Position numbers and translations under genes: made by a program
NCBI GenBank assembly: GCA_016291435.1
Contig: JAEEXH010000009.1
Coordinates: forward strand, 1 to 59,371
Length of the DNA: 59,371 nucleotides
Reading direction: 5' to 3'
From: Oscillospiraceae bacterium
GTDB taxonomy: Bacteria; Bacillota; Clostridia; Oscillospirales; Ruminococcaceae
The notes under the pieces: model-generated
The model's input: only the letters and a program-made list of their open reading frames with translations
Database searches by the model: none
Told to the model about the DNA's origin: nothing
Shown here: in pieces, positions 1 to 59,371 of the stretch
How the letters are laid out: each line of letters opens with the position of its first letter
How positions within the stretch are numbered: position 1 is the stretch's first letter

Positions 1-50
1 CGGCATGGAGCAGATCCTCACACAGTAGGGGGCGGCAGCAGACGAGAGCT

Positions 51-1355
51 TTATTCCTGCGTTCGGCATGGAGCTGTGACTGTCGGAGACAGCATGAGCA
101 TTGCCCAGAGATTCGGCAGCGCCATGCAGCCGTTGCAGAAATCGCAGAGCGTCCAGAGCCAGAGCGGTTCTCCGAGCGCGCCTGCAAATGCCGCAAGCAG
201 ATACAGCGCGAGATAGCAGCCGGTTCCTCTGCCGCCGGTCAGATATGCAGCCGCCGCAGCCCCGCACGGATACCAGCCGATCATAGTTGCAAATGCAAGC
301 AGCACCATGCACACGGCGAGAAATACGCCTGCCCATTGCCCGAGCCCTTCAGAAAAAGCCGCCAGCAGCAGCGATGTACCGTCTTTGAAATCGCACGGAT
401 CGCAGTGCGGTGCAGTCAGAATCACGAGCGCAGTCGCCGTGCAGCAGAGGATCGTATCCGCGAAGACCTCCGCCGCTGCCCATCGGCACTGCGCTTGTTC
501 TGTACCCGGTTCTGCGTGCATGTGCAGCATTGACGAGCTGCCGAGCCCCGCTTCATTCGAGAAGATGCCGCGCTGAAATCCGACACGGAGACTGCGGAGC
601 AGCAAAGAAATGCCGATACCGCAGCCTGCCGCCCGAAAGCCGCCGAATGCCTCTCCGATGATCTGCCGGAATGCGTGCGGCAGTGCATCCGCATGCAAAA
701 CGATCAGCCAGCCGCAGCAGAGAAAATAAAGCCCGCAGATCAGCGGCATGATGACGCCGGCTGCGCGGTGAATGCCGTTCAGACCGCCTGTGAGGATCAG
801 CCCGAGCAGCAGCGCTGTGATGAGACCGCAGAGCGGCAGCGGCACATGATATTGCCGGAGTGTCTGCGCAATGGCGTTGCTCTGCACTGTGTCGCCCATG
901 CCGAGCGCCGCGCCCGTGCAGCAGACAGCGAATACCGCCGCCGGAATACGCTTTCCCGTGCCGAATCGGATCATACCGATTGCGCCGCCGCAGAGTATCC
1001 CGCGGCGGTCTGTTTTCTGATACCGTGCCGCGAGCAGATTCTCTGCGTAGACAAGCACCATGCCGAGCAGTGCGGAGACCCACATCCAGAAGATTGCGCC
1101 TGCACCGCCGGTGACCAGCGCAAGTGCTGTTCCGGTCAGGTTGCCTGTGCCCATCGTTGCCGCAAGTGCCGCAGCAAATACCCCGCGCTGTTTTCCGCCC
1201 GCACGGATTCCGGCACCGATCTCCCGCAGAATGCCTGTAAAACCGCGCACCGGTCTTCCGCGCAGCCGCACCGCATAGATCAGCGCTGTCACGGTCAGCA
1301 GCAGCGGCAGCATCCATTGCCAAAGTGCGCCGCTCAGATATGACAAAGATTTCAT
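51..1355 (-). CDS. Sodium:alanine symporter (AGCS family)
   Basis: Predicted integral membrane amino-acid carrier that takes up alanine/glycine-type substrates with sodium or protons. About 434 residues, close to the family's usual length, almost entirely hydrophobic helices. The family signature NEAGLG is visible about 60% along, and an N-terminal GTGN motif (MGTGNLTG) fits the AGCS substrate/ion site. I chose the ATG at 1355, preceded by GGTGAT; an in-frame GTG at 1364 would add three residues. The gene lies 37 nt downstream of the terminator of the esterase gene, and I see no promoter of its own in that gap, so expression may depend on read-through. Family assignment is firm; substrate is not determined by sequence. 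Confidence 0.9.
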   Translation of the reverse strand: MKSLSYLSGALWQWMLPLLLTVTALIYAVRLRGRPVRGFTGILREIGAGIRAGGKQRGVFAAALAATMGTGNLTGTALALVTGGAGAIFWMWVSALLGMVLVYAENLLAARYQKTDRRGILCGGAIGMIRFGTGKRIPAAVFAVCCTGAALGMGDTVQSNAIAQTLRQYHVPLPLCGLITALLLGLILTGGLNGIHRAAGVIMPLICGLYFLCCGWLIVLHADALPHAFRQIIGEAFGGFRAAGCGIGISLLLRSLRVGFQRGIFSNEAGLGSSSMLHMHAEPGTEQAQCRWAAAEVFADTILCCTATALVILTAPHCDPCDFKDGTSLLLAAFSEGLGQWAGVFLAVCMVLLAFATMIGWYPCGAAAAAYLTGGRGTGCYLALYLLAAFAGALGEPLWLWTLCDFCNGCMALPNLWAMLMLSPTVTAPCRTQE

Positions 1356-1401
1356 TGTGATCACCGCTGCATGATATGCAGCCGCCGTCGCAGGTATCCA
1401 T

Positions 1402-1439
1402 AAAAAACGCCCTGCTTCCCGAAAAGGAAACAGGGCGTT
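1402..1439 (-). terminator. Intrinsic terminator of the CE2-like esterase gene
   Basis: On the minus strand a GC-rich stem (AACGCCCTG pairing with CAGGGCGTT, extended by TTCC/GGAA) is followed by a run of T residues. It sits 6 nt after the esterase stop codon and just upstream of the symporter gene. Confidence 0.85.
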
Positions 1440-1445
1440 GTCACA

Positions 1446-3179
1446 TTATGAGCGCTTATAGAGAGTCACATCGCGGAAGGTGAGATTGCCGGAGCCGATC
1501 TCGCCGAGGAAGAATACGATCTCGACATTCTCAGCGGCAGCATCCATCTTGAATGCCTTGAGCACGGTCTCCGCAGTGCCGTCTGCATTTGTTTCGCCGG
1601 AGCAATAGATCTTCGTGTGATCGGTCATGCTCCGCACCTGATAGGGGATTGCGATGCCCGCAGGCGGTGTCACGCTGAAGGAGAGCTCATAGCCGCCGGC
1701 CGGCAGGCTCAGCCCGCGCACATAGGCATACATCGACTCGGGAGAGGTACCCGCCGACATAATGTTGAGGTTCAGCGATTTGTCCCAGTCACTGAAATAC
1801 GGCCAGGCGTTTGCGCCGGATTCCTTGTCGATCTCCGCGCCGTATTCGCCGTCAGCCGCAAGATCAATGCCGATCTTCTGCGACGGGATGCCGAGTGCTG
1901 TGCAGATCTTGTCCGCAAGCAGATAGGCGTTGAGCTGATGTGTGACAGGGGAGGGATGCCAGTCGGCGCCGTAGCCGTTTGCCGCCTTCTGCGTCGGGGA
2001 CTGATAGCAGGAGATGCTCTTGTCGCCGACCGCCTGAACTGCAGCTTCAATATACGGATACAGCTCCTCGCAGCCCATGATGCCGAGCGTGCAGATGATC
2101 TTTGCCTTCGGGTTCTTTGCGCGTACCTGTTTGAGGAATGCTTCATACCCCTTCTGATACTCCGCGCCGCGTGTTTCCAGATCCTTCGTCGCGTAGGAAT
2201 CGTCGTTTGTGCCGAGGTTGATGACGATTGCGTCAACAGGATTCGCGTCAAAATCCCATTTTGCCGTGTAATCGTCGAGCTTAGCGATCTGTTCATAGAC
2301 AGGCGGCACGAGAGAATCGGTATTGATCGAGCCGTCATTTGAGTAGCCGGAAATGATACCGTGCCCGCTGTATGACACAGCGCTGTAATCCGCGTTCAGC
2401 AGCTCTGCCGTAAGATACGCATAGGAGAGCGTAAAGTTCTCGGTGCCGGTCTCAAAATTGACATACTGCGTATCTGCCTCGACACCGTAAGCGCAGGTGA
2501 TCGAGTCGCCGATGAATTCGATTGTCAGGTCTTTTTTCGCCGTTGCCTTTATGGGCTTTGCAGCAGAGGATGTGACATCAAACTGCTTTACACCGATTGC
2601 GCCGTTGTTCGCTTCGGAGAGGTGAATGATTTTGACTGTTGCAGTGCGCTGCGTTGTGCCGGAGAAGAGCTTGACGGTCTGCTCGGGCTCACCCATGACA
2701 ACATCCTTTACCAGCTCGCCGTCAACGTACACGCCGTATCGCGGACGCCATTTTTCATCAGAATAGACGCAGCCGTCGCCCGAAATGGTCACGCTTGCTT
2801 CTGTGCCGGTGACTGTGCATTCGATGGCAGATCCGCTCTGCACCAGCCATGTCACATCCTTGTTGTAGTAGGTTCTTCCGATCAGCTTGACATCTGCATC
2901 TGCGACCGGAACTGTCTGCTTTTTGAGATCGCCGGTGTCGGCGTTTTCAGCAGCAATCAGATCGCGCTTGATGAGCGTAAGATCCTTTGCATTGACCTTG
3001 CCGTCGCCGTTGTAATCATCGGCAGCGGTCATTTCACCGGCGGCAAGCAGTGCATTCAGCAGATGCTTCACATCGGATTTCGCCGGCGCGGCACCGACCG
3101 CTGTAAACGGCTGCATCGCCGCGAGTGCGAGCAGTCCCGCAGCGGAGCAAACCGCCGCGACAGTATAGCGTTTTTTCAT
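1446..3179 (-). CDS. Secreted dockerin-bearing SGNH esterase (CE2-like)
   Basis: Predicted secreted polysaccharide deacetylase, probably removing acetyl groups from xylan or other hemicellulose. 577 residues: signal peptide (1-30), dockerin region (about 35-77; one clear calcium loop, DYNGDGKVNAKDLTLIKRDL, and a degenerate first repeat), a beta-sandwich of about 110 residues, then an SGNH hydrolase domain with GDSIT (Ser226), GTND near 323-326 and DWHPS (Asp406, His408). A jelly-roll followed by SGNH is the layout of carbohydrate esterase family 2. A further beta-rich module (about 440-577) may bind carbohydrate. The dockerin should let it dock on a cohesin scaffold; no cohesin is encoded here. 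It has its own sigma-A promoter and terminator. CE2 is inferred from layout, not from a database search. Confidence 0.85.
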   Translation of the reverse strand: MKKRYTVAAVCSAAGLLALAAMQPFTAVGAAPAKSDVKHLLNALLAAGEMTAADDYNGDGKVNAKDLTLIKRDLIAAENADTGDLKKQTVPVADADVKLIGRTYYNKDVTWLVQSGSAIECTVTGTEASVTISGDGCVYSDEKWRPRYGVYVDGELVKDVVMGEPEQTVKLFSGTTQRTATVKIIHLSEANNGAIGVKQFDVTSSAAKPIKATAKKDLTIEFIGDSITCAYGVEADTQYVNFETGTENFTLSYAYLTAELLNADYSAVSYSGHGIISGYSNDGSINTDSLVPPVYEQIAKLDDYTAKWDFDANPVDAIVINLGTNDDSYATKDLETRGAEYQKGYEAFLKQVRAKNPKAKIICTLGIMGCEELYPYIEAAVQAVGDKSISCYQSPTQKAANGYGADWHPSPVTHQLNAYLLADKICTALGIPSQKIGIDLAADGEYGAEIDKESGANAWPYFSDWDKSLNLNIMSAGTSPESMYAYVRGLSLPAGGYELSFSVTPPAGIAIPYQVRSMTDHTKIYCSGETNADGTAETVLKAFKMDAAAENVEIVFFLGEIGSGNLTFRDVTLYKRS

Positions 3180-3221
3180 ATGATAGCCCCCTCATTTCTG
3201 CGGATATAATATCCTATATTC

Positions 3222-3250
3222 ATTATAGAACAGAAGCAGCGGATTGTCAA
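3222..3250 (-). promoter_or_regulatory. Sigma-A promoter of the esterase gene
   Basis: On the minus strand TTGACA (3245-3250) and TATAAT (3222-3227) are separated by 17 bp. Both hexamers match the consensus perfectly, which suggests a strong or repressible promoter. Confidence 0.85.
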
Positions 3251-3299
3251 ACAATTTTTTTCGCTGAGGCATTCGTCCGCACTAATGCAGCGCAAATAA

Positions 3300-3331
3300 A
3301 ACGCCCCGCACATTCTCATGCACGGGACGCT
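3300..3331 (-). terminator. Terminator of the SpoIID-domain gene
   Basis: The minus-strand RNA can form a 13-bp stem with several G-U pairs (AGCGUCCCGUGCA with UGUGCGGGGCGUU) around a 6-nt loop, then UUAUUUG. It begins 5 nt past the stop codon. Confidence 0.7.
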
Positions 3332-3335
3332 TTCA

Positions 3336-4778
3336 TTATTCAGTACCCTCTGTGGAATCCGTCACAACGATGGGTTCCGTTTCGGGCAGCGACGAGACAA
3401 TTTCAAAGCTCGTCGTTGTGTCAGCAGGAATCTCCTGAGACGTTTCTTCTGTCGTGGTCTGCTCCGAAGAAGAATTCGTCGGAGCGGTTGTTGTAATTCT
3501 CGTTTCGATATCCGCATGTGTGCCGCTCGGGTCAGAATATGCAGCCGAAGCCTCTGTTCCGATCACCCCGGCAGGCTCGCTGCCGGACTGATACACGAAC
3601 TCATATTTCGGCGACTTGAGACCCAGCACGCCGCGGAGATCATTTCCTTTCACACGGACTGTTCCGCCGATCGTTGCGTAGGTGACATAGCCGCCTGCGC
3701 CGTATTCGAGCTTGATCCAGTCATACGGAGTGCCTGACAATTTTACGCCGTATTTGCGCTCAAGGGTATTCTTCAGAGCGCTCGCAGAAAAGACTTTGTG
3801 CGAATTGTAATGGGGGTCTGCTGTGTCGTCGTGCTTCACAGGGAAGCTGACGAGGTAAGGGATGTCTGCGAAGAAGATATCTTTGCAGTTTGCAGTCGCA
3901 CCGCCGCTGGACGCATAGAAGGTCGTCAGTGCAGGAGCATTGTTGTAATACACGCAGATGCCGAGCACCGAGCGGACAGCATCGACAATCTTCTGCGAAG
4001 GATTCGACTTGCAGATCATGCCGGAAGGACCGCCGTTGTAGAGGTAGAAGGTGTAAGCGGCGATCGCCTGTGCCTTGATTGCTTCCACATTGAATGTGGG
4101 ACCCATCTCGTTGTTGACGATCTGGGAAAGAATGTTCACGACCGTATCAGTCTTATAACCGACGGTCATCGTCTCCCACTCCGGTGTGCCCACCTGCACG
4201 AGCTGGGTGCCGGGGTAGTAGAATTTGAGGATCTGGTCATAGGTCCAACCGTCAAAGTTCGCGTAGAAGTTCGCACCGTTCTGGCTCATGCCGACGCCGT
4301 GTCCGTATCCGGACGAATAGAACACAACGCTGTCAGGCTCCGCAACGATCGTGGTCTTTGCCGTGATCGTCGGCTCCTGAATCGTGGTAACGGTGGTTGT
4401 GACGGTTTCTTCTGTGGTATCTGTTATCGCTGCAGTTGTCATCGTAAGCGGGTCGTCCGGCTCCGTGTTTGCCGCCTCGTAGCTCGTGAGGGAGAGGCTG
4501 TCATCATAATCATAGAGATCAGCCTTCCAGTCCGAGTCAACTTGATACTGAGACGCACCGTCATCATCTGTACGGCTGTCCTCCGGCATCCAGGGTCCTG
4601 CGGCGTCTTGTACGTCCACCGCATTTGCATGGAATCCCGAAGAGACGGCGTCTGCAATACCGGCAGCTCCTGAGCGCTGCGAAGCGATGCTGTCGCTCTG
4701 AACTCCACATGTACTGGTGAAGATCAGTGCAGTTGAAACCAGAATCGCAACGCGGCTTCGTCGCATTCGAGCTTGCAT
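3336..4778 (-). CDS. SpoIID/LytB-domain protein, probably cell-wall associated
   Basis: 480 residues. The start at 4778 (MQARMRRSR...) is chosen because GGAGAG lies 6-7 nt upstream and a hydrophobic export signal follows at once; a longer frame to 4931 has no ribosome site. After the signal comes a Thr/Ser/Asp-rich linker of about 120 residues, then a SpoIID-like core: SSGYGHGVGMSQNGA, EMGPTFNVEAIKAQAIAAYT and FYASSGGATANC. In classical SpoIID these parts belong to a lytic transglycosylase acting on peptidoglycan; here the GHGVGMSQ motif precedes the EA-KAQA part. The C-terminus is again Thr/Ser-rich. Sortase and CinA-like genes lie upstream on the same strand. A role in cell-wall remodelling is an inference; it need not be sporulation-specific. 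Confidence 0.75.
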   Translation of the reverse strand: MQARMRRSRVAILVSTALIFTSTCGVQSDSIASQRSGAAGIADAVSSGFHANAVDVQDAAGPWMPEDSRTDDDGASQYQVDSDWKADLYDYDDSLSLTSYEAANTEPDDPLTMTTAAITDTTEETVTTTVTTIQEPTITAKTTIVAEPDSVVFYSSGYGHGVGMSQNGANFYANFDGWTYDQILKFYYPGTQLVQVGTPEWETMTVGYKTDTVVNILSQIVNNEMGPTFNVEAIKAQAIAAYTFYLYNGGPSGMICKSNPSQKIVDAVRSVLGICVYYNNAPALTTFYASSGGATANCKDIFFADIPYLVSFPVKHDDTADPHYNSHKVFSASALKNTLERKYGVKLSGTPYDWIKLEYGAGGYVTYATIGGTVRVKGNDLRGVLGLKSPKYEFVYQSGSEPAGVIGTEASAAYSDPSGTHADIETRITTTAPTNSSSEQTTTEETSQEIPADTTTSFEIVSSLPETEPIVVTDSTEGTE

Positions 4779-5234
4779 AGTTTCTCTCCAATTATCAATC
4801 TCACCGGCTGAAACCGGTTTTATTTCCCCAAGATTGTTGTGGGGATTCTGTCTCGATCGTTCGTGTCCTCCTTTCGCGGCTGTAAGCGACTCAGTCGCTG
4901 CCGCGCGCACCGTAGGAAAAGCGCATCTCACATCCTTTGAATGATCATCGTATTCTGTTTTGCGTAGAAATGCGGGAGATCGGAATCAAATCAGATGCGG
5001 CGCGCTTCAGAGATAAGGTGCATTGTTCTATGCGATATCTTTATCTCTTGCTGCTTTGCGTTCCGGTCACGGGGAAATGGTGTGCGCCGCAAGGAGTCCT
5101 GCGTTGCGGACGGCAGTTCGCCGTACCGCGATGTGATCGGCAGCAGCAGGGGAGACTGTCTGTAACGGTTCAGCCGCCCGGAAAACAGTCCGTTTCCCCG
5201 GAGGCAGCATCCTCAGATACATGCAGTGTAAGGT
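4779..5234 (-). other. 456-nt gap with inverted repeats, no convincing gene
   Basis: The gap lies between the sortase stop and the SpoIID-domain start. Read on the minus strand, the last 130 nt contain three inverted repeats: AGCGACTGAGTCGCT, CCCCA(N8)TTGGGG, and ACCGG(N6)CCGGT. Further upstream AGAGATAA and TTATCTCT are separated by about 24 nt. This could be a structured 5' leader. I could not match it to a riboswitch class I know. A plus-strand frame of 154 codons here looks like a chance ORF: low-complexity composition and no ribosome site. Confidence 0.4.
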
Positions 5235-6779
5235 TCATGAGTTCTCTTTCGGACCGTAAGGAACAAAGAGCTTTGGATCAAAAGTCAGATCGTGGTTGCT
5301 GTAATAAGCCTTCGGCCACAAAATATTTTCATTGTGTGCCGCGTTCTCTACGCCTTCATAAGGATCTTCACCCGGACGCAGCAATCTGCACATCAGGATG
5401 AGCTTCCCGTCGTGGAACATGCTGTTGCAAGTGTAAAGCGTCAGCAGGGGATCCCCGTAGGTCACATCAACATCCGTAGTGATGATCGTGCGCTTCTTGG
5501 CAGCGTTGACGAATTCATAGAAATCGTCTTCTCCCTCGAAATCGAATGTGTTCCAGCAGTCAAATGCATACTCGGAATCCTTGTCGGCACTGTCCACAAT
5601 GAACGCTGCAAAGATTTTGTAGTCATAGTCCTTATAGAGCGATTGCAAGTGAACAATCGGATGCTCTTTCAGGAAACCGTAATCTCTGACATAGTCCTTG
5701 AGACTGCCGAACATGGAGCGATTATTCATATTGTGGCCGTAGATCAAAAGATTCTGCGAGTTCTCGACGACCCTTCTGTGATTCAGGACCTCGTCGAAAT
5801 GGCATCGGTAATCCATGAAGATACAGCCGGCTTTGCTTTCTTCCTGTGTGAAGGAGCGGTAGAGGTAATAGTCGTTGGTGTTGTAGTTGAGGTCGTGCGA
5901 TTTTTTCTGCACGACAGGGTAGCTGACCTCGGTGCCCTCAATGTTGATATAACCGACCAGGTCGGGGTTTGCACTGAGAAGCTTCTCCGCGAGGTAATTT
6001 TCCTCAAGGTATTCGATCTCGGTTCCTGTGACAGGATCCGTGATATAGGAGTTCTCTTTGAATCCGCGGTTACTGAGTGTCTCTTCCAGGCGCTGCTGTA
6101 TATCATCATACAGTTTCTTCGACCGATACAGCATGAGCTGATAGTCTCCGATCAGGTATGCACAGACACCGACAACTGTCAGAGCAGTGAAGAATACAAT
6201 TTTGCGGATGGACTCTCCGATGGAATCTCCCCGCCAGGGGAAGATATACTTGAGGACCTGGACAAGAAAAATGTCCTTTTTCTTCTTCCGTTTTCCCTTC
6301 TTCGTCTTTGCGCGGGAGGCAGACCTCTGCGTTTTCCCGGAGGAAGATCCCGTTCCTGACTTCGTATACGCAGGTGACGGTCTCTTGCTGCCGGAATCCG
6401 GCATTGTTCTGCTTCTGCGTTCAGACGGCTCGGATCGAGTCACGATCTCCGCCTGTTCGGAAGGTTCCGCGTAAGAGGCTGCGGCGGACGACAGTTCTTC
6501 CTGTTCATGCAATCGGCGCTTGAGCTCGATTTCTTCCAGGATTGCCGTCACATCGCCCGATTTCTGCCCGGAACCGCTATGCATGCCGAAGTGAGCTGTC
6601 TCAGAGCTCAGCGACTCATGCAGCCCCGCATGTCCTGCGGTCTCTGCGTCTGCGCCTTGCCCGTTGTCAGCCTGTCCGTTTCCATAGGGTGAGCCGAAAG
6701 CGGTAGTGTCTGCCTGAGACCCGCGGACTGGATCCGTGCGGTCATCAGGGTAATAGGGTTCACGGTTGGGATTTTGCAT
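5235..6779 (-). CDS. srtB: Class B sortase with long cytoplasmic N-terminus
   Basis: Membrane transpeptidase that cleaves a sorting signal and joins proteins to the cell wall or to each other. 514 residues, long for the family. The first 168 residues are hydrophilic, rich in Ser/Gly/Glu and ending in a strongly basic stretch (KKGKRKKKK); one membrane helix follows at about 193-212; the rest is the sortase fold. Catalytic residues are visible: His349 in LIYGHNMNNRSMF, Cys451 in LTLYTCNS and Arg465 in LMCRLLR. The helical NPDLVGYINI segment and the YPVVQ strand are typical of class B. No protein with an obvious LPxTG/NPxTN signal is encoded nearby, so its substrate is unknown. A GGAGG site precedes the start at somewhat long spacing. 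Confidence 0.9.
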   Translation of the reverse strand: MQNPNREPYYPDDRTDPVRGSQADTTAFGSPYGNGQADNGQGADAETAGHAGLHESLSSETAHFGMHSGSGQKSGDVTAILEEIELKRRLHEQEELSSAAASYAEPSEQAEIVTRSEPSERRSRTMPDSGSKRPSPAYTKSGTGSSSGKTQRSASRAKTKKGKRKKKKDIFLVQVLKYIFPWRGDSIGESIRKIVFFTALTVVGVCAYLIGDYQLMLYRSKKLYDDIQQRLEETLSNRGFKENSYITDPVTGTEIEYLEENYLAEKLLSANPDLVGYINIEGTEVSYPVVQKKSHDLNYNTNDYYLYRSFTQEESKAGCIFMDYRCHFDEVLNHRRVVENSQNLLIYGHNMNNRSMFGSLKDYVRDYGFLKEHPIVHLQSLYKDYDYKIFAAFIVDSADKDSEYAFDCWNTFDFEGEDDFYEFVNAAKKRTIITTDVDVTYGDPLLTLYTCNSMFHDGKLILMCRLLRPGEDPYEGVENAAHNENILWPKAYYSNHDLTFDPKLFVPYGPKENS

Positions 6780-6888
6780 TTAATAGAACGCCTCCATCAT
6801 CTTGCATGGGGGAGCATCCGATCGGCACCGCGCGTTTACCGCGGGCTGTCAGATACTTCATGCACAGGTCATGCTGCTGCGGCCAAGT
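6780..6888. other. Short intergenic gap between pncC-like gene and sortase
   Basis: 109 nt with a GGAGG ribosome site for the sortase. I see no promoter or terminator of note, so sortase is probably transcribed with the upstream CinA-type gene. Confidence 0.4.
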
Positions 6889-7443
6889 TCAGCCGCGCGC
6901 GAGCAAAATTTGTTTCGCGATTTGAAACACGCAAACTGCGGTCATGTGCCGGATGCCGCTGCGGTCAAGCCCTTCCAGTTCAAAGAGCCGAAGCAATGCG
7001 GCAGTCACCTGATTCTGATAGGCAAAGCCTGCGTAAACGGTTCCGACAGGAGTTTCTGCGGAGCCGCCGGCTGGCCCGGCAAATCCGGTTACCGTCAGGC
7101 AGAGATCCGCACCGGAGCGGTGCATGAGCCCTTCCGCCATCGACAAAGCCGTCTGGCGGCTGACAGCCCCGTATCGTTCGAGGATACCGGACGGAACATG
7201 AAGCAAGTCTCGCTTCATCTTATCAGAGTAGGTACAGATTCCAAGCTCAAAAACCTGAGATGCGCCTGGCACTGATGTAATACGTTCGGAGAGGAGCCCG
7301 CCCGTCAGGCTTTCACCTGTTGAAACGGTGAGGGCATTCTCCGATAATAATTGTACTACATCAGAGACGTCTTTGTCAAGATTGCCGTGCATAATTTCAG
7401 AATCTTTACCATACTCCGGCAGAATGATCTCCGTTATATTCAT
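6889..7443 (-). CDS. CinA C-terminal-type nicotinamide-nucleotide amidohydrolase
   Basis: Stand-alone CinA C-terminal domain (PncC type), predicted to deamidate nicotinamide mononucleotide and so recycle pyridine nucleotides. 184 residues. Family motifs seen: STGESLTGGLL (usually ESCTGG), VPGASQVFELGICTYSDKMKRDLL, YGAVSRQTALSMAEG, TGFAGPAGG and PVGTVYAGF. The N-terminal molybdopterin-binding-like domain of full CinA is absent. The start at 7443 has GGAGG 4 nt upstream. A TTGCAT-17-TATAAT promoter lies about 150 nt upstream, leaving a fairly long untranslated leader. The sortase gene follows 109 nt downstream on the same strand. Confidence 0.85.
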   Translation of the reverse strand: MNITEIILPEYGKDSEIMHGNLDKDVSDVVQLLSENALTVSTGESLTGGLLSERITSVPGASQVFELGICTYSDKMKRDLLHVPSGILERYGAVSRQTALSMAEGLMHRSGADLCLTVTGFAGPAGGSAETPVGTVYAGFAYQNQVTAALLRLFELEGLDRSGIRHMTAVCVFQIAKQILLARG

Positions 7444-7597
7444 ATATCCTCCAAAAATCCCGTCTCAAATATGAACAAACAATGAATTTGTTTCGGCTTT
7501 TCGGCACAACAAATCAACATTTGCGCAGAGCAGACGGGGTACGCACTAGATATTGATTATATCGACAGATTATCCGCATATCTTCGCAGATATACAC

Positions 7598-7626
7598 ATT
7601 ATATCACACTTTGCTGTCGGATGCAA
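7598..7626 (-). promoter_or_regulatory. Promoter of the CinA-type gene
   Basis: Minus-strand TTGCAT (7621-7626) and TATAAT (7598-7603) with 17-bp spacing. The predicted transcript has about 150 nt of leader before the start codon; nothing recognisable in it. Confidence 0.7.
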
Positions 7627-7661
7627 GCGATTTCACGCGGCTTTCATATTTATATGTTTGA

Positions 7662-7699
7662 TATAAAACGCCGCCCTGTGTATCTTTCACAGAGCGGCG
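7662..7699 (-). terminator. Terminator of the aminotransferase gene
   Basis: Minus-strand stem CGCCGCTCTGTG pairing with CACAGGGCGGCG (one mismatch), followed by TTTTATAT. Located 19 nt past the aminotransferase stop. Confidence 0.85.
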
Positions 7700-7717
7700 C
7701 CTGATGCGGTGCTGTTT

Positions 7718-8920
7718 TTATTTGCCGTAAGCCTTTGCGAGCTTCTCGAAAGCCGGAAGGCTGCGCTCGATCATCTCAGTCGTGACGCAGTATGCGAGGC
7801 GGACATATCCCTTGCAGCCGAAGGAGTCAGACGGCACGAGCAGCAGCTCGTAGTCGCGTGCTTTCATGCAGAAGGCATTTGCGTCCTCTTCAAGCGCCTG
7901 CATCCAGAGATAGAATGCACCGTCGGGATAGATGCAGCGGTAGCCGTACTTCGTGAGATTTGTGTAGAGCAGATCGCGGTTCTTTTTATAGACAGCGAGA
8001 TCGGAGGTCTTGCCGAGGTTCTCCGCGACGACGCGCTGCATGAGGCTCGGTGCGCAGACGAATCCGAGTGCACGGCCCGAACCGCAGACGGCTGCATAGA
8101 CGAGACGGTTCTCCTGCATCTTCGGCGAGACGACGATATAGCCGATGCGCTCGCCCGGGAGCGAGAGCGACTTGCTGAAGGAGTAGCAGACAAAGGTGTT
8201 GTCATACAGATTGACAAGGTACGGCACCTTTGCGGTGTCATCATAGACCAGCTCGCGGTAGGGCTCGTCGGCGATCAGATAGATCGGATGGCCGTACTCT
8301 GCTTCCTTCTTTCTGAGAATCTCACAGAATGCCCTGAGGTTCTCCTCCGTGTAGATAACGCCGGTCGGATTGTTCGGCGTGTTGATGATGACCGCCTTTG
8401 TCTCCGGCGTGATGCGCGCCTCAAATACCGGGAGGTTCATCTGGAACTTGTCAGTATCCGCAGGGACAACATTGAGCTTTGCGCCTGCCGCTTCAACGAA
8501 CACGCGGTATTCCGGGAAGAACGGCGCAAAGGTCATGCAGGTGTCGCCCGGAAGCAGAATCGCATGCAGCGTAACGGTCAGCGAAGCAGCCGCGCCGCAT
8601 GTCATATAAATATCCGATGCAGATACGCCTGCACTGAATCTGCGGTTGATGTCATCTGCGATTGCCTTGCGGGTCGGCTCCGCACCGACAGCGGAGGTAT
8701 AGCCGTGCAGCAGAACGGAATTGGTGTTGTCCATCAGATCACGCATGACGGTATGCACGGAATCCGGCGCGGGCACGCTCGGGTTGCCGAGACTGAAATC
8801 AAACACATTCTCTCTGCCGATCTCCTTTGCGCGGGCATTGCCGTATTCAAAGGTCTCGCGGATGACGGACGGTGCCTGTCCGAGTGCGAGCATGGATTTG
8901 CTGAAGGGTTCAAAAGCCAT
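7718..8920 (-). CDS. Class I PLP-dependent aminotransferase
   Basis: 400-residue cytoplasmic fold-type I aminotransferase, probably acting on aspartate, alanine or an aromatic amino acid. Visible marks: GNPSVPAP near the N-terminus, NTPNNPTGVIYT (substrate/PLP Asn), ADEPYRELVY (PLP Asp) and the PLP lysine in CYSFSKSLSLPGERIGY, then the C-terminal domain with RLAYCV (carboxylate-binding Arg). It has its own promoter and terminator and so forms a single-gene unit, divergent from the spoIIA operon. Substrate cannot be fixed from sequence. It is a different subfamily from the aminotransferase at 45.1 kb. Confidence 0.9.
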   Translation of the reverse strand: MAFEPFSKSMLALGQAPSVIRETFEYGNARAKEIGRENVFDFSLGNPSVPAPDSVHTVMRDLMDNTNSVLLHGYTSAVGAEPTRKAIADDINRRFSAGVSASDIYMTCGAAASLTVTLHAILLPGDTCMTFAPFFPEYRVFVEAAGAKLNVVPADTDKFQMNLPVFEARITPETKAVIINTPNNPTGVIYTEENLRAFCEILRKKEAEYGHPIYLIADEPYRELVYDDTAKVPYLVNLYDNTFVCYSFSKSLSLPGERIGYIVVSPKMQENRLVYAAVCGSGRALGFVCAPSLMQRVVAENLGKTSDLAVYKKNRDLLYTNLTKYGYRCIYPDGAFYLWMQALEEDANAFCMKARDYELLLVPSDSFGCKGYVRLAYCVTTEMIERSLPAFEKLAKAYGK

Positions 8921-8979
8921 AGTGAAAACCTCTTTTCGTATGATTCGACGCGAACCGTCCTGCGGTTCACTCTGTTATC

Positions 8980-9008
8980 ATGATACCAGAAAAACCGCAT
9001 TTTGTCAA
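8980..9008 (-). promoter_or_regulatory. Promoter of the aminotransferase gene
   Basis: Minus-strand TTGACA (9003-9008), 17-bp spacer, TATCAT (8980-8985). Downstream, GAACCG(N5)CGGTTC could form a small hairpin in the leader. Confidence 0.75.
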
Positions 9009-9075
9009 CAGGGTCTGCCCGATTGTCTTTGTATCTGCCCTCTGCCGTTCGACCGAATCTGCGGCGGACAGGCGT

Positions 9076-9081
9076 TATAAT
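9076..9081 (+). promoter_or_regulatory. TATAAT element before the spoIIA operon
   Basis: A TATAAT lies 35 nt before spoIIAA but has no recognisable -35 at 17 bp. In Bacillus the operon is read by sigma-H; I could not find a convincing sigma-H pair (AGGA with GAAT at the right distance), so the promoter type stays open. Confidence 0.3.
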
Positions 9082-9115
9082 TATGCTACAAACAGAAGGA
9101 AAGGACGACAACCTT

Positions 9116-9469
9116 ATGGTAGAACTCAAAGCAGAGCCGCAGAAGCTGACGGCTTACTTGAGCGGCGAGATCGACCACCACCGTGCAAAGGAGCTCCGCG
9201 AGCAGATTGATCTTGCAGTGCGGGAACAGCTTCCGCCGGTTGTGGTGCTGGATTTTCGCCGCGTCACATTCATGGACAGCTCAGGGATCGGGCTGATCAT
9301 GGGGCGGGCACGCCTCATGGAGGAATACGGCGGGGTGCTGGAGATTCACAATCCCTCGCCGCAGATCCGGAAGGTGCTGCGTATCTCCGGCGCGGACAGG
9401 CTTGCCGTGCTGCGGAACACAAAACAGACAGGCAGCGGAAAGGAGCAGGAACATGAATACGCTCAATGA
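9116..9469 (+). CDS. spoIIAA: Anti-sigma F factor antagonist SpoIIAA
   Basis: STAS-domain protein that, when unphosphorylated, binds SpoIIAB and frees the first forespore sigma factor. About 117 residues, normal for the family. The phosphorylatable serine lies in TFMDSSGIGLIMGR. The start at 9116 (MVELKAEP) has AAGGA about 10 nt upstream; an ATG at 9083 lacks such a site. Its 3' end overlaps spoIIAB by 17 nt, and the gene order spoIIAA-spoIIAB-sigF is that of the classical tricistronic operon, implying translational coupling. Identification rests on motif plus gene order and is strong. Confidence 0.93.
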   Translation: MVELKAEPQKLTAYLSGEIDHHRAKELREQIDLAVREQLPPVVVLDFRRVTFMDSSGIGLIMGRARLMEEYGGVLEIHNPSPQIRKVLRISGADRLAVLRNTKQTGSGKEQEHEYAQ

Positions 9470-9905
9470 ACTGAAATGCACATTCCCGGCGCGATCGGAA
9501 AATGAGAGCTTTGCGCGGACAATGGTCTGTGCCTTTGCCGCACAGCTCGACCCGACGGTCGAGGATCTTGCCGACCTCCGCACGGCAGTCTCGGAGGCGG
9601 TGACAAACAGCATCGTGCATGCCTACCGCGGGCGGGATGACGGCGTGATCGCCGTGACTGTGCGCCTGCTTCCGAACAGCGTTATCTACATACGCATCGC
9701 AGACAAGGGCTGCGGGATCGCGGATATCGAGCAGGCGATGACGCCGCTCTATTCAAGTGCGCCGGCAGAGGAGCGTGCAGGGCTGGGCTTTACGGTGATG
9801 CAGAGCTTTACGGACAGCCTGACTGTCCGCAGCAGGGTCGGCAGCGGAACAACAGTTGTGATGCGGAAGCGGATGCGCCATGAAGCGGGACAGACCGGCG
9901 ATTGA
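9453..9905 (+). CDS. spoIIAB: Anti-sigma F factor / serine kinase SpoIIAB
   Basis: GHKL-type protein kinase that holds sigma F inactive and phosphorylates SpoIIAA. 150 residues. Nucleotide-binding boxes are clear: N-box DLRTAVSEAVTNSIVHAY, G1-like ADKGCGIAD and G2-like ERAGLGFTVMQSF. The start at 9453 has AGGAG 7 nt upstream, inside the end of spoIIAA. It overlaps sigF by 26 nt. Together the three genes form the partner-switching module that restricts sigma F activity to the forespore in endospore formers. Nothing is missing from the active site. Confidence 0.94.
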   Translation: MNTLNELKCTFPARSENESFARTMVCAFAAQLDPTVEDLADLRTAVSEAVTNSIVHAYRGRDDGVIAVTVRLLPNSVIYIRIADKGCGIADIEQAMTPLYSSAPAEERAGLGFTVMQSFTDSLTVRSRVGSGTTVVMRKRMRHEAGQTGD

Positions 9906-10542
9906 CGCGGAGGCGCATCTCGGGCTGGCGCATCTCTGTGCGAACCGTTTCCGCGACCGCGGCACCGAATATGAGGAGCTCTATTCCGCGGCATGTCTCG
10001 GGCTTGTAAAGGCAGCGCATGCCTTTGACCCGGAGCGCGGGGTCTGCTTCTCGACCTATGCGGTGCCGGTGATCATGGGTGAGATCCGGCGGCTGTTCCG
10101 CGAGGGGCGAAGTGTGCATGTCGGGCGGAAGATGCAGACAATGGCAGTCAGAGCGGCGCGCATCTGCGAGCAGCTCCGTCAGGAGACAGGCAGTGAACCG
10201 ACGGTCGGACAGATCGCAGGGGCACTCGGCGTTTCCGAAGCGGAAGCCGCAGAGATACTCTGCGCGTCCATGCCTGCTGTGTCGCTGACCGTCACGACGG
10301 AAGACGGCGAAACGGAAACAGAGATTGCAGTCCCCTCGCATGAGCAGCAGGTGACAGAGCGTCTGGCGCTGCATCAGGTGCTCGGCGCTTTGCCGGAAGG
10401 CGACCGCGAGCTGCTCCGTCTTCGCTATGCGCTTTGTCTCACGCAGTCGGAAACCGGCAGGCGGCTCGGCATGACACAGGTGCAGGTTTCGCGGCGCGAA
10501 AAGAAGCTCCTGCTGCATCTGCGCGAGGAGCTTCTGAAATGA
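9880..10542 (+). CDS. sigF: RNA polymerase sigma factor SigF
   Basis: 220-residue sigma-70 family factor of the sporulation type, directing early forespore transcription. Region 2 is seen in EYEELYSAACLGLVKAAHAFDPERGVCFSTYAVPVIMGEIRRLFRE-type residues (about 27-75; -10 recognition and DNA melting), region 3 at about 95-135, and region 4 at about 165-220, ending in a helix-turn-helix (TQSETGRRLGMTQVQVSRREKKLL, approx. 187-210). Assignment to SigF rather than SigG or SigE comes from its place directly after spoIIAA and spoIIAB. The start overlaps spoIIAB; no other start fits better. Ruminococci are not known as ready spore formers, so the intact operon is notable. Confidence 0.92.
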   Translation: MKRDRPAIDAEAHLGLAHLCANRFRDRGTEYEELYSAACLGLVKAAHAFDPERGVCFSTYAVPVIMGEIRRLFREGRSVHVGRKMQTMAVRAARICEQLRQETGSEPTVGQIAGALGVSEAEAAEILCASMPAVSLTVTTEDGETETEIAVPSHEQQVTERLALHQVLGALPEGDRELLRLRYALCLTQSETGRRLGMTQVQVSRREKKLLLHLREELLK

Positions 10543-10567
10543 ATGACAGTTTTCGGCAGCAGCAAGC

Positions 10568-10587
10568 GCCCGGGAACGCTCCCGGGC
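10568..10587. terminator. Hairpin between convergent sigF and regulator genes
   Basis: GCCCGGGA, 4-nt loop, TCCCGGGC: a perfect 8-bp GC-rich stem in the 57-nt gap between two convergent genes. No T-run on either side, so it would be a weak or factor-assisted bidirectional terminator. Confidence 0.5.
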
Positions 10588-10599
10588 ACCTGTGAATCC

Positions 10600-12840
10600 T
10601 TATACTTCTTCGCCCTGCCGTTTTCTTCTGCGGTATTCGGTCGGGGTGATGCCGACATTCTTCTTGAACTGATGCATGAAGTGCACATAGTTGCTGTATC
10701 CGCTCTGATCGGCGATGTAAGCGATGCTGTAATCGGTGCTGGAGAGCAGACGCTTCGAGAGCTCAATGCGGCTGTTGATGACATCCTGCGTGAAGCTGAT
10801 GCCGAAGCAGCGGGTATAGAGCTTCTGGAAGTAGCCGCGGCTGAGAATGAGATCGCGGCACATGGAGTCGATGCTCCAGTCCTCCTGCGGATTGCTGTAA
10901 ATGCGTTCTCTGAGGCTGACAAATTCGCGGTAATAGGGCGATGCCTTTTCGCTCTGGCGGGAGGCACGGCTTTCCTCAATCTGCTGTGTCACAGATGCGC
11001 GGATGTCATCGAGCGTCACGCCGTCCGGGATGTAATCGCAGAAAAAGCCGAAGCTCGCAGAGAGTTTATAGGGCTTGCGCGAGCTCTGATTGTAATGCTC
11101 CAGATACCCCGAGACTGCATACATCATTCTCTGGCAGGCATCCATCTCATAATCCTGATAGCCGACGATCGCAAAATCCGCATCCTCGATGCGAGCACAG
11201 CGTTCATAGGTCGTGCAGGAATTGTTCATGGCGTTTGCGAGCACTGTCACGGCGCTGTCACCCTCGGAATGCCCGTAGGTTTCATTGATCTGCCGAAGCG
11301 AATCAAATCCCGCATAGAGCAGCAGGAATCTGCGGTGCTCGTTCTTCGCCGCCGTGAAGCATTCCTCTGAGAATTTCTCATAGCCTGTCCGGTTATAGAG
11401 TCCTGTCAGTGCATCACGGATGGAAGAAAGATAAATGCGGTTGTTGAAGCGCTTGAGATAATTCTGCATGCGCACAAATTCCAGCGCGGTATTCACCATA
11501 GCGATCCATTCGCAGTAGATATTGTCATAAGTATCGAGCCGCTCTCCGAAGCATGTCACGGAGACACCGAAGAAGCGGTCGTCATGATGCACCGGCGAGA
11601 AGAAGAATGTTGCAGGCTTTTCTCGTTCTTCATGCAGCCGCGGAAGCATCTTTGCGGAGGGAAAGGGCTTTGTGCAGACCATATGCTCGCTGCTGTTGTG
11701 CAGGATTTTCAGCAGCATATGCTGCGGGAAGCCTTCTCTGCGGTATTCAGACGGATTTTCGAGTGCGCCGCCGCCCTCCCAGTCCTCGCAGAGACAGAGA
11801 TAGTATTCCGCAACGCCGCGGATCAGATAAATGTTCTTGCGCACTTCATCCATGCAGGAGTCAAGTGTTTCGTGCCGCGTGACATGAATGCCCATATTGC
11901 TGGTGCGGAACATGGTGCGGTAATCGTCAAGCTGCTCCTCCACGCGGATCTGATGCTTGAGATAGTCAAGGTCTGTGCCGCAGGGGCAGCTGTCGCCGGT
12001 GATGACACCGATGCGTTCGGTTTCCGTGAGGGCACAGGTCTCTCCGGTCATCATCTGATAGAGCTTCTGGACGCCCTGCGCACCGAGACGGAAGTTTCTG
12101 CGCACATAGCTTGTCAGTGAGATGAGACTCTGTGCTTCTGTAAGTGAGGCATCATATCCTGTGACGACCACATCCTCCGGGATGCGCACGCCGTTTGCGA
12201 TGAGCTCATGACAAAGTGCTTTCGCCATCGGGTCATTGCCGCAGACAACGCCCTGCGGCATTTTGCGTTTTCCGGAGATGAGCTCCGCAGCAAGTGCTTT
12301 TGCAGAGCCGTACCAGTAATCACCGTAGATGATATTTTCATCCGGCACGGAGAGGTGATGTGCTTCCATCGCATCGCGGAAGCCGAGCACGCGCTGCACG
12401 GCAGTCTGGTTGCTCTCAGGGCCGGTCAGACAGATGAGATCGGTGAGCCCGTGCGTGCCGAGCAGATGCTCCGTGATCGCAGCAAAGCCTGCGCGGTCAT
12501 CCATCGTCAGATAGGGGAACTGCTCCGAGACGGTATCAAGCACGAGTACCGGGATTTTCTGCTCCGCAAGCATCCGGTCGAGCCGCCGCTTGGTCTCCTC
12601 TGCGTGAATGGAGTTCCGCAGATAGAGAATGCCGTCGAGCAGCTGGAAATTCATGTAATTGAAGATATTGCATTCTGAACTCTGGTGCGGTGTCAGCTCC
12701 GGACTGTTCGTGATGCAGGAGAATACGGCTACATCCATATCGAGCGAGAATGCCTGGGCTGAGATGCCCTTCATCAGACGGCGCTGCATGAGCTGTTCTG
12801 TTTCGCAGGCGATAACGCCGATCAGCAGTCTTTTTTTCAT
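10600..12840 (-). CDS. Hybrid regulator: LacI-type sensor, GGDEF-like, AraC DNA-binding domain
   Basis: 746-residue predicted cytoplasmic transcription regulator. Residues 1-300 resemble the periplasmic-binding-protein fold of LacI regulators (LIGVIACETEQ, LDGILYLRNS, VLDTV, GNDPMAKAL, VVTGYDASL) but lack the LacI N-terminal helix-turn-helix. Residues about 300-470 are a linker or GAF-like region. DALTGLYNRTGYEKF at about 477 opens a GGDEF-type fold in which the signature is replaced by RIEDADFAIVG, so cyclase activity is unlikely. The last 100 residues are an AraC domain (DWSIDSMCRDLILSRGYFQKLY; YSNYVHFMHQFKKNVGITPTEYR). It probably senses a sugar and binds DNA. Good promoter upstream; convergent with sigF. 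Target genes are unknown; nearby glycan-active genes are candidates only by proximity. Confidence 0.85.
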   Translation of the reverse strand: MKKRLLIGVIACETEQLMQRRLMKGISAQAFSLDMDVAVFSCITNSPELTPHQSSECNIFNYMNFQLLDGILYLRNSIHAEETKRRLDRMLAEQKIPVLVLDTVSEQFPYLTMDDRAGFAAITEHLLGTHGLTDLICLTGPESNQTAVQRVLGFRDAMEAHHLSVPDENIIYGDYWYGSAKALAAELISGKRKMPQGVVCGNDPMAKALCHELIANGVRIPEDVVVTGYDASLTEAQSLISLTSYVRRNFRLGAQGVQKLYQMMTGETCALTETERIGVITGDSCPCGTDLDYLKHQIRVEEQLDDYRTMFRTSNMGIHVTRHETLDSCMDEVRKNIYLIRGVAEYYLCLCEDWEGGGALENPSEYRREGFPQHMLLKILHNSSEHMVCTKPFPSAKMLPRLHEEREKPATFFFSPVHHDDRFFGVSVTCFGERLDTYDNIYCEWIAMVNTALEFVRMQNYLKRFNNRIYLSSIRDALTGLYNRTGYEKFSEECFTAAKNEHRRFLLLYAGFDSLRQINETYGHSEGDSAVTVLANAMNNSCTTYERCARIEDADFAIVGYQDYEMDACQRMMYAVSGYLEHYNQSSRKPYKLSASFGFFCDYIPDGVTLDDIRASVTQQIEESRASRQSEKASPYYREFVSLRERIYSNPQEDWSIDSMCRDLILSRGYFQKLYTRCFGISFTQDVINSRIELSKRLLSSTDYSIAYIADQSGYSNYVHFMHQFKKNVGITPTEYRRRKRQGEEV

Positions 12841-12917
12841 AAGACTTCCTCCGTATCGGGCTGAATCATAATCAGCCGCAGGTGACGATCTGACAATTCA
12901 GCATACAATTTGACATT

Positions 12918-12946
12918 AGTATAGCATAAAAAGACAGTTATGTCAA
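12918..12946 (-). promoter_or_regulatory. Promoter of the hybrid AraC regulator
   Basis: Minus-strand TTGACA (12941-12946), 17-bp spacer, TATACT (12918-12923). Confidence 0.8.
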
Positions 12947-13009
12947 GATAATTTTTGCATATTCGCACAATATTTTTCTCTCATTCGGCAAAAAATCACG
13001 ATAATACAA

Positions 13010-13041
13010 ACATCCCGGCAGACCGCAGCCTGTCGGGATGT
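13010..13041 (-). terminator. Terminator of thrH
   Basis: Minus-strand stem ACATCCCGACAG with CTGCCGGGATGT (one G-U pair), 8-nt loop, then TTTG. Found 26 nt past the thrH stop. Confidence 0.75.
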
Positions 13042-13066
13042 GACATGTCCGATTGTATTCTGATTC

Positions 13067-13669
13067 TCAGTCCATTGCACCGCGGATCGCAGCCATGAGC
13101 TCGTCGTAGGTTTCATACGCCGGATACTGCGGATAATCCTTCTTGATCTGCTCGGTGCTGCGGAACAGGAAGCCTGCCTTGCTCGCTTCGATCATGCCGA
13201 GGTCATTGAAGCTGTCGCCGCTCGCGATTGTCTGGAAGCCGATAGACTGAAGTGCCTTGACAGTCGTCAGCTTGGATTTTTCGCAGCGCATCTTGAAGCC
13301 GGTGACTTCACCGTTCTCTGCGACAACCAGTTCATTGCAGAAGATGGTCGGGTATCCGAGCTTTGCCATGAGCGGAGCTGCGAACTGTGTGAAGGTGTCG
13401 CTGATGATGATGACCTGCGTGAAGGACCGAAGCTCATCGAGGAACGCCTTTGCGCCGGGCATCGGGTCGATCTTCGCGATGACATCCTGGATCTCCTTGA
13501 GACCGAGACCGTGCTCCTTGAGAATTGCGAGACGGTAGCGCATGAGCTTATCGTAATCCGGTTCATCGCGGGTGGTCTTTCTCAGCTCCGGGATGCCGCT
13601 TGCCTCCGCGAATGCAATCCAGATTTCAGGGACGAGCACGCCCTCCAGATCAAGACAGGTGATATACAT
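13067..13669 (-). CDS. thrH: Phosphoserine phosphatase / homoserine phosphotransferase ThrH
   Basis: HAD-family enzyme of 200 residues, about the length of Pseudomonas ThrH (around 205), which moves phosphate from phosphoserine to homoserine. N-terminal CLDLEGVLVPEIWIAFAE, with the nucleophile Asp7 and Glu9 in place of the usual DxD, is nearly identical to what I recall of that protein; also TTRDEPDYDKLM, IISDTFTQF and ASGDSFNDLGM. The start at 13669 has AAAGGAG 8-9 nt upstream; the frame's longer N-terminus lacks one. It is a single-gene unit with its own promoter and terminator. It could supply serine or O-phosphohomoserine for threonine. Identification by motif and length is strong; the in vivo reaction is inferred. 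Confidence 0.88.
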   Translation of the reverse strand: MYITCLDLEGVLVPEIWIAFAEASGIPELRKTTRDEPDYDKLMRYRLAILKEHGLGLKEIQDVIAKIDPMPGAKAFLDELRSFTQVIIISDTFTQFAAPLMAKLGYPTIFCNELVVAENGEVTGFKMRCEKSKLTTVKALQSIGFQTIASGDSFNDLGMIEASKAGFLFRSTEQIKKDYPQYPAYETYDELMAAIRGAMD

Positions 13670-13733
13670 ATTATATTCTCCTTTCGGGTGATATGTTGTG
13701 ACCGCAACGGATGTCCTCCGTTTCAGTATATCT

Positions 13734-13762
13734 ATTATAGCATATTTTTGCGGATTCGTCAA
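13734..13762 (-). promoter_or_regulatory. Promoter of thrH
   Basis: Minus-strand TTGACG (13757-13762), 17-bp spacer, TATAAT (13734-13739). Confidence 0.8.
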
Positions 13763-13809
13763 TGCGGGCGGCTGCATGTGATAATCTGCGGAAAATTCCG
13801 CGTTATCTC

Positions 13810-13838
13810 TTGCACTTTTTCCGCCGATGTGGTATACT
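13810..13838 (+). promoter_or_regulatory. Promoter of the SGNH lipoprotein / radical SAM unit
   Basis: TTGCAC (13810-13815), 17-bp spacer, TATACT (13833-13838), about 35 nt before the start codon. Confidence 0.75.
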
Positions 13839-13874
13839 ATCTTAATGAAATCATAACGGAAAGGAATGTATCAT

Positions 13875-14819
13875 ATGAAAAAGAAGCTGACTGCCATGCT
13901 CCTTGCTGCGGGCATGCTCCTGACCGGCTGTGCCGACAAAACGGAGAGTTCTGTGCAGGAGAGCTCCGCTGCTGAGACCACAGCCGCCGCAACAACCACA
14001 GAGCCGGAGTCGAACCGCAAGCGTATGGTGATCCTCGGCGATTCGATCTCCGCGGGCTACGGCCTTGACGATACGGACAGTGAGCGCTACGGCGTGCTGC
14101 TCCGCGAAAAGCTGAACGAGGATGCGGGTGCGATGCTCTGGGAGGAGAACAACTACGCGATCTCCGGCGATGACAGCTCCGATCTGCTGTACCGTCTGGA
14201 GGTCGGCAGAGCTGTGCGCCTGCCTTCTGCGGATATCATCATCATCTGTATCGGCGCGAATAATATGCTTGGTGCCTATACCGACTACGCACAGGAGCTG
14301 CTCGGCGACCGCGATATCGAGTCGCTCGCTGAGATGGAGGATTCCGAGCTGGATGCACTGGAGCAGGAGCTGATAGAGCAGGTCGAGAATGACACCGAGG
14401 CAGAGGCAAAGCTCGAAGCCGCGATCGACAAGGGACTGGAGCAGCTCAAATCCGATCTCGAAGGGATTTATTCCTATATCCGTGAACGCAATGAGACCGC
14501 AGAAATCTATGTCATGAATGTGTATAATCCCTATGAGGGCCTGACTGATCCGCTTCCGATGCTTGAGCAGCCTGCGGGCGACTTCGCACAGGAGAAGATC
14601 GACCGCTGCAATGCAATCCTTGCAGACTGGGAGCAGGCGCATCCCGATCTGCATGCGGTGGATCTCGCGGCAGCATTCTCCGGCTGGAATCCGAAGCCGA
14701 TTATCGGCAGTGCCGGCGCAGAGGGTGCAGGCGAAGCATATCTTGATCCGCACCCGAATGCTGACGGTCACAAGAAGATCGCCGATCTCTTATATAATAG
14801 TATCACGAAGGCAGAATGA
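13875..14819 (+). CDS. SGNH/GDSL hydrolase lipoprotein
   Basis: Predicted membrane-anchored esterase on the outer face of the cell. 314 residues. The start at 13875 is 8-9 nt after GGAAAGGA; the ATG at 13866 abuts that site. Signal sequence with lipobox LLTGC (Cys19), then a Ser/Thr/Glu-rich linker. SGNH blocks: VILGDSISAGYG (catalytic Ser), a Gly in NYAISGDDSS, CIGANN (Asn) and DPHPNADGHKKIA (Asp/His). An acidic Glu-rich insertion sits in the middle (around residues 145-190). The stop overlaps the next start (ATGA), so it is translationally coupled to the radical SAM gene. Substrate unknown; polysaccharide or lipid ester are possible. It is not a dockerin protein. Confidence 0.85.
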   Translation: MKKKLTAMLLAAGMLLTGCADKTESSVQESSAAETTAAATTTEPESNRKRMVILGDSISAGYGLDDTDSERYGVLLREKLNEDAGAMLWEENNYAISGDDSSDLLYRLEVGRAVRLPSADIIIICIGANNMLGAYTDYAQELLGDRDIESLAEMEDSELDALEQELIEQVENDTEAEAKLEAAIDKGLEQLKSDLEGIYSYIRERNETAEIYVMNVYNPYEGLTDPLPMLEQPAGDFAQEKIDRCNAILADWEQAHPDLHAVDLAAAFSGWNPKPIIGSAGAEGAGEAYLDPHPNADGHKKIADLLYNSITKAE

Positions 14820-16438
14820 AGCATCCGTATTACACCATGAATCAGTATATGCAGGCGCGCTACGGAAAAAAGATGCGCAAGATCTGCATAGACGGCGGCT
14901 TCACCTGCCCGAACCGCGACGGCACCTGCGGCTTCGGCGGCTGCACCTTCTGCGGTGCACGCGGCGCCGGGGAGCAGCTTGATCCGACGAAATCCATCCG
15001 CGAGCAGGCAGAGACCGTGCTCGGCAAAGCAGCGCCGGATTCTGCGTGGATCGTGTATTTTCAGAATTTCACGAATACCTACGCGCCGGTGTCCGTGCTG
15101 AAAGCGCGCTATGATGCTGCACTGTTCGATGATCGCGTGAAGGTGCTGGACATCGGCACAAGACCCGACTGCATCACAGAGGAGGTCGCGGCGCTGCTCG
15201 CAGAATATGCAAAGCGGTATGAAGTCTGGGTTGAGCTCGGGCTGCAAACGGCGAATGACGAAACTGCAAAGCGCATCAACCGCGGCTATCCGCTTGCACG
15301 CTATACGGAAGCGGTCGCGATGCTGAAACGGTACGGTCTCACCGTAATCACGCATATCATCATCGGGCTGCCCGGCGAGACAAGGGAGGATGTGCTGCAT
15401 ACGATCCGTGTGCTCAATGCACATCACACAGACGGCGTAAAGATTCACAGCCTGTTTGTGATGCGCGGCACAGAGCTTGCCGAAGAATATGCGCACGGCA
15501 GTTTTACGCCGATCACGATGCAGGAGTACATCGGTACGGCAGTGGAAGCATTGAAAATTCTCTCGCCGGATACTGTCGTTCACCGCATGACCGGCAACTG
15601 TCTGCGGGCGGAGCTCATCGCGCCGGACTGGATTCCGCAGCGCGATCTTATCCTCTGCACGATTGACCGCATCATGGCAGCAAACGGCTGGGTGCAGGGC
15701 TGTCAATATGACGCATCTGCGCAGGAAAATGTTTCATGTGAAACATCCCCGGCTGACAACGGAAAGGAGATTGACAGTATGAAGAAAGCGATTTTGTTTG
15801 ATCTGGACGGCACGCTGCTGGACACACTTGCAGACCTGCGCGACAGTCTCAATGCAGCGCTGGAACGGTTCGGACTGCTCCCGCGCAGCACAGAGGATGT
15901 GCGGCGCTTTGTCGGCAACGGCATTGCAAAGCTCGTTGAGCGGGCGATTCCGAGCGGGCTGGAGGATCCGCTCTATCCGGCGGTGCTGGCAGAGACCAAG
16001 CGGCTCTATGCTCTGCACTGCGAGGATCAGACCAAGCCCTATGACGGCATTCTTGCAATGCTTGACACATTACATGAAGAGGGCTATGCGGTCGGTGTGG
16101 TCTCCAATAAGCCGGATCCGCAGGTGAAGATGCTCTGCACAGAGCATTTCGGCGGCCGTGTCACGGTTGCAATCGGTTCACAGGAGGGGCAGGCGCTCAA
16201 GCCGGCGCCCGATGCACTGCTCCGTGCGATTGCAGAGCTCGGTGCCGATCCTGCGCACACAATCTATGTCGGCGACTCCGATGTGGATGTCGAAACAGCC
16301 GCGAATACCGGCGTGCCCTGCATCAGTGTGCTCTGGGGCTTCCGCGATCAGCCGGAGATTGCGCGTGCGGGCGGCAGCGTTTTTGTGACCGCAGCCGCAG
16401 AAATCCCCGCGCAGGCAGCCCGTATTTTTGGCGATTGA
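14816..16438 (+). CDS. Radical SAM protein (TIGR01212/YhcC type) fused to HAD phosphatase
   Basis: 540 residues in one frame without a stop. Residues 1-310 are a radical SAM protein of the YhcC type: cluster cysteines in CPNRDGTCGFGGCTFCGA, LDIGTRPDC, VELGLQTANDETAKRINRG and GLPGETREDVLHT. Residues 322-540 form a full phosphoglycolate-phosphatase-like HAD enzyme (ILFDLDGTLLDTLADL, VVSNKP, LKPAPDALL, YVGDSDVDVETA). The linker at 310-321 contains a parS-like DNA motif. A strong GGAAAGGAG with a 9-nt spacing precedes Met322 at 15779, so the phosphatase may also be made alone. This could be a genuine fusion, or two genes whose intervening stop was lost. Functions of YhcC-type proteins are unclear. 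Confidence 0.85.
   Translation: MKHPYYTMNQYMQARYGKKMRKICIDGGFTCPNRDGTCGFGGCTFCGARGAGEQLDPTKSIREQAETVLGKAAPDSAWIVYFQNFTNTYAPVSVLKARYDAALFDDRVKVLDIGTRPDCITEEVAALLAEYAKRYEVWVELGLQTANDETAKRINRGYPLARYTEAVAMLKRYGLTVITHIIIGLPGETREDVLHTIRVLNAHHTDGVKIHSLFVMRGTELAEEYAHGSFTPITMQEYIGTAVEALKILSPDTVVHRMTGNCLRAELIAPDWIPQRDLILCTIDRIMAANGWVQGCQYDASAQENVSCETSPADNGKEIDSMKKAILFDLDGTLLDTLADLRDSLNAALERFGLLPRSTEDVRRFVGNGIAKLVERAIPSGLEDPLYPAVLAETKRLYALHCEDQTKPYDGILAMLDTLHEEGYAVGVVSNKPDPQVKMLCTEHFGGRVTVAIGSQEGQALKPAPDALLRAIAELGADPAHTIYVGDSDVDVETAANTGVPCISVLWGFRDQPEIARAGGSVFVTAAAEIPAQAARIFGD
15730..15745 (+). promoter_or_regulatory. parS-like ParB/Spo0J binding site
   Basis: TGTTTCATGTGAAACA differs at one base from the Bacillus parS sequence TGTTTCACGTGAAACA. 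It lies inside the linker between the two domains of the fused protein. Functional status is inference. Confidence 0.5.
15761..15781 (+). promoter_or_regulatory. Internal ribosome site for the HAD domain
   Basis: GGAAAGGAG (15761-15769), 9-nt spacer, ATG at 15779. As good as the sites of free-standing genes here and suggests independent initiation of the phosphatase part. Confidence 0.55.
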
Positions 16439-16442
16439 GATG

Positions 16443-16480
16443 AAATCAGCCGCAGAGAATTGACATTCTGCGGCTGATTT
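16443..16480 (+). terminator. 14-bp hairpin terminator overlapping the next promoter
   Basis: AAATCAGCCGCAGA and TCTGCGGCTGATTT form a perfect 14-bp stem with a 10-nt loop, 5 nt after the stop of the fused gene. The T-run is short (TTTGTTATAAT). The loop holds the -35 hexamer of the following promoter. Confidence 0.7.
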
Positions 16481-16488
16481 GTTATAAT
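16460..16488 (+). promoter_or_regulatory. Promoter of the multi-PAS protein
   Basis: TTGACA (16460-16465), 17-bp spacer, TATAAT (16483-16488): perfect consensus. The -35 straddles the loop of the upstream terminator hairpin, so the inverted repeat could also act as an operator. Confidence 0.85.
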
Positions 16489-16567
16489 AGTATAATAGCC
16501 TATCATGCAAAATGATTGAAACCGGAATATCACTCCGGCCGGATCTATCTGAGAAAGGAGTCACACG

Positions 16568-19500
16568 ATGTGGGATCGGACAACTGACAGGTTGTTTCTT
16601 GAATTGCGTGCAGATGCAGTGCTGCTGTTTGACCGGCAGTCTGAACGCCTGCTGCATATGAATTCGGCAGCCGCACAGATCTTCGGAAATGTGCCGGAAA
16701 CTGCCCTGCTGACGGATCTGTTTTCCGACGCCGCCATTGAAAAGCTGGTGCGCAGGACGGTCGCGACAGGTGTGATGTCTGTCCTGACGCCGGAACATAC
16801 AGACTGGTTCAAGGAGAGTGCCGTCGTGCATGTCGTGCTGACGGAATGGGGCGAGATCCCCGCAGTCGGCATTACGATCGACCGCAGAGCATACGGCCCG
16901 CCCCCTGAGGCGATGCAGATGATGCGTGCGGTGCTGACCTCCGCATATTTCACGGCACTGCGCGTCGATCTCAGTGACCTGACGGTCTCTGTCATCAGCG
17001 ACAAGAACCCGCTCATGAACACGCAGGCGAAATTCTCGTCATTCAGCGATTTCATCAAGCTCTATGCAGAAGCGATGGTGCACCCGGAGGACAGAGAGCA
17101 GTTCCTTGCCAGCTTTGCGGCGGAGCAGCTTCGTCTCTGTCTTGAGGCGAACACAACCCCCGCATGTACCGTGCGCCGTTTGCAGGAGGAGGAATACCGC
17201 TGGGCGAGCTTCTCGACAGCTTCCGTCAATGAGCATATCGTGCTGCTGCTCGGCAAGGACAGCAATGAGCTGCACATGACGCAGGAGCGCTCTGACCGTT
17301 ACCGCGCAGAGCTGCGCTCGGTCTCCATGCGCAATCACTATATCATCTCCGGTGCGGCAGAGATCTTCCGGCTGATGCTGCATGTGGATCTTATCACCGG
17401 CGAGGCTACGATCTGTTCGCTGCATCCGTCACTGCGCCCCCTGTTCTCTTACGATACCGTGTATTCCTTCGAGACGGTGTTCCGCATGCTTCTGGAGCTC
17501 GTGCATCCAGAGGATCAGGCGATGCTGGAAGACTTCTCCACGCTCGAGCGGATCCGTGCGAAGACGGAAGACCGCGTGACGCTTGAATACCGCCGTGTCA
17601 CACCGAGCTGCGACCCGGACACAGATGCGAAGTGGACACGCTCCGTCATCACTTATACCCGCGATGAAAACGGCGAGGCGACCGAGATTGTCTATGCCGT
17701 GCAGGATATTGACGCGCAGCGCCGCAAAGAGATGCAGGCGCAGCGCATGCAGGATACCCTTTCGACGCAGTTCTTCACGCTGATCCGCAACCGGTTCCTC
17801 TGGTTCATGGAATATGATTTCAATGTGCAGAAGGTGATCTGTCATCAGATCCTGAATCATGCTGTGCAGCCGCCGCGGGAGATCCTGTTCGGGCAGTTCT
17901 TCGAGCGCCTGATTATGCCGTACTGTCACCCGGAGGATTTCAAGCGCGTTGCGCTTTCACTTCTGCCGCGTGCGGTCGAGGAAGCCTATCACTCCGGCAA
18001 GCGGCAGTTCACGCTGGATTTCCGTTCCCGTTCGGAGGGCACGGAATGGCGCTATGTCCGTGCAGAGGTTTATATCCAGAGCGACGAGAATCAGCTTCCG
18101 CGTGCGATGATGTATATCGCCGATATCGACAGCGAGGTGCAGAGCCGGGAAAACCTCACGCGCACTGAGCATGAACAGCTCCTGCTGCGGCAGAAATTCG
18201 GCAAGATGGTCGAGGATTCCTTTGTGACCGTCGGTGAGGTTGATCTTGATGCGGATGTGATCCGGCATTACCGTCTGAACGGAGATGTGTTTGATACAGA
18301 AGTCGATCCTGTTCCGTTCAGCATTCTGTGCGAAAGCTATCCGAAGCGCTATGTGCATCCCGAGCACAGGCAGCGTTTCATTGAAACGCTCGGCTATAAG
18401 CAGATTCTGCTTGCAGCACGGGAGCATGTGAAGGAATTAAAACAGCTTTTCCTCATTGACATCAACGAGGACGGGCAGTATTACTGGTGCAGCGTTGCTG
18501 TGCACTTTTTCCGCGATCAGAACGGCAAGGCATTTCTCATGCTCTATGTCGAGAATCTCAATGATGAGATCAGCCGCCGTGATACGGAATTCCGTGAGAT
18601 GATGGAACAGAAGCGTGCGCTTCAGGAACGGCTCCGCCAGAAGGAGCGCGGCAGAATCCGCAAGGCGCATATCTTCATCAATATCGCGAGCAGCTTCCAG
18701 CTTGCACTCAATCAGGTCTATGCGACGCTCGAACATCTGGAGCATCAGCTTCCGCCCGAACAGCAGTTGCATCCTGATTTCCGCAAGATGTTCACGGCTT
18801 ACGAGCGTCTGACCGAGATGACCGAATGTGCAAAGGATGTGCTGCTGCTTGAAAACAATCAGCTTCCGATGCTGCATGAGCCGGTATGTCTCCCGGCGCT
18901 GATCCGGAAGGTCTGCGCAAAAGCAGAGGCAGAATTCCGTGAGCGTGAGCTTGAAGTCATCTCCTTTACCAATCATGTCACGCAGGAGACCGTGCTCAGC
19001 GATTCCAACCGTCTCCTGTATCTTGTCGAAAATGTGTTTCTCAATGTGATCCGCTCTTTGCCGAACGGCTCTGCGGCGACCTTCCAGATCACGCAGTCAG
19101 CGATTGCGGGCAAGGACGACACCGCGCTCTATGAATGTACGCTCCTGACGCACGGCGACCGCGTGTCACAGGATATCCAGAGCGGCATGTGCAGCCCGAT
19201 CCCGTCGCAGGATCCGCTGCACTGTCTTGAGGAGGCATTCGTGCTGAAACAGGCAGAGGGGCAGCAGCACAGTCTTTATCTCAGTAAGCGCCTGATCAAG
19301 CTGATGGGCGGCGAGCTTGTCTTCACCCGTCTGCCGCAGCAGGCAAGCGCGGTGATCCTGCGCCTTCCGATGCAGTTTGTGCCGCAGCAGGTGATTTTCC
19401 CGCATCACTTCTGCTTCGGGAAGCGTGCATTTGTCTGGGATTCGCATCAGCAGTCTGCAATGGCAACGATGGAGCTCCTGCGGGAAGCAGGGCTGATCAG

Positions 19501-19804
19501 CGAGTGGCAGGCAGACTTCGAGCACGCCTGTGCATATCTGAAAATGGCAGTGGCACAGGAGCAGCCCTATGCAGCGATCATCGTACGGCAGTCCGATCTC
19601 AACCGTCAGCAGCGGAATTGTCTCGATGAGCTTCTGAAGATTCACAAGGATACACCGGTGCTCGTGCTGGCGGATGCGCCCGCGCAGGCGCACGCAAATC
19701 CTTCGCAGGAGACTGCGCTGGTGCGCCGGCTGGAAAGCCCGCTCTTCCGGTCTGTGCTTGCAAAGGCTCTCCGCACAATCGCAGAGGAATCTTCCGAATC
19801 ATAA
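16568..19804 (+). CDS. Large multi-PAS protein with degenerate histidine-kinase and receiver domains
   Basis: 1078 residues, no signal peptide or membrane segment, so cytoplasmic. Four or five PAS-like units fill residues 1-665; each later one carries a 'V/CHPEDxxx' block (MVHPEDREQF, LVHPEDQAML, YCHPEDFKRV, YVHPEHRQRF). A coiled segment (about 665-695) leads to a kinase-like core. Where a HisKA domain has the phospho-accepting His and Glu/Asp, this one reads HIFINIASSFQLALNQV. An N-box-like ENVFLNVIRSL (about 820) and a last LMGGELVF box (about 912) remain of the ATPase, with the G1 region lost. Residues 950-1076 resemble a receiver without the phospho-Asp. It is probably a signal-binding scaffold or pseudokinase. 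Single-gene unit with its own promoter and terminator. Confidence 0.75.
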   Translation: MWDRTTDRLFLELRADAVLLFDRQSERLLHMNSAAAQIFGNVPETALLTDLFSDAAIEKLVRRTVATGVMSVLTPEHTDWFKESAVVHVVLTEWGEIPAVGITIDRRAYGPPPEAMQMMRAVLTSAYFTALRVDLSDLTVSVISDKNPLMNTQAKFSSFSDFIKLYAEAMVHPEDREQFLASFAAEQLRLCLEANTTPACTVRRLQEEEYRWASFSTASVNEHIVLLLGKDSNELHMTQERSDRYRAELRSVSMRNHYIISGAAEIFRLMLHVDLITGEATICSLHPSLRPLFSYDTVYSFETVFRMLLELVHPEDQAMLEDFSTLERIRAKTEDRVTLEYRRVTPSCDPDTDAKWTRSVITYTRDENGEATEIVYAVQDIDAQRRKEMQAQRMQDTLSTQFFTLIRNRFLWFMEYDFNVQKVICHQILNHAVQPPREILFGQFFERLIMPYCHPEDFKRVALSLLPRAVEEAYHSGKRQFTLDFRSRSEGTEWRYVRAEVYIQSDENQLPRAMMYIADIDSEVQSRENLTRTEHEQLLLRQKFGKMVEDSFVTVGEVDLDADVIRHYRLNGDVFDTEVDPVPFSILCESYPKRYVHPEHRQRFIETLGYKQILLAAREHVKELKQLFLIDINEDGQYYWCSVAVHFFRDQNGKAFLMLYVENLNDEISRRDTEFREMMEQKRALQERLRQKERGRIRKAHIFINIASSFQLALNQVYATLEHLEHQLPPEQQLHPDFRKMFTAYERLTEMTECAKDVLLLENNQLPMLHEPVCLPALIRKVCAKAEAEFRERELEVISFTNHVTQETVLSDSNRLLYLVENVFLNVIRSLPNGSAATFQITQSAIAGKDDTALYECTLLTHGDRVSQDIQSGMCSPIPSQDPLHCLEEAFVLKQAEGQQHSLYLSKRLIKLMGGELVFTRLPQQASAVILRLPMQFVPQQVIFPHHFCFGKRAFVWDSHQQSAMATMELLREAGLISEWQADFEHACAYLKMAVAQEQPYAAIIVRQSDLNRQQRNCLDELLKIHKDTPVLVLADAPAQAHANPSQETALVRRLESPLFRSVLAKALRTIAEESSES

Positions 19805-19810
19805 TGAACA

Positions 19811-19846
19811 GACCCCGGCAGGTTTTCACATAGTCCTGCCGGGGTC
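19811..19846. terminator. Bidirectional terminator between convergent genes
   Basis: GACCCCGGCAGG, 12-nt loop, CCTGCCGGGGTC: perfect 12-bp stem between the multi-PAS gene and the beta-helix gene. T-runs on both sides are weak. Confidence 0.75.
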
Positions 19847-19855
19847 ACTGTATTC

Positions 19856-21406
19856 TTATGATGCGGGGAAAGGGGAAGATGTCGTTACGGAATCCAGCGT
19901 CACGCTGTCCGCATCGAGATCGCCGGATGCGTTGGAATAATCCCAGATTTCCAGTGCAACGCGTGTGTCATTTTCCGGCACATCGACCGTGATCTGCACG
20001 CTGCCGTTCTCATCTGCTATGTATTCGCCGAGCGGAACGGTGCTCCATTTTCCGCCGCCGTCTGCATTCGGGTCCCAGTAGCCCCACGCCATGTTGAGCG
20101 TGCTTTGCGGCTTTGCTGTCAGTGAGAAGGTGATCGTCCTGCCGCCGAGTGCATCTGTCAGCCGCCACTTTCCGGCTTCTTCCTTTACATATTCAACGGA
20201 GATTTCCGGGCGTGTTTCGGTGTCGCCTGTGAGCAGTCTGCGTTTCAGGAGTGTCAGATCCTTCGCGCTGATCTTTCCGTCACCGTTGAGATCGGCATTC
20301 TCACCTGAGATATGCGGCGGCGTATCGGCGAACAAAAATGCCTGCATGCAGGTGAGGTCGTCACGGTTCAGCATGCCGTCCTCATTGGCATCTCCCGCGA
20401 GACGGTATCCGCGCACCTGCAAGACCTTGTTGCCGTTCGAGACGCATTCCGCGGGCTCGACCGTATTGCGGAATACTTCCGTATAGCAGTTCCAGCCCTT
20501 GACGACATAGCAGTCTGCGGTGTCAAGATACAGTGTGTTGTCGTAGATTTTGTTGTTCTGCCCCCAGCCGTCAAGCTGCACATTCAGATCGAACCCGTAG
20601 AGCTGTTCCGTGCAGCCGTTGCGGTACCCTGTGTTATAGCGCACAGTGCAGTCATTGCCTTTCACCTCAACAAAGCTGTTGCCGCCGTTCTGTCCCTGGA
20701 TGCCGGTGCCGTCGAAGGTGCAGTATTCGACAACATTGTGATGCGTGAACTCTTTGATATCCACATGATCCGCCGCGACATTCGGTCCGAATTTGCAGCC
20801 GCGCACGGTATTGTAGTGGCATTCAAATCCGTAATCAGTGGCATTTTTCGCGCTGCCGATGTAGACGCCCTCACCGTACTGCGGGGAGATCGTGCCGGTG
20901 TCATGTACCCAGCAGTTTTCGACGAGATTATAGCTGCTGTTGTCGATGACATGGATGCCCTCGCCGCCGGTGTTGTAGACCTCGCAGCCGGAGATCACGC
21001 TGTGCTCAGACTTTGCAAGGAAGATGCCCTTTGACGATTCGCCGATCTTCAGATCGCGGATTTCCCAGTAGGAGCCGATGATATTGAGTGCATATTTACT
21101 CTCTTGCGTGGCGCCGTTGATTGTCGCCGGGTGCGCAGGGTCTTCACTGCGGATGATGATATGCTGCTCCGGCGTGCCGCTTGCCTCTGCGAAAAACGCT
21201 GCCCATTTCCCGAGCCACTTGTCGTTCATGTAGACACCCTCGCGCAGAATGATCTCATCTCCGGGCTTCGCATCTGCCAGTGCGGCGATCAGCTCATCTG
21301 TATTCGTGACAAGCACCTGATTGCTCTCAGCCCGTGCGGGTGCTGCGGGCATCACAGCGGCGGCGCAGAGAATCGCAGTCATTGCAGCATAGATTCTGTG
21401 ATTCAT
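19856..21406 (-). CDS. Secreted dockerin-bearing parallel beta-helix protein, probable polysaccharide lyase
   Basis: 516 residues: signal peptide (1-26), right-handed beta-helix (about 30-335) with repeated HSVISGCEVYNTGG, YNLVENCWVHDTG and NTVRGCKFGPN type coils, a two-repeat dockerin (about 337-394; GDANEDGMLNRDDLTCMQAF and ADLNGDGKISAKDLTLLKRR), then a C-terminal beta-sandwich module (about 400-516) that may bind glycan. Right-handed beta-helix enzymes of this size are mostly pectate lyases or related lyases/hydrolases; the exact family is not clear to me. The dockerin sits in the middle rather than at an end. Divergent from the GH43 gene, with the two promoters almost back to back. Docking on a scaffoldin encoded elsewhere is inferred. 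Confidence 0.82.
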   Translation of the reverse strand: MNHRIYAAMTAILCAAAVMPAAPARAESNQVLVTNTDELIAALADAKPGDEIILREGVYMNDKWLGKWAAFFAEASGTPEQHIIIRSEDPAHPATINGATQESKYALNIIGSYWEIRDLKIGESSKGIFLAKSEHSVISGCEVYNTGGEGIHVIDNSSYNLVENCWVHDTGTISPQYGEGVYIGSAKNATDYGFECHYNTVRGCKFGPNVAADHVDIKEFTHHNVVEYCTFDGTGIQGQNGGNSFVEVKGNDCTVRYNTGYRNGCTEQLYGFDLNVQLDGWGQNNKIYDNTLYLDTADCYVVKGWNCYTEVFRNTVEPAECVSNGNKVLQVRGYRLAGDANEDGMLNRDDLTCMQAFLFADTPPHISGENADLNGDGKISAKDLTLLKRRLLTGDTETRPEISVEYVKEEAGKWRLTDALGGRTITFSLTAKPQSTLNMAWGYWDPNADGGGKWSTVPLGEYIADENGSVQITVDVPENDTRVALEIWDYSNASGDLDADSVTLDSVTTSSPFPAS

Positions 21407-21449
21407 AGGTGTCCCTCTTTTCTGTTGTATTTATGTGCTTTCTGATACC

Positions 21450-21478
21450 ATTATAGCATGGCGTCTGCTGATTGTCAA
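21450..21478 (-). promoter_or_regulatory. Promoter of the beta-helix gene
   Basis: Minus-strand TTGACA (21473-21478), 17-bp spacer, TATAAT (21450-21455). Confidence 0.85.
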
Positions 21479-21487
21479 CCACAATGC

Positions 21488-21516
21488 TTGTTTTTTTCTG
21501 TGAAATATGCTATACT
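21488..21516 (+). promoter_or_regulatory. Promoter of the GH43 gene
   Basis: TTGTTT (21488-21493), 17-bp spacer, TATACT (21511-21516). Its -35 is only 9 bp from the -35 of the divergent beta-helix gene. Confidence 0.65.
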
Positions 21517-21548
21517 TTCTCTATCAGTGACCGACAGGAGGTTTTTCT

Positions 21549-22862
21549 ATGGCAAACCCGTTTCTTCCGCTTTGGGAATATATCCCCGACGGTGAACCGC
21601 GTGTCTTCGGCGACCGCGTCTATCTCTACGGCTCGCATGACCGTGCGGCTTGCGGTGCATTCTGTGATTACAAATTGAAAGTGTGGTCTGCGCCGGTTCA
21701 CGATTTGCAGAACTGGACCTGCCACGGCATCAGTTTCTGCACGCGGGACAGCTGCGGCAGGCTTTCTGAGGTGGACTGGACGGACAACGAGCTCTATGCG
21801 CCGGATGTGGTCGAGAAGAACGGAAAGTATTATCTGTTCGCGTATATTGTCGGTGCAAAGGGCTGTGTCGGCGTGAGCGATCACCCGGAGGGACCCTTCA
21901 CGCTGCTCGGGCGTTACCGCTATGACGAAGCAGACGCGGGCGATGACGGCATTTACAATGATGCCGGAGTTCTGGTTGATGACGACGGCAGAAGCTACAT
22001 TTACTACGGCTTTGAGCGCTCGCATTTCAACGAGCTTGAGCCCGATATGGTGACGGTCAAAAAGGGTTCTTACCGCGCAGATCTGATTCCGCAGGGGATG
22101 GGAGATGACGATTTCTTTGAGGCAAGCTCCCCGCGCAAGATCGGCGGAAAATACTATCTGATCTATTCCCCGCGCCGGGGCTCCCGTCTGTTCTATGCGG
22201 TCGCCGACCGCCCGGAGGGTCCCTTTGTGCGGAAAAATGCGATCATCGACAACGGCATTGACTATCCGGCAGGCAATGACCACGGCTCCCTTGCCTGCAT
22301 CGGCGGACAGTGGTACATTTTCTATCACCGCATGACAAACGGCACAATCACATCACGGCGTGCCTGTGTCGAGAAGGTGACGATCCTGGAAGACGGCACG
22401 ATCCCGCAGGTCGAGATGACCTCGCTCGGGTTTGCCGATGCATTGAATCCGTATGTGCCGACGAAAGCGGAGATCGCCTGTGTCCTGAAAGGCGCCGGAT
22501 ATATCACGGAGAAGGCTATTTTCATCCGCATCGTTTCGGGCTTGCAGCAAGGTTCTGTGCTTGGCTACAAGTATTATGATTTTGGCGACGATTTCTCCGG
22601 CACGATGATGACCTTTGCCGCAAAGATCATCGGAAGCGGCTGCAAAGCGGAAATTCATATTCACCTGGATGCAGAGGACGGCGAGGAGCTCGGCGTGCTG
22701 CTGACGGATACGCATGACGGCGTCTATACCGTTAAAACGCGGAGCGTGACAGGGCGGCACAGCATCTTCCTTGTGATGCAGCATGCCTATCACGACTGGT
22801 CAGAGCGGTATTTCCGCGAGCGGCATCTCTTCGATCTCGAAGAATTTGTATTCATGAAATAA
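21549..22862 (+). CDS. Intracellular glycoside hydrolase family 43 enzyme
   Basis: 437 residues with no signal peptide, so expected to act in the cytoplasm on imported oligosaccharides, as beta-xylosidase or alpha-L-arabinofuranosidase. Five-bladed propeller features: the start PDGEPRVFGDRVYLYGSHD supplies the catalytic-base Asp region, LYAPDVVEKNGKYYLF the pKa-modulating Asp, and FFEASSPRKIGGKYYLIYS the acid Glu; NDHGSLACIGGQWYIFYHR is the conserved His region. The C-terminal 130 residues look like a beta-sandwich carbohydrate-binding module. AGGAGG stands 8 nt before the ATG. A perfect-stem terminator follows. Subfamily and exact substrate are not decided here. Confidence 0.88.
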   Translation: MANPFLPLWEYIPDGEPRVFGDRVYLYGSHDRAACGAFCDYKLKVWSAPVHDLQNWTCHGISFCTRDSCGRLSEVDWTDNELYAPDVVEKNGKYYLFAYIVGAKGCVGVSDHPEGPFTLLGRYRYDEADAGDDGIYNDAGVLVDDDGRSYIYYGFERSHFNELEPDMVTVKKGSYRADLIPQGMGDDDFFEASSPRKIGGKYYLIYSPRRGSRLFYAVADRPEGPFVRKNAIIDNGIDYPAGNDHGSLACIGGQWYIFYHRMTNGTITSRRACVEKVTILEDGTIPQVEMTSLGFADALNPYVPTKAEIACVLKGAGYITEKAIFIRIVSGLQQGSVLGYKYYDFGDDFSGTMMTFAAKIIGSGCKAEIHIHLDAEDGEELGVLLTDTHDGVYTVKTRSVTGRHSIFLVMQHAYHDWSERYFRERHLFDLEEFVFMK

Positions 22863-22882
22863 ACGCAGATGCGCGTATTCAG

Positions 22883-22913
22883 CAGGATAGCTCCGGTTAT
22901 CCTGCTTTTTTTG
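22883..22913 (+). terminator. Terminator of the GH43 gene
   Basis: GCAGGATA, 8-nt loop, TATCCTGC, then seven T residues. Located 20 nt after the stop codon. Confidence 0.92.
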
Positions 22914-22920
22914 TAGGCAA

Positions 22921-22948
22921 ATAGGTTTTTCTGATAACTCACGATAAT
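22921..22948 (+). promoter_or_regulatory. Putative LysR-type activator site (GATAACT box) of the ABC importer
   Basis: GATAACT at 22933-22939 inside TTTTTCTGATAACTCACGAT. The same heptamer with matching flanks lies at 40737 before the oxidoreductase operon, at an identical distance (54 bp) from the end of the -10. Regulator identity is inference; the LysR gene at 39805 is the candidate. Confidence 0.55.
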
Positions 22949-22958
22949 GTTTGTGTAT

Positions 22959-22987
22959 TGGACAAATAACTGCAAGTGTGATATGAT
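22959..22987 (+). promoter_or_regulatory. Promoter of the leader peptide / ABC importer unit
   Basis: TGGACA (22959-22964), 17-bp spacer, TATGAT (22982-22987). The non-consensus -35 fits activator dependence. Confidence 0.7.
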
Positions 22988-23017
22988 AAAGCCATGGAAA
23001 ACAAAGGAGTGAATCAC

Positions 23018-23080
23018 ATGCACAGTTCAAACAGAATCAGAATCTATTCGGAGCGAATGCGATGTCGCTGCACACGCTGA
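23018..23080 (+). CDS. 20-residue Cys-containing leader peptide of the ABC importer
   Basis: ATG at 23018 with AAAGGAG 8 nt upstream, as strong as any ribosome site in the window; TGA at 23078-23080. The peptide is Arg-rich and ends ERMRCRCTR, with two Cys codons (UGU, UGC) close to the stop. It lies between the promoter and the importer genes. An inverted repeat AGCGAAT (23052-23058) / ATTCGCT (23080-23086) brackets its Cys codons. No T-run follows, so any control would be by translation or RNA access rather than a simple intrinsic terminator. A cysteine-sensing leader for a sulfur-compound importer is my inference. No protein function is suggested. Confidence 0.6.
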   Translation: MHSSNRIRIYSERMRCRCTR

Positions 23081-23123
23081 TTCGCTGATAAAATACAATT
23101 ACGAATAGAAAGGTATGATTATT

Positions 23124-24335
23124 ATGAAAAAGAAATATACTGCAATCGCGCTGCTCGCGTCCCTGTCCCTGCTGACAGGCTGCGGCGCATTCAACAATGC
23201 AAATTCCACCGCTGATCACGGCGGTACATCTTCTGCGGAATCCTCTGTGCCCGATGTTCCGGATTGCTGCACCGGAGACGGCTGCGACGGAAACGGCAGC
23301 ACTTCAAAATCTGAAGGCTCCGAGAACGCAGAGAGCAGTGAGAATCAGGCGTCCGCAGCACCGGAAAAGACCTCCTTCGAGCTCGGACATCTGAATTCCA
23401 CTGCACACCTGCTCGCATTTGTCGCAGCAGAGGAAGGCTACTTCAAGGAAGAGGGTCTGGATGTCACACTGACACAGTTCTCCAGCGCGGCAGAGCTCGT
23501 GAACGGTCTTGAATCCGGCAAGCTCGATGCAGCATTCATCGGCTCGGTCCCGTCGCTGACCTTCCAGAGCCAGGGGCATGATGTCACGATCTTCGGCGGC
23601 GCAATGACAAACGGCCACGGCTATGTCATCAAGCCGGAATACACCGAAGGCCTTGAATCCTGGGACATCAGCATTCTGAAGGGCAGAAATGTCGCTTCTG
23701 TCAAGAACAGCGTACAGGATGCCGAGCTTCAGATCCTGCTGAAGAACGCAAACATTGAGATCGGCGAGGGCGAAGACAAGGTGAATATCGTCTACTTCGA
23801 CAGCCAGAAGGATGCCTACACCGCACTGCAAAACAGCACCATCGACGCGGCCTCGGTCTATTCGCCGTATGCGTCGCTGGCAGAGGGCTCCGGCTACAAG
23901 ATCGTCTACCGCTGCTCCGAAGAACCGGCGCTGAAGAATCAGCCGTGCTGCCGTCAGGTCGCGCCGACTGCTGCACTCGCACAGTATCCGAATACCTACG
24001 CGGCATTTGAGCGCGCACTGATCCGTGCATACGCATTCTCGCAGGAGAATGAAGACGGCACGGTCGCCGATGTCAAGAAGCACATCGACATTGATGAGGC
24101 ATATATCCGCACCGAGGTCTACGGCGGCTACGGCGCATCGAATCCCGACCCCGACAAGCAGGGCACAAAGGCGCTTAAGGATTCCATCGTTGAGCTCGGC
24201 TATACCGAAGATTACGATATCGACAAGCTCTATAATACCGATATTTTCAAGACAGCGCTTGCCGAGATCATTGAGAAGAACCCGGATAACAAGATCTATC
24301 AGGGATTACAGGAGCATTTCGATGTCTACGAATAA
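23124..24335 (+). CDS. ABC importer substrate-binding lipoprotein (NMT1/SsuA type)
   Basis: 403-residue lipoprotein: signal with lipobox LLTGC, then an unusual acidic linker with a Cys cluster (DCCTGDGCDGNG), then a binding domain of the sulfonate/nitrate/thiamine-precursor family (ELGHLNSTAHLLAFVAAEEGYFKEEGLDVTL-type start; GKLDAAFIGSVPSL; FGGAMTNGHGYV). A second CC pair lies in NQPCCRQVAP. The start at 23124 has GAAAGG 10 nt upstream; the ATG at 23115 abuts it. Overlaps the ATPase gene by 14 nt. Sulfonate or other organosulfur uptake is the best guess from family and from the Cys leader ORF, but related proteins bind aromatic acids, pyrimidine precursors or bicarbonate. Confidence 0.82.
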   Translation: MKKKYTAIALLASLSLLTGCGAFNNANSTADHGGTSSAESSVPDVPDCCTGDGCDGNGSTSKSEGSENAESSENQASAAPEKTSFELGHLNSTAHLLAFVAAEEGYFKEEGLDVTLTQFSSAAELVNGLESGKLDAAFIGSVPSLTFQSQGHDVTIFGGAMTNGHGYVIKPEYTEGLESWDISILKGRNVASVKNSVQDAELQILLKNANIEIGEGEDKVNIVYFDSQKDAYTALQNSTIDAASVYSPYASLAEGSGYKIVYRCSEEPALKNQPCCRQVAPTAALAQYPNTYAAFERALIRAYAFSQENEDGTVADVKKHIDIDEAYIRTEVYGGYGASNPDPDKQGTKALKDSIVELGYTEDYDIDKLYNTDIFKTALAEIIEKNPDNKIYQGLQEHFDVYE

Positions 24336-25140
24336 GATTGAGATCAAGCATCTGACTGTGAACTACACCGAGAACAAGCGGAGCTTCAATGCACTGCATG
24401 ATGTCTCCTTCGGTGTGAAGGACGGAGAATTCGTCAGCGTGATCGGCGCCAGCGGATGCGGAAAATCCACGCTGCTCAGCGTGCTTGAGGGAATCTATCA
24501 GGCAGCGGGCGGCACCGTCGAGATCGACGGCAAGGAGCTGCACGGCACAGGGACAGAAAGAGGAGTAGTGTTTCAGCACTACTCCCTCTTCCCGTGGATG
24601 ACAACGCGGAACAATATTGCGTTCGGCATCAAGCAGGCACAGCACGGCTTGAAGCGCAGCGAGCGGCTTCGCATTGCAGACGAGTATCTCGGCAAGGTCG
24701 GCCTGACGGGCTTCGGCAGCAAGTATCCGTCTCAGCTTTCGGGCGGCATGCAGCAGCGCGCCGCGATCGCACGCGCACTTGCAATGAACACCGAGATCCT
24801 GCTGATGGATGAGCCCTTCAGCGCGATCGACGCAAAGAACCGCGTGATTTTGCAGGAGCTGCTGCTTTCCCTCTGGGAGGGCGACGGCAAAGAGCCGCGC
24901 AAGACCGTTGTGTTTGTCACGCATGATATTGATGAGGCAATCCTGCTCTCTGACCGGATCGTCGTGCTGACTGCGCATCCGGGCACTGTCAATGAAATTG
25001 TCGAGGTACCGTTTGCGCGTCCGAGAAACCGCGCCGAGCTTGTCAAGACAGATGCTTACGGACAGTTCCGCAACAAGCTGCTGTCTCTGCTCTACTGCGA
25101 TGTGGCAGAGCGGATCGGCGGAGAAGAGGTGGTTATATGA
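24322..25140 (+). CDS. ABC importer ATP-binding protein (SsuB/TauB type)
   Basis: 272 residues. Walker A GASGCGKST, Q-loop VFQHYSLFPWMT, signature LSGGMQQRAAIARALAM, Walker B ILLMDEPFSAIDA and the switch His in FVTHDIDEAILLSDRIVVL. This Q-loop and D-loop wording is typical of nitrate/sulfonate/taurine importers. The start at 24322 is preceded by AGGAG 8 nt upstream and overlaps the binding-protein gene; the stop overlaps the permease start (ATGA). Energises uptake together with the neighbouring permease and lipoprotein. Confidence 0.92.
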   Translation: MSTNKIEIKHLTVNYTENKRSFNALHDVSFGVKDGEFVSVIGASGCGKSTLLSVLEGIYQAAGGTVEIDGKELHGTGTERGVVFQHYSLFPWMTTRNNIAFGIKQAQHGLKRSERLRIADEYLGKVGLTGFGSKYPSQLSGGMQQRAAIARALAMNTEILLMDEPFSAIDAKNRVILQELLLSLWEGDGKEPRKTVVFVTHDIDEAILLSDRIVVLTAHPGTVNEIVEVPFARPRNRAELVKTDAYGQFRNKLLSLLYCDVAERIGGEEVVI

Positions 25141-26057
25141 CATGGCAGAAGCGCTGGCTGCGCCTGACACATGTGTTTTTTGTGATATTGCTCCTTGTGC
25201 AGCTTTTGCCGGATCGTTCAGCAAAGGAGACGGCACAGGGCGCACTGATCATATTTGCAATCGCAGTGGAAGTGCTGACGCTGCTTGCATCCGCTTTCAT
25301 CAAGCGGCAGGAATCGCTGGCTCTTCTTCTTGATATTGTCGGCTTCATTTATGTATTGCTTACGGTCTGGTCGCTCGCCACAGCAAAATTCAATATTCTG
25401 AATGATGTGCTGTTTCCGGCGCCCGGCCGTGTGCTGGCACAGTTTGCGGAAGACCGCGAGAAGATTCTGGTAAATATTGCAAGCTCGCTCGGCATCACGA
25501 TCGAGGGCTTCCTGCTTGCAGCAGTTGTCGCAGTCCCGCTCGGGCTGTTTCTCGGCTGGAATGCGCGGCTCGGCGGTGCTGCGACCTATATCTCCAAGTT
25601 TTTCAGCTCGATCCCGCCGATTGTATACATTCCCTACGGCATCGCGCTGCTTCCGACCTTCCGCTCCGTGTCGGTGTTCGTGATTTTCCTTGCGACCTTC
25701 TGGCCTGTATTCGCCGGAACGATGAGCGGTGTGCTGAATGTTGACCGCCGCATTGTGGATTCTGCGAAGGTGCTGAATGTCAGCAAGCCGGAGATGCTGT
25801 TCTCCGTGATTCTGCCTGCATCGCTCGCGCAGATCTTCCTCGGCTGCAATCAGGGGCTGAGTGTCTCGTTCATTCTGCTGACCTCCGCGGAGATGATCGG
25901 TGCGCGGGACGGCATGGGCTACTATGTGAAGTATTATTCCGATTTCGGCGACTACACCCGCACGATCACGGGTCTGCTTGTGATCGGCATTGTGGTTATC
26001 GCCGTCACATTCCTGTTCAATAAGCTCCAGCAGTATCTTCTGCGCTGGAAGCGGTAA
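25137..26057 (+). CDS. ABC importer permease (SsuC type)
   Basis: 306-residue membrane protein. Two or three N-terminal helices, then the BPD_transp_1 core with the ATPase-contact EAA-like segment DSAKVLNVSKPEMLFSVILPASLAQIFLG. SSLGITIEGFLLAAVVAVPLG and the C-terminal helices match SsuC/TauC-type permeases; the extra N-terminal helices lengthen it beyond the usual 250-270 residues. Translationally coupled to the ATPase gene. Last gene of the three-gene importer unit. Confidence 0.9.
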   Translation: MTWQKRWLRLTHVFFVILLLVQLLPDRSAKETAQGALIIFAIAVEVLTLLASAFIKRQESLALLLDIVGFIYVLLTVWSLATAKFNILNDVLFPAPGRVLAQFAEDREKILVNIASSLGITIEGFLLAAVVAVPLGLFLGWNARLGGAATYISKFFSSIPPIVYIPYGIALLPTFRSVSVFVIFLATFWPVFAGTMSGVLNVDRRIVDSAKVLNVSKPEMLFSVILPASLAQIFLGCNQGLSVSFILLTSAEMIGARDGMGYYVKYYSDFGDYTRTITGLLVIGIVVIAVTFLFNKLQQYLLRWKR

Positions 26058-26147
26058 TAAGAGTCCTTGTGCCGATTCGGACGGTACTAATATAGAAGTT
26101 TTAGGGCAACTATTTTGTAAAAACCTATACAGCGAGCTATGAAACAG

Positions 26148-26182
26148 AACAGGCAGATGTTGCAAATGAACATCTGCCTGTT
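26148..26182. terminator. Bidirectional terminator between importer and histidine kinase
   Basis: AACAGGCAGATGTT, 7-nt loop, AACATCTGCCTGTT: perfect 14-bp stem with TTTT on the plus side. It separates the convergent permease and kinase genes. The 90 nt before it hold nothing recognisable. Confidence 0.88.
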
Positions 26183-27172
26183 TTATATTGTCGTTTTGTA
26201 GAAATGAATATCAAACATCGCGCCGTGCGGTTTATGGTTTGCGGCTTTCAGGCTTCCGTCCTGTGCTGAGATGACCTTCTTTGAAAATGCAAGACCGATA
26301 CCGAATCCGTTTTTCGTGTACTCGGAAGAACGATAGAAACGCTCAAATATATGCGGCAGTTCCTTTTCGGGGATGCCCTCTCCCGTGTCAGCAATTGTGA
26401 TATTGGATGAAATATTGCTGCCATTTGCCGTCACAGTGACCGTACCGCCTTGCGGCGTATGCTCGATCGCATTTTTCAGCAGGTTCACGATTGCTTCTGA
26501 GGTATAATGCAGGTCGCCGATAAACTCCGGCTCTCCGTTGATCTCTGTCCTGATCTCCACGCTTTTCAGTTCGGCAGTAACAGACACGGTTTCTATTGAT
26601 TGCGCGATCAGCTCACGGCAGGAAACCGTGTTCTTTGCGAATATTACCGCATCCGCTTCGATGCGTGAAAGGCTCAACATTGTTTCGATCAGCCATTTCA
26701 TGCGGGCAAGCAGTTCATACAGATCACGAAGGTACTCCATGCGCTCCTGTTCTGTCAGCCCGGAATCGTTCATCAGACCGAGTATCATCATCACAGAGGT
26801 CAGCGGTGTGCGGAGTTGGTGGGAAATATCCTCCAGTGCTTCTTTGGCAAACCGCTTTTCTGTCAGAAGCGCCGCATTCTGCTCACGCAGTCGAATCGTC
26901 ATTTTATGAATTTCCGCAGAAAGCACACTCAGCTCGCCCTCTTTGTACTCATCAAATGAAATGATGTCATCGCTGCGCAGGATACGGTCAATATCATCGC
27001 ACAGCTTCATAACCTGATCCCGTCTTTGGGAGAGGATCACCTCATAGAACAGCATAAAAGCCGCCGATGTGATGACGACTGTAACGGCGCACGGAACACT
27101 GAAAAATGCGCAGATTGCGGCTCCTGCGGCGGTCAGGAGAGCGTGAATGAGCCTGCGCTTTTTGTCTCTCAT
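26183..27172 (-). CDS. Sensor histidine kinase (intramembrane-sensing type)
   Basis: 329 residues. Two closely spaced membrane helices (about 8-48) with almost no extracytoplasmic loop, then a coiled linker. H-box with the phospho-accepting His: ALEDISHQLRTPLTSVMM. ATP-binding boxes: N-box EAIVNLLKNAIEHTPQGG, G1 IADTGEGIP, F-box ELPHIFERFYRSS and G2 GFGIGLAFSKKV. The short sensor region and the adjoining ABC genes resemble BceS-type kinases, which sense through their transporter. Overlaps the response regulator gene by 4 nt. Signal unknown. Confidence 0.92.
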   Translation of the reverse strand: MRDKKRRLIHALLTAAGAAICAFFSVPCAVTVVITSAAFMLFYEVILSQRRDQVMKLCDDIDRILRSDDIISFDEYKEGELSVLSAEIHKMTIRLREQNAALLTEKRFAKEALEDISHQLRTPLTSVMMILGLMNDSGLTEQERMEYLRDLYELLARMKWLIETMLSLSRIEADAVIFAKNTVSCRELIAQSIETVSVTAELKSVEIRTEINGEPEFIGDLHYTSEAIVNLLKNAIEHTPQGGTVTVTANGSNISSNITIADTGEGIPEKELPHIFERFYRSSEYTKNGFGIGLAFSKKVISAQDGSLKAANHKPHGAMFDIHFYKTTI

Positions 27173-27843
27173 CCGTCCACCGCCTTATAGCCAAGCCCTC
27201 TGACCGTGACGATGATATGCGGATTTTGTGCATCGTCCTCGATCTTCTCACGCAGTCGGCGAATATAGACACTCAGCGTATTATCCGATACAAATTCCTT
27301 TGTCAGCGACCAAAGCTCCTCCGCGAGCCGGTCTCGGGAAAGCAGTTGATTCTTGTTGGAGAAGAACACCAGCAGCAGGCGGTATTCCAGTGCGGACATG
27401 GTAAGCTCACTGCCGTTTTTGTATACGATGCCCCTGATCGGATCAATCGTCACTCTGCCGCATTTCAGCAGCGGAGAGGATTTCTGATGCCGCCGCATGA
27501 CATTTTTCATGCGGGCAAGCAGTTCTCGTGTGCCAAACGGTTTTCCGATGTAATCATCTGCGCCGATTTCAAATCCTGCGACTGTGCAGGCTTCGTCTGC
27601 CGATGCCGTGATGAAAATGACAGGGGTATCATCCTGCTTCTTCATCGCTGCACAGACGGAATAGCCGTTGCCGTCCTTCAGAGAAATATCGAGCAGCACA
27701 CAGCCATATGTGTTTTCCTCAAATAAGCGCAGTGCTTCCTTCTGCCCGTTTGCATAGTCCGTCTGATAGCCCTCGGAATTGAGAAACCGCATCAGAAATC
27801 TCGCAAGCTGTTCATCATCCTCAACGAGCAATATTTTCGGCAT
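27169..27843 (-). CDS. OmpR-family response regulator
   Basis: 224 residues. Receiver domain with acidic pair VEDDEQ, phospho-Asp in CVLLDISLKDGNG, Thr/Ser switch FITASADE and Lys in IGKPFG; then a winged-helix DNA-binding domain (LTMSALEYRLLLVFFSN; DNTLSVYIRRLREKIE; VRGLGYKAV). The start at 27843 has AGGAGGTG about 8 nt upstream; the frame upstream has no such site. First gene of a two-gene unit with the kinase. It probably controls the ABC genes just upstream of it (31-32 kb), as in Bce-like modules. Confidence 0.93.
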   Translation of the reverse strand: MPKILLVEDDEQLARFLMRFLNSEGYQTDYANGQKEALRLFEENTYGCVLLDISLKDGNGYSVCAAMKKQDDTPVIFITASADEACTVAGFEIGADDYIGKPFGTRELLARMKNVMRRHQKSSPLLKCGRVTIDPIRGIVYKNGSELTMSALEYRLLLVFFSNKNQLLSRDRLAEELWSLTKEFVSDNTLSVYIRRLREKIEDDAQNPHIIVTVRGLGYKAVDG

Positions 27844-27868
27844 ACCGTTCACCTCCTGCCACGCTATC

Positions 27869-27897
27869 ATTATAGCATGAAATGCGCGTGAATGCAA
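27869..27897 (-). promoter_or_regulatory. Promoter of the two-component unit
   Basis: Minus-strand TTGCAT (27892-27897), 17-bp spacer, TATAAT (27869-27874), 25 nt before the start codon. Confidence 0.8.
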
Positions 27898-27927
27898 GCG
27901 GACGGCAGGAAAACCGTCCGCTTTGTG

Positions 27928-30900
27928 TTATTCTGTTGTCTCTGCAAGGAAATCAAGTATCGTATCAGCTACTTCATCCGGTTTCTGTGCAAAGAAAAGT
28001 CCGTGGTCGCCGCCGATGGAAACAAGTCTGTAATTTCCGCACTGCTCCAGAAACGGCTTCAGATAATTTTCGTAGATATCCTGATATTCCCAGGCATCAT
28101 GATTCCATTCTGCTTTTGCAGCCGTTTCAATATTCAGTTTGTATTCCAGTCCGGATGCTTCATAATCCGCTTTCTGGAATTCCATAAATTCGCGGACATC
28201 TTCTTCGCTGGTATACATTGTTGAGAAGTAAAGCTTCGGAGTATCGGTCGGGTGCAGAATTTGCCGCAGTTCACGGGCTGCCTCCGGTTCATTCGCTAAT
28301 TCAGAAAGCAATGCTGCGCTCCATTCGGGGTAATCTGTCCTATCCCAAAGCGCGAGCTGCTCCTCAGAAAAGAGCGATTTGCCGTATCTGCATTCCGTTT
28401 GTGCTTCGGCGGGGAACAGCCTGTCAAGCCCGAGCCATGACCGCAGGAAGGATCTGCGTGCTGCGGCATACGCAGCAGATTCCGAAGGAAATTCGTCGAT
28501 CTCCGATGAATCCCAGAATTCATTTTTCGCGAGCCATGTGCCGTCTAAAAAGATCATTGCTTCGACCTCATCGGGATAGTGTATCTGCCACCAAAGTGCA
28601 TAGTAGTCACCGTAGGAATGTCCCATCAGCACATAGGGCGCTTCAAAGCCTGCGTTTTTCAGCCCTGTGCGGTAATCTTCCACAACCTGTTCCAGCGACT
28701 GGCTTTTATAGGAATCATCGCTGAATCCGTAGCCTGCACGGTCGGGGTAGACCAGCGTATTCTCTTTGCCGAGCCGTGCATTCAGCTCCGCTGTGACGAT
28801 CGGGTAACTGTTGACGGCCATGCCCGCAAGCCCGACAATGGTATGCTTGCCGTGTTCAGCTCCCGTACTGTAAACATTCATCTTGAAGCCGTTTGAATCC
28901 ACAAGGTTGAGATAGCCGGCCTTTGCATATTCGCTGCGGTCCCGGGCGTAGGCGGAAATGCTGTATATCCGCAGCCCTGCGATCGTGAGGACAAATGCAC
29001 CTGCGACCGCAAGGATACTGTTTCTGAGAATGTGCGATTTTTTCGTGTCGAGCTTCATTTCGGAGCCGCGAATCTGGTCGGAAAGACTTTCGCTGTTCTG
29101 TGCCCGCAGCATAAGAAGCGAGGTGACACATCCCGCACCAAAAGCTGTCAGAGAAGCCAGTGCAATGCGAAGAAATGGCGTAATATGGTCTAATCTGACA
29201 ATATCAAGCAGCATTTCCCTTGTTTCTTTGCTTTCGTCTACAAATGAAGCGTTGATGAGCGCCGTCAGACCGAATTTCGCACCGATCATCACAACAGCAC
29301 AGATGACCGCGGAAATGACTGCCGCCGCACCCGCAAATTGCAGACATTCGATAATTGCCATGCGGTCAAGCTGTTTGTCGGTCATGCCGACACATTGCAG
29401 CGATGCCAGCTCGCTGCGTCGGTTTGCGATGCCCGTCGAGATAATGTTCATCAGATTGACGAGCGCTGCCAGTGCAATCAGCAGATTCAGCATCAGCACA
29501 CCGGCACGGACTGTTGCCAGAATACTGTGTGTTTTCCACTTGATGCCGTAATAGTCGTCATACCAACTATCCGGAGACTCCGGATTGATTTCAGCCATGA
29601 AATTGATATCCTGATGCGACCCGAACCAGTCCTGTGCTTTTTTATAATCCGCAGCATTGTACTGATAATTGTCTGCGCTGCTTCCTGCATAGTTACAATA
29701 CACCCAGGTATGATCGTTGAACGCACCGAACCATTCTGCATAAATCTTTTCATAGGTTTCCATTGCTCCGATCAGCAAATACCCTTTGTTTTTCGCGGAA
29801 ACAGAACCAATGATATCCAGTGTATGCTCCCTTCGTTCAGATTCCGCAGCCCTCATAAGACTGCCGTAACTCATGTTTTCGATTTCTGCATCCTCCGGCA
29901 GCCGCGTGTATAAACTGAAAGCTGTCAGTGAACCGCTTTGCAGCTGCTCTGCATACTTCGCGTAATCCCCGCAGTCCGGATTGGAAACATATCCGCCGGA
30001 GCTGACCAGTTCATCGTAGCTGACCGCCGCATCTGCACCGAAAAGCCTTGTATAGGCTTCCCGGTTCAAATACGCAGCTTTTACGCCGCCGGCGTTTTCA
30101 TCATCGTCTGCATGCTCTGATATCAGGAAGTTTCCCTCCCACTCAATAGCAATGTTTTCAAACAGTCCGCTGTCCCGGAGCGTCTTTTCTGCTTCGGCCA
30201 GGCTGATTCCTTTTAAGGGATTGCCGAGATCAATTCCATAATCAATATCATCCGAACCTCCGTTGAAAAGAAGCATCTCAGCTTTGATATAGCCGTTGAC
30301 GCTGCGCTCGACTGTCTCCGTCAGTGTGGAAAACAGCGCAAACATCGTGATCGAAACGGTCAGCGTCAGGACGGTGATTGCAAAGCGCTTTTTCTGCCGC
30401 CTTGTATTGCGGGAGGCGATGCTGCCGGAGATGCCGAACAGCAGCCCGGAAAGCGTATGCCGCCTGACCTTTTCCACCTTGTCCGCACGGGTGATGATCG
30501 CTTCCATCGGCATTTTTTTGATGATGCGCATGCCGACGCCGTAAGCGGAGAGAAATACCCACACGATGCCGACCGCCGCTGCAACAAGCAGCATTTTCGG
30601 GTCAACAGAGAACGGCAGAGAGAGCTTTGCTGCCGTCATGCCCTGAAAGAGATCGGCAAGTCCTGCCCTCAGCAGCACATGATACATCAGATACGCAAAG
30701 CCGATGCCTGCGATCAGTCCGAACGGCACCCCGACTGCGCAGAGCCGCATTCCCTCATAGGTGATGATACGCACAATCTGTTCCGGCGTTGCGCCGATTG
30801 ACTGCAAAACGCCGTAGTGCCGCTCACGCTCTTTTGAGGAGACTTCAAATGCCGTGTCGATGATAAGCCGCAGCGCAAATGCGATAAGCACGGCAAAAAT

Positions 30901-31380
30901 GAAGAAAATACAGAAGATCCGCAGCTTGAACAGGTGTGCGCCGTCATAAACGCCGTCCATCTTCATGAGCTTGTCGTTCCATTCATAGGCGCCGTGCATC
31001 GAGCTGTATTTGCTCCGCTCGTATTGCTCTGATGCGCCGATCTTCTGTGCGGCCTTTTGCAGCCAGATTTCACGGTCGCCGATGTCGCTGCCGAATAACA
31101 CATAAGCCGATACGCCGTCCGGCGTGCGGCTGAGCTTCACGGAGCGGACTTCCCCGAAATCCGCCATTGCTTCGCCTTTTTCCTCGGTCAGTTCACTGAA
31201 AACCAGATGATACGGTGCTTCACTGTAAAAGGTATTCTCAAGGCAGTTCATGCAGACGCTGTAAAGAATAAAGACCATTGTAATGACTGCAACTGCTGCG
31301 ATGATGCTCATGCAAGTAAACACAGACTGCCGTTTCTGCGCTTTGATGTAGCGGGACGCAAGCAGGCTTTCATATCTCAT
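27928..31380 (-). CDS. FtsX-type ABC permease fused to an alpha/beta hydrolase
   Basis: 1150 residues. The start at 31380 (MRYESLLASRYIKAQ) has GGGGGAGG about 10 nt upstream, inside the ATPase gene. Residues 1-770 are a MacB/Bce-like permease: one N-terminal helix, a small outside loop, three helices; then another helix (KKRFAITVLTLTVSITMF), an outside region of about 250 residues and three helices (TGIANRRSELASLQCVGMT is the usual FtsX coupling stretch). After a further helix (about 785-803) comes a complete alpha/beta hydrolase (about 830-1150) with oxyanion/nucleophile motif VLMGHSYGD (Ser922), LDGTW and His1126 in IGGDHGLFF. Topology places the hydrolase outside the cell. The fusion is unusual; its substrate is unknown. 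Confidence 0.85.
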   Translation of the reverse strand: MRYESLLASRYIKAQKRQSVFTCMSIIAAVAVITMVFILYSVCMNCLENTFYSEAPYHLVFSELTEEKGEAMADFGEVRSVKLSRTPDGVSAYVLFGSDIGDREIWLQKAAQKIGASEQYERSKYSSMHGAYEWNDKLMKMDGVYDGAHLFKLRIFCIFFIFAVLIAFALRLIIDTAFEVSSKERERHYGVLQSIGATPEQIVRIITYEGMRLCAVGVPFGLIAGIGFAYLMYHVLLRAGLADLFQGMTAAKLSLPFSVDPKMLLVAAAVGIVWVFLSAYGVGMRIIKKMPMEAIITRADKVEKVRRHTLSGLLFGISGSIASRNTRRQKKRFAITVLTLTVSITMFALFSTLTETVERSVNGYIKAEMLLFNGGSDDIDYGIDLGNPLKGISLAEAEKTLRDSGLFENIAIEWEGNFLISEHADDDENAGGVKAAYLNREAYTRLFGADAAVSYDELVSSGGYVSNPDCGDYAKYAEQLQSGSLTAFSLYTRLPEDAEIENMSYGSLMRAAESERREHTLDIIGSVSAKNKGYLLIGAMETYEKIYAEWFGAFNDHTWVYCNYAGSSADNYQYNAADYKKAQDWFGSHQDINFMAEINPESPDSWYDDYYGIKWKTHSILATVRAGVLMLNLLIALAALVNLMNIISTGIANRRSELASLQCVGMTDKQLDRMAIIECLQFAGAAAVISAVICAVVMIGAKFGLTALINASFVDESKETREMLLDIVRLDHITPFLRIALASLTAFGAGCVTSLLMLRAQNSESLSDQIRGSEMKLDTKKSHILRNSILAVAGAFVLTIAGLRIYSISAYARDRSEYAKAGYLNLVDSNGFKMNVYSTGAEHGKHTIVGLAGMAVNSYPIVTAELNARLGKENTLVYPDRAGYGFSDDSYKSQSLEQVVEDYRTGLKNAGFEAPYVLMGHSYGDYYALWWQIHYPDEVEAMIFLDGTWLAKNEFWDSSEIDEFPSESAAYAAARRSFLRSWLGLDRLFPAEAQTECRYGKSLFSEEQLALWDRTDYPEWSAALLSELANEPEAARELRQILHPTDTPKLYFSTMYTSEEDVREFMEFQKADYEASGLEYKLNIETAAKAEWNHDAWEYQDIYENYLKPFLEQCGNYRLVSIGGDHGLFFAQKPDEVADTILDFLAETTE

Positions 31381-32080
31381 TGCTGTCCGCCTCCCCCTGC
31401 GTGGAATTGCCCTCGTCCGATATGATTTTACCGTCACTCAGTACAATGACCCGGTCGCATTGCTCGGCTATTTTCTCATCATGTGTGATAATGATGATAG
31501 TCTGCTTTAACTCCTTATTAGAGCGGCGAAACAGTTCCATGATCTCAGCGCTGTTCTTGCTGTCAAGATTGCCGGTCGGCTCGTCCGCAAGGATGACCTG
31601 AGGAGAAGTAAAAAGCGCTCTGCCGATGGAAACACGCTGCTGCTGCCCGCCGGACATCTGAGAGGGAAGATGATCTCTGCGTTCTTTCAGTCCGAGCATA
31701 TCGAGTGTTTTTTCGAGGTGTTCCTTGTCCGGCTTTCTGCCGTCCATCAGGACCGGGAGCATGATATTCTCCTCCGCCGTCAGCACGGGAATCAGATTAT
31801 AGAACTGATAGATCAGCCCGACCTGCCGTCTGCGGAAGATCGCAAGCTCCCTGTTGTTCTGCTGAAATACATCCTGTCCGTCCAGAAAGATTTTCCCGGA
31901 TGTGGGGCGGTCTACCGCACCGATCATGTGCAGCAGCGTGGATTTGCCCGAACCGCTCGCTCCGACAATAGCGACCATCTGTCCCTTTGGAACACTGAAC
32001 GAGACACCGTCCACAGCCCTGACTTCATTTTCACCTTTACCGTATACCTTGCAAAGTTCTTTAACTTTTAATAATTCCAT
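31370..32080 (-). CDS. ABC transporter ATP-binding protein (MacB/BceA/LolD type)
   Basis: 236 residues. Walker A GASGSGKST, Q-loop YQFYNLIPVLTAEENIMLP, signature MSGGQQQRVSIGRAL, Walker B VILADEPTGNLDS and His switch IITHDEKIAEQCDRVIVL: wording typical of the lipoprotein/antibiotic-export and detoxification ATPases that pair with FtsX-like permeases. AGGAGG precedes the start. Overlaps the permease start by 11 nt. With the kinase/regulator pair this makes a Bce-like detoxification or signalling module; a resistance role is inference. Confidence 0.93.
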   Translation of the reverse strand: MELLKVKELCKVYGKGENEVRAVDGVSFSVPKGQMVAIVGASGSGKSTLLHMIGAVDRPTSGKIFLDGQDVFQQNNRELAIFRRRQVGLIYQFYNLIPVLTAEENIMLPVLMDGRKPDKEHLEKTLDMLGLKERRDHLPSQMSGGQQQRVSIGRALFTSPQVILADEPTGNLDSKNSAEIMELFRRSNKELKQTIIIITHDEKIAEQCDRVIVLSDGKIISDEGNSTQGEADSNEI

Positions 32081-32257
32081 AAGCGTACCTCCTGTTCTTT
32101 TGATTCTATTATAGCACGCTTATATGACAATGGCATTATCTGAATCTTACAGTTTTGTCATCTTCGTCGCTGCACTCCTCCAGCCCGAGCATGAGCTGAA
32201 TGTATACGCACTGACAGCACTTTTCTGTCAATGCTTCAACTGCAAACACCTCGATTG
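32081..32257. other. Intergenic stretch with no recognised gene
   Basis: Contains a TATAAT on the minus strand (32108-32113) that could serve the ABC genes, but no -35 at 17 bp. The remainder has no recognisable coding or structural signal and runs into the recombinase remnant. Confidence 0.35.
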
Positions 32258-32463
32258 CAGAAGGGACAGTCGGGCAAACATCTTTCTAATCCGATCTATG
32301 GCTACAAGCACTCGGAAACAGATAAGAACTTATGGGTGATAGACGATGAAGCTGCTGAGATCGTTCGCAAGATTTTTCATCTTTGCATTGACGGCTACGG
32401 TCCGGCGCAGATTGCTCGAATCTTAACGGAACAGGGCATCCCAACACAGACGATCTTGCTATA
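32258..32463 (+). pseudogene. Remnant of a large serine recombinase
   Basis: A stretch of about 65 codons reads KGQSGKHLSNPIYGYKHSET..., then ...DKNLWVIDDEAAEIVRKIF and ...GYGPAQIARILTEQGIPT. This wording is typical of the recombinase domain (middle part) of Tn4451/TnpX-like serine recombinases. The N-terminal resolvase domain with its catalytic Ser and the long C-terminal part are missing; the frame ends at TAA soon after. It marks decay of a mobile element beside a lower-GC transporter cassette. The identification is from remembered family wording. Confidence 0.7.
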
Positions 32464-32504
32464 AAAAAGCGATGCCCTCTGATATTCGGTGGACATCGCT
32501 TTTT
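32464..32504 (+). terminator. Terminator after the recombinase remnant
   Basis: AAAAAGCGATG, 19-nt loop, CATCGCTTTTT. The symmetric A and T runs make it usable in both directions. Confidence 0.75.
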
Positions 32505-32544
32505 GTCTATATTATGCTATTTCAAAAATATTTCTCAAAACTAC

Positions 32545-32573
32545 TTGACAAACCGTAACGCACCTGCTATAAT
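32545..32573 (+). promoter_or_regulatory. Promoter of the GntR/ABC cassette
   Basis: TTGACA (32545-32550), 17-bp spacer, TATAAT (32568-32573): perfect consensus, as expected for a repressor-controlled operon. Confidence 0.88.
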
Positions 32574-32597
32574 TGTATGCATAGAGGCTATACAATT
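32571..32597 (+). promoter_or_regulatory. Putative GntR (YtrA-type) operator
   Basis: AATTGTAT, 11-nt gap, ATACAATT: perfect 8-bp inverted repeat that begins within the -10 hexamer and covers the start site. Autoregulation by the following GntR gene is the simplest reading. Confidence 0.65.
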
Positions 32598-32660
32598 TAG
32601 ACTTTTGCAGTAGTTGCAAATGCTGTGAGAGCCTTGACCCCGAAGGAGTGTACACGAATC

Positions 32661-33035
32661 ATGAATATCAACATTAGCAACGCATCTGGCGAACCGATCT
32701 ATTTGCAGATCGCAAACCAGATCAAAACGCTGATACTGGAGGGAAAGCTGAAAGAGGGCGAAATGCTGCCCTCAATGCGTATTTTGGCGACAGAACTTCG
32801 TATCAGCTTTATGACAACGAAGCGTGCCTACGAGGAACTTGAACGTGACGGCTTTATTGAAAGCTACACGGGCAGGGGCTCTTTTGTCAAGGCACAGAAC
32901 CTGGAGCTTTTTCGTGAGGAGCAGATCAAGCGGATCGAATCATTATTGATAGAAGCAAGTGATACGGCGAAAAAAGCAGGTATCACGATGCAGGAGCTTC
33001 ATGAGCTTCTTGACCTTGTAAACGGAGGGGAGTAA
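32661..33035 (+). CDS. GntR-family transcription regulator (YtrA subfamily)
   Basis: 124 residues: winged helix-turn-helix at the N-terminus (EPIYLQIANQIKTLILEG; LPSMRILATELRIS; AYEELERDGFIESYTGRGSFV) and a short helical tail of about 45 residues with no effector domain, as in the YtrA subgroup that usually represses its own ABC-transporter operon. ATG at 32661 has AAGGAG 12 nt upstream. The gene ends one base before the ATPase start. The inverted repeat over the promoter is its likely target. Confidence 0.9.
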   Translation: MNINISNASGEPIYLQIANQIKTLILEGKLKEGEMLPSMRILATELRISFMTTKRAYEELERDGFIESYTGRGSFVKAQNLELFREEQIKRIESLLIEASDTAKKAGITMQELHELLDLVNGGE

Positions 33036-33036
33036 C

Positions 33037-33915
33037 ATGACCGCATACGAAAATGCGATTGAGATCAAGGGCGTGACAAAGCGTTACGACGGCTTCACGC
33101 TCGACAGCATCAGCTTTGATGTGCCGAAAGGCTGTATCATGGGATTTATCGGGCAGAACGGCGCAGGCAAGACCACAACGATCCGCAGTCTTTTGCATAT
33201 CACAGACATTGACAGCGGCGAGATACGTCTGCTCGGTCTTGACCATATCAAGGATGAAACAGCGATCAAAAAGCGTATCGCTGTGGTATTTGACGAGCTG
33301 CCGTTCCATGATGTATTTACTGCAAAGGATATGGCTCGCATCTTTGAGGGAATGTATCCTGAATGGGACAACGCCACTTATGTGCGGTATATCGAGCGCT
33401 TTCAGCTCCCGATGAAAAAGAAGATCGGACAGTTTTCCAAGGGCATGAAGATGAAATTGCAGATCGCCTGTGCGCTGTCTCATAATGCGGAACTGCTTGT
33501 CATGGACGAAGCCACGACCGGTCTTGATCCCGTTGTGCGTGACGAAATTTTGCACATCTTCATGGAGTATCTGCAAAACGGCGAGCGCTCTATCCTCATG
33601 TCCTCGCATATCACCTCCGACCTTGAAAAAATCGCAGATATGGTGACGTTCATCGACAAGGGAAAGATCCTGCTGACGGGATATAAGGACGAGATCATAG
33701 AATCTCATGGCATTTTGAAATGCGACAAGGAGAGAATCGCAGAAATAGACGCTGAGGATATTGTAAGCATACGCCTGAACAATTTCGGCGCAGAGGTCAT
33801 GGTGCATGACCGCGAGAATGCTTCCTACAAGTACCGTGACTGCGTCATCGACCCTGCAAGCCTTGACGATATTATGCTCTACTATGTCCACAGAGATGCA
33901 AAGGAATGGTCATAA
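33037..33915 (+). CDS. ABC transporter ATP-binding protein (YtrB-like)
   Basis: 292 residues. Walker A GQNGAGKTTT, Q-loop region VVFDELPFHDVFTAKDMARIF, signature FSKGMKMKLQIACAL, Walker B LLVMDEATTGLDP and switch His SSHITSDLEKIAD. The signature LS-GG is replaced by FSKGM, common in this drug/bacteriocin-export-like group. A C-terminal extension of about 70 residues follows. A GGAGGGG site precedes the start. It powers the two membrane proteins encoded next. Confidence 0.92.
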   Translation: MTAYENAIEIKGVTKRYDGFTLDSISFDVPKGCIMGFIGQNGAGKTTTIRSLLHITDIDSGEIRLLGLDHIKDETAIKKRIAVVFDELPFHDVFTAKDMARIFEGMYPEWDNATYVRYIERFQLPMKKKIGQFSKGMKMKLQIACALSHNAELLVMDEATTGLDPVVRDEILHIFMEYLQNGERSILMSSHITSDLEKIADMVTFIDKGKILLTGYKDEIIESHGILKCDKERIAEIDAEDIVSIRLNNFGAEVMVHDRENASYKYRDCVIDPASLDDIMLYYVHRDAKEWS

Positions 33916-34691
33916 TGAAATTATACAGATCACTAATTTTCCGTGAATTGAAGCTTACACGCAAGCGTTTTCTCCTGATGCTGATTCTGTTTCTTCTGCT
34001 TGCAACACTGATGCTGGCACCGATCATGCTCGGCGGTTTTTCTGCTCCTGCTGAGGGAGAGGACGCACCGGTGGAAATGATACTGCTTTTTGTTGGAACA
34101 GTTGCTCTGACTGGCGGTTTTCTGGCTGGCACAAACAACGGCTTGCAGAAAGCGGATATCAGCACAGGCTGGAAGCGGTATTCCTTTGTCCTGCCGCCGA
34201 CTGCCATACAGCAGGCAGTGTCCGATCTGCTGGTAAAGCTGTGCTATATCCTGCTGTTCGGACTGTTATCAGCGGCATTTGCGATGATATACAGTGTTAC
34301 TGCAAATTACAATGCCTTTGGTCTTATGCTGAATATCTATCTGGGAGCAGTCTGCGCTGTGATGCTGATAGACGTTGCATACAGCTATATTATTATGTTT
34401 GCAAAATCAAAAAATGATTTGGCGGTTCTTGGTGTTGCTGCATTTCTCGGCGCAGGTCTGATAATTAAAATCGTTGACCTGTTTTCATCGGGAACGAATT
34501 TGCTGAATGACAATAATCTCGCAGAACAGCCGGCTGAGGACGGCGCTCTGATCTCAGATGCGGCATTCTATAGGTTTGTGACAGCATTGAGCTCAGGAAA
34601 AACAACACTTTGTATCGTGATAGCATTTGCGGTGCTGTGTGCATTGTTCTTCCTTGCGATGTGGCGTTCGCACGAAAGGAGAGAGCCGTAA
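33915..34691 (+). CDS. ABC-2 type permease subunit
   Basis: 258-residue membrane protein with six predicted helices (for example FLLMLILFLLLATLMLAPIML, IILLFVGTVAL-like, LLFGLLSAAFAMIYSV, and a last helix LCIVIAFAVLCALFFLAMW). The start at 33915 overlaps the ATPase stop (ATAATG) and has AAAGGA 9 nt upstream. The substrate-facing part is not recognisable. Same size class as the following gene, suggesting a heterodimeric pore. Confidence 0.8.
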   Translation: MKLYRSLIFRELKLTRKRFLLMLILFLLLATLMLAPIMLGGFSAPAEGEDAPVEMILLFVGTVALTGGFLAGTNNGLQKADISTGWKRYSFVLPPTAIQQAVSDLLVKLCYILLFGLLSAAFAMIYSVTANYNAFGLMLNIYLGAVCAVMLIDVAYSYIIMFAKSKNDLAVLGVAAFLGAGLIIKIVDLFSSGTNLLNDNNLAEQPAEDGALISDAAFYRFVTALSSGKTTLCIVIAFAVLCALFFLAMWRSHERREP

Positions 34692-35398
34692 TGACGGGAC
34701 TTGTTTACAAGGAATGGAAGCAGAACCGCCTGTATATATTGTCCATGATAGTCTGCGGCTTTGCTCCGCTTATCGTGCTGCTTATCATGCATGACGAGAT
34801 AACGGATATCGGTGATACGCCCATTCGCATCGGCGGACTGATCGCAGGCTTCCTTGCGGCTGGCGCATTACAGATGCTTGTCCTGCGCGGTGATGACCGA
34901 AAGCTGTGGGGCTACTGTATCACTGCAACTCCCGACGGATACAAGGGCTTTCTCCGTGTAAAGTATGAGATGATCTTCGGAATGATCGTGCTTTTGATGT
35001 TCTCGGTGCAGTTCTTGGATATGGGCTACTGTGCGGTGGCTGCCGATATGGAAAAGGCAGATGCTGTCCAGATCAGCGGTATCGCACTTCCGCTCTGCTT
35101 TGTGCAGATACTTCTTCGTGCCATTGATATACCGTTTGTTTACCGCTTTGGCAGTAAAAAGGGCAGCTTTATCAAAATGATCTGTTTGATCACAGTTGCA
35201 ATCATTTTGCTGGCATTTCTGATATTGAATGCCGAGCGTTTCGATATGATTATTGAGAGCTGCAAAAAGGTGATAAACGTGCAGAACAGTTCATTGCTCC
35301 TGTCGGTGGGGTTGGTGGTATGTCTTGCTCTGTACTATCTTTCCTACCGTATCACCTGTAAGCTGTACCTGAAAGGGGTGGAGCAGTATGAACACTAA
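34691..35398 (+). CDS. ABC-2 type permease subunit
   Basis: 235-residue membrane protein, six predicted helices (NRLYILSMIVCGFAPLIVLLIM, GLIAGFLAAGALQMLVL, MIVLLMFSVQFLDMGYC, MICLITVAIILLAFLIL and LLLSVGLVVCLALYYLSYRI). Start ATG at 34691 overlaps the previous stop. A GDDRKLWGYCITATPDGYKGFLRVKYE segment recalls bacteriocin-ABC membrane subunits in which a folding and membrane-insertion fragment precedes helix 3. Ends 11 nt inside the CPBP protease gene. Confidence 0.8.
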   Translation: MTGLVYKEWKQNRLYILSMIVCGFAPLIVLLIMHDEITDIGDTPIRIGGLIAGFLAAGALQMLVLRGDDRKLWGYCITATPDGYKGFLRVKYEMIFGMIVLLMFSVQFLDMGYCAVAADMEKADAVQISGIALPLCFVQILLRAIDIPFVYRFGSKKGSFIKMICLITVAIILLAFLILNAERFDMIIESCKKVINVQNSSLLLSVGLVVCLALYYLSYRITCKLYLKGVEQYEH

Positions 35399-36248
35399 AA
35401 AAGAGAATGCTAAGCGCCTCGGAATCTATCTTTTGACCGTGTTTGCGTTCATGCTGATATTCGTTCTTTGTCTAAAGCCTATGAATGCGTCAAATACGGT
35501 GTTCTATATCATATACATGATATTTTCATTCTCTCCTGCCATCGCAAGCCTCATCACAAGAGCTGTCACCAAAGAGGGCTTTCGTGATATGAAGCTGCAC
35601 CTGAAACTCAGCGGCAATTTCAAGTGGTATCTGCTGGCTTTCGGACTTCCGCTGATCTGCTTCTCCGCTAAATTCCTGCTTCCTGTTATCATAAGTGGTC
35701 ATGCTGACTGGCTCGGAGGTTTTACGGGTCAGAATATACTTTCAAGTGTATTCATGCTTGCAGCACTATCGGCTGTGCAGTCGATCGGGCTGCTCGGTGA
35801 AGAACTGGGCTGGCGCGGATATATGAATCAGAAAATGGAACCGCTGCTCGGCACGGTCGGAACCTGTATCGTGGGCGGCATCGTGTGGGGACTGTGGCAT
35901 CTTCCGATGGATATTGCAGGCTGTGAAGGTGCAATGTCCGATGTTTTTGATATGTGCGGCGGAAGAATGATACAGCTCACGCTTTTCGGCGTGTTCCTGA
36001 TGTGGCTGACGAAAAAGACAGACAGCGTATTCCCCGCGGTGATCGGGCATTATATGTTCAATGAAAGTCAAGGGGCACTGGCAAACCTCTTATATCAGGG
36101 CAATATCCCCGAAAATGCTGACCTCGGTGTGATCGCAGATGTATTTGAGTATTTACCGATGATCCTGCTGGCAGCAGTATTTATGATAATGCTCTTTCAT
36201 GAAAAAGCAGAACCACCAAAACTGCATAACGGAAATAACGCTCTCTGA
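35388..36248 (+). CDS. CPBP-family intramembrane metalloprotease
   Basis: 286 residues, eight or so helices. Motif 1 with the two active-site glutamates, LLGEELGWRGYM (EExxxR), motif 2 in GGIVWGLWHLP (FxxxH-like) and a later His in VIGHYMFNE. Family members act as CAAX-type proteases or as bacteriocin immunity/maturation proteins. Overlap with the permease gene puts it in the transporter operon, which hints at self-protection or peptide processing; substrate is not known. The stop codon is inside the stem of the operon terminator. Confidence 0.88.
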   Translation: MNTKKENAKRLGIYLLTVFAFMLIFVLCLKPMNASNTVFYIIYMIFSFSPAIASLITRAVTKEGFRDMKLHLKLSGNFKWYLLAFGLPLICFSAKFLLPVIISGHADWLGGFTGQNILSSVFMLAALSAVQSIGLLGEELGWRGYMNQKMEPLLGTVGTCIVGGIVWGLWHLPMDIAGCEGAMSDVFDMCGGRMIQLTLFGVFLMWLTKKTDSVFPAVIGHYMFNESQGALANLLYQGNIPENADLGVIADVFEYLPMILLAAVFMIMLFHEKAEPPKLHNGNNAL

Positions 36249-36264
36249 TTGTTCAGGGAGCGTT
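36237..36264 (+). terminator. Terminator of the GntR/ABC/CPBP operon
   Basis: AACGCTCTCTGA, TTGT loop, TCAGGGAGCGTT with one G-U pair; weak T-run (TTTGCTGTTTT). Confidence 0.75.
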
Positions 36265-36553
36265 TGCTGTTTTATCAAGCAGACCGAGCATTATTTTATT
36301 CAAGGTCATCAGTATGGCGGCAGAAACGGACAGTTCAGCGGAAATCTTTCTGTTGCAGGACTGTCTCAGATGAAATACGACAAAAAGAGAAAGGCTGCGT
36401 AACCGCCATAGTTACGCAGCCTTATCTTCAAAGAATTAAAACTTCTTTACGAGTACCTGTCTTTCGGCGCAAGGGCTTTCATTTTGCGCGTAAAATACGA
36501 TTCCATAATTGGATGAAATTTCTGGTAAATCTGCTGAATATAGATTTTACCTA
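36265..36553. other. Intergenic stretch with a long hairpin and no convincing gene
   Basis: A perfect 13-bp inverted repeat, AAGGCTGCGTAAC (36391-36403) / GTTACGCAGCCTT (36411-36423), sits in the middle; on the minus strand it is followed by TCTCTTTTTG and so would end minus-strand transcripts. A plus-strand frame ending at 36402 (…GLSQMKYDKKRKAA) may be the tail of a lost gene, but I do not recognise it. Confidence 0.35.
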
Positions 36554-36582
36554 TTGACAAAGTATGCGATCTGGTGTATAAT
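36554..36582 (+). promoter_or_regulatory. Promoter of the cysteine operon
   Basis: TTGACA (36554-36559), 17-bp spacer, TATAAT (36577-36582): perfect consensus. Confidence 0.9.
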
Positions 36583-36589
36583 ACATACA

Positions 36590-36605
36590 ATCCCGATAGG
36601 GATTA
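36590..36605 (+). promoter_or_regulatory. AATCCCGATAGGGATT operator-like repeat
   Basis: AATCCC-GATA-GGGATT, centred about 8 bp after the predicted transcription start, a repressor position. The core CCGATAGG recurs at 40806-40813. It resembles the kind of site bound by CymR/Rrf2 repressors of sulfur genes in Firmicutes; that link is inference. Confidence 0.55.
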
Positions 36606-36632
36606 CGGAATTACAAGAAAGGAGCAGAGATT

Positions 36633-36725
36633 ATGAAACGCGAAATGATGTGCAGCTGTATGATGACGAATACCGCAGCTCTGCTCCCGGATATGCGTAT
36701 AAGGCTTTGGCGATGTTGCGCGTGA
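36633..36725 (+). CDS. 30-residue Cys-rich leader peptide of the cysteine operon
   Basis: ATG at 36633 with AAAGGAG 8 nt upstream; TGA at 36723-36725. The peptide carries MMCSCMM near the start and ends MRIRLWRCCA, so two adjacent Cys codons (UGU UGC) stand two codons before the stop. It lies between a perfect promoter and an intrinsic terminator, just ahead of methyltransferase-mccB-mccA. This is the layout of a ribosome-mediated attenuator that reads cysteinyl-tRNA supply. Sequence facts are direct; the mechanism is inferred. The similar RIR(L/I) plus Cys ending of the peptide at 23018 supports a common role. Confidence 0.7.
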   Translation: MKREMMCSCMMTNTAALLPDMRIRLWRCCA

Positions 36726-36748
36726 TGCGTATGTCAGAGACCGATATT

Positions 36749-36783
36749 TGCGCGGGATGCAGGCGGCATTCTGCGCATTTTTT
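36749..36783 (+). terminator. Intrinsic terminator in the cysteine operon leader (attenuator)
   Basis: TGCGCGGGATGC pairs over 12 bp (two G-U) with GCATTCTGCGCA around a 5-nt loop, then six Ts; the SD of the next gene starts 3 nt later. The left arm is nearly repeated at 36716-36728 (TTGCGCGTGATGC), over the Cys codons and stop of the leader ORF, so two pairings with the right arm compete. Confidence 0.8.
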
Positions 36784-36794
36784 ATGGAGGGAAT

Positions 36795-37694
36795 ATGGTA
36801 GACGACCGTGAAAGCATCACCGCGAAGCTCTGTGCCTATGCAAGAGCCTGGCACGCAAACCGTGCGCGGGAAAAGATATTTGACGATTATCTTGCCTTTG
36901 ATCTGATGGGCAAGGAGGAATACGATGCGATGTATGAGCTGATCGCACGCGGCTTTGATGAAAAGGAAACACCCTATGCCCGCGACGATGCAGAGCAGAT
37001 CATCACAGAATATATCGCGCCGATCCCGCTCTCGCGCATCCACTTTACAGAGAGCCGGCTTGCGAAATTCGCGCAGACATACGGCAGTATCCAGTATGTG
37101 ATCTGCGGCGCGGGCTCCGATACATTTTCATTCCGCAATGAAAATCCGGAGATCACAGTGTATGAGGTCGATCACCCGGACACACAGCGGAGCAAACTGA
37201 GCCGTATCCGGGCGCTCGAATGGAATATTCCGCAGAATGTGCGGTTTGTTTCCGTGGATTTCGAGCGGCAGCGCATGACAGACCGGCTGCTTGCCGCGGG
37301 ATTTGACCCGCAGAAGCCGACCTTTTTCAGCATCCTCGGCGTTTCCTATTACCTGACGCTTGATGTGTTCACGGAAACGCTTTCGCAGATTGCGGAGCTT
37401 TCCGCACAGGGCAGCGCAGTCGCATTTGATTATCCGATCCGGGGGACAGCGTTTCCGGCGCGTGTGCATCGGCTTGAACAGATTACCGCTTCGCTCGGTG
37501 AGCATATGCGCGGGGGATTTACCTACGAAGAGATCTCCCGGGCGCTCTATTCCCTCGGCTTGCAGATTGACACTTACCTGACACCGCAGCAGGTGCAGGA
37601 GCTTTATTTTCACAACCGCGCAGACGGCATGCGCGCCTTTGAAAATGTGAGTCTCATCTCGGCGACCTATACCGCCGGATACAGTTTTGAATGA
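36795..37694 (+). CDS. SAM-dependent methyltransferase, LCMT/PPM1-like
   Basis: 299 residues. Fold marks of the leucine-carboxyl-methyltransferase-like group: RAREKIFDDYLAFDL near the N-terminus, SIQYVICGAGSDTFSFRNE (SAM-binding loop), VYEVDHPDTQRSK (acidic residue after strand 2), VSVDFE and ILGVSYYL. First gene after the attenuator. In Bacillus the methionine-to-cysteine operon likewise starts with a SAM-dependent methyltransferase gene (yrrT), followed by mtnN, mccA and mccB, so a role in recycling SAM to homocysteine fits. The methyl acceptor is unknown. GGAGG lies 4 nt before the ATG, rather close. Confidence 0.82.
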   Translation: MVDDRESITAKLCAYARAWHANRAREKIFDDYLAFDLMGKEEYDAMYELIARGFDEKETPYARDDAEQIITEYIAPIPLSRIHFTESRLAKFAQTYGSIQYVICGAGSDTFSFRNENPEITVYEVDHPDTQRSKLSRIRALEWNIPQNVRFVSVDFERQRMTDRLLAAGFDPQKPTFFSILGVSYYLTLDVFTETLSQIAELSAQGSAVAFDYPIRGTAFPARVHRLEQITASLGEHMRGGFTYEEISRALYSLGLQIDTYLTPQQVQELYFHNRADGMRAFENVSLISATYTAGYSFE

Positions 37695-37713
37695 TACAGG
37701 AGGATCTATGATC

Positions 37714-38871
37714 ATGAGCAAATATCAGAATGCAGAGACCGCCCTGATACACGGCGGCATTTCGACGGATATTCACACGGGAGCCGTCAATATTCCGATT
37801 TATCAGACCTCGACCTACCAGCAGGACGGTCTCGGCAAAATGCGCGGGTATGAGTATTCCCGCACCGGCAACCCGACTCGTGAAGCGCTCGAAGCGCTGA
37901 TCGCAGAGCTGGAGGGCGGTGAAGCCGGATTCGCGTTCGGCTCCGGTATGGCGGCGATCACGGCTGTCCTGAGCCTGCTGGAGAGCGGCGACAGAGTGCT
38001 GATTTCCAGCAATGTCTACGGCGGCACCTTCCGCGTGCTCGACAAGGTATTCAATCATTTCGGCATTACCTATACGATTGCGGATACCGATGATCCCGCA
38101 CGCTATGAAGCGGAGATCACGCCGGATGTGAAAGCGGTCATCATCGAAAGCCCTGCCAATCCGCTGATGACGGTTACGGATATTGCAGCGGTCTCGGAGA
38201 TCTCGCACAGACACGGTCTGCTTGTGATTGTGGACAATACATTCATGACGCCCTATCTGCAAAAGCCCCTCGCGCTCGGCGCCGATATTGTGGTACACAG
38301 CGCGACAAAATATCTCGGCGGTCACAGCGATGTCGTCGCGGGTCTTGCAGTTGTAAACAGCAAGGCGCTTGCGGAGCGGCTGGCATTCATCCAGAATTCG
38401 ACCGGCGGCGTGCTCGGACCGTTTGATTCCTTCCTTCTGATCCGCGGCATCAAGACGCTTGCTGTTCGCATGGACCGTCATGTGGAGAATGCAGAAAAGG
38501 CTGCGGCTTTTCTGAAAGCGCATGATGCCGTGAAGAAGGTGTATTATCCGGGCCTCCAGGATGATCCGGGCTATGCTGTCAACAGCCGGCAGGCAAAGAA
38601 CGGCGGCGTGATGATCTCCTTTGAGCTGAAAGAAGGGTATGACATCCGCAAATTCTTTGAGAGTCTGGAGCTTGTGATGCTTGCAGAGAGCCTCGGCGGT
38701 GTGGAATCGCTCGTGTGCCATCCTGCGACTATGACCCACGCATCTATTCCTGCGGATATCCGCGCAAAGGTCGGTATCACAGACGGTCTCATCCGTCTCT
38801 CGACTGGCATCGAAAACATCCAAGACATTCTCGCTGATCTTGCACAGGCGATCGACCGTGCGAGCGTTTGA
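37714..38871 (+). CDS. mccB: Cystathionine gamma-lyase/synthase family enzyme (MccB-like)
   Basis: 385-residue PLP enzyme of the Cys/Met metabolism family. Seen: IPIYQTSTYQQDGLG, YEYSRTGNPTREALE, FGSGMAAI, ESPANPLMTVTDI, VIVDNTFMTPYLQKPLALGADIVV-type residues with the PLP lysine in HSATKYLGGHSD, and RLSTGIE near the end. Family members split cystathionine or homocysteine or join O-acyl-homoserine with cysteine. Coupling to a MccA-like gene 13 nt downstream argues for cystathionine gamma-lyase in the homocysteine-to-cysteine direction. Start: ATG at 37714, 10 nt after AGGAGG; ATG 37708 is an alternative. Direction is inferred. Confidence 0.85.
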   Translation: MSKYQNAETALIHGGISTDIHTGAVNIPIYQTSTYQQDGLGKMRGYEYSRTGNPTREALEALIAELEGGEAGFAFGSGMAAITAVLSLLESGDRVLISSNVYGGTFRVLDKVFNHFGITYTIADTDDPARYEAEITPDVKAVIIESPANPLMTVTDIAAVSEISHRHGLLVIVDNTFMTPYLQKPLALGADIVVHSATKYLGGHSDVVAGLAVVNSKALAERLAFIQNSTGGVLGPFDSFLLIRGIKTLAVRMDRHVENAEKAAAFLKAHDAVKKVYYPGLQDDPGYAVNSRQAKNGGVMISFELKEGYDIRKFFESLELVMLAESLGGVESLVCHPATMTHASIPADIRAKVGITDGLIRLSTGIENIQDILADLAQAIDRASV

Positions 38872-38883
38872 AAGGAGCAGAAT

Positions 38884-39801
38884 ATGCATTATTATGATTC
38901 CATGCAGGCACTGATCGGCAATACACCGTTGGTGCGGCTGCATCATTTTGAACCGAACCCCGCGATTGAAATTTATGCCAAGCTCGAACTCTGGAATCCC
39001 TCCGGCAGCGTGAAGGACCGTACAGGTCTTTATATGCTGAACGATGCGGAACGCCGGGGTATCTTGAAGCCGGGCGGCACGATTGTCGAAGCAACCGCGG
39101 GCAATACCGGTCTCGGCATTGCATTCGCGGCACTGAACCGCGGCTACCGCATCATCTTCGTTGTCCCGACAAAATTCTCTGCGGAGAAGCAAGCACTTCT
39201 GCGTGCCCTCGGCGCACAGGTCGTCAATACCCCGCGTGAGCTGGGCATGCTCGGTGCAGTTGAGAAGGCAGAGGAGATCAAGGCGGAAATTCCGGGTTCT
39301 GTATCGCTCGAACAGTTCAAGAATCAGAGCAACCCGCTGGCGCACTATGAAACAACCGGCAGGGAGATCTATGAAGCGCTCGACGGCAAGATCGACTATG
39401 TCGTTGCAGGTGCGGGCAGCGGCGGCACCTACACCGGCATCCTGCGTTATCTGAAAGAGAAGAATCCCGACATCCGCGGCATTCTTGCAGATCCCGTCGG
39501 TTCCACGATGGGCGGCGGCGAGCATGCGGATTATAATATTGAAGGCATCGGCAATGATTTCATCGCGGAGACGATGGATATGTCGCTGGTAGACGGCGTC
39601 GTGAAAATGACGGATGATGAGGCGTTTGCATCTGCACGCGCACTTGCACAGAAGGAGGGCATCTTCGGCGGATCCTCCTCGGGTGCAGCGCTCGCGGCAG
39701 CGCTCAAGCTCGCTGATAAGATCGGGCACGGCAGGATCGTCACAGTTCTGCCCGACAGAGGCGACCGTTATTTCAGCACGGGGCTTTACGAAGGAGTATA
39801 A
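38884..39801 (+). CDS. mccA: Cysteine synthase-family beta-replacement enzyme (MccA-like)
   Basis: 305-residue fold-type II PLP enzyme. PLP lysine in NPSGSVKDRTG, Asn loop EATAGNTGLGIAFAA, phosphate-binding GAGSGGTYTG, and SSSGAAL with the pyridine-contacting Ser. These are shared by O-acetylserine sulfhydrylase (CysK/CysM) and the O-acetylserine-dependent cystathionine beta-synthase MccA. The position after a MccB-like gene favours MccA, making cystathionine from homocysteine and an activated serine. It could equally be a plain cysteine synthase. AAAGGAG precedes the start. Confidence 0.83.
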   Translation: MHYYDSMQALIGNTPLVRLHHFEPNPAIEIYAKLELWNPSGSVKDRTGLYMLNDAERRGILKPGGTIVEATAGNTGLGIAFAALNRGYRIIFVVPTKFSAEKQALLRALGAQVVNTPRELGMLGAVEKAEEIKAEIPGSVSLEQFKNQSNPLAHYETTGREIYEALDGKIDYVVAGAGSGGTYTGILRYLKEKNPDIRGILADPVGSTMGGGEHADYNIEGIGNDFIAETMDMSLVDGVVKMTDDEAFASARALAQKEGIFGGSSSGAALAAALKLADKIGHGRIVTVLPDRGDRYFSTGLYEGV

Positions 39802-39804
39802 ACC

Positions 39805-40728
39805 ATGACAGTGCAGCAGCTGAAATATATTCTTGTCATCTCCGAGACCGGCTCGATGAACAAGGCAGCGGAGCAGCTTTATGTCTCGCAGCCTTCGCTG
39901 ACGGCATCGGTGCAGGAGCTGGAAAGGGAGATCGGCATACAGGTCTTTCACCGCAGCGGCAGAGGCGTCACCCTGACGAATGACGGCGCGGAATTCCTGC
40001 AATATGCCCGGCAGGTCTGCGGGCAGTTTGATGTGCTGACGGAAAAGTACATTCATAAGGGGAATGTCAAGAAGAAGTTTGCCGTTTCAACGCAGCATTA
40101 TTCCTTTGCGGTGAAGGCATTTGTCGAGATGGTCAAGCGCTTCGATACCGCGGAATATGAGTTTGCGATCCGCGAAACGAAAACAGGCGAGGTCATCAGC
40201 GATGTCGCAAAGCAGCGCAGTGAGCTCGGCATCATCTATCTCAATGATTTCAACCGCAAGTCGATGACAAAGCTGCTGCATGCCAACGGGCTCGAGTTTC
40301 ATACCATCACAAAATGCAGCCCGTTTGTCTATCTCTGGAAGGGACACCCGCTTGCACGCGAGCAGTCGATCACATTTGATCAGCTTGAAGCGTATCCCTG
40401 CCTGTCTTTTGAACAGGGCGACAACAGCACATTCTATCTTGCGGAGGAGATCCTAAGCACGAATGACTATCCGCGCATCATCAAGGCAAATGACCGTGCG
40501 ACCATGCTCAATCTGATGGTCGGGCTCGGCGGCTATACGCTCTGCTCCGGTATCATCTGCGAAGAGCTGAACGGCAGCGATTATGTCGCAGTGCCGTTTG
40601 AAGGGGAGAATCCCGATGATCTCATGGAGATCGGCTATCTGACGCTGAAAAAGGTGATGCTCTCCGAGATGGCGAAGATTTATCTTGCCGAGCTACGGGA
40701 TTATCTGATGCTTGACCATGAGATATAA
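39805..40728 (+). CDS. LysR-family regulator (CysB/CysR/YtlI-like)
   Basis: 307 residues. N-terminal winged helix MTVQQLKYILVISETGSMNKAAEQLYVSQPSLTASVQELE-type residues (1-65), long linker helix, then a two-lobed effector domain (about 90-295). AAGGAG 8-9 nt before the ATG; only 3 nt after mccA, so last gene of the cysteine operon. Its neighbours on both sides and the shared GATAACT box upstream of the importer (22933) and of the oxidoreductase operon (40737) make it the likely activator of both. In Bacillus the LysR protein YtlI activates an NMT1-type sulfur importer, a fitting precedent. Effector unknown; O-acetylserine-type compounds are usual for relatives. Confidence 0.88.
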   Translation: MTVQQLKYILVISETGSMNKAAEQLYVSQPSLTASVQELEREIGIQVFHRSGRGVTLTNDGAEFLQYARQVCGQFDVLTEKYIHKGNVKKKFAVSTQHYSFAVKAFVEMVKRFDTAEYEFAIRETKTGEVISDVAKQRSELGIIYLNDFNRKSMTKLLHANGLEFHTITKCSPFVYLWKGHPLAREQSITFDQLEAYPCLSFEQGDNSTFYLAEEILSTNDYPRIIKANDRATMLNLMVGLGGYTLCSGIICEELNGSDYVAVPFEGENPDDLMEIGYLTLKKVMLSEMAKIYLAELRDYLMLDHEI

Positions 40729-40752
40729 CATTTTCCGATAACTGAGTATAAG
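40725..40752 (+). promoter_or_regulatory. Putative LysR-type activator site (GATAACT box) of the oxidoreductase operon
   Basis: GATAACT at 40737-40743, directly after the LysR gene; its first base is 54 bp before the last base of the -10, exactly as at the ABC importer. Confidence 0.55.
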
Positions 40753-40762
40753 ACTTTGAGAT

Positions 40763-40791
40763 TAGACAGATATAGAAAAAAGTGATATAAT
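40763..40791 (+). promoter_or_regulatory. Promoter of the oxidoreductase operon
   Basis: TAGACA (40763-40768), 17-bp spacer, TATAAT (40786-40791). Aligns base for base in position with the importer promoter (TGGACA-17-TATGAT). Confidence 0.75.
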
Positions 40792-40803
40792 ATAAGCATA
40801 CCA

Positions 40804-40815
40804 AACCGATAGGAG
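40804..40815 (+). promoter_or_regulatory. CCGATAGG box, putative repressor site
   Basis: AACCGATAGGAG just after the predicted start site; the core is shared with the operator-like repeat of the cysteine operon. The AGGAG part doubles as the ribosome site of the first gene. Confidence 0.4.
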
Positions 40816-40826
40816 ATAGATCGTCA

Positions 40827-41342
40827 ATGAAGGAGATCATCTGGCTGGGACGCGGCGGACAGGGCGCATTCACAGCGGCAAAGCTGCTTGGCGCGGCATA
40901 CACCGCAGAGCATGATGCACAGTATGCGCTGGCGTTTCCGTCCTTCGGTCCCGAGCGGCGCGGTGCACCGGTCCGGGCATTCACAAAGCTCGATGAGAAG
41001 CCGGTGCTGGACCGCAGTCAGACAGAGCATGCGGATTACATCGTCATTCTCGATGATACGCTGTATGCGCCGTCGCTTCGCACTTTGCTGAAACCGAAGG
41101 GCAGAATTCTTGTGAATTCCAAAGCGGCGATTGCAGGTGCGGAAACGGTGGATGCGGATGCCATTGCAGCGGAGCTCCGGCTCCCGACCGTCAATACGGT
41201 GATGCTCGGTGTGCTGACCGCAGTGAGCGGCGTAATTACAGAATCGCAGGCAGTTTCCGCGATCCGCGGTTATATGCCCGCGAAGATTCAGGAGCGCAAC
41301 ATCGCAGCGCTGCAAAAGGCAATCGGGGAGGTGCAGCCGTGA
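40827..41342 (+). CDS. porG: 2-oxoacid:ferredoxin oxidoreductase, gamma subunit
   Basis: 171 residues. Gamma-subunit marks: WLGRGGQGAFTAAKLLGAA, AFPSFGPERRGAPVRAF and VNTVMLGVL. Works with the three following subunits to interconvert a 2-oxoacid plus CoA with an acyl-CoA, CO2 and reduced ferredoxin. AGGAG 11 nt before the ATG. Overlaps the delta-subunit gene by 4 nt. The four-gene split (gamma, delta, alpha, beta) is the archaeal-type POR/VOR layout; substrate is not set by sequence. Confidence 0.9.
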   Translation: MKEIIWLGRGGQGAFTAAKLLGAAYTAEHDAQYALAFPSFGPERRGAPVRAFTKLDEKPVLDRSQTEHADYIVILDDTLYAPSLRTLLKPKGRILVNSKAAIAGAETVDADAIAAELRLPTVNTVMLGVLTAVSGVITESQAVSAIRGYMPAKIQERNIAALQKAIGEVQP

Positions 41343-41632
41343 AACCGTATCTGCGTGAAAAAACTGCATTCTCATTCGATGAGGTGCCGGAGAATACTTC
41401 ATTTGAAGCGGGGTATCTCGTTTCGGTCAACAGCGGCTGGCGCAGCATCCGCCCGGTGATCGACGCGGCAAAATGTATCGGCTGCGAGCAATGTTATCTC
41501 TACTGTCCCGACGGTGTGATCTCCGTGCGGGACGGCAAAGCGGAAATCGACTATGACTTCTGCAAGGGCTGCGGAATCTGCGCGAAGATCTGTAAGATCG
41601 GTGCGATCAGAATGGAGGCGGAACGCGGATGA
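41339..41632 (+). CDS. porD: 2-oxoacid:ferredoxin oxidoreductase, delta (ferredoxin) subunit
   Basis: 97 residues with two [4Fe-4S] motifs: CIGCEQCYLYCP and CKGCGICAKICK. Passes electrons between the catalytic subunits and external ferredoxin. Start and stop overlap neighbours by 4 nt each, so fully coupled translation. GGGGAGG precedes the start inside porG. Confidence 0.93.
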   Translation: MKPYLREKTAFSFDEVPENTSFEAGYLVSVNSGWRSIRPVIDAAKCIGCEQCYLYCPDGVISVRDGKAEIDYDFCKGCGICAKICKIGAIRMEAERG

Positions 41633-42801
41633 GCAAACGGTTTTTATCCGGCAATGAAGCATTTGCCGAGGGCATCCGACTCGCGAAGCCCGATGTGATC
41701 TCAGCGTATCCGATCACGCCGCAGACAATCGTTGTCGAGCGCCTTTCTGAGATGGTCGAGGATGGCAGCCTTCAGTCAGAATTCATCCATGTGGAATCCG
41801 AACACTCCGCGCTCTCCTGTGCGATCGGCGCAAGTGCAGCGGGTGCCAGAGCATTTACTGCGACCTCTTCGCAGGGGCTCTTATACATGGCGGAATGTCT
41901 CTATTATGCATCCGGCGGCAGATTCCCGATTGTGATGATGAATGCAGACCGTTCGACTGCACTGCCGTGGAACATCTACGGCGACCAGCGTGACAGTCTT
42001 TCGCAGCTTGACAGCGGATGGATTCAGGCTTATGCGGAAAACGCACAGGAAAGCCTCGATCTCGCACTGATGAGCTACCGCATCGCAGAGCACCCGGATG
42101 TTTCCACGCCGTTCATGGTGAATCTTGACGGTTTTGTCCTGACACACACCTATGAGACCGTGGAGATTCCGGAATCGGAACAGGCGGCGCGGTTCCTCCC
42201 TGCCTATGAAACGGAGAACCGCGTGGATTTTGAAAACCCGAAGAACCTCGCGTTTTCTGCAGGTCCCGATCACAACTACATATTCAAATACAAGGCGCAC
42301 AGAGGGCTCCTTGCGGCGGCAGATGTGATCGCGGAAACGGAACGCGAATTCGCGGAGATTTTCGGCAGAAAGTACAGCGGGCTGATCGAACAGTACCGCA
42401 CGGAGGATGCCGACCTGATTCTGATTACGCTCGGCAGCATCGCGGGACTCTGCCGCGAGAGCGCAGACCGAATGCGAATGCAGGGGATCCGGGCGGGTGT
42501 GATCCGTATCCGATACATGCGCCCCTTCCCGAATGCGGAGATTGCAGAAGCGCTGCGGAACGCAAAGGCATTCGCTGTGCTTGAGAAGGATATTTCTTTC
42601 GGCAATGAGGGCACGGTCTTCACGAATGTGAATTCCGCCTTGCAGAAGGCAGGTCTGAACATTCCCGGTCAGAATTACATCGGCGGCCTCGGCGGAAGAA
42701 ACATCTCCGCAGGGAACATCGAAGCGATTTTCCGCGGATTGGTCAGCGGCGCACCGCGCGTCAGTTTTATCGGCATCGGAGGTGACGGAAGTGGCGAATA
42801 A
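41629..42801 (+). CDS. porA: 2-oxoacid:ferredoxin oxidoreductase, alpha subunit
   Basis: 390 residues. Marks: FLSGNEAFAEGIRLAKPDVISAYPITPQT-type opening (substrate/CoA region), FIHVESEHSALSCAIGASAAGARAFTATSSQGL and a C-terminal transketolase-like domain (GSIAGLCRESADRMRMQGI; IRYMRPFP). Carries the YPITPQT motif involved in 2-oxoacid binding. The 3' end contains the SD (GGAGGTGA) of the beta-subunit gene. Confidence 0.93.
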   Translation: MSKRFLSGNEAFAEGIRLAKPDVISAYPITPQTIVVERLSEMVEDGSLQSEFIHVESEHSALSCAIGASAAGARAFTATSSQGLLYMAECLYYASGGRFPIVMMNADRSTALPWNIYGDQRDSLSQLDSGWIQAYAENAQESLDLALMSYRIAEHPDVSTPFMVNLDGFVLTHTYETVEIPESEQAARFLPAYETENRVDFENPKNLAFSAGPDHNYIFKYKAHRGLLAAADVIAETEREFAEIFGRKYSGLIEQYRTEDADLILITLGSIAGLCRESADRMRMQGIRAGVIRIRYMRPFPNAEIAEALRNAKAFAVLEKDISFGNEGTVFTNVNSALQKAGLNIPGQNYIGGLGGRNISAGNIEAIFRGLVSGAPRVSFIGIGGDGSGE

Positions 42802-43690
42802 AACAGCGGAGTCCATTTCCCGCGAGGAATTTTTCTACGGGCACAAGGCATGTGCCGGATGCGGCGGCAGTCTGGCTGTGCGCGCGGCGCTCAAAGTGCT
42901 CGGGCAGAATGCAGTTTCCGTGCTTCCGGCAGGATGTATGTCCGCAGTCGGATTCAACTTCCCGCAGCTCTGTTTCAGCAATAATTCGATCATCTCCACA
43001 TTCGCCGGTACTGCCTCGATGCTCACGGGCATTGAAGCGGGTCTCCGTGCAAAGGGATATACGGATTTCACAGCAGTCGGTTTTGCCGGCGACGGCGGCA
43101 CAGCGGATATCGGCATTCAGGCGCTCTCCGGTGCGATCGACCGCGGCGACAATATCATCTATATCTGTTACGACAACGAAGCCTATATGAACACCGGCAT
43201 TCAGAAAAGCGGGCTGACGCCCTTCGGCGCACGTACGACGACAACGCCTGCCGGTCAGAATATTCACGGCAATATCCGTGAGAAGAAAAATATGTTCGAG
43301 ATCGTTGCTGCACACGGCATTCCATATGCGGCAACGGCGAGCATCGGCTATCTTCCCGATTTCATTGAAAAGGTGCGCAAGGCATCGCAGATCAAGGGTA
43401 CCAAATACATCCATGTGATCGCGCCCTGTCCGACCGGCTGGGGAATCGCGCCCGACGAAACGGTGGAGATTGCGAAGGAGGTCGTTGACAGCGGTCTCTG
43501 GTATCTCGCGGAATATGAAAACGGCAGGTTCATTCTGAACCGAAAGCCGAAGCAGTTTACCGATGCGGCAGCGTATCTCAGAAAGCAGGGACGCTTCCGT
43601 CACCTCAGCGATGAGGATATTGCACATGTCATCGAGTCCCGCGACAGAAAGTGGGAATACATCAATCAAAATTTTACTTACGGAGGATAA
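42791..43690 (+). CDS. porB: 2-oxoacid:ferredoxin oxidoreductase, beta (TPP) subunit
   Basis: 299 residues. Cluster cysteines in HKACAGCGG and PAGCMS, the thiamine-diphosphate motif GFAGDGGTADIG...NIIYICYDNEAYMNTG, and the later IAPCPTGW. I chose the GTG at 42791, 7 nt after a full GGAGGTGA; a GTG at 42782 overlaps that site and is unlikely. Overlaps porA by 11 nt. Completes a POR/VOR-type enzyme; the ligase and aminotransferase that follow point to amino-acid-related oxoacids rather than pyruvate. Confidence 0.92.
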   Translation: MANKTAESISREEFFYGHKACAGCGGSLAVRAALKVLGQNAVSVLPAGCMSAVGFNFPQLCFSNNSIISTFAGTASMLTGIEAGLRAKGYTDFTAVGFAGDGGTADIGIQALSGAIDRGDNIIYICYDNEAYMNTGIQKSGLTPFGARTTTTPAGQNIHGNIREKKNMFEIVAAHGIPYAATASIGYLPDFIEKVRKASQIKGTKYIHVIAPCPTGWGIAPDETVEIAKEVVDSGLWYLAEYENGRFILNRKPKQFTDAAAYLRKQGRFRHLSDEDIAHVIESRDRKWEYINQNFTYGG

Positions 43691-43694
43691 AACC

Positions 43695-45035
43695 ATGAGC
43701 AGAGATGTCAACAGCAAGTTTTGGGATGAGGAGCTGGAAACGCTCCCGCGTGAGGAGCTGGAAAAGCGCCAGCTCGCAGATCTTCAGGAGATCGTCAAGT
43801 TCGCATACGATCATGCGCCGTATTACAAGCGCTCCTTTGATGAAGCGGGCGTGAAGCCGGAGGATATCAAGACCCTCGCGGATATTCAGAAGTTCCCGTT
43901 CATCAACAAGAAGACCCAGCGCGATACGCAGGGTGTCGGCTCCTTCCTCGGTGAGCTCGCAGCCGTGCCGGAAGAGGACGTTGTCTTCATTTCGACATCC
44001 TCCGGCTCGACCGGCGTCCCGACGATGAGCCCCTTCACCAAAAAGGATTTCGATGAATTCCAGGAGACCGAGAGCCGCTGGTTCTGGCAGGTCGGCATGA
44101 GACCCACAGACCGCTATGTGCATGCGCTGAACTTCTCGCTGTATGTCGGCGGACCCGATGTTATCGGCGCACAGAACCTCGGCGCACTGTGCATCTGGGG
44201 CGGCACGCTCCCGAGCGAGCGTCTGCTCTTCATCCTCAAGACCTATAAGCCGACCGTGATCTGGACCTCTCCGTCCTACGCCTGGCAGCTCGGCGAGAAG
44301 GCACTCAAGGCAGGCTACGATCCGAAAAAGGATTTCAATATCAAGAAGATCATCGTTGCCGGTGAGCTCGGCGGTTCCATCGACGCGACCCGCAAGGCGA
44401 TCGAGGATATCTGGGGTGCAGAGGTCTTTGACTTCTACGGCCTCTCCGATATTTTCGGCGCATGCGCGGCACAGTGCGAATATCATGACGGTCTGCACAT
44501 CGCAGAGAACCACATCCTTGTCGAGACGGTTGACATCCACACCGGCGAGGTGCTGAAGCCCGGCGAGGTCGGTGAGCTCGTGTTCACCACGCTCCGCAAG
44601 CACGCAAGACCGCTTATCCGCTTCAAGACCGGCGACATCGGCAGAATTGACATTACACCGTGCAAGTGCGGCAGAACACACGGCAGAATCCACATCCTCG
44701 GCAGAAAGGACGATATGTTTATCGTCTCCGCAGTCAATGTGTTCCCGAGTGACATCGAAGCGGTCATCCGCGAGCAGAGCGGCATCACCGGCGAGTATCT
44801 GATCCGCATCTTCGAGAAGGACTTTACCAGCAAGTATGCGGTCGAAATCGAGAAGAATGCAGACAATCCGAAGGATGATGAAACAGTTGCAGCGGAGATC
44901 TCCGCAGCACTGAAGGCACGTATCGGCGTCAAGCCTGCCCGCGTGGTCGTTCACCCGGACGGCGGTCTTGATACCCGCTCCGAGCATAAGTCCCGCCGCG
45001 TCATCGACGAGCGCAATGTTGACTATTCCATCTGA
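43695..45035 (+). CDS. Phenylacetate-CoA ligase-like acyl-CoA synthetase (PaaK family)
   Basis: 446 residues, usual PaaK length (about 430-440). Marks: FAYDHAPYYKRSFDEAGV, P-loop STSSGSTGVPTMSPFT, WTSPSYAWQL, AGELGGSIDATRKAIE, DFYGLSDIFGAC and the C-terminal TGDIGRI...GRTHGRI...GRKDDMFIVSAVNVFPSDIE. Makes an aryl- or acyl-CoA from the acid, ATP and CoA. CGGAGG 8 nt before the ATG, 4 nt after porB: same operon. With the oxidoreductase run in reverse it could feed reductive carboxylation of phenylacetate, indoleacetate, hydroxyphenylacetate or a branched or sulfur-containing acid. Such PaaK-like genes often sit beside indolepyruvate or other oxoacid oxidoreductases. Confidence 0.88.
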   Translation: MSRDVNSKFWDEELETLPREELEKRQLADLQEIVKFAYDHAPYYKRSFDEAGVKPEDIKTLADIQKFPFINKKTQRDTQGVGSFLGELAAVPEEDVVFISTSSGSTGVPTMSPFTKKDFDEFQETESRWFWQVGMRPTDRYVHALNFSLYVGGPDVIGAQNLGALCIWGGTLPSERLLFILKTYKPTVIWTSPSYAWQLGEKALKAGYDPKKDFNIKKIIVAGELGGSIDATRKAIEDIWGAEVFDFYGLSDIFGACAAQCEYHDGLHIAENHILVETVDIHTGEVLKPGEVGELVFTTLRKHARPLIRFKTGDIGRIDITPCKCGRTHGRIHILGRKDDMFIVSAVNVFPSDIEAVIREQSGITGEYLIRIFEKDFTSKYAVEIEKNADNPKDDETVAAEISAALKARIGVKPARVVVHPDGGLDTRSEHKSRRVIDERNVDYSI

Positions 45036-45047
45036 TTGTGGTATAAT
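45019..45047 (+). promoter_or_regulatory. Promoter of the aminotransferase at 45.1 kb
   Basis: TTGACT (45019-45024), 17-bp spacer, TATAAT (45042-45047). The -35 lies in the last codons of the ligase gene. Confidence 0.75.
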
Positions 45048-45050
45048 TCT

Positions 45051-45079
45051 GGTGTACCGGGTGCAGAACCCGGTACACC
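45051..45079 (+). terminator. 12-bp hairpin at the ligase/aminotransferase junction
   Basis: GGTGTACCGGGT, 5-nt loop, ACCCGGTACACC, followed by ATATATTTAT. It could end the ligase transcript, but it also begins at the predicted start site of the aminotransferase promoter and so may be an operator or a 5' stem. Confidence 0.6.
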
Positions 45080-45117
45080 ATATATTTATGATATTCTGAC
45101 AACGGAGGCACAAAGCT

Positions 45118-46284
45118 ATGCCTGAGCTTTCAAAGCGTACAGCAAATTTCACCGATTCCGTCATCCGGCGCATGACGAGAATTTCCAATCAGTACGGCGC
45201 CGTGAATCTTTCGCAGGGCTTCCCGGATTTTGACCCGCCGAAGGAGATTCTTAACCGTCTGGCGGAGGTGACCCGCGAGGACTTCCACCAGTATTCGATT
45301 ACATGGGGCGCACAGAACTTCCGTGAGGCGCTTGCCGAAAAGCAGTCGCGTCTGATGGGACGGCAGATCGACCCGAACGGCGAGATTGTCGTGACCTGCG
45401 GCAGCACCGAGGCGATGATGGCTGCGATGATGAGCGTCACGAACCTCGGTGATAAGGTGATTGTGTTCTCGCCGTTCTATGAGAACTACGGCGCAGATAC
45501 CATTCTCTCCGGCGCTGAGCCGATCTATGTCCCGCTTGTGCCGCCGGAATTCAATTTCGACGCGAATGTGCTGGAGGATGCCTTCCGGCAGCATCCGAAG
45601 GCACTGATCCTCTGCAATCCGTCGAACCCCTGCGGTAAGGTCTTCACCCGGGAGGAGCTTCTGCTGATTGCCGATCTTGCGAAGAAATACGATACCTTCG
45701 TCATCACCGACGAGGTCTATGAGCACATTATCTATGCGCCTTATCAGCATACCTATATGGCGTCTCTGCCGGGTATGTGGGAGCGGACGATCTCCTGCTC
45801 CTCGCTCTCGAAGACCTATTCGATCACAGGCTGGCGTCTCGGCTATGTCATTGCCCCGCCTAAGATCATCGAGACTGTGAAAAAGGTGCATGACTTCCTG
45901 ACAGTCGGCGCGGCGGCACCCTTGCAGGAGGCGGCAGTGGTCGGTCTGAAATTCGGCGATGACTATTACCGCGGCTTGCAGCAGGAATACACCGAAAAGC
46001 GCGATCTGTTCCTGAAAGGGCTTGATGACATCGGCATTCAGCATACCGTCCCGCAGGGCGCCTATTACATCATGCTGGATGTTTCCGAATACGGCTATGC
46101 AAGCGATCTGGATCTCTGCGAAAAACTGGCACAGTATGTCGGCGTCGGTGCTGTTCCGGGTTCGAGCTTCTTCCGTGAGCCGGAGAACCGCTATATCCGC
46201 CTGCATTTTGCAAAGCGGAACGATACCCTGCAAAAGGCGCTCGACCGCCTTGCGGATATCCGCACAAAGCTGCCGAGACCGTAA
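45118..46284 (+). CDS. Class I aminotransferase (kynurenine/aromatic/methionine type)
   Basis: 388 residues. NLSQGFPDFDPP at the N-terminus is typical of the KAT/MetC-like subgroup (YbdL, aromatic and methionine aminotransferases). Also VTCGSTEAMMAAMM, CNPSNPCGKVFT, ITDEVYEHIIY and the PLP lysine in SSLSKTYSITGWRLGYV; RLHFAKRND carries the C-terminal carboxylate-binding Arg. Own promoter inside the end of the ligase gene. It would aminate the 2-oxoacid made by the preceding enzymes, for example phenylpyruvate or ketomethylthiobutyrate. Physical linkage is clear; substrate is inferred. Confidence 0.9.
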   Translation: MPELSKRTANFTDSVIRRMTRISNQYGAVNLSQGFPDFDPPKEILNRLAEVTREDFHQYSITWGAQNFREALAEKQSRLMGRQIDPNGEIVVTCGSTEAMMAAMMSVTNLGDKVIVFSPFYENYGADTILSGAEPIYVPLVPPEFNFDANVLEDAFRQHPKALILCNPSNPCGKVFTREELLLIADLAKKYDTFVITDEVYEHIIYAPYQHTYMASLPGMWERTISCSSLSKTYSITGWRLGYVIAPPKIIETVKKVHDFLTVGAAAPLQEAAVVGLKFGDDYYRGLQQEYTEKRDLFLKGLDDIGIQHTVPQGAYYIMLDVSEYGYASDLDLCEKLAQYVGVGAVPGSSFFREPENRYIRLHFAKRNDTLQKALDRLADIRTKLPRP

Positions 46285-46292
46285 CCGAAAAA

Positions 46293-46320
46293 CGGCTGCA
46301 TCAAAATACAGATGCAGCCG
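46293..46320. terminator. Bidirectional terminator between aminotransferase and GNAT gene
   Basis: CGGCTGCATC, 8-nt loop, GATGCAGCCG. On the minus strand it is followed by TTTTTC, so it works best for the acetyltransferase gene. Confidence 0.85.
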
Positions 46321-46343
46321 GTTCGTATTGTCTGAGTTCTGTG

Positions 46344-46817
46344 TTACAGTATGGTCTCCATCCCGAGCTTCTGCGGACGCATGCCGCGTGCCTCGTAAAA
46401 TGCCTGTGCGGCCGGATTGCATGCCCAGACGTTCAGTGTCACATTGTAGCAGCCGGATTCCCGCGCATAGGCGATGACCGCATCATAGAGTGCCGTTCCG
46501 ACATGGCGGTGCCGTACCTCCTCATCCACGCAGATGTCGTCTATGTAAAGCGTTTTCACATCCGTGCGCACCGCATCCCCGATGATCTGCTGATGCACGC
46601 AGAACGCATGCCCGAGCACCCTGTCAGCCTCATCTGTGCAGACAAATACCGGTCTGCCGTCATCGGCAAGGATCTCCCTGAGCTCTGCTTCATTGTATTT
46701 GGTTGCAGGTCCCTTGAAGAGATCGGGGCGCCAGAGATGGTGCACCATATCGACCTGAACGAGTAATCTGAGAATCGCGGGAATATCCCGTTCCTCTGCT
46801 CTGCGGACTGTATACAT
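46344..46817 (-). CDS. GNAT-family acetyltransferase
   Basis: 157 residues. Start at 46817 (MYTVRRAEERD) has GGGAGG about 9 nt upstream; the longer frame lacks one. Acetyl-CoA-binding motif A is seen in LYIDDICVDEEVRHRHVGTALYDAVIAYARE-type residues (about 90-120), followed by NVTLNVWACNPAAQAFYEARGM, the usual motif B. Substrate unknown. Single-gene unit with its own promoter. Confidence 0.9.
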   Translation of the reverse strand: MYTVRRAEERDIPAILRLLVQVDMVHHLWRPDLFKGPATKYNEAELREILADDGRPVFVCTDEADRVLGHAFCVHQQIIGDAVRTDVKTLYIDDICVDEEVRHRHVGTALYDAVIAYARESGCYNVTLNVWACNPAAQAFYEARGMRPQKLGMETIL

Positions 46818-46848
46818 ATCGCTTGCCTCCCTGTTGTATGATGCTTTT

Positions 46849-46877
46849 ATCATATCACGCAGGGTGCCGTTTGTCAA
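46849..46877 (-). promoter_or_regulatory. Promoter of the GNAT gene
   Basis: Minus-strand TTGACA (46872-46877), 17-bp spacer, TATGAT (46849-46854). Confidence 0.8.
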
Positions 46878-46893
46878 GACGAAAAAAAGAGGC

Positions 46894-46922
46894 TTGCTTT
46901 TTCCGGCATTCTGTGATATAAT
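46894..46922 (+). promoter_or_regulatory. Promoter of the DUF4352-like lipoprotein
   Basis: TTGCTT (46894-46899), 17-bp spacer, TATAAT (46917-46922). Confidence 0.75.
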
Positions 46923-46955
46923 AAGGCATATCTCATTGATCCCAGGAGGTCACTC

Positions 46956-47600
46956 ATGAAATTATATGCTTTCCGCCGCGGCGCAGCGCTCCTGCTGCTG
47001 GCTGCCGCGTTTACTGCATTCACAGGCTGCGCAAACAGCAGCTCACAGGGCACCAGAAGCACAGACGGCAGTTCCTACGAGAATCAGGTCTATTCCCCGA
47101 AGATCCCGGAGAATAAGGTCGATGAGAATCTTCCCGGTGAGGAGCAGAATACGGATGTCGGCCAGACGCTCCAGTATCAGGACAAGGTTTCTGCAACGCT
47201 CAATAAGGTCATTGAATTTGACAAATGTGCGGAGCAGGATATGCGCTTTTTCGTTGCGGAGTTTTCGATCACAAACCAGAGTTCTGAGCCGCTTGACTGC
47301 TCTTCGCTCACACACTTTTCCTTAAAGCGTGACGGTGAGAAAGCTGAGGATGATCTCAACAATGTCAGCGCGCTTGTTTTTTCCCGCAAGTATTATACGA
47401 AGATCAAGAGCGACATGAAGATCCTGAACCAGGCAATCGAACCGGGACAGACGCTCACAGGCTATATCTATATGATGACGCCGAAAAAGTGGGATTCTCT
47501 CCAGATCATCTATACGCCGTATAAGTATTACAATACGGACAAGCTGATCTTTGATGTGTCAGAAGCGTCGCTCACGCATTATGCGGAGGAGATCAGCTGA
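46956..47600 (+). CDS. Lipoprotein with DUF4352-like beta-sandwich
   Basis: 214 residues: signal peptide with lipobox-like FTGC (Cys about 26), a polar linker of about 50 residues, then a beta-rich domain (DKVSATLNKVIEF...FFVAEFSITNQSSEPLD...GQTLTGYIYMMTPKKWDSLQIIYTP) with the wording of DUF4352/TelA-like immunoglobulin-fold lipoproteins. Anchored on the outside of the membrane; function unknown. GGAGG 8 nt before the ATG. No clear terminator before the trp leader. Confidence 0.75.
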   Translation: MKLYAFRRGAALLLLAAAFTAFTGCANSSSQGTRSTDGSSYENQVYSPKIPENKVDENLPGEEQNTDVGQTLQYQDKVSATLNKVIEFDKCAEQDMRFFVAEFSITNQSSEPLDCSSLTHFSLKRDGEKAEDDLNNVSALVFSRKYYTKIKSDMKILNQAIEPGQTLTGYIYMMTPKKWDSLQIIYTPYKYYNTDKLIFDVSEASLTHYAEEIS

Positions 47601-47610
47601 TTTTGGTAAA

Positions 47611-47626
47611 TGATAAATATTTATCA
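47611..47626 (+). promoter_or_regulatory. Perfect 16-bp palindrome upstream of the trp promoter
   Basis: TGATAAATATTTATCA ends 6 bp before the -35 hexamer. AT-rich, so unlikely to be a terminator; looks like a protein-binding site. Confidence 0.45.
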
Positions 47627-47632
47627 AAACAC

Positions 47633-47661
47633 TTGACAAACCTGAAAGAATGCGGTAAAAT
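47633..47661 (+). promoter_or_regulatory. Promoter of the trp operon
   Basis: TTGACA (47633-47638), 17-bp spacer, TAAAAT (47656-47661). Confidence 0.85.
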
Positions 47662-47671
47662 AAATTATCAT

Positions 47672-47940
47672 AGAAACCGTTGAAGCGGAGATAAAGCTGT
47701 ATATGCCCCTACAGAGAGTCCGGGTGCTGAGAACGGACGGTACACAGTGCAGCAAATGGCCCGCGGAGGGCGCAGTCGGGGAGTTCCCCGGGAAAACTGC
47801 GACGCGAAGACATGCGTCAGTTGTCAGGGATATGCTGGTATCCCGCAAAGTGCATCGGCAGATATGCCGGTGAATCAAGGTGGCACCGCGAGAACATCTC
47901 GTCCTTGACTGTTCATGATGACACAGTCAAGGACGTTTTT
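47672..47940 (+). ncRNA. T-box leader, tryptophan type
   Basis: Stem I apex motif ACAGAGAGTCCGGGTGCTG, specifier region AGCAAATGGCCC with UGG (Trp) at 47757-47759, and the T-box core AAGGTGGCACCGCG (47877-47890). Its UGGC can pair with a GCCA tRNA end, matching the G discriminator of bacterial tRNA-Trp. The terminator is GTCCTTGACTGT/ACAGTCAAGGAC (47901-47934) plus five Ts. Uncharged tRNA-Trp should favour the antiterminator and expression of trpE onward. Confidence 0.93.
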
Positions 47941-47964
47941 ATTTTATGGAAAGGAGAATTTCAC

Positions 47965-48087
47965 ATGCTGCTGACAAAACGATGGCGACTTAACATCCCG
48001 CAATCCGAAATGATTTTGTTACAGGAGGAAATATATGCCTATGGAATTCTATCCTTCCGAAGCGGAAGCCAAGCGCTGTGCGGCTGA
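47965..48087 (+). CDS. Small ORF overlapping the trpE start (possible leader peptide)
   Basis: 40 codons with a strong GGAAAGGAG about 9 nt upstream; starts MLLTKRWRLN with one Trp codon at position 7 and ends 53 nt inside trpE in another frame. It lies after the T-box terminator. It may couple translation to trpE or add a second Trp-sensitive step. It may also be chance; the SD is the main evidence. Confidence 0.4.
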   Translation: MLLTKRWRLNIPQSEMILLQEEIYAYGILSFRSGSQALCG

Positions 48088-49507
48088 TGGCAGATACAGT
48101 GTTCTGCCGGTCTGCTGCGAGCTGCTCTCCGATCAGTTTACGCCGATCGAAGTGCTGCGCACTTTGAAGCATGTTTCCGCACATGCGTTTTTGCTTGAGT
48201 CGGTCTCTGAGCACGGTACCAGCGGCAGATATACGTTTCTCGGCTATGAGCCGAAAATGGAGATCAGCGCGATCGACGGAAAGCTGAAAGCGGGTGATGT
48301 CACGCTGGAGACCGATGATCCCGGCGCCTATCTCCGGCAGCTGCTCAGTGAATACCGCAGCCCGAAGATCAAGGGGCTGCCGCCCTTTACAGGCGGTCTT
48401 GTCGGCTATTTCAGTTATGATTATCTCGCATATCAGGAGCCGAGCGTCAGAACTGCGGCGGATGACCCCGATCAGTTCCGCGACCTCGATCTCATGCTCT
48501 TTGACAAGGTGATCGCGTTCGATCACTACCGGCAGAAGCTCATTCTGATCGCGAACATGAAGCTCAGCGAGCCGGAAACGGAATATCGCCGCGCATGTCT
48601 CGCACTTCAGCAGATTGCGGATCTCATCCGCAGCGGCGTGAAGCATGAGGAGCCTGAGAGCCGCATCACCGGCGAAATGACACAGCTTTTCGATAAGGCG
48701 CAGTACTGCGAGATGGTCGAAAAGGCAAAACATTATATCCATGAGGGCGATATCTTCCAGATCGTTCTCTCCAATCGGTTCAGCGCACCCTTTGAGGGTA
48801 CCCTGCTGAATACCTACCGCACCCTCCGCACGATCAATCCGTCGCCGTATATGTTCTATCTCTCCGGTACGGATGTGGAGGTAGCAGGGGCATCTCCCGA
48901 AACGCTTGTGAAGCTCGAAAACGGCGTGCTGCACACCTTCCCGCTTGCCGGCACAAGACCCCGCGGCAGGACGGAGGAAGAGGATCTTGCGGCTGAGCAG
49001 GAGCTTCTCCGCGATGAAAAAGAGCTCGCCGAGCACAACATGCTTGTCGATCTCGGACGAAATGATCTTGGCCGCGTCAGCAAATTCGGTACGGTTGAGG
49101 TTGAGCGTCTGCGTGAGGTGCTGCGCTATTCGCATGTCATGCACATCGGCTCGACGGTGCGCGGCGTGATCCGAAACGACTGTGACGCAATCGACGCCGT
49201 GAATGCGGTGCTCCCTGCCGGAACGCTGTCCGGTGCACCGAAGATCCGTGCATGTCAGCTCATCGGTGAGCTTGAGCATGCAAAGCGCGGGATCTACGGC
49301 GGTGCAATCGGCTATATCAGCTTCCACGGCGATCTGGATACCTGCATTGCAATTCGCATCGCATACAGAAAAGGTAATACCGTTTTCGTCCGGAGCGGCG
49401 CCGGCATTGTTGCCGATTCCGTCCCGGAAAATGAATACCAGGAGTGCATCAACAAGGCGGCTGCCGTTGTGCGTGCGCTCAGAGAAGGGGAGGTGCTCAA
49501 CGCATGA
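48035..49507 (+). CDS. trpE: Anthranilate synthase component I
   Basis: 490 residues; converts chorismate, with ammonia from the glutaminase part, to anthranilate. N-terminal feedback region [19 protein letters not shown] (the LLES motif binds tryptophan), [10 protein letters not shown], then the chorismate-binding core: [59 protein letters not shown] and [21 protein letters not shown] 6 nt before ATG 48035. First enzyme gene after the Trp T-box. Stop overlaps the next start (ATGA). Confidence 0.97.
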
Positions 49508-51114
49508 TCCTTCTGATCGACAATTACGACAGCTTCTCCTATAACCTCTATCAGATGATCGGCGAGCTTTCGGAGGACATCCGCGTTATCCGAAACGATG
49601 CGCTGACAGTTGCCGAGATCGCTGCACTGAAGCCGAGCCACATCATCCTGTCACCGGGACCGGGACGCCCCGAGGATGCCGGTGTGATCATTGATGTGGT
49701 GAAGGAGCTCGGCGGCAAGATCCCGATTCTCGGTGTCTGCCTCGGACATCAGGCGATCTGTGCCGCATACGGCGCGACAATCATCCATGCAAAGCAGCTC
49801 ATGCACGGCAAGCAGTCCGAGGTCACGCTCGACGCGCACTGCCCGATCTTCCGCGATGTGAAGCAGCCTGCAAAAATCGCACGCTATCACTCGCTTGCAG
49901 CCGATGCCGATACGATGCCCGGCTGCTTAAAAATCACGGCACACACCGCTGACGGGGAGATCATGGCGGTGCAGCACCGCGAATACCCGGTCTTCGGTCT
50001 CCAATTCCACCCGGAATCCATCCTGACACCTGAGGGAAAGACAATGTTATCCAATTTTCTTACTTTCACAGGAACTGTTAAGGAGGAACCTCACATGATT
50101 AAGGAAGCAATTATCAAGATCGTTGACAAGCAGGATCTGACATATGAGGAAGCATATGCCGTGATGAATGAGATCATGAACGGCGAAACCACCCCGACAC
50201 AGAATGCAGCATTTCTCGCTGCACTCTCCACCAAGAGCACGAAGGCGGAGACGATTGACGAGATTTCCGGCTGTGCGGCGGCGATGCGTGAGCATGCAAC
50301 CCCGGTGCAGCATCCCTTCGATGCAACGGATATTGTCGGCACCGGCGGCGACAACGCCAACAGCTTCAATATCTCCACGACGGCTGCCATCGTTGCGGCG
50401 GCAGGCGGTGTGAAGGTGGCAAAGCACGGCAACCGCGCAGCTTCTTCGCAGTGCGGCACGGCAGACTGCCTGGAAGCGCTCGGTGTCAATATCCGTCAGG
50501 ATCCCGAAAAGGCGGCATCGCTGATGGATGAAGTCGGCATGTGCTTCCTGTTCGCGCAGCAGTATCACGCCTCGATGAAATATGTCGGTGCAATCCGCAG
50601 AGAGCTCGGTCTCCGCACTGTGTTCAATATCCTCGGACCGCTGACAAATCCCGCGAAACCGCAGCATGTGCTGATCGGTGTCTATGACAGCTCGCTGGTC
50701 GAACCGCTGGCATATGTGCTCATGAAGCTCGGTGTCCGCAACGGCATGGTTGTTTTCGGCACAGAGAAGCTCGATGAGATTTCGATGTGTGCGCCGACGC
50801 TGATCTGCAAATTCTCTGAGGGCGACACCAAAACCTACACGGTCACGCCGGAGGATTTCGGCTTCGAGCGCTGCACGAAGGAAGATCTCCTCGGCGGTAC
50901 GCCTGAAGAAAATGCTGCGATCACACGCGCAGTGCTGAGCGGTGAGGAGCAGGGACCGAAGCGCAATGCGGTTCTGCTCAATGCAGGTGCAGCGCTCTTT
51001 GTCGCAGGCAAGGCAATGTCCCACGCAGACGGCGTGCAGCTTGCTGCAGAGCTCATTGACAGCGGCAAGGCGCTTGAGACACTGGATGCCTTCATTGCAG
51101 CATCGAATCGGTGA
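49504..51114 (+). CDS. trpGD: Fused anthranilate synthase glutaminase and anthranilate phosphoribosyltransferase
   Basis: 536 residues. Residues 1-190 are the class I glutaminase: [26 protein letters not shown], the nucleophile in GVCLGHQAI and the His-Glu pair in QFHPES. Residues 198-536 are Trp[19 protein letters not shown] (phosphoribosyl diphosphate site), [25 protein letters not shown]. Enteric bacteria have a similar fusion. A strong AAGGAGG with 8-nt spacing stands before Met198 (ATG at 50095), so TrpD may also be made as a separate protein. Coupled to trpE by ATGA. Confidence 0.95.
50080..50097 (+). promoter_or_regulatory. Internal ribosome site before the TrpD domain
   Basis: AAGGAGG (50080-50086), 8-nt spacer, ATG at 50095, in frame within trpGD. 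Suggests a retained or active independent start. Confidence 0.5.
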
Positions 51115-51119
51115 GCACG

Positions 51120-51914
51120 ATGGCAACGATACTTGATGAACTCGCGGCATATGCAAAGGAGCGTACCGCGAAAGCCATGCGAGAGAGAGCACTTTCATCT
51201 CTGCGTGCGGATGCGGAAGCGATGCCGAAGGGTGATTTCGCGTTTCAGGCAGCGATCATGAAGCAGGCGCACGGCAGCCCTGCATTTATCTGTGAGTGCA
51301 AGAAAGCATCTCCATCGAAGGGGCTGATCGCACCGGAGTTTCCCTATCTGCAAATCGCGCAGGATTATGAACAGGCGGGTGCGGACTGCATCTCTGTTCT
51401 GACCGAACCGCGCTGGTTTCTCGGGAGTGACCGGTATTTGCAGGAGATCGCATCGACAGTTTCGATTCCGTGCCTGCGCAAGGATTTCACCGTGGATCCC
51501 TACATGATCTATGAGGCGAAAACACTCGGCGCATCGGCCGTGCTGCTGATCTGTTCCATTCTGGATGAAGCACAGCTCCGTGATTATCATGCGCTGGCAG
51601 ACGAGCTCGGGCTCTCTGCGCTGGTTGAAGCGCATGACGCGCATGAGATTGAGACCGCAGCAAAGATCGGCGCACGGATCATCGGTGTCAATAACCGCAA
51701 TCTCAAGGATTTCACAGTCGATACCGGGCACGCGGCAAGGCTCCGCGGTCTCTGCCCTGCGGATACGCTGTTTGTCGTGGAAAGCGGCATACAGACCGCG
51801 GCGGATATCGCACAGGCACGCGCCGCAAAGGCGGATGCCGTGCTGGTCGGTGAGACGCTGATGCGTGCCCGTGATAAAACAGCAATGCTCAGACAACTGA
51901 AAGGAGACAGCTGA
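51120..51914 (+). CDS. trpC: Indole-3-glycerol-phosphate synthase
   Basis: 264-residue TIM barrel. Marks: FICECKKASPSKGLI (catalytic Lys), ISVLTEPRWFLGS, PCLRKDFTVDPYMIYEA, LVEAHDAHE, IIGVNNRNLKDF and VVESGIQTAAD. ATG at 51120 chosen; a GTG at 51111 overlaps the trpD stop. Fourth step of the pathway, making the substrate of trpAB. Confidence 0.95.
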   Translation: MATILDELAAYAKERTAKAMRERALSSLRADAEAMPKGDFAFQAAIMKQAHGSPAFICECKKASPSKGLIAPEFPYLQIAQDYEQAGADCISVLTEPRWFLGSDRYLQEIASTVSIPCLRKDFTVDPYMIYEAKTLGASAVLLICSILDEAQLRDYHALADELGLSALVEAHDAHEIETAAKIGARIIGVNNRNLKDFTVDTGHAARLRGLCPADTLFVVESGIQTAADIAQARAAKADAVLVGETLMRARDKTAMLRQLKGDS

Positions 51915-51915
51915 C

Positions 51916-52521
51916 ATGACCAAACTCAAGCTATGCGGCATGATAACAGGGCAGGACGCGGCTTTCTGCAATCAGGTGCAGCCCGATCTGGTCGGGATTG
52001 TATTTGCGCCCGGCAGAAAGCGCACTGTCACGCCGGAAACGGCAGCCAAAATCCGCCGGGTGCTTGACAGGAGCATCCCGGCAGTCGGCGTGTTCATCGA
52101 CGCACAGCTCAGCGAGATCACAGCACTCGCAGACCGCAGGATCATCGACTTTGCGCAGCTGCACGGCAGCGAGGACAATGCCTATATTTCCGAGCTGCGC
52201 AAGCGCTCGAATCTCCTGATCATCAAGGCGTTCCGCGTGCAGTCCGAAGCGGATATTCTGAACGCCGAGCGCTCCGATGCAGATATTGTGCTGCTGGACG
52301 GCGGCGCCGGCGAGGGCAAGGCCTTTGACTGGTCGCATCTCAGGGACTTCAGACGCCCCTTCTTCCTTGCGGGCGGGCTCGATCCTGTTCGCGTGAAGGA
52401 TGCCATTGCGCGGTATGCACCCTACGGTGTGGACGTCAGCTCCGGCATTGAAACGGACGGCAGGAAAGATCCTGAGAAGATGCAGGCTTTTGTCAATGCC
52501 GTGCGCAGCGCAGGAGCATAA
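51916..52521 (+). CDS. trpF: Phosphoribosylanthranilate isomerase
   Basis: 201 residues, normal length. TIM barrel with the catalytic Cys in LKLCGM (usually KICG), GIVFAPGRKRTVTPETA, VGVFIDA, FAQLHGSED, LLDGGAGEGKAFDW (catalytic Asp) and FLAGGLDPVRVKDAI, DVSSGIETDGRKDPEKM. One base separates it from trpC. Third step of tryptophan synthesis. Confidence 0.95.
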   Translation: MTKLKLCGMITGQDAAFCNQVQPDLVGIVFAPGRKRTVTPETAAKIRRVLDRSIPAVGVFIDAQLSEITALADRRIIDFAQLHGSEDNAYISELRKRSNLLIIKAFRVQSEADILNAERSDADIVLLDGGAGEGKAFDWSHLRDFRRPFFLAGGLDPVRVKDAIARYAPYGVDVSSGIETDGRKDPEKMQAFVNAVRSAGA

Positions 52522-52523
52522 CG

Positions 52524-53342
52524 ATGGATGAACAGATCATGCTGACAGAAACACAGCAGGCGCTTATGTATCTGCGTGGGATTCTTCCGTTACTGGCTTC
52601 TGCGGGAGCATATCTGTTTCTGCGGTTTCGGAAGGAAGGCAGGTTCTTTCCGGTGCTGATCGGAGCTGTCATGTTTCTGCTGATCGCAATTCCGCGTACT
52701 GTTTCGGTGATCGCGGCGGTTGCTGCCCGGGAATCAGACAGTTTCCTTCTCCGGGTGCTTCTTACAGGCATTGTGACCGCTGTCTTTGAGGAGAGTGCAC
52801 GCTATTTTATGCACCGGCTCACTATGAAGAAGTATGACACGCTCTCGGATGCGCTCTGCGCCGGAATCGGAAATGCCTGTATTGCGCTTATCTCCTGTGC
52901 AGTTTTGCAATGCACATTTTACCGGCATTCCGCGGACGGCTGTCTTTCGGCAGGGCTCCTTTTTACCGATGTGTATGAAGTCATCCCGGAGGGCGGTTTT
53001 CCGGCAGAGCTGCTTGCAAACACTCTTGAAACGCAGGGCATTCTGCAAGCGCTGGACTTCATATTCGGCGGCATCTGTCTGCTTGCGTTCCACATGGCAA
53101 TGTCTGCGCTGATACAGATTACCGCACAGCGCACCCGTGCGACGCATTTCGTGCTGCTTGCGATGCTGCTGCATCTGTTCTTCCACAGCATGTGGGCTTA
53201 CTGCGGCACAGTCTTCATTCTGCCGGTCACAGCAGCCATCTGCTATCTTGTGTACCGCATCCGGGAGCTGCATTACCGGATTGAACCGGATACAATTATT
53301 ACGATCCGCATGATATTTATACCGTTCGACAGAACCAAATAA
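52524..53342 (+). CDS. YhfC-like membrane protein inserted in the trp operon
   Basis: 272 residues, seven or eight helices, no signal peptide. The helix [16 protein letters not shown] carries two adjacent glutamates and an Arg (EExxR) and a late helix carries LFFHSMWAY, an arrangement like the YhfC-type glutamic/intramembrane protease families. AGGAG 9 nt before the ATG; 2 nt after trpF and 17 nt before trpB, so co-transcribed with the trp genes. It has no known part in tryptophan synthesis. Family assignment is from motifs only. Its presence between trpF and trpB is unusual. Confidence 0.65.
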
Positions 53343-53359
53343 AGAAAGGACAGGATTAT

Positions 53360-54550
53360 ATGACAAATCAGGCAGGACGCTTCGGCGTACACGGCGGGCA
53401 ATACATCCCCGAAACTCTGATGAATGCCGTCATCGAGCTGGAGGAAGCGTATAACCACTACAAGAACGATCCTCAGTTCAATGCGGAGCTCACAGAGCTT
53501 CTGAACGAATATGCGAACCGTCCCTCGCGGCTCTATTTTGCGAAAAAGCTCACGGAGACCCTCGGCGGCGCAAAGATTTATCTGAAGCGCGAGGATCTCA
53601 ATCACACAGGCGCACATAAGATCAACAATGTGCTCGGGCAGGCGCTGCTCGCAAAGAAGATGGGCAAGACCCGTCTGATCGCGGAGACCGGTGCCGGTCA
53701 GCACGGTGTTGCAACTGCGACCGCGGCAGCCCTCATGGGCATGGAATGCGTCGTGTTTATGGGCGAGGAGGATACCAAGCGTCAGGCGCTGAATGTTTAC
53801 AGAATGCGTCTGCTCGGCTCCGATGTCATCCCGGTCAAGTCCGGCACCGCAACGCTCAAGGATGCTGTCTCTGAGGCGATGCGCGAGTGGACAAACCGCA
53901 TTTCCGATACGCATTACTGTCTCGGCTCCGTCATGGGTCCGCATCCGTTCCCGACAATCGTGCGCGATTTTCAGGCGGTCATTTCCCGCGAGATCAAGCA
54001 GCAGATCCTTGAAAAGGAGGGGAGACTGCCTGATGCGGTTATGGCATGCGTCGGCGGCGGCTCCAATGCAATCGGCACCTTCTATCATTTTATCGGCGAC
54101 AAGGATGTGCGTCTGATCGGCTGTGAGGCAGCAGGCAGAGGCATCGACACCTTCGAGACCGCAGCAACGATCTCGACCGGCAAGCTCGGTATTTTCCACG
54201 GCATGAAGTCCTATTTCTGCCAGGATGAATACGGTCAGATCGCGCCGGTGTATTCTATCTCCGCAGGTCTTGATTATCCGGGCATCGGCCCTGAGCATGC
54301 GTATCTGCATGACACCGGCAGAGCGGAATATGTCGCTGTCACCGATGACGAAGCCGTCAACGCATTTGAATTTCTCTCCCGCACGGAGGGCATCATCCCC
54401 GCGATTGAATCCGCACATGCTGTGGCGCATGCGATGAAGATCGCGCCGGAAATGGATAAGGACAAGATCATCGTTGTGACGATCTCCGGCAGAGGCGACA
54501 AGGACTGTGCCGCGATCGCGCGTTACAGAGGGGAGAATATCTATGAGTAA
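53360..54550 (+). CDS. trpB: Tryptophan synthase beta chain
   Basis: 396 residues, normal length for TrpB1. Opening [17 protein letters not shown] lysine in [39 protein letters not shown], phosphate loop [28 protein letters not shown] and TISGRGDKD near the end. Joins indole to serine. Overlaps trpA by 8 nt. Confidence 0.97.
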
Positions 54551-55319
54551 TATTGCAAATGCGTTCAAAAACGGCAAGGCATTCATTCCGTTCATCACGG
54601 TCGGTGACCCGGATCTCGAAACGACCGGCAAGGTCGTCCGCGAGATGGTAAAGAACGGCGCGGATCTCATCGAGCTCGGCATTCCCTTCTCCGATCCGAC
54701 TGCTGAGGGTCCTGTTATCATGGAGGCAAATCTCCGTGCGCTCAAAGGCGGCGTCACGACCGATAAGGTCTTTGATTTTGTGCGTGCGCTTCGCAAAGAT
54801 GTTACCGTCCCGATGGTGTTCATGACTTACGCAAATGTGGTCTTCTCCTACGGCACAGAGCGCTTTGTCAAGGCATGCGCAGAGACCGGCATCGACGGTA
54901 TCATTCTGCCGGATGTGCCCTATGAGGAGAAGGAAGATTTTGCACCGGTCTGTAAGCAGTACGGCGTTGACCTGATTTCGCTGATCGCACCGACCTCGGA
55001 GAACCGCATTGCGATGATTGCGAAGGAAGCAGACGGCTTTATCTATATTGTCTCCAGTCTCGGCGTCACAGGTGTGCGCAGTGAGATCAAGACCGATGTG
55101 CATGAGATCACCGCACAGATCCGCGCAAACAGCTATGTGCCCTGTGCAGTCGGGTTCGGTATCTCGACGCCGGAGCAGGCTGCAAAGATGGCGGCAAATG
55201 CAGACGGTGTGATTGTCGGTTCTGCAATCATGAAGCTGATCGCAGAGCACGGCAAAGACGCAGCGCCGGTTGTCGGCGCCTATGTGAAGCAGATGAAGGA
55301 CGCAGTTATATCTGTCTGA
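54543..55319 (+). CDS. trpA: Tryptophan synthase alpha chain
   Basis: 258-residue TIM barrel. [31 protein letters not shown] (catalytic Glu region), [12 protein letters not shown] (catalytic Asp), [22 protein letters not shown] and VGSAIM. Start at 54543 (AGGGGAG 6-7 nt upstream) inside trpB. Splits indole-glycerol phosphate and channels indole to TrpB. Last trp gene before the terminator. Confidence 0.96.
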
Positions 55320-55332
55320 CAGAATATGAGAT

Positions 55333-55371
55333 GACGGCAATTTGTACGAAAAATGAATTGCCGTCTCTTTT
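55333..55371 (+). terminator. Terminator of the trp operon
   Basis: GACGGCAATT, 13-nt loop, AATTGCCGTC, then TCTTTTTACTTTT. Confidence 0.9.
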
Positions 55372-55383
55372 TACTTTTAGCGA

Positions 55384-55405
55384 TTTAACGCTTTTGTGCG
55401 TTAAA
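55384..55405 (+). promoter_or_regulatory. Inverted repeat just upstream of the aroF promoter
   Basis: TTTAACGC, 6-nt gap, GCGTTAAA; ends 3 bp before the -35. Operator-like; no T-run, so not a terminator. Confidence 0.45.
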
Positions 55406-55408
55406 GGG

Positions 55409-55437
55409 TTGACAAATGAAAGAACTTGTATTATAAT
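55409..55437 (+). promoter_or_regulatory. Promoter of aroF
   Basis: TTGACA (55409-55414), 17-bp spacer, TATAAT (55432-55437): perfect consensus. Confidence 0.9.
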
Positions 55438-55470
55438 AGGGCTATCACAGAAAAGGAGAACGTGGTTACT

Positions 55471-56502
55471 ATGATGAACCTCGAATTTGAACGCAAGCTG
55501 ACCATCCCGATGGAGGTCAAGGAAATGTATCCTGTCACGCCGGAAATGACTGAGATTGTAGCAGCGCGTGCAAAGGAGCTGGAGGATATTTTCACCGGCA
55601 AGGATGACCGCCTCGTGCTGATCATCGGACCCTGCTCGGCAGACAATCCCGACGCCGTGATCGACTATATCACCCGCCTGCGCAAGGCTGCCGATCAGGT
55701 GAAGAATGAACTTTTCATCATTCCGCGCATCTATACAGGCAAGCCCAGGACGACGGGCGCCGGCTACAAGGGTCTTATGCATCAGCCTGATCCGAACGCG
55801 AAGCCGGATATGTTCAAGGGCATTATCGCAGTGCGTGAGCTGCACATGCGTGCACTGAAGGAGACCGGCTTCTCCTGCGCAGACGAGATGCTTTATCCCG
55901 ACAATCACCGTTATCTTGATGATCTGCTGGCATATGTCGCAGTCGGTGCGCGCTCAGTAGAGAATCAGGAGCATAGACTGGTCGCGAGCGGTCTGCCGGT
56001 TCCTGTCGGCATGAAGAACCCGACATCCGGCGATCTCTCCGTCATGATGAACGCGATCACCGCGGCACAGAGCAAGCACACCTTCATCTACCGCGGATGG
56101 GAGGTGCACTCGCAGGGCAATCCGCTGGCGCATTCCATCATGCGCGGCTATGTCAACAAGCACGGGCAGTCGCACCCGAACTACCATTACGAGGATCTTG
56201 TGCTGCTCGCTGATTTCTACGCAAAGACCGGGCTTCTGAATCCTGCCTGCATCGTGGACACGAACCACTGCAACTCCGGCAAGGATCCGCTCCAGCAGCC
56301 GCGCATTGCGAAGGAAGTGCTCAGTGCGCGCCGCTATAACAACGAAATCAAGAAGATGGTCAAGGGCTTCATGATCGAAAGCTATATTGAGGACGGCGCT
56401 CAGAAGGTGGACGGCGGCTGCTACGGCAAGTCGATCACCGACCCGTGCCTCGGTTGGGAGAAGTCCGAGCGTCTGATCTATGAGATCGCTGAGATGCTGT
56501 AA
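55471..56502 (+). CDS. aroF: 3-deoxy-7-phosphoheptulonate synthase (AroFGH type)
   Basis: 343 residues; first step of the shikimate pathway, joining phosphoenolpyruvate and erythrose 4-phosphate. Type I-alpha marks: LVLIIGPCSADNPDAVIDY, RIYTGKPRTTGAGYKGLM, SVENQEHRLVASGLPVPVGMKN-type stretch, FIYRGWEVHSQGNP, IVDTNHCNSGKDP and GFMIESYIEDGAQ. ATG 55471 is 12 nt after AAGGAG; ATG 55474 or GTG 55462 are alternatives. Own promoter and terminator but directly after trpA, supplying chorismate to trpE. Confidence 0.95.
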   Translation: MMNLEFERKLTIPMEVKEMYPVTPEMTEIVAARAKELEDIFTGKDDRLVLIIGPCSADNPDAVIDYITRLRKAADQVKNELFIIPRIYTGKPRTTGAGYKGLMHQPDPNAKPDMFKGIIAVRELHMRALKETGFSCADEMLYPDNHRYLDDLLAYVAVGARSVENQEHRLVASGLPVPVGMKNPTSGDLSVMMNAITAAQSKHTFIYRGWEVHSQGNPLAHSIMRGYVNKHGQSHPNYHYEDLVLLADFYAKTGLLNPACIVDTNHCNSGKDPLQQPRIAKEVLSARRYNNEIKKMVKGFMIESYIEDGAQKVDGGCYGKSITDPCLGWEKSERLIYEIAEML

Positions 56503-56517
56503 TTTCATCCGTACTGT

Positions 56518-56550
56518 GCCGCTCCTCCGGAATTCGGAGGGGCGGCTTTT
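56518..56550 (+). terminator. Terminator of aroF
   Basis: GCCGCTCCTCCG, 5-nt loop, CGGAGGGGCGGC (one G-U), then TTTT. Confidence 0.88.
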
Positions 56551-56566
56551 GTATGGGCGCACAATC

Positions 56567-56595
56567 TTGACAAACACTTGCAAAAATGCTATAAT
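56567..56595 (+). promoter_or_regulatory. Promoter of nadBC
   Basis: TTGACA (56567-56572), 17-bp spacer, TATAAT (56590-56595): perfect consensus. Confidence 0.9.
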
Positions 56596-56631
56596 AAAAC
56601 CATCTATATGATAAAGGAGATGAGCTTTCTC

Positions 56632-58092
56632 ATGCTCAATCTGGAACAGAATTATGATGTTGTGATCGCCGGCGCGGGTGCAGCGGGCTGCTATGCGGCG
56701 CTGCATCTCCCGGCGAATCTGCGTGTGCTCGTGCTGGCAAAGCGGGAAGCGACGCTCTGCAACTCCGCGCTGGCACAGGGCGGCATCGCGGGTGTGTGGA
56801 ATTCGCCGAACGATAACATCGAGCTTCACGCGAATGATACCCGCATCGCAGGTGCCTTCACAAACAATCCGAAGACGCTGCAAATCCTTGTCTCTGAGGC
56901 GGCACAGGATATCGAGCAGCTTGTCGAATACGGCGTGGAATTCGATAAAAACGCAGACGGCGACTATGACCGCACGCTTGAGGGCGGACACTGCCGCAGA
57001 CGCATTTTCCATTACCGCGATTCGACCGGCGCAGAGATTCTCCGCGGACTGCTTGCACAGACACACAATCTGCCGAATGTGACGATCTCAGAGTTCACAG
57101 TCGTCAGCCGTGCGATGCAGACCGATACAGGCTTCTCCGTTGAACTGATGCAGAACGGCGAATTTCAGGTTGTCAACTGTCATTTCCTGATTCTCGCGAC
57201 AGGCGGCATCGGCAGAGTGTATGAGTACACAACAAATTCCGCGATTGCAACTGGCGACGGTATCCGCATCGCCTATGAGCTCGGTGCACGCATCAAGAAT
57301 CTCAGCCTCATTCAGTTCCATCCGACAGCGTTCAACAACAAGCATACACGCGAATGCTTCCTTATTTCGGAGGCTGTGCGCGGCGAGGGTGCGTATCTCC
57401 GCAACTGCAACATGGAGCGTTTCATGCAGCGCTATGATGACCGTCTGGAACTTGCGCCGCGTGATGTGGTGTCGCACGCGATCATTCTGGAGAGTCAGCG
57501 CACCGGCTCGCAGGACTTCTGGCTTGATATTTCCCACAAGGATCCCGAGGCGGTCAAGGCGCGCTTCCCGAAGATTTACAATAAGCTGCTGGAGCAGGGC
57601 TATGATCTTACGAAGGAGCCTGTGCCGATCTACCCCTGCCAGCATTACCTGATGGGCGGCATTGACGTCGGTGCAAATGCGCAGACGCGCATCGACCGGC
57701 TCTATGCCTGCGGTGAGTGCGCACACACCGGCGTACACGGCAACAACCGACTCGCGAGCAATTCGCTGCTGGAGGCACTGGTCTTCTCGCGCCGTGCGGC
57801 GGAGGAGATCGCACGCGAGGCTGTGGACATCAGCCCGCGCTTTGCCGAGGGCAAATTCCCGCCTGTCACTGCAACCCGCACGATCCCGCACGGCATTCGC
57901 ACGGAGCTCCGCAAGATCCTTCAGGAAAACTATTTCGTCATCCCGAACACCGAGCACATGCGCGCTGCCTATGAGCGCGTGACCGAGATCATCCAGCTCA
58001 TCGCATGCGAGGACTGGAAGCTCGATCTGGATTATCTTGAAGCCAAATCGCAGGCGACCTGCGCATACTTAATTCTGGAGGAACAATTATGA
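56632..58092 (+). CDS. nadB: L-aspartate oxidase
   Basis: 486-residue flavoprotein making iminoaspartate for NAD synthesis. FAD-binding DVVIAGAGAAGCYAAL, ALAQGGIAGVW, EGGHCRRRIFHYRDSTGAEIL (active-site region), LATGGIGRVYEYTTN, IQFHPTAF, CFLISEAVRGEGAYLRN and the late GGIDVGANAQTRIDRLYACGE, HGNNRLASNSLLE. Start ATG 56632 lies 12 nt after AAAGGAG; earlier in-frame ATGs overlap or precede that site. Stop overlaps nadC (ATGA). No nadA is seen in the window; quinolinate synthase must be elsewhere. Confidence 0.94.
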   Translation: MLNLEQNYDVVIAGAGAAGCYAALHLPANLRVLVLAKREATLCNSALAQGGIAGVWNSPNDNIELHANDTRIAGAFTNNPKTLQILVSEAAQDIEQLVEYGVEFDKNADGDYDRTLEGGHCRRRIFHYRDSTGAEILRGLLAQTHNLPNVTISEFTVVSRAMQTDTGFSVELMQNGEFQVVNCHFLILATGGIGRVYEYTTNSAIATGDGIRIAYELGARIKNLSLIQFHPTAFNNKHTRECFLISEAVRGEGAYLRNCNMERFMQRYDDRLELAPRDVVSHAIILESQRTGSQDFWLDISHKDPEAVKARFPKIYNKLLEQGYDLTKEPVPIYPCQHYLMGGIDVGANAQTRIDRLYACGECAHTGVHGNNRLASNSLLEALVFSRRAAEEIAREAVDISPRFAEGKFPPVTATRTIPHGIRTELRKILQENYFVIPNTEHMRAAYERVTEIIQLIACEDWKLDLDYLEAKSQATCAYLILEEQL

Positions 58093-58937
58093 CACAGCTT
58101 CTCCCTGCATATGTGGATGAGGTCGTGCAGCGCGCACTGACCGAGGATATCACAGGCATTGATGTCACATCCGATTTTCTGCTCTCCCCGGATGATGAAT
58201 CCGACTGCTATCTGATGGCGAAGGATGACGGCGTCCTCTGCGGCATGGAGATTGCGGCGCGCGTCTTTGACCTTGCCGGCGGCGGCGTGACCTTTGTGCC
58301 GAAAATGCACGACGGCGACCGCGTGAAATACGGTGACATTCTTGCTGTGATGCACGGCAACACCCGCACGCTTCTGAAGGGTGAGCGCTCTGCACTGAAT
58401 CTTTTGCAGCATCTCTCCGGCATCGCGACAGAAACCCGCAGATGCGTGGATATTGTTGCGGGCACAAAGGCATCTATCGCCGATACGCGCAAGTGCATGG
58501 TCGGCATCCGTGCGATGCAGAAATATGCCGTGCGCTGCGGCGGCGGCAAGAATCACCGCTTCAATCTCTCTGACGGCGCGATGCTGAAGGATAACCACAT
58601 CGACGCATGCGGCGGCATTATCCCGGCAATCACACAGCTTCGGCAGCACATCGGGCATATGGTGCGCATTGAGGTTGAGGTGCGGACGCTGGATGAGCTC
58701 CGTGAGGCACTCGAAGCAAAAGCAGATATCATCATGCTCGACAACATGGACTGCGGCACGATGCGTGAGGCGGTTGCGATCACAGACGGCAGAGCTCTGC
58801 TGGAAGCATCCGGCGGCATCACGCATGACACGCTGCGTGCGGTTGCGGAGACCGGCGTGGATATTATCTCCATCGGTGCACTGACACACAGCGTCAAGGC
58901 GTTCGACATTTCAATGAAGTGGGGCAAAAAGGCGTAA
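58089..58937 (+). CDS. nadC: Nicotinate-nucleotide pyrophosphorylase (quinolinate phosphoribosyltransferase)
   Basis: 282 residues, usual length. ALTEDITGIDVTSDFLL, KGERSALNLLQHLSGIATETRR, ADTRKCMVGIRAMQKYAVRCGGGKNHRFNLSD (the family norm is TRKTTPGLR; the active-site Arg/Lys/His are kept), KDNHI, VEVEV, IMLDNMD and EASGGI. AGGAG 8 nt before the start. Makes nicotinate mononucleotide from quinolinate. Coupled to nadB. Confidence 0.94.
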   Translation: MTQLLPAYVDEVVQRALTEDITGIDVTSDFLLSPDDESDCYLMAKDDGVLCGMEIAARVFDLAGGGVTFVPKMHDGDRVKYGDILAVMHGNTRTLLKGERSALNLLQHLSGIATETRRCVDIVAGTKASIADTRKCMVGIRAMQKYAVRCGGGKNHRFNLSDGAMLKDNHIDACGGIIPAITQLRQHIGHMVRIEVEVRTLDELREALEAKADIIMLDNMDCGTMREAVAITDGRALLEASGGITHDTLRAVAETGVDIISIGALTHSVKAFDISMKWGKKA

Positions 58938-58970
58938 TACCGCCCGATATACAGAAAGGATAAGAGGCAT

Positions 58971-59371
58971 ATGAAAAAGAAGATCACCGCGGTGCTCGGC
59001 GCCGCAATGCTGCTCCTGACAGCGACCGGCTGTGCAGGAGACAGCTCTTCGGAAGCAGAAACAACCGCAGCAGTCACGACCACAACGACCGAAGCGACGA
59101 CAACCGCGCCGCCTGCACCGATCGAGGTCGAGCATGACAGCACATGGAAGAAGGCGGATCCTGAATTGGGACTCAAAACTTTGGATCTCGGCTGGACAAC
59201 GGACGAGATGATCACGAATTCGATCTTGCAGGTCGGCGACCGCACCCGCCTTGCGAATGTGATGAAAAAGGCAAAGGGCGGTCAGGGCATCACGATCGGC
59301 GTGATCGGCGGCTCTATCACACAGGGCACGGGCGCATCCGGCTCCACCGAGCACTACGCATATTACAACAT
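58971..59371 (+). CDS. SGNH-hydrolase-like lipoprotein, 3' end outside the window
   Basis: Starts at 58971 with AGAAAGGATAAGAGG upstream and runs off the end after 133 codons. Signal with lipobox-like TATGC, a Thr-rich linker (VTTTTTEATTTAPP), then the start of an SGNH fold with GVIGGSITQGTGAS (Ser in the GGSIT motif). Lies 33 nt after nadC, without a terminator between them. The linker resembles that of the SGNH lipoprotein at 13.9 kb but the GGSIT motif marks a different subfamily. Function beyond extracytoplasmic esterase is unknown. Confidence 0.75.
   Translation, partial: MKKKITAVLGAAMLLLTATGCAGDSSSEAETTAAVTTTTTEATTTAPPAPIEVEHDSTWKKADPELGLKTLDLGWTTDEMITNSILQVGDRTRLANVMKKAKGGQGITIGVIGGSITQGTGASGSTEHYAYYN

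Follow-up and report, generated by a model that had tools for sequence, protein, structure and literature searches.

Amino-acid attenuators that work through a leader peptide are textbook systems in Proteobacteria, where those of the trp and his type form a mutually exclusive antiterminator (2:3) and terminator (3:4), and Firmicutes mostly use T-boxes. The polycysteine leaderless sORFs of mycobacteria that Canestrari described in 2020 are reportedly cysteine-responsive and associated with cys genes. Cys-rich uORFs had been predicted there earlier (PMC1262725, accessible sections), and the mechanism of the polycysteine sORFs is called translation attenuation in the accessible text of PMC13236596. 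The accessible part of PMC8632094 describes uORFC-8-2 before cysS in Rhodobacterales, which has tandem Cys codons and a terminator and is presumed to be read through when Cys-tRNA is low. According to excerpts of PMC2940859, ubiG-mccBA of Clostridium is preceded by a Cys T-box; C. perfringens ubiG-mccBA-luxS has a Cys T-box and the cysteine response of ubiG was seen only in vir mutants, and in C. acetobutylicum an S-box and antisense control dominate, the T-box being not fully functional. In bacilli, His leader peptides were predicted before hisS*/hisZ (PMC2965389, in excerpt). Among the titles and abstract openings that we searched, which included few subscription papers, no Cys leader peptide was found for mccB or for Ruminococcus.

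The leader described here lies in a window of 59,371 nucleotides (the whole stretch of DNA analysed) from a Ruminococcus-type clostridial host. We consider it highly probable, on computational grounds, that this is a trp-type, ribosome-mediated transcription attenuator that senses charged tRNA-Cys. A short ORF led by a Shine-Dalgarno (SD) sequence, and predicted to be translated, contains a conserved cluster of Cys codons that matches the operon product, and an intrinsic terminator is situated before the first gene. As in the trp and his types, the 2:3 and 3:4 folds exclude each other and the naked RNA is predicted to terminate; unlike in those types, the codons are for Cys, the host is a clostridium, and region 2 is located inside the ORF and is held by the SD of the uORF, not by the regulatory codons. 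The uORFC-8-2 also combines Cys codons in a uORF with a terminator, a likeness of description, but it belongs to another phylum and its Cys codons are, in the accessible text of PMC8632094, usually at positions 14-15; it precedes cysS, whereas the first gene here encodes an LCM-family methyltransferase. The mycobacterial sORFs share the Cys-rich uORF and the cys genes, but they are leaderless, with Cys codons near the stop and no conserved terminator, while the ORF in the window is SD-led and followed by a terminator. In comparison, the T-box operon of Clostridium, as far as the excerpts of PMC2940859 go, has the same methyltransferase-mccB-mccA content, premature termination and the charging of tRNA-Cys as the signal, which our leader would presumably share. 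However, the T-box binds the tRNA directly without translation, and the methyltransferase is called ubiG there and is of the LCM family here. The bacillar His leaders are, like ours, ordinary amino-acid leader peptides predicted in Firmicutes instead of a T-box, but they concern His and Bacillus, and cysteine occurs in the excerpted PMC2965389 only in a reference title.

The promoter, the SD-led ORF of 30 codons, the 12-bp terminator stem with its six Ts and the SD of the operon, all named in the initial annotation, were present on direct reading (Table 1). The -35 element TTGACA (36555-36560) and the -10 element TATAAT (36578-36583) are separated by a 17-bp spacer, and in the aligned leaders TATTGAC occurs in 21/21 and TATAAT in 20/21; from the promoter position alone, transcription would start just past the -10. 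The four Cys of the ORF are codons 7, 9, 28 and 29, and its stop codon is at 36723. The terminator stem (36749-36777) has 12 bp and -19.4 kcal/mol, and the methyltransferase follows with its SD GGAGGG at 36786-36791 and ATG at 36795. In the predicted fold, the partners of region 2 are the terminator arms and loop (36753-36771), with four extra pairs from 36694-36697. The leader DNA is present as a single copy in its genome.

Table 1. Features of the leader and of the downstream operon in the window, with the basis of each assignment.
Feature	Position	Strand	Basis
Sigma-A-type promoter, TTGACA-17-TATAAT	36555..36583	+	direct reading; aligned leaders
Operator-like inverted repeat AATCCCGATAGGGATT, shortly 3' of the -10	36589..36604	+	direct reading; conservation
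SD of the leader peptide, AAAGGAG	36618..36624	+	direct reading
Leader peptide ORF MKREMMCSCMMTNTAALLPDMRIRLWRCCA, 30 codons	36633..36725	+	translation; relatives
First Cys cluster, codons 7 and 9, putative sensing codons	36651..36659	+	fold computation by ribosome position
Region 2, predicted antiterminator strand (GAAU, CCGC, CUGCUCCCG)	36668..36689	+	fold prediction
Second Cys cluster CGA-TGT-TGC (Arg-Cys-Cys)	36711..36719	+	direct reading; relatives
12/13 copy of the terminator left arm	36716..36728	+	window only; not involved in the computed switch
Region 3, terminator left arm, common to terminator and antiterminator	36749..36760	+	fold; relatives
Region 4, terminator right arm	36766..36777	+	fold; relatives
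U tract of the terminator, T6	36778..36783	+	direct reading
LCM-family SAM-dependent methyltransferase, operon gene 1	36795..37694	+	PF04072 4.8e-41; TIGR00027 3.9e-43
mccB-like cystathionine gamma-lyase/homocysteine desulfhydrase	37711..38871	+	PF01053; best NCBIfam NF005810
mccA-like cysteine synthase/cystathionine beta-synthase-type enzyme	38884..39801	+	PF00291; TIGR01136/TIGR01139

The mccB-like product scored 564 bits against NF005810, under the cut-off of 594, and the mccA-like product was just under the cut-offs of TIGR01136 and TIGR01139. A LysR-family regulator gene (39805-40728) starts 3 nt past the mccA stop and could, judging from this position, be part of the operon. The mccB gene follows the methyltransferase in 18/18 loci of the same genus, and it is found at most 500 nt after it in 67 of the 77 leaders that passed the Cys-uORF-plus-terminator test described below. 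In the other ten (L029, L030, L036, L108, L113, L115, L116, L121, L122 and L125) it was not within 500 nt, a distance before which the stretch examined may end. Among them, L116 and L121, from records named Lachnospiraceae, have a Cys leader before the methyltransferase and no mccB downstream within the stretch examined. In L020, L034, L036 and L128, the Cys leader sits between a cysteine-synthase-like gene and the methyltransferase, where it is apparently an internal attenuator.

Within the genus, methyltransferase homologues occurred in 17 of 29 other genomes, making 18 loci with our own, and in each of the 18 we identified, by eye and by script, the promoter and CCGATAGG as well as a terminator and a Cys-rich ORF. 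In L010, the uORF continues across the terminator without a stop and reaches a total of 61 codons, a difference from the closely similar L011. The family set consisted of 396 genomes, 35 with a match, from which 30 loci were taken, L037-L046 (at most 41% identity) being distant paralogues; in the order set, matches at E 1e-60 were present in 5 of 394 genomes, our own included; and, from named genomes, the best 80 of 471 relatives were taken, including R. flavefaciens. Pooling gave 117 near loci with 94 distinct leaders upstream of methyltransferase homologues. An automatic test asked for an ORF with at least three Cys and CC or CxC, followed within 110 nt by a hairpin of -10 kcal/mol or lower with a T tail. 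It was passed by 77/94 leaders, compared with 4/94 reverse complements and 2/94 dinucleotide shuffles, and by 0/10 distant paralogues. The ORF, the Cys codons and the terminator are thus conserved in relatives, a check by which the initial annotation had proposed to judge its attenuator. Among the 17 leaders that failed, L010, L023 and L031 show the features by eye and L091 is truncated where its contig ends; in the remaining 13, the arrangement is absent or the ORF and the terminator are far apart. The methyltransferase of L026 and L028 comes directly after another reading frame, and L027 is a loose case: its duplicate L110 has a Cys-rich ORF about 140 nt before the terminator.

A covariance model was built from the terminator pairs of 37 R. 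flavefaciens-type leaders (A2), the window leader being excluded. In the 3.16-Mb genome it recovered 36684-36778 at E=7e-8 as the sole strong match. A second, marginal match in the same genome was at G000:C24:14380-14451 (E=0.015). Across 30 genomes of the genus, this model (R1) had four strong matches, all known leaders (in G025, G002, G000 and G008), and weak matches at E 0.015-0.084, three of them at known leaders. Nothing at E of 0.1 or below was returned for the other 11 of the 18 known genus leaders and, because these were missed, the silence of the model elsewhere is little informative. Two extra matches from 297 family genomes (L151 and L152), obtained with stricter filters by which known leaders were missed too, look like ordinary terminators and were rejected. 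A comparison of Cys content between frames (18.5% vs 8.6% and 4.7%) was set aside as biased, because the ORFs had been picked for Cys.

The dependence of the fold on ribosome position was expressed as a balance, the free energy of the terminator fold minus that of the fold in which the arm pairs are forbidden, after removal of the RNA 5' of the leading edge of the ribosome (A-site codon plus 13 nt). For the window leader, the balance was -7.4 kcal/mol in naked RNA (from 36613), -1.1 with the ribosome at C7, -3.4 at C9, -9.7 at the second cluster and -11.6 at the stop. The profile was alike for footprints of 9-17 nt, and every position in codons 1-12 was permissive; since any stall there would release the switch, the specificity for Cys would come from the codons and not from the fold. 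Over 77 leaders, the means were -7.88 kcal/mol for naked RNA, -4.15 and -4.06 for the first and last Cys of the main cluster, -9.96 for the last Cys cluster before the terminator and -12.59 for the stop. (This set differs from the 77 that passed the test: L101 and L110 were dropped, L023 and L031 were added, and L010, L066 and L108 were set by hand.) The better main-cluster position was above naked RNA in 74/77 leaders, with L036, L083 and L103 as exceptions, and the main-cluster position was above the stop position in 77/77, a comparison that is partly trivial because more free RNA offers more alternative pairings. The higher balance of the stalled state than of naked RNA, a trp-like sign, implies that region 2 is normally sequestered by an element located 5' of the ribosome. 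In the naked RNA fold of the window leader, the uORF SD plays this part (36621-36629, paired with 36679-36687).

These values change the reading of the switch in two respects. The initial annotation had called the direction not obvious, because stalling on the Cys codons would free the terminator; in the computation, a stall at codons 7 or 9 brings the antiterminator near to the stability of the terminator and lets it form first. Occupancy of codons 28 or 29 or of the stop gives the terminator, so that the RCC end had to be given up as the sensor, and the sensing codons are most likely 7 and 9. For nascent RNA that ended at 36765, 36770 and 36774 with the ribosome at C7, we obtained 10.9, 13.3 and 16.9 expected pairs between region 2 and the arms and 0 terminator pairs. 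Naked nascent RNA had 5.5 such region-2 pairs at 36765, and its terminator pairs were 4.0 at 36770 and 8.9 at 36774; with the ribosome at the stop, the terminator pairs were 1.3 and 9.0 at the latter two ends. When the 3' end was extended to 36777 with the ribosome at C7, the equilibrium flipped to 10.1 terminator pairs versus 2.2 region-2 pairs, and for a ribosome at C7 or C9 on the full-length RNA, the terminator was ahead at equilibrium by 1.1-3.4 kcal/mol. In computation, the antiterminator is therefore favoured by a ribosome on the regulatory codons but neither by a ribosome at the stop nor in naked RNA, with near-balance rather than an excess at equilibrium. Because the terminator is ahead at equilibrium in the stalled state, the ON state would rely on the antiterminator forming first, which is usual for attenuators.

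We recoded 76 uORFs synonymously, 40 times each, omitting L010, whose ORF extends across the terminator. The gain of stalling over naked RNA averaged 4.70 in the real leaders vs 1.89 in the recoded ones (largest replicate mean 2.72); 63/76 leaders were above the mean of their own recodings and 22/76 reached the 5% level. The gain of 6.29 in the window leader was reached by 0/40 recodings, and its absolute balance at the Cys codons was equalled by 4/40.

In the 37 A2 leaders, which were chosen by an AQRCC-like peptide end and do not include the window, the left arm pairs alternatively with the right arm or with a uORF strand. Their common antiterminator is composed of an outer helix of 14 pairs between the uORF strand and the terminator left arm, two inner helices to which the GCGATGTT strand contributes, and a hairpin that is occupied by letters in 17 leaders. 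For the terminator, 97.5% of 394 cells were paired, with 8 both-side-changed pairs (shuffles 2.1; 0/500) and a covariation score of 0.363 (shuffles 0.266; 0/500). For the antiterminator, which was derived from the same A2 sequences, 85.7% of 985 cells were paired, with 8 both-side-changed pairs (shuffles 4.5; 1/500) and a score of 0.200 (shuffles 0.175; 0/500; slid versions 0.037-0.096); relatedness inflates such covariation counts. Two end pairs (columns 11:113 and 12:112), which form in only 23/37 and 17/31 leaders, account for 17 of the 26 both-side cells of the antiterminator, and its inner helices inside the uORF strand show one-side changes only and no both-side change. Covariation in the relatives is strong for the terminator and modest for the antiterminator. 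Strands taken from one leader bind each other more tightly than strands combined from different leaders (-17.49 vs -15.66; 0/5000 permutations), scrambled strands giving -8.0. For the 15 leaders of the clade to which the window belongs, the partner-swap test was not significant (p=0.07), although their complementarity was far above that of scrambled strands (-21.6 vs -14.5; best of 100: -16.8).

A duplication of the left arm in 12 of 13 bases was confirmed by recounting (36716-36728 vs 36748-36760). The proposal that this copy decides the switch was rejected: when the ribosome was placed at C7, the copy had 0.00 expected pairs with the left or the right arm, and it is unique to the window. For the other 76 leaders, the closest counterpart of the left arm within 74 nt upstream agreed in 6-10 of 13 bases, mostly 6-8. 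In the window, the antiterminator strand lies upstream of the copy, at 36668-36689.

In this model, the second Cys cluster is excluded as the ON sensor, because a stall there gives the terminator. We find it doubtful that the two clusters form a two-threshold sensor, in which the first would switch the operon on in deep starvation and the second, Arg-Cys-Cys with the rare CGA, would park ribosomes in the OFF state under mild limitation and sharpen the response. Across a whole group of gut clostridia, such a sensor would take the place of the Cys T-box, and its pairing strands would turn over under a preserved logic. In the R. flavefaciens-type leaders, the second cluster is itself part of the antiterminator. 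The codons CGA-TGT, at 36711-36716 in the window, are near-invariant in Ruminococcus-type leaders though CGA is rare in the genes of the window. This pair, as CGA-TGY, falls within the antiterminator helix in the 37 A2 leaders; membership of the helix may be sufficient to explain it, and explains the near-invariance only in part.

The codon pair also bears on an explanation in which read-through is set by nascent-chain arrest, by slow decoding of CGA-TGY or by the general translation rate, and the Cys richness is a by-product of constraints on the RNA. CGA-TGY occurs in 59/77 leaders (59/62 of those with Arg-Cys) despite the scarcity of CGA, 4 of 119 Arg codons in eight genes of the window; moreover, TGT is preferred to TGC (323 vs 118), TGTTGTTGTATGTGT is nearly fixed in 17 CCCMC leaders, and the permissiveness of codons 1-12 would let any stall there act. 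However, a stall at CGA-TGY favours the terminator, other genera keep the Cys clusters without CGA-TGY and without the TGTTGTTGTATGTGT nucleotide motif, and the operon product is cysteine. We regard this explanation as improbable.

It is also quite improbable that the ORF specifies a microprotein with a function of its own, such as metal or thiol binding, and that the hairpin is merely a terminator or processing site. Conservation of the Cys clusters over many genera agrees with such a role, as does the motif RI..(H/Y)...RC that recurs within Ruminococcus-type leaders, but the peptides of different genera have little in common beyond those clusters (e.g. MMCACCFYLYNRINR). In addition, the codons chosen in the ORF favour the switch more than synonymous recodings do, the uORF strand and the terminator arm of the same leader fit each other, and no NCBIfam match was obtained for the four leader peptides tried (L079 without its Met).

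The operator-like repeat named in the initial annotation is present, and the CCGATAGG core 3' of the -10 is kept in 20/21 aligned leaders. The repeat is an exact match to a pattern derived from the repeat itself, and with up to three mismatches about one chance match per window is expected, so its support comes from the conservation of CCGATAGG after the -10 and not from statistics within the window. The repeat at 36589-36604 is a putative site of the Rrf2/CymR type. Two Rrf2-family genes in the source genome are above the Pfam cut-off, and the promoter-operator pattern had 2 matches with 3 mismatches elsewhere in the genome, a number not above that of the control. In the same genome, a further cysteine synthase gene (L135) has AGATAGG, resembling CCGATAGG, straight after its -10 and about 100 nt upstream of the ATG, followed by a GC-rich hairpin and a T-rich stretch; no uORF with clustered Cys was found in this upstream region. 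It is possible that L135 and the window operon share a repressor site. The conserved CCGATAGG, the Rrf2-family genes and the arrangement at L135 would suit control by the operator-like site only, the leader and terminator being weak or vestigial, but the leaders favour the switch in their codon choice and pairing, including those of genera whose promoter regions differ, which makes control of this kind very unlikely. The operator and attenuator layers may act together.

A T-box, an S-box or another metabolite or tRNA riboswitch with an incidental ORF, as might be expected from the Cys T-box of comparable clostridial ubiG-mccBA operons in the excerpts of PMC2940859, is hardly credible, because no Rfam match at gathering score, T-box and SAM (S-box) classes included, was found in the window nor, apart from one unrelated tRNA, in 20 relative loci.

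We return to the attenuator that senses charged tRNA-Cys. Its anatomy, its conservation, the mutually exclusive folds and their dependence on ribosome position were obtained by computation, together with covariation in relatives; translation, stalling, read-through, cysteine as the signal and a repressor at the operator are what we infer in the following scheme. Transcription would begin just past the -10, across the operator-like site, and a ribosome would load on the leader ORF. With ample Cys-tRNA, the ribosome would clear both Cys clusters to the stop, with region 2 covered or passed; regions 3 and 4 would then form the terminator and RNA polymerase would leave at the U tract. When Cys-tRNA is scarce, a stall at codons 7 or 9 would break the pairing of the uORF SD with region 2, and the freed region 2 would capture the left arm, the loop and the right arm as they emerge. 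The terminator would then come too late, the methyltransferase-mccB-mccA operon would be transcribed, and cysteine would be made by reverse transsulfuration. Without translation, the stem of SD and region 2 would persist and the terminator would form. The cysteine attenuator first proposed for this locus thus stands in its Cys leader peptide and intrinsic terminator, supported by 77/94 leaders, while its sensing codons, its direction and the role of the duplicate have been corrected.

According to our model, a Cys leader peptide appears to serve Ruminococcus and related genera at the kind of operon, methyltransferase-mccB-mccA, where Clostridium has a Cys T-box. This is a known kind of attenuator in a new lineage, at a type of operon previously linked to another sensor. 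It becomes testable whether one sensor of charged tRNA has been exchanged for another, and tiny unannotated ORFs are given a predicted function. In gut bacteria that degrade fibre, the leader may also provide a natural read-out of the cysteine supply.
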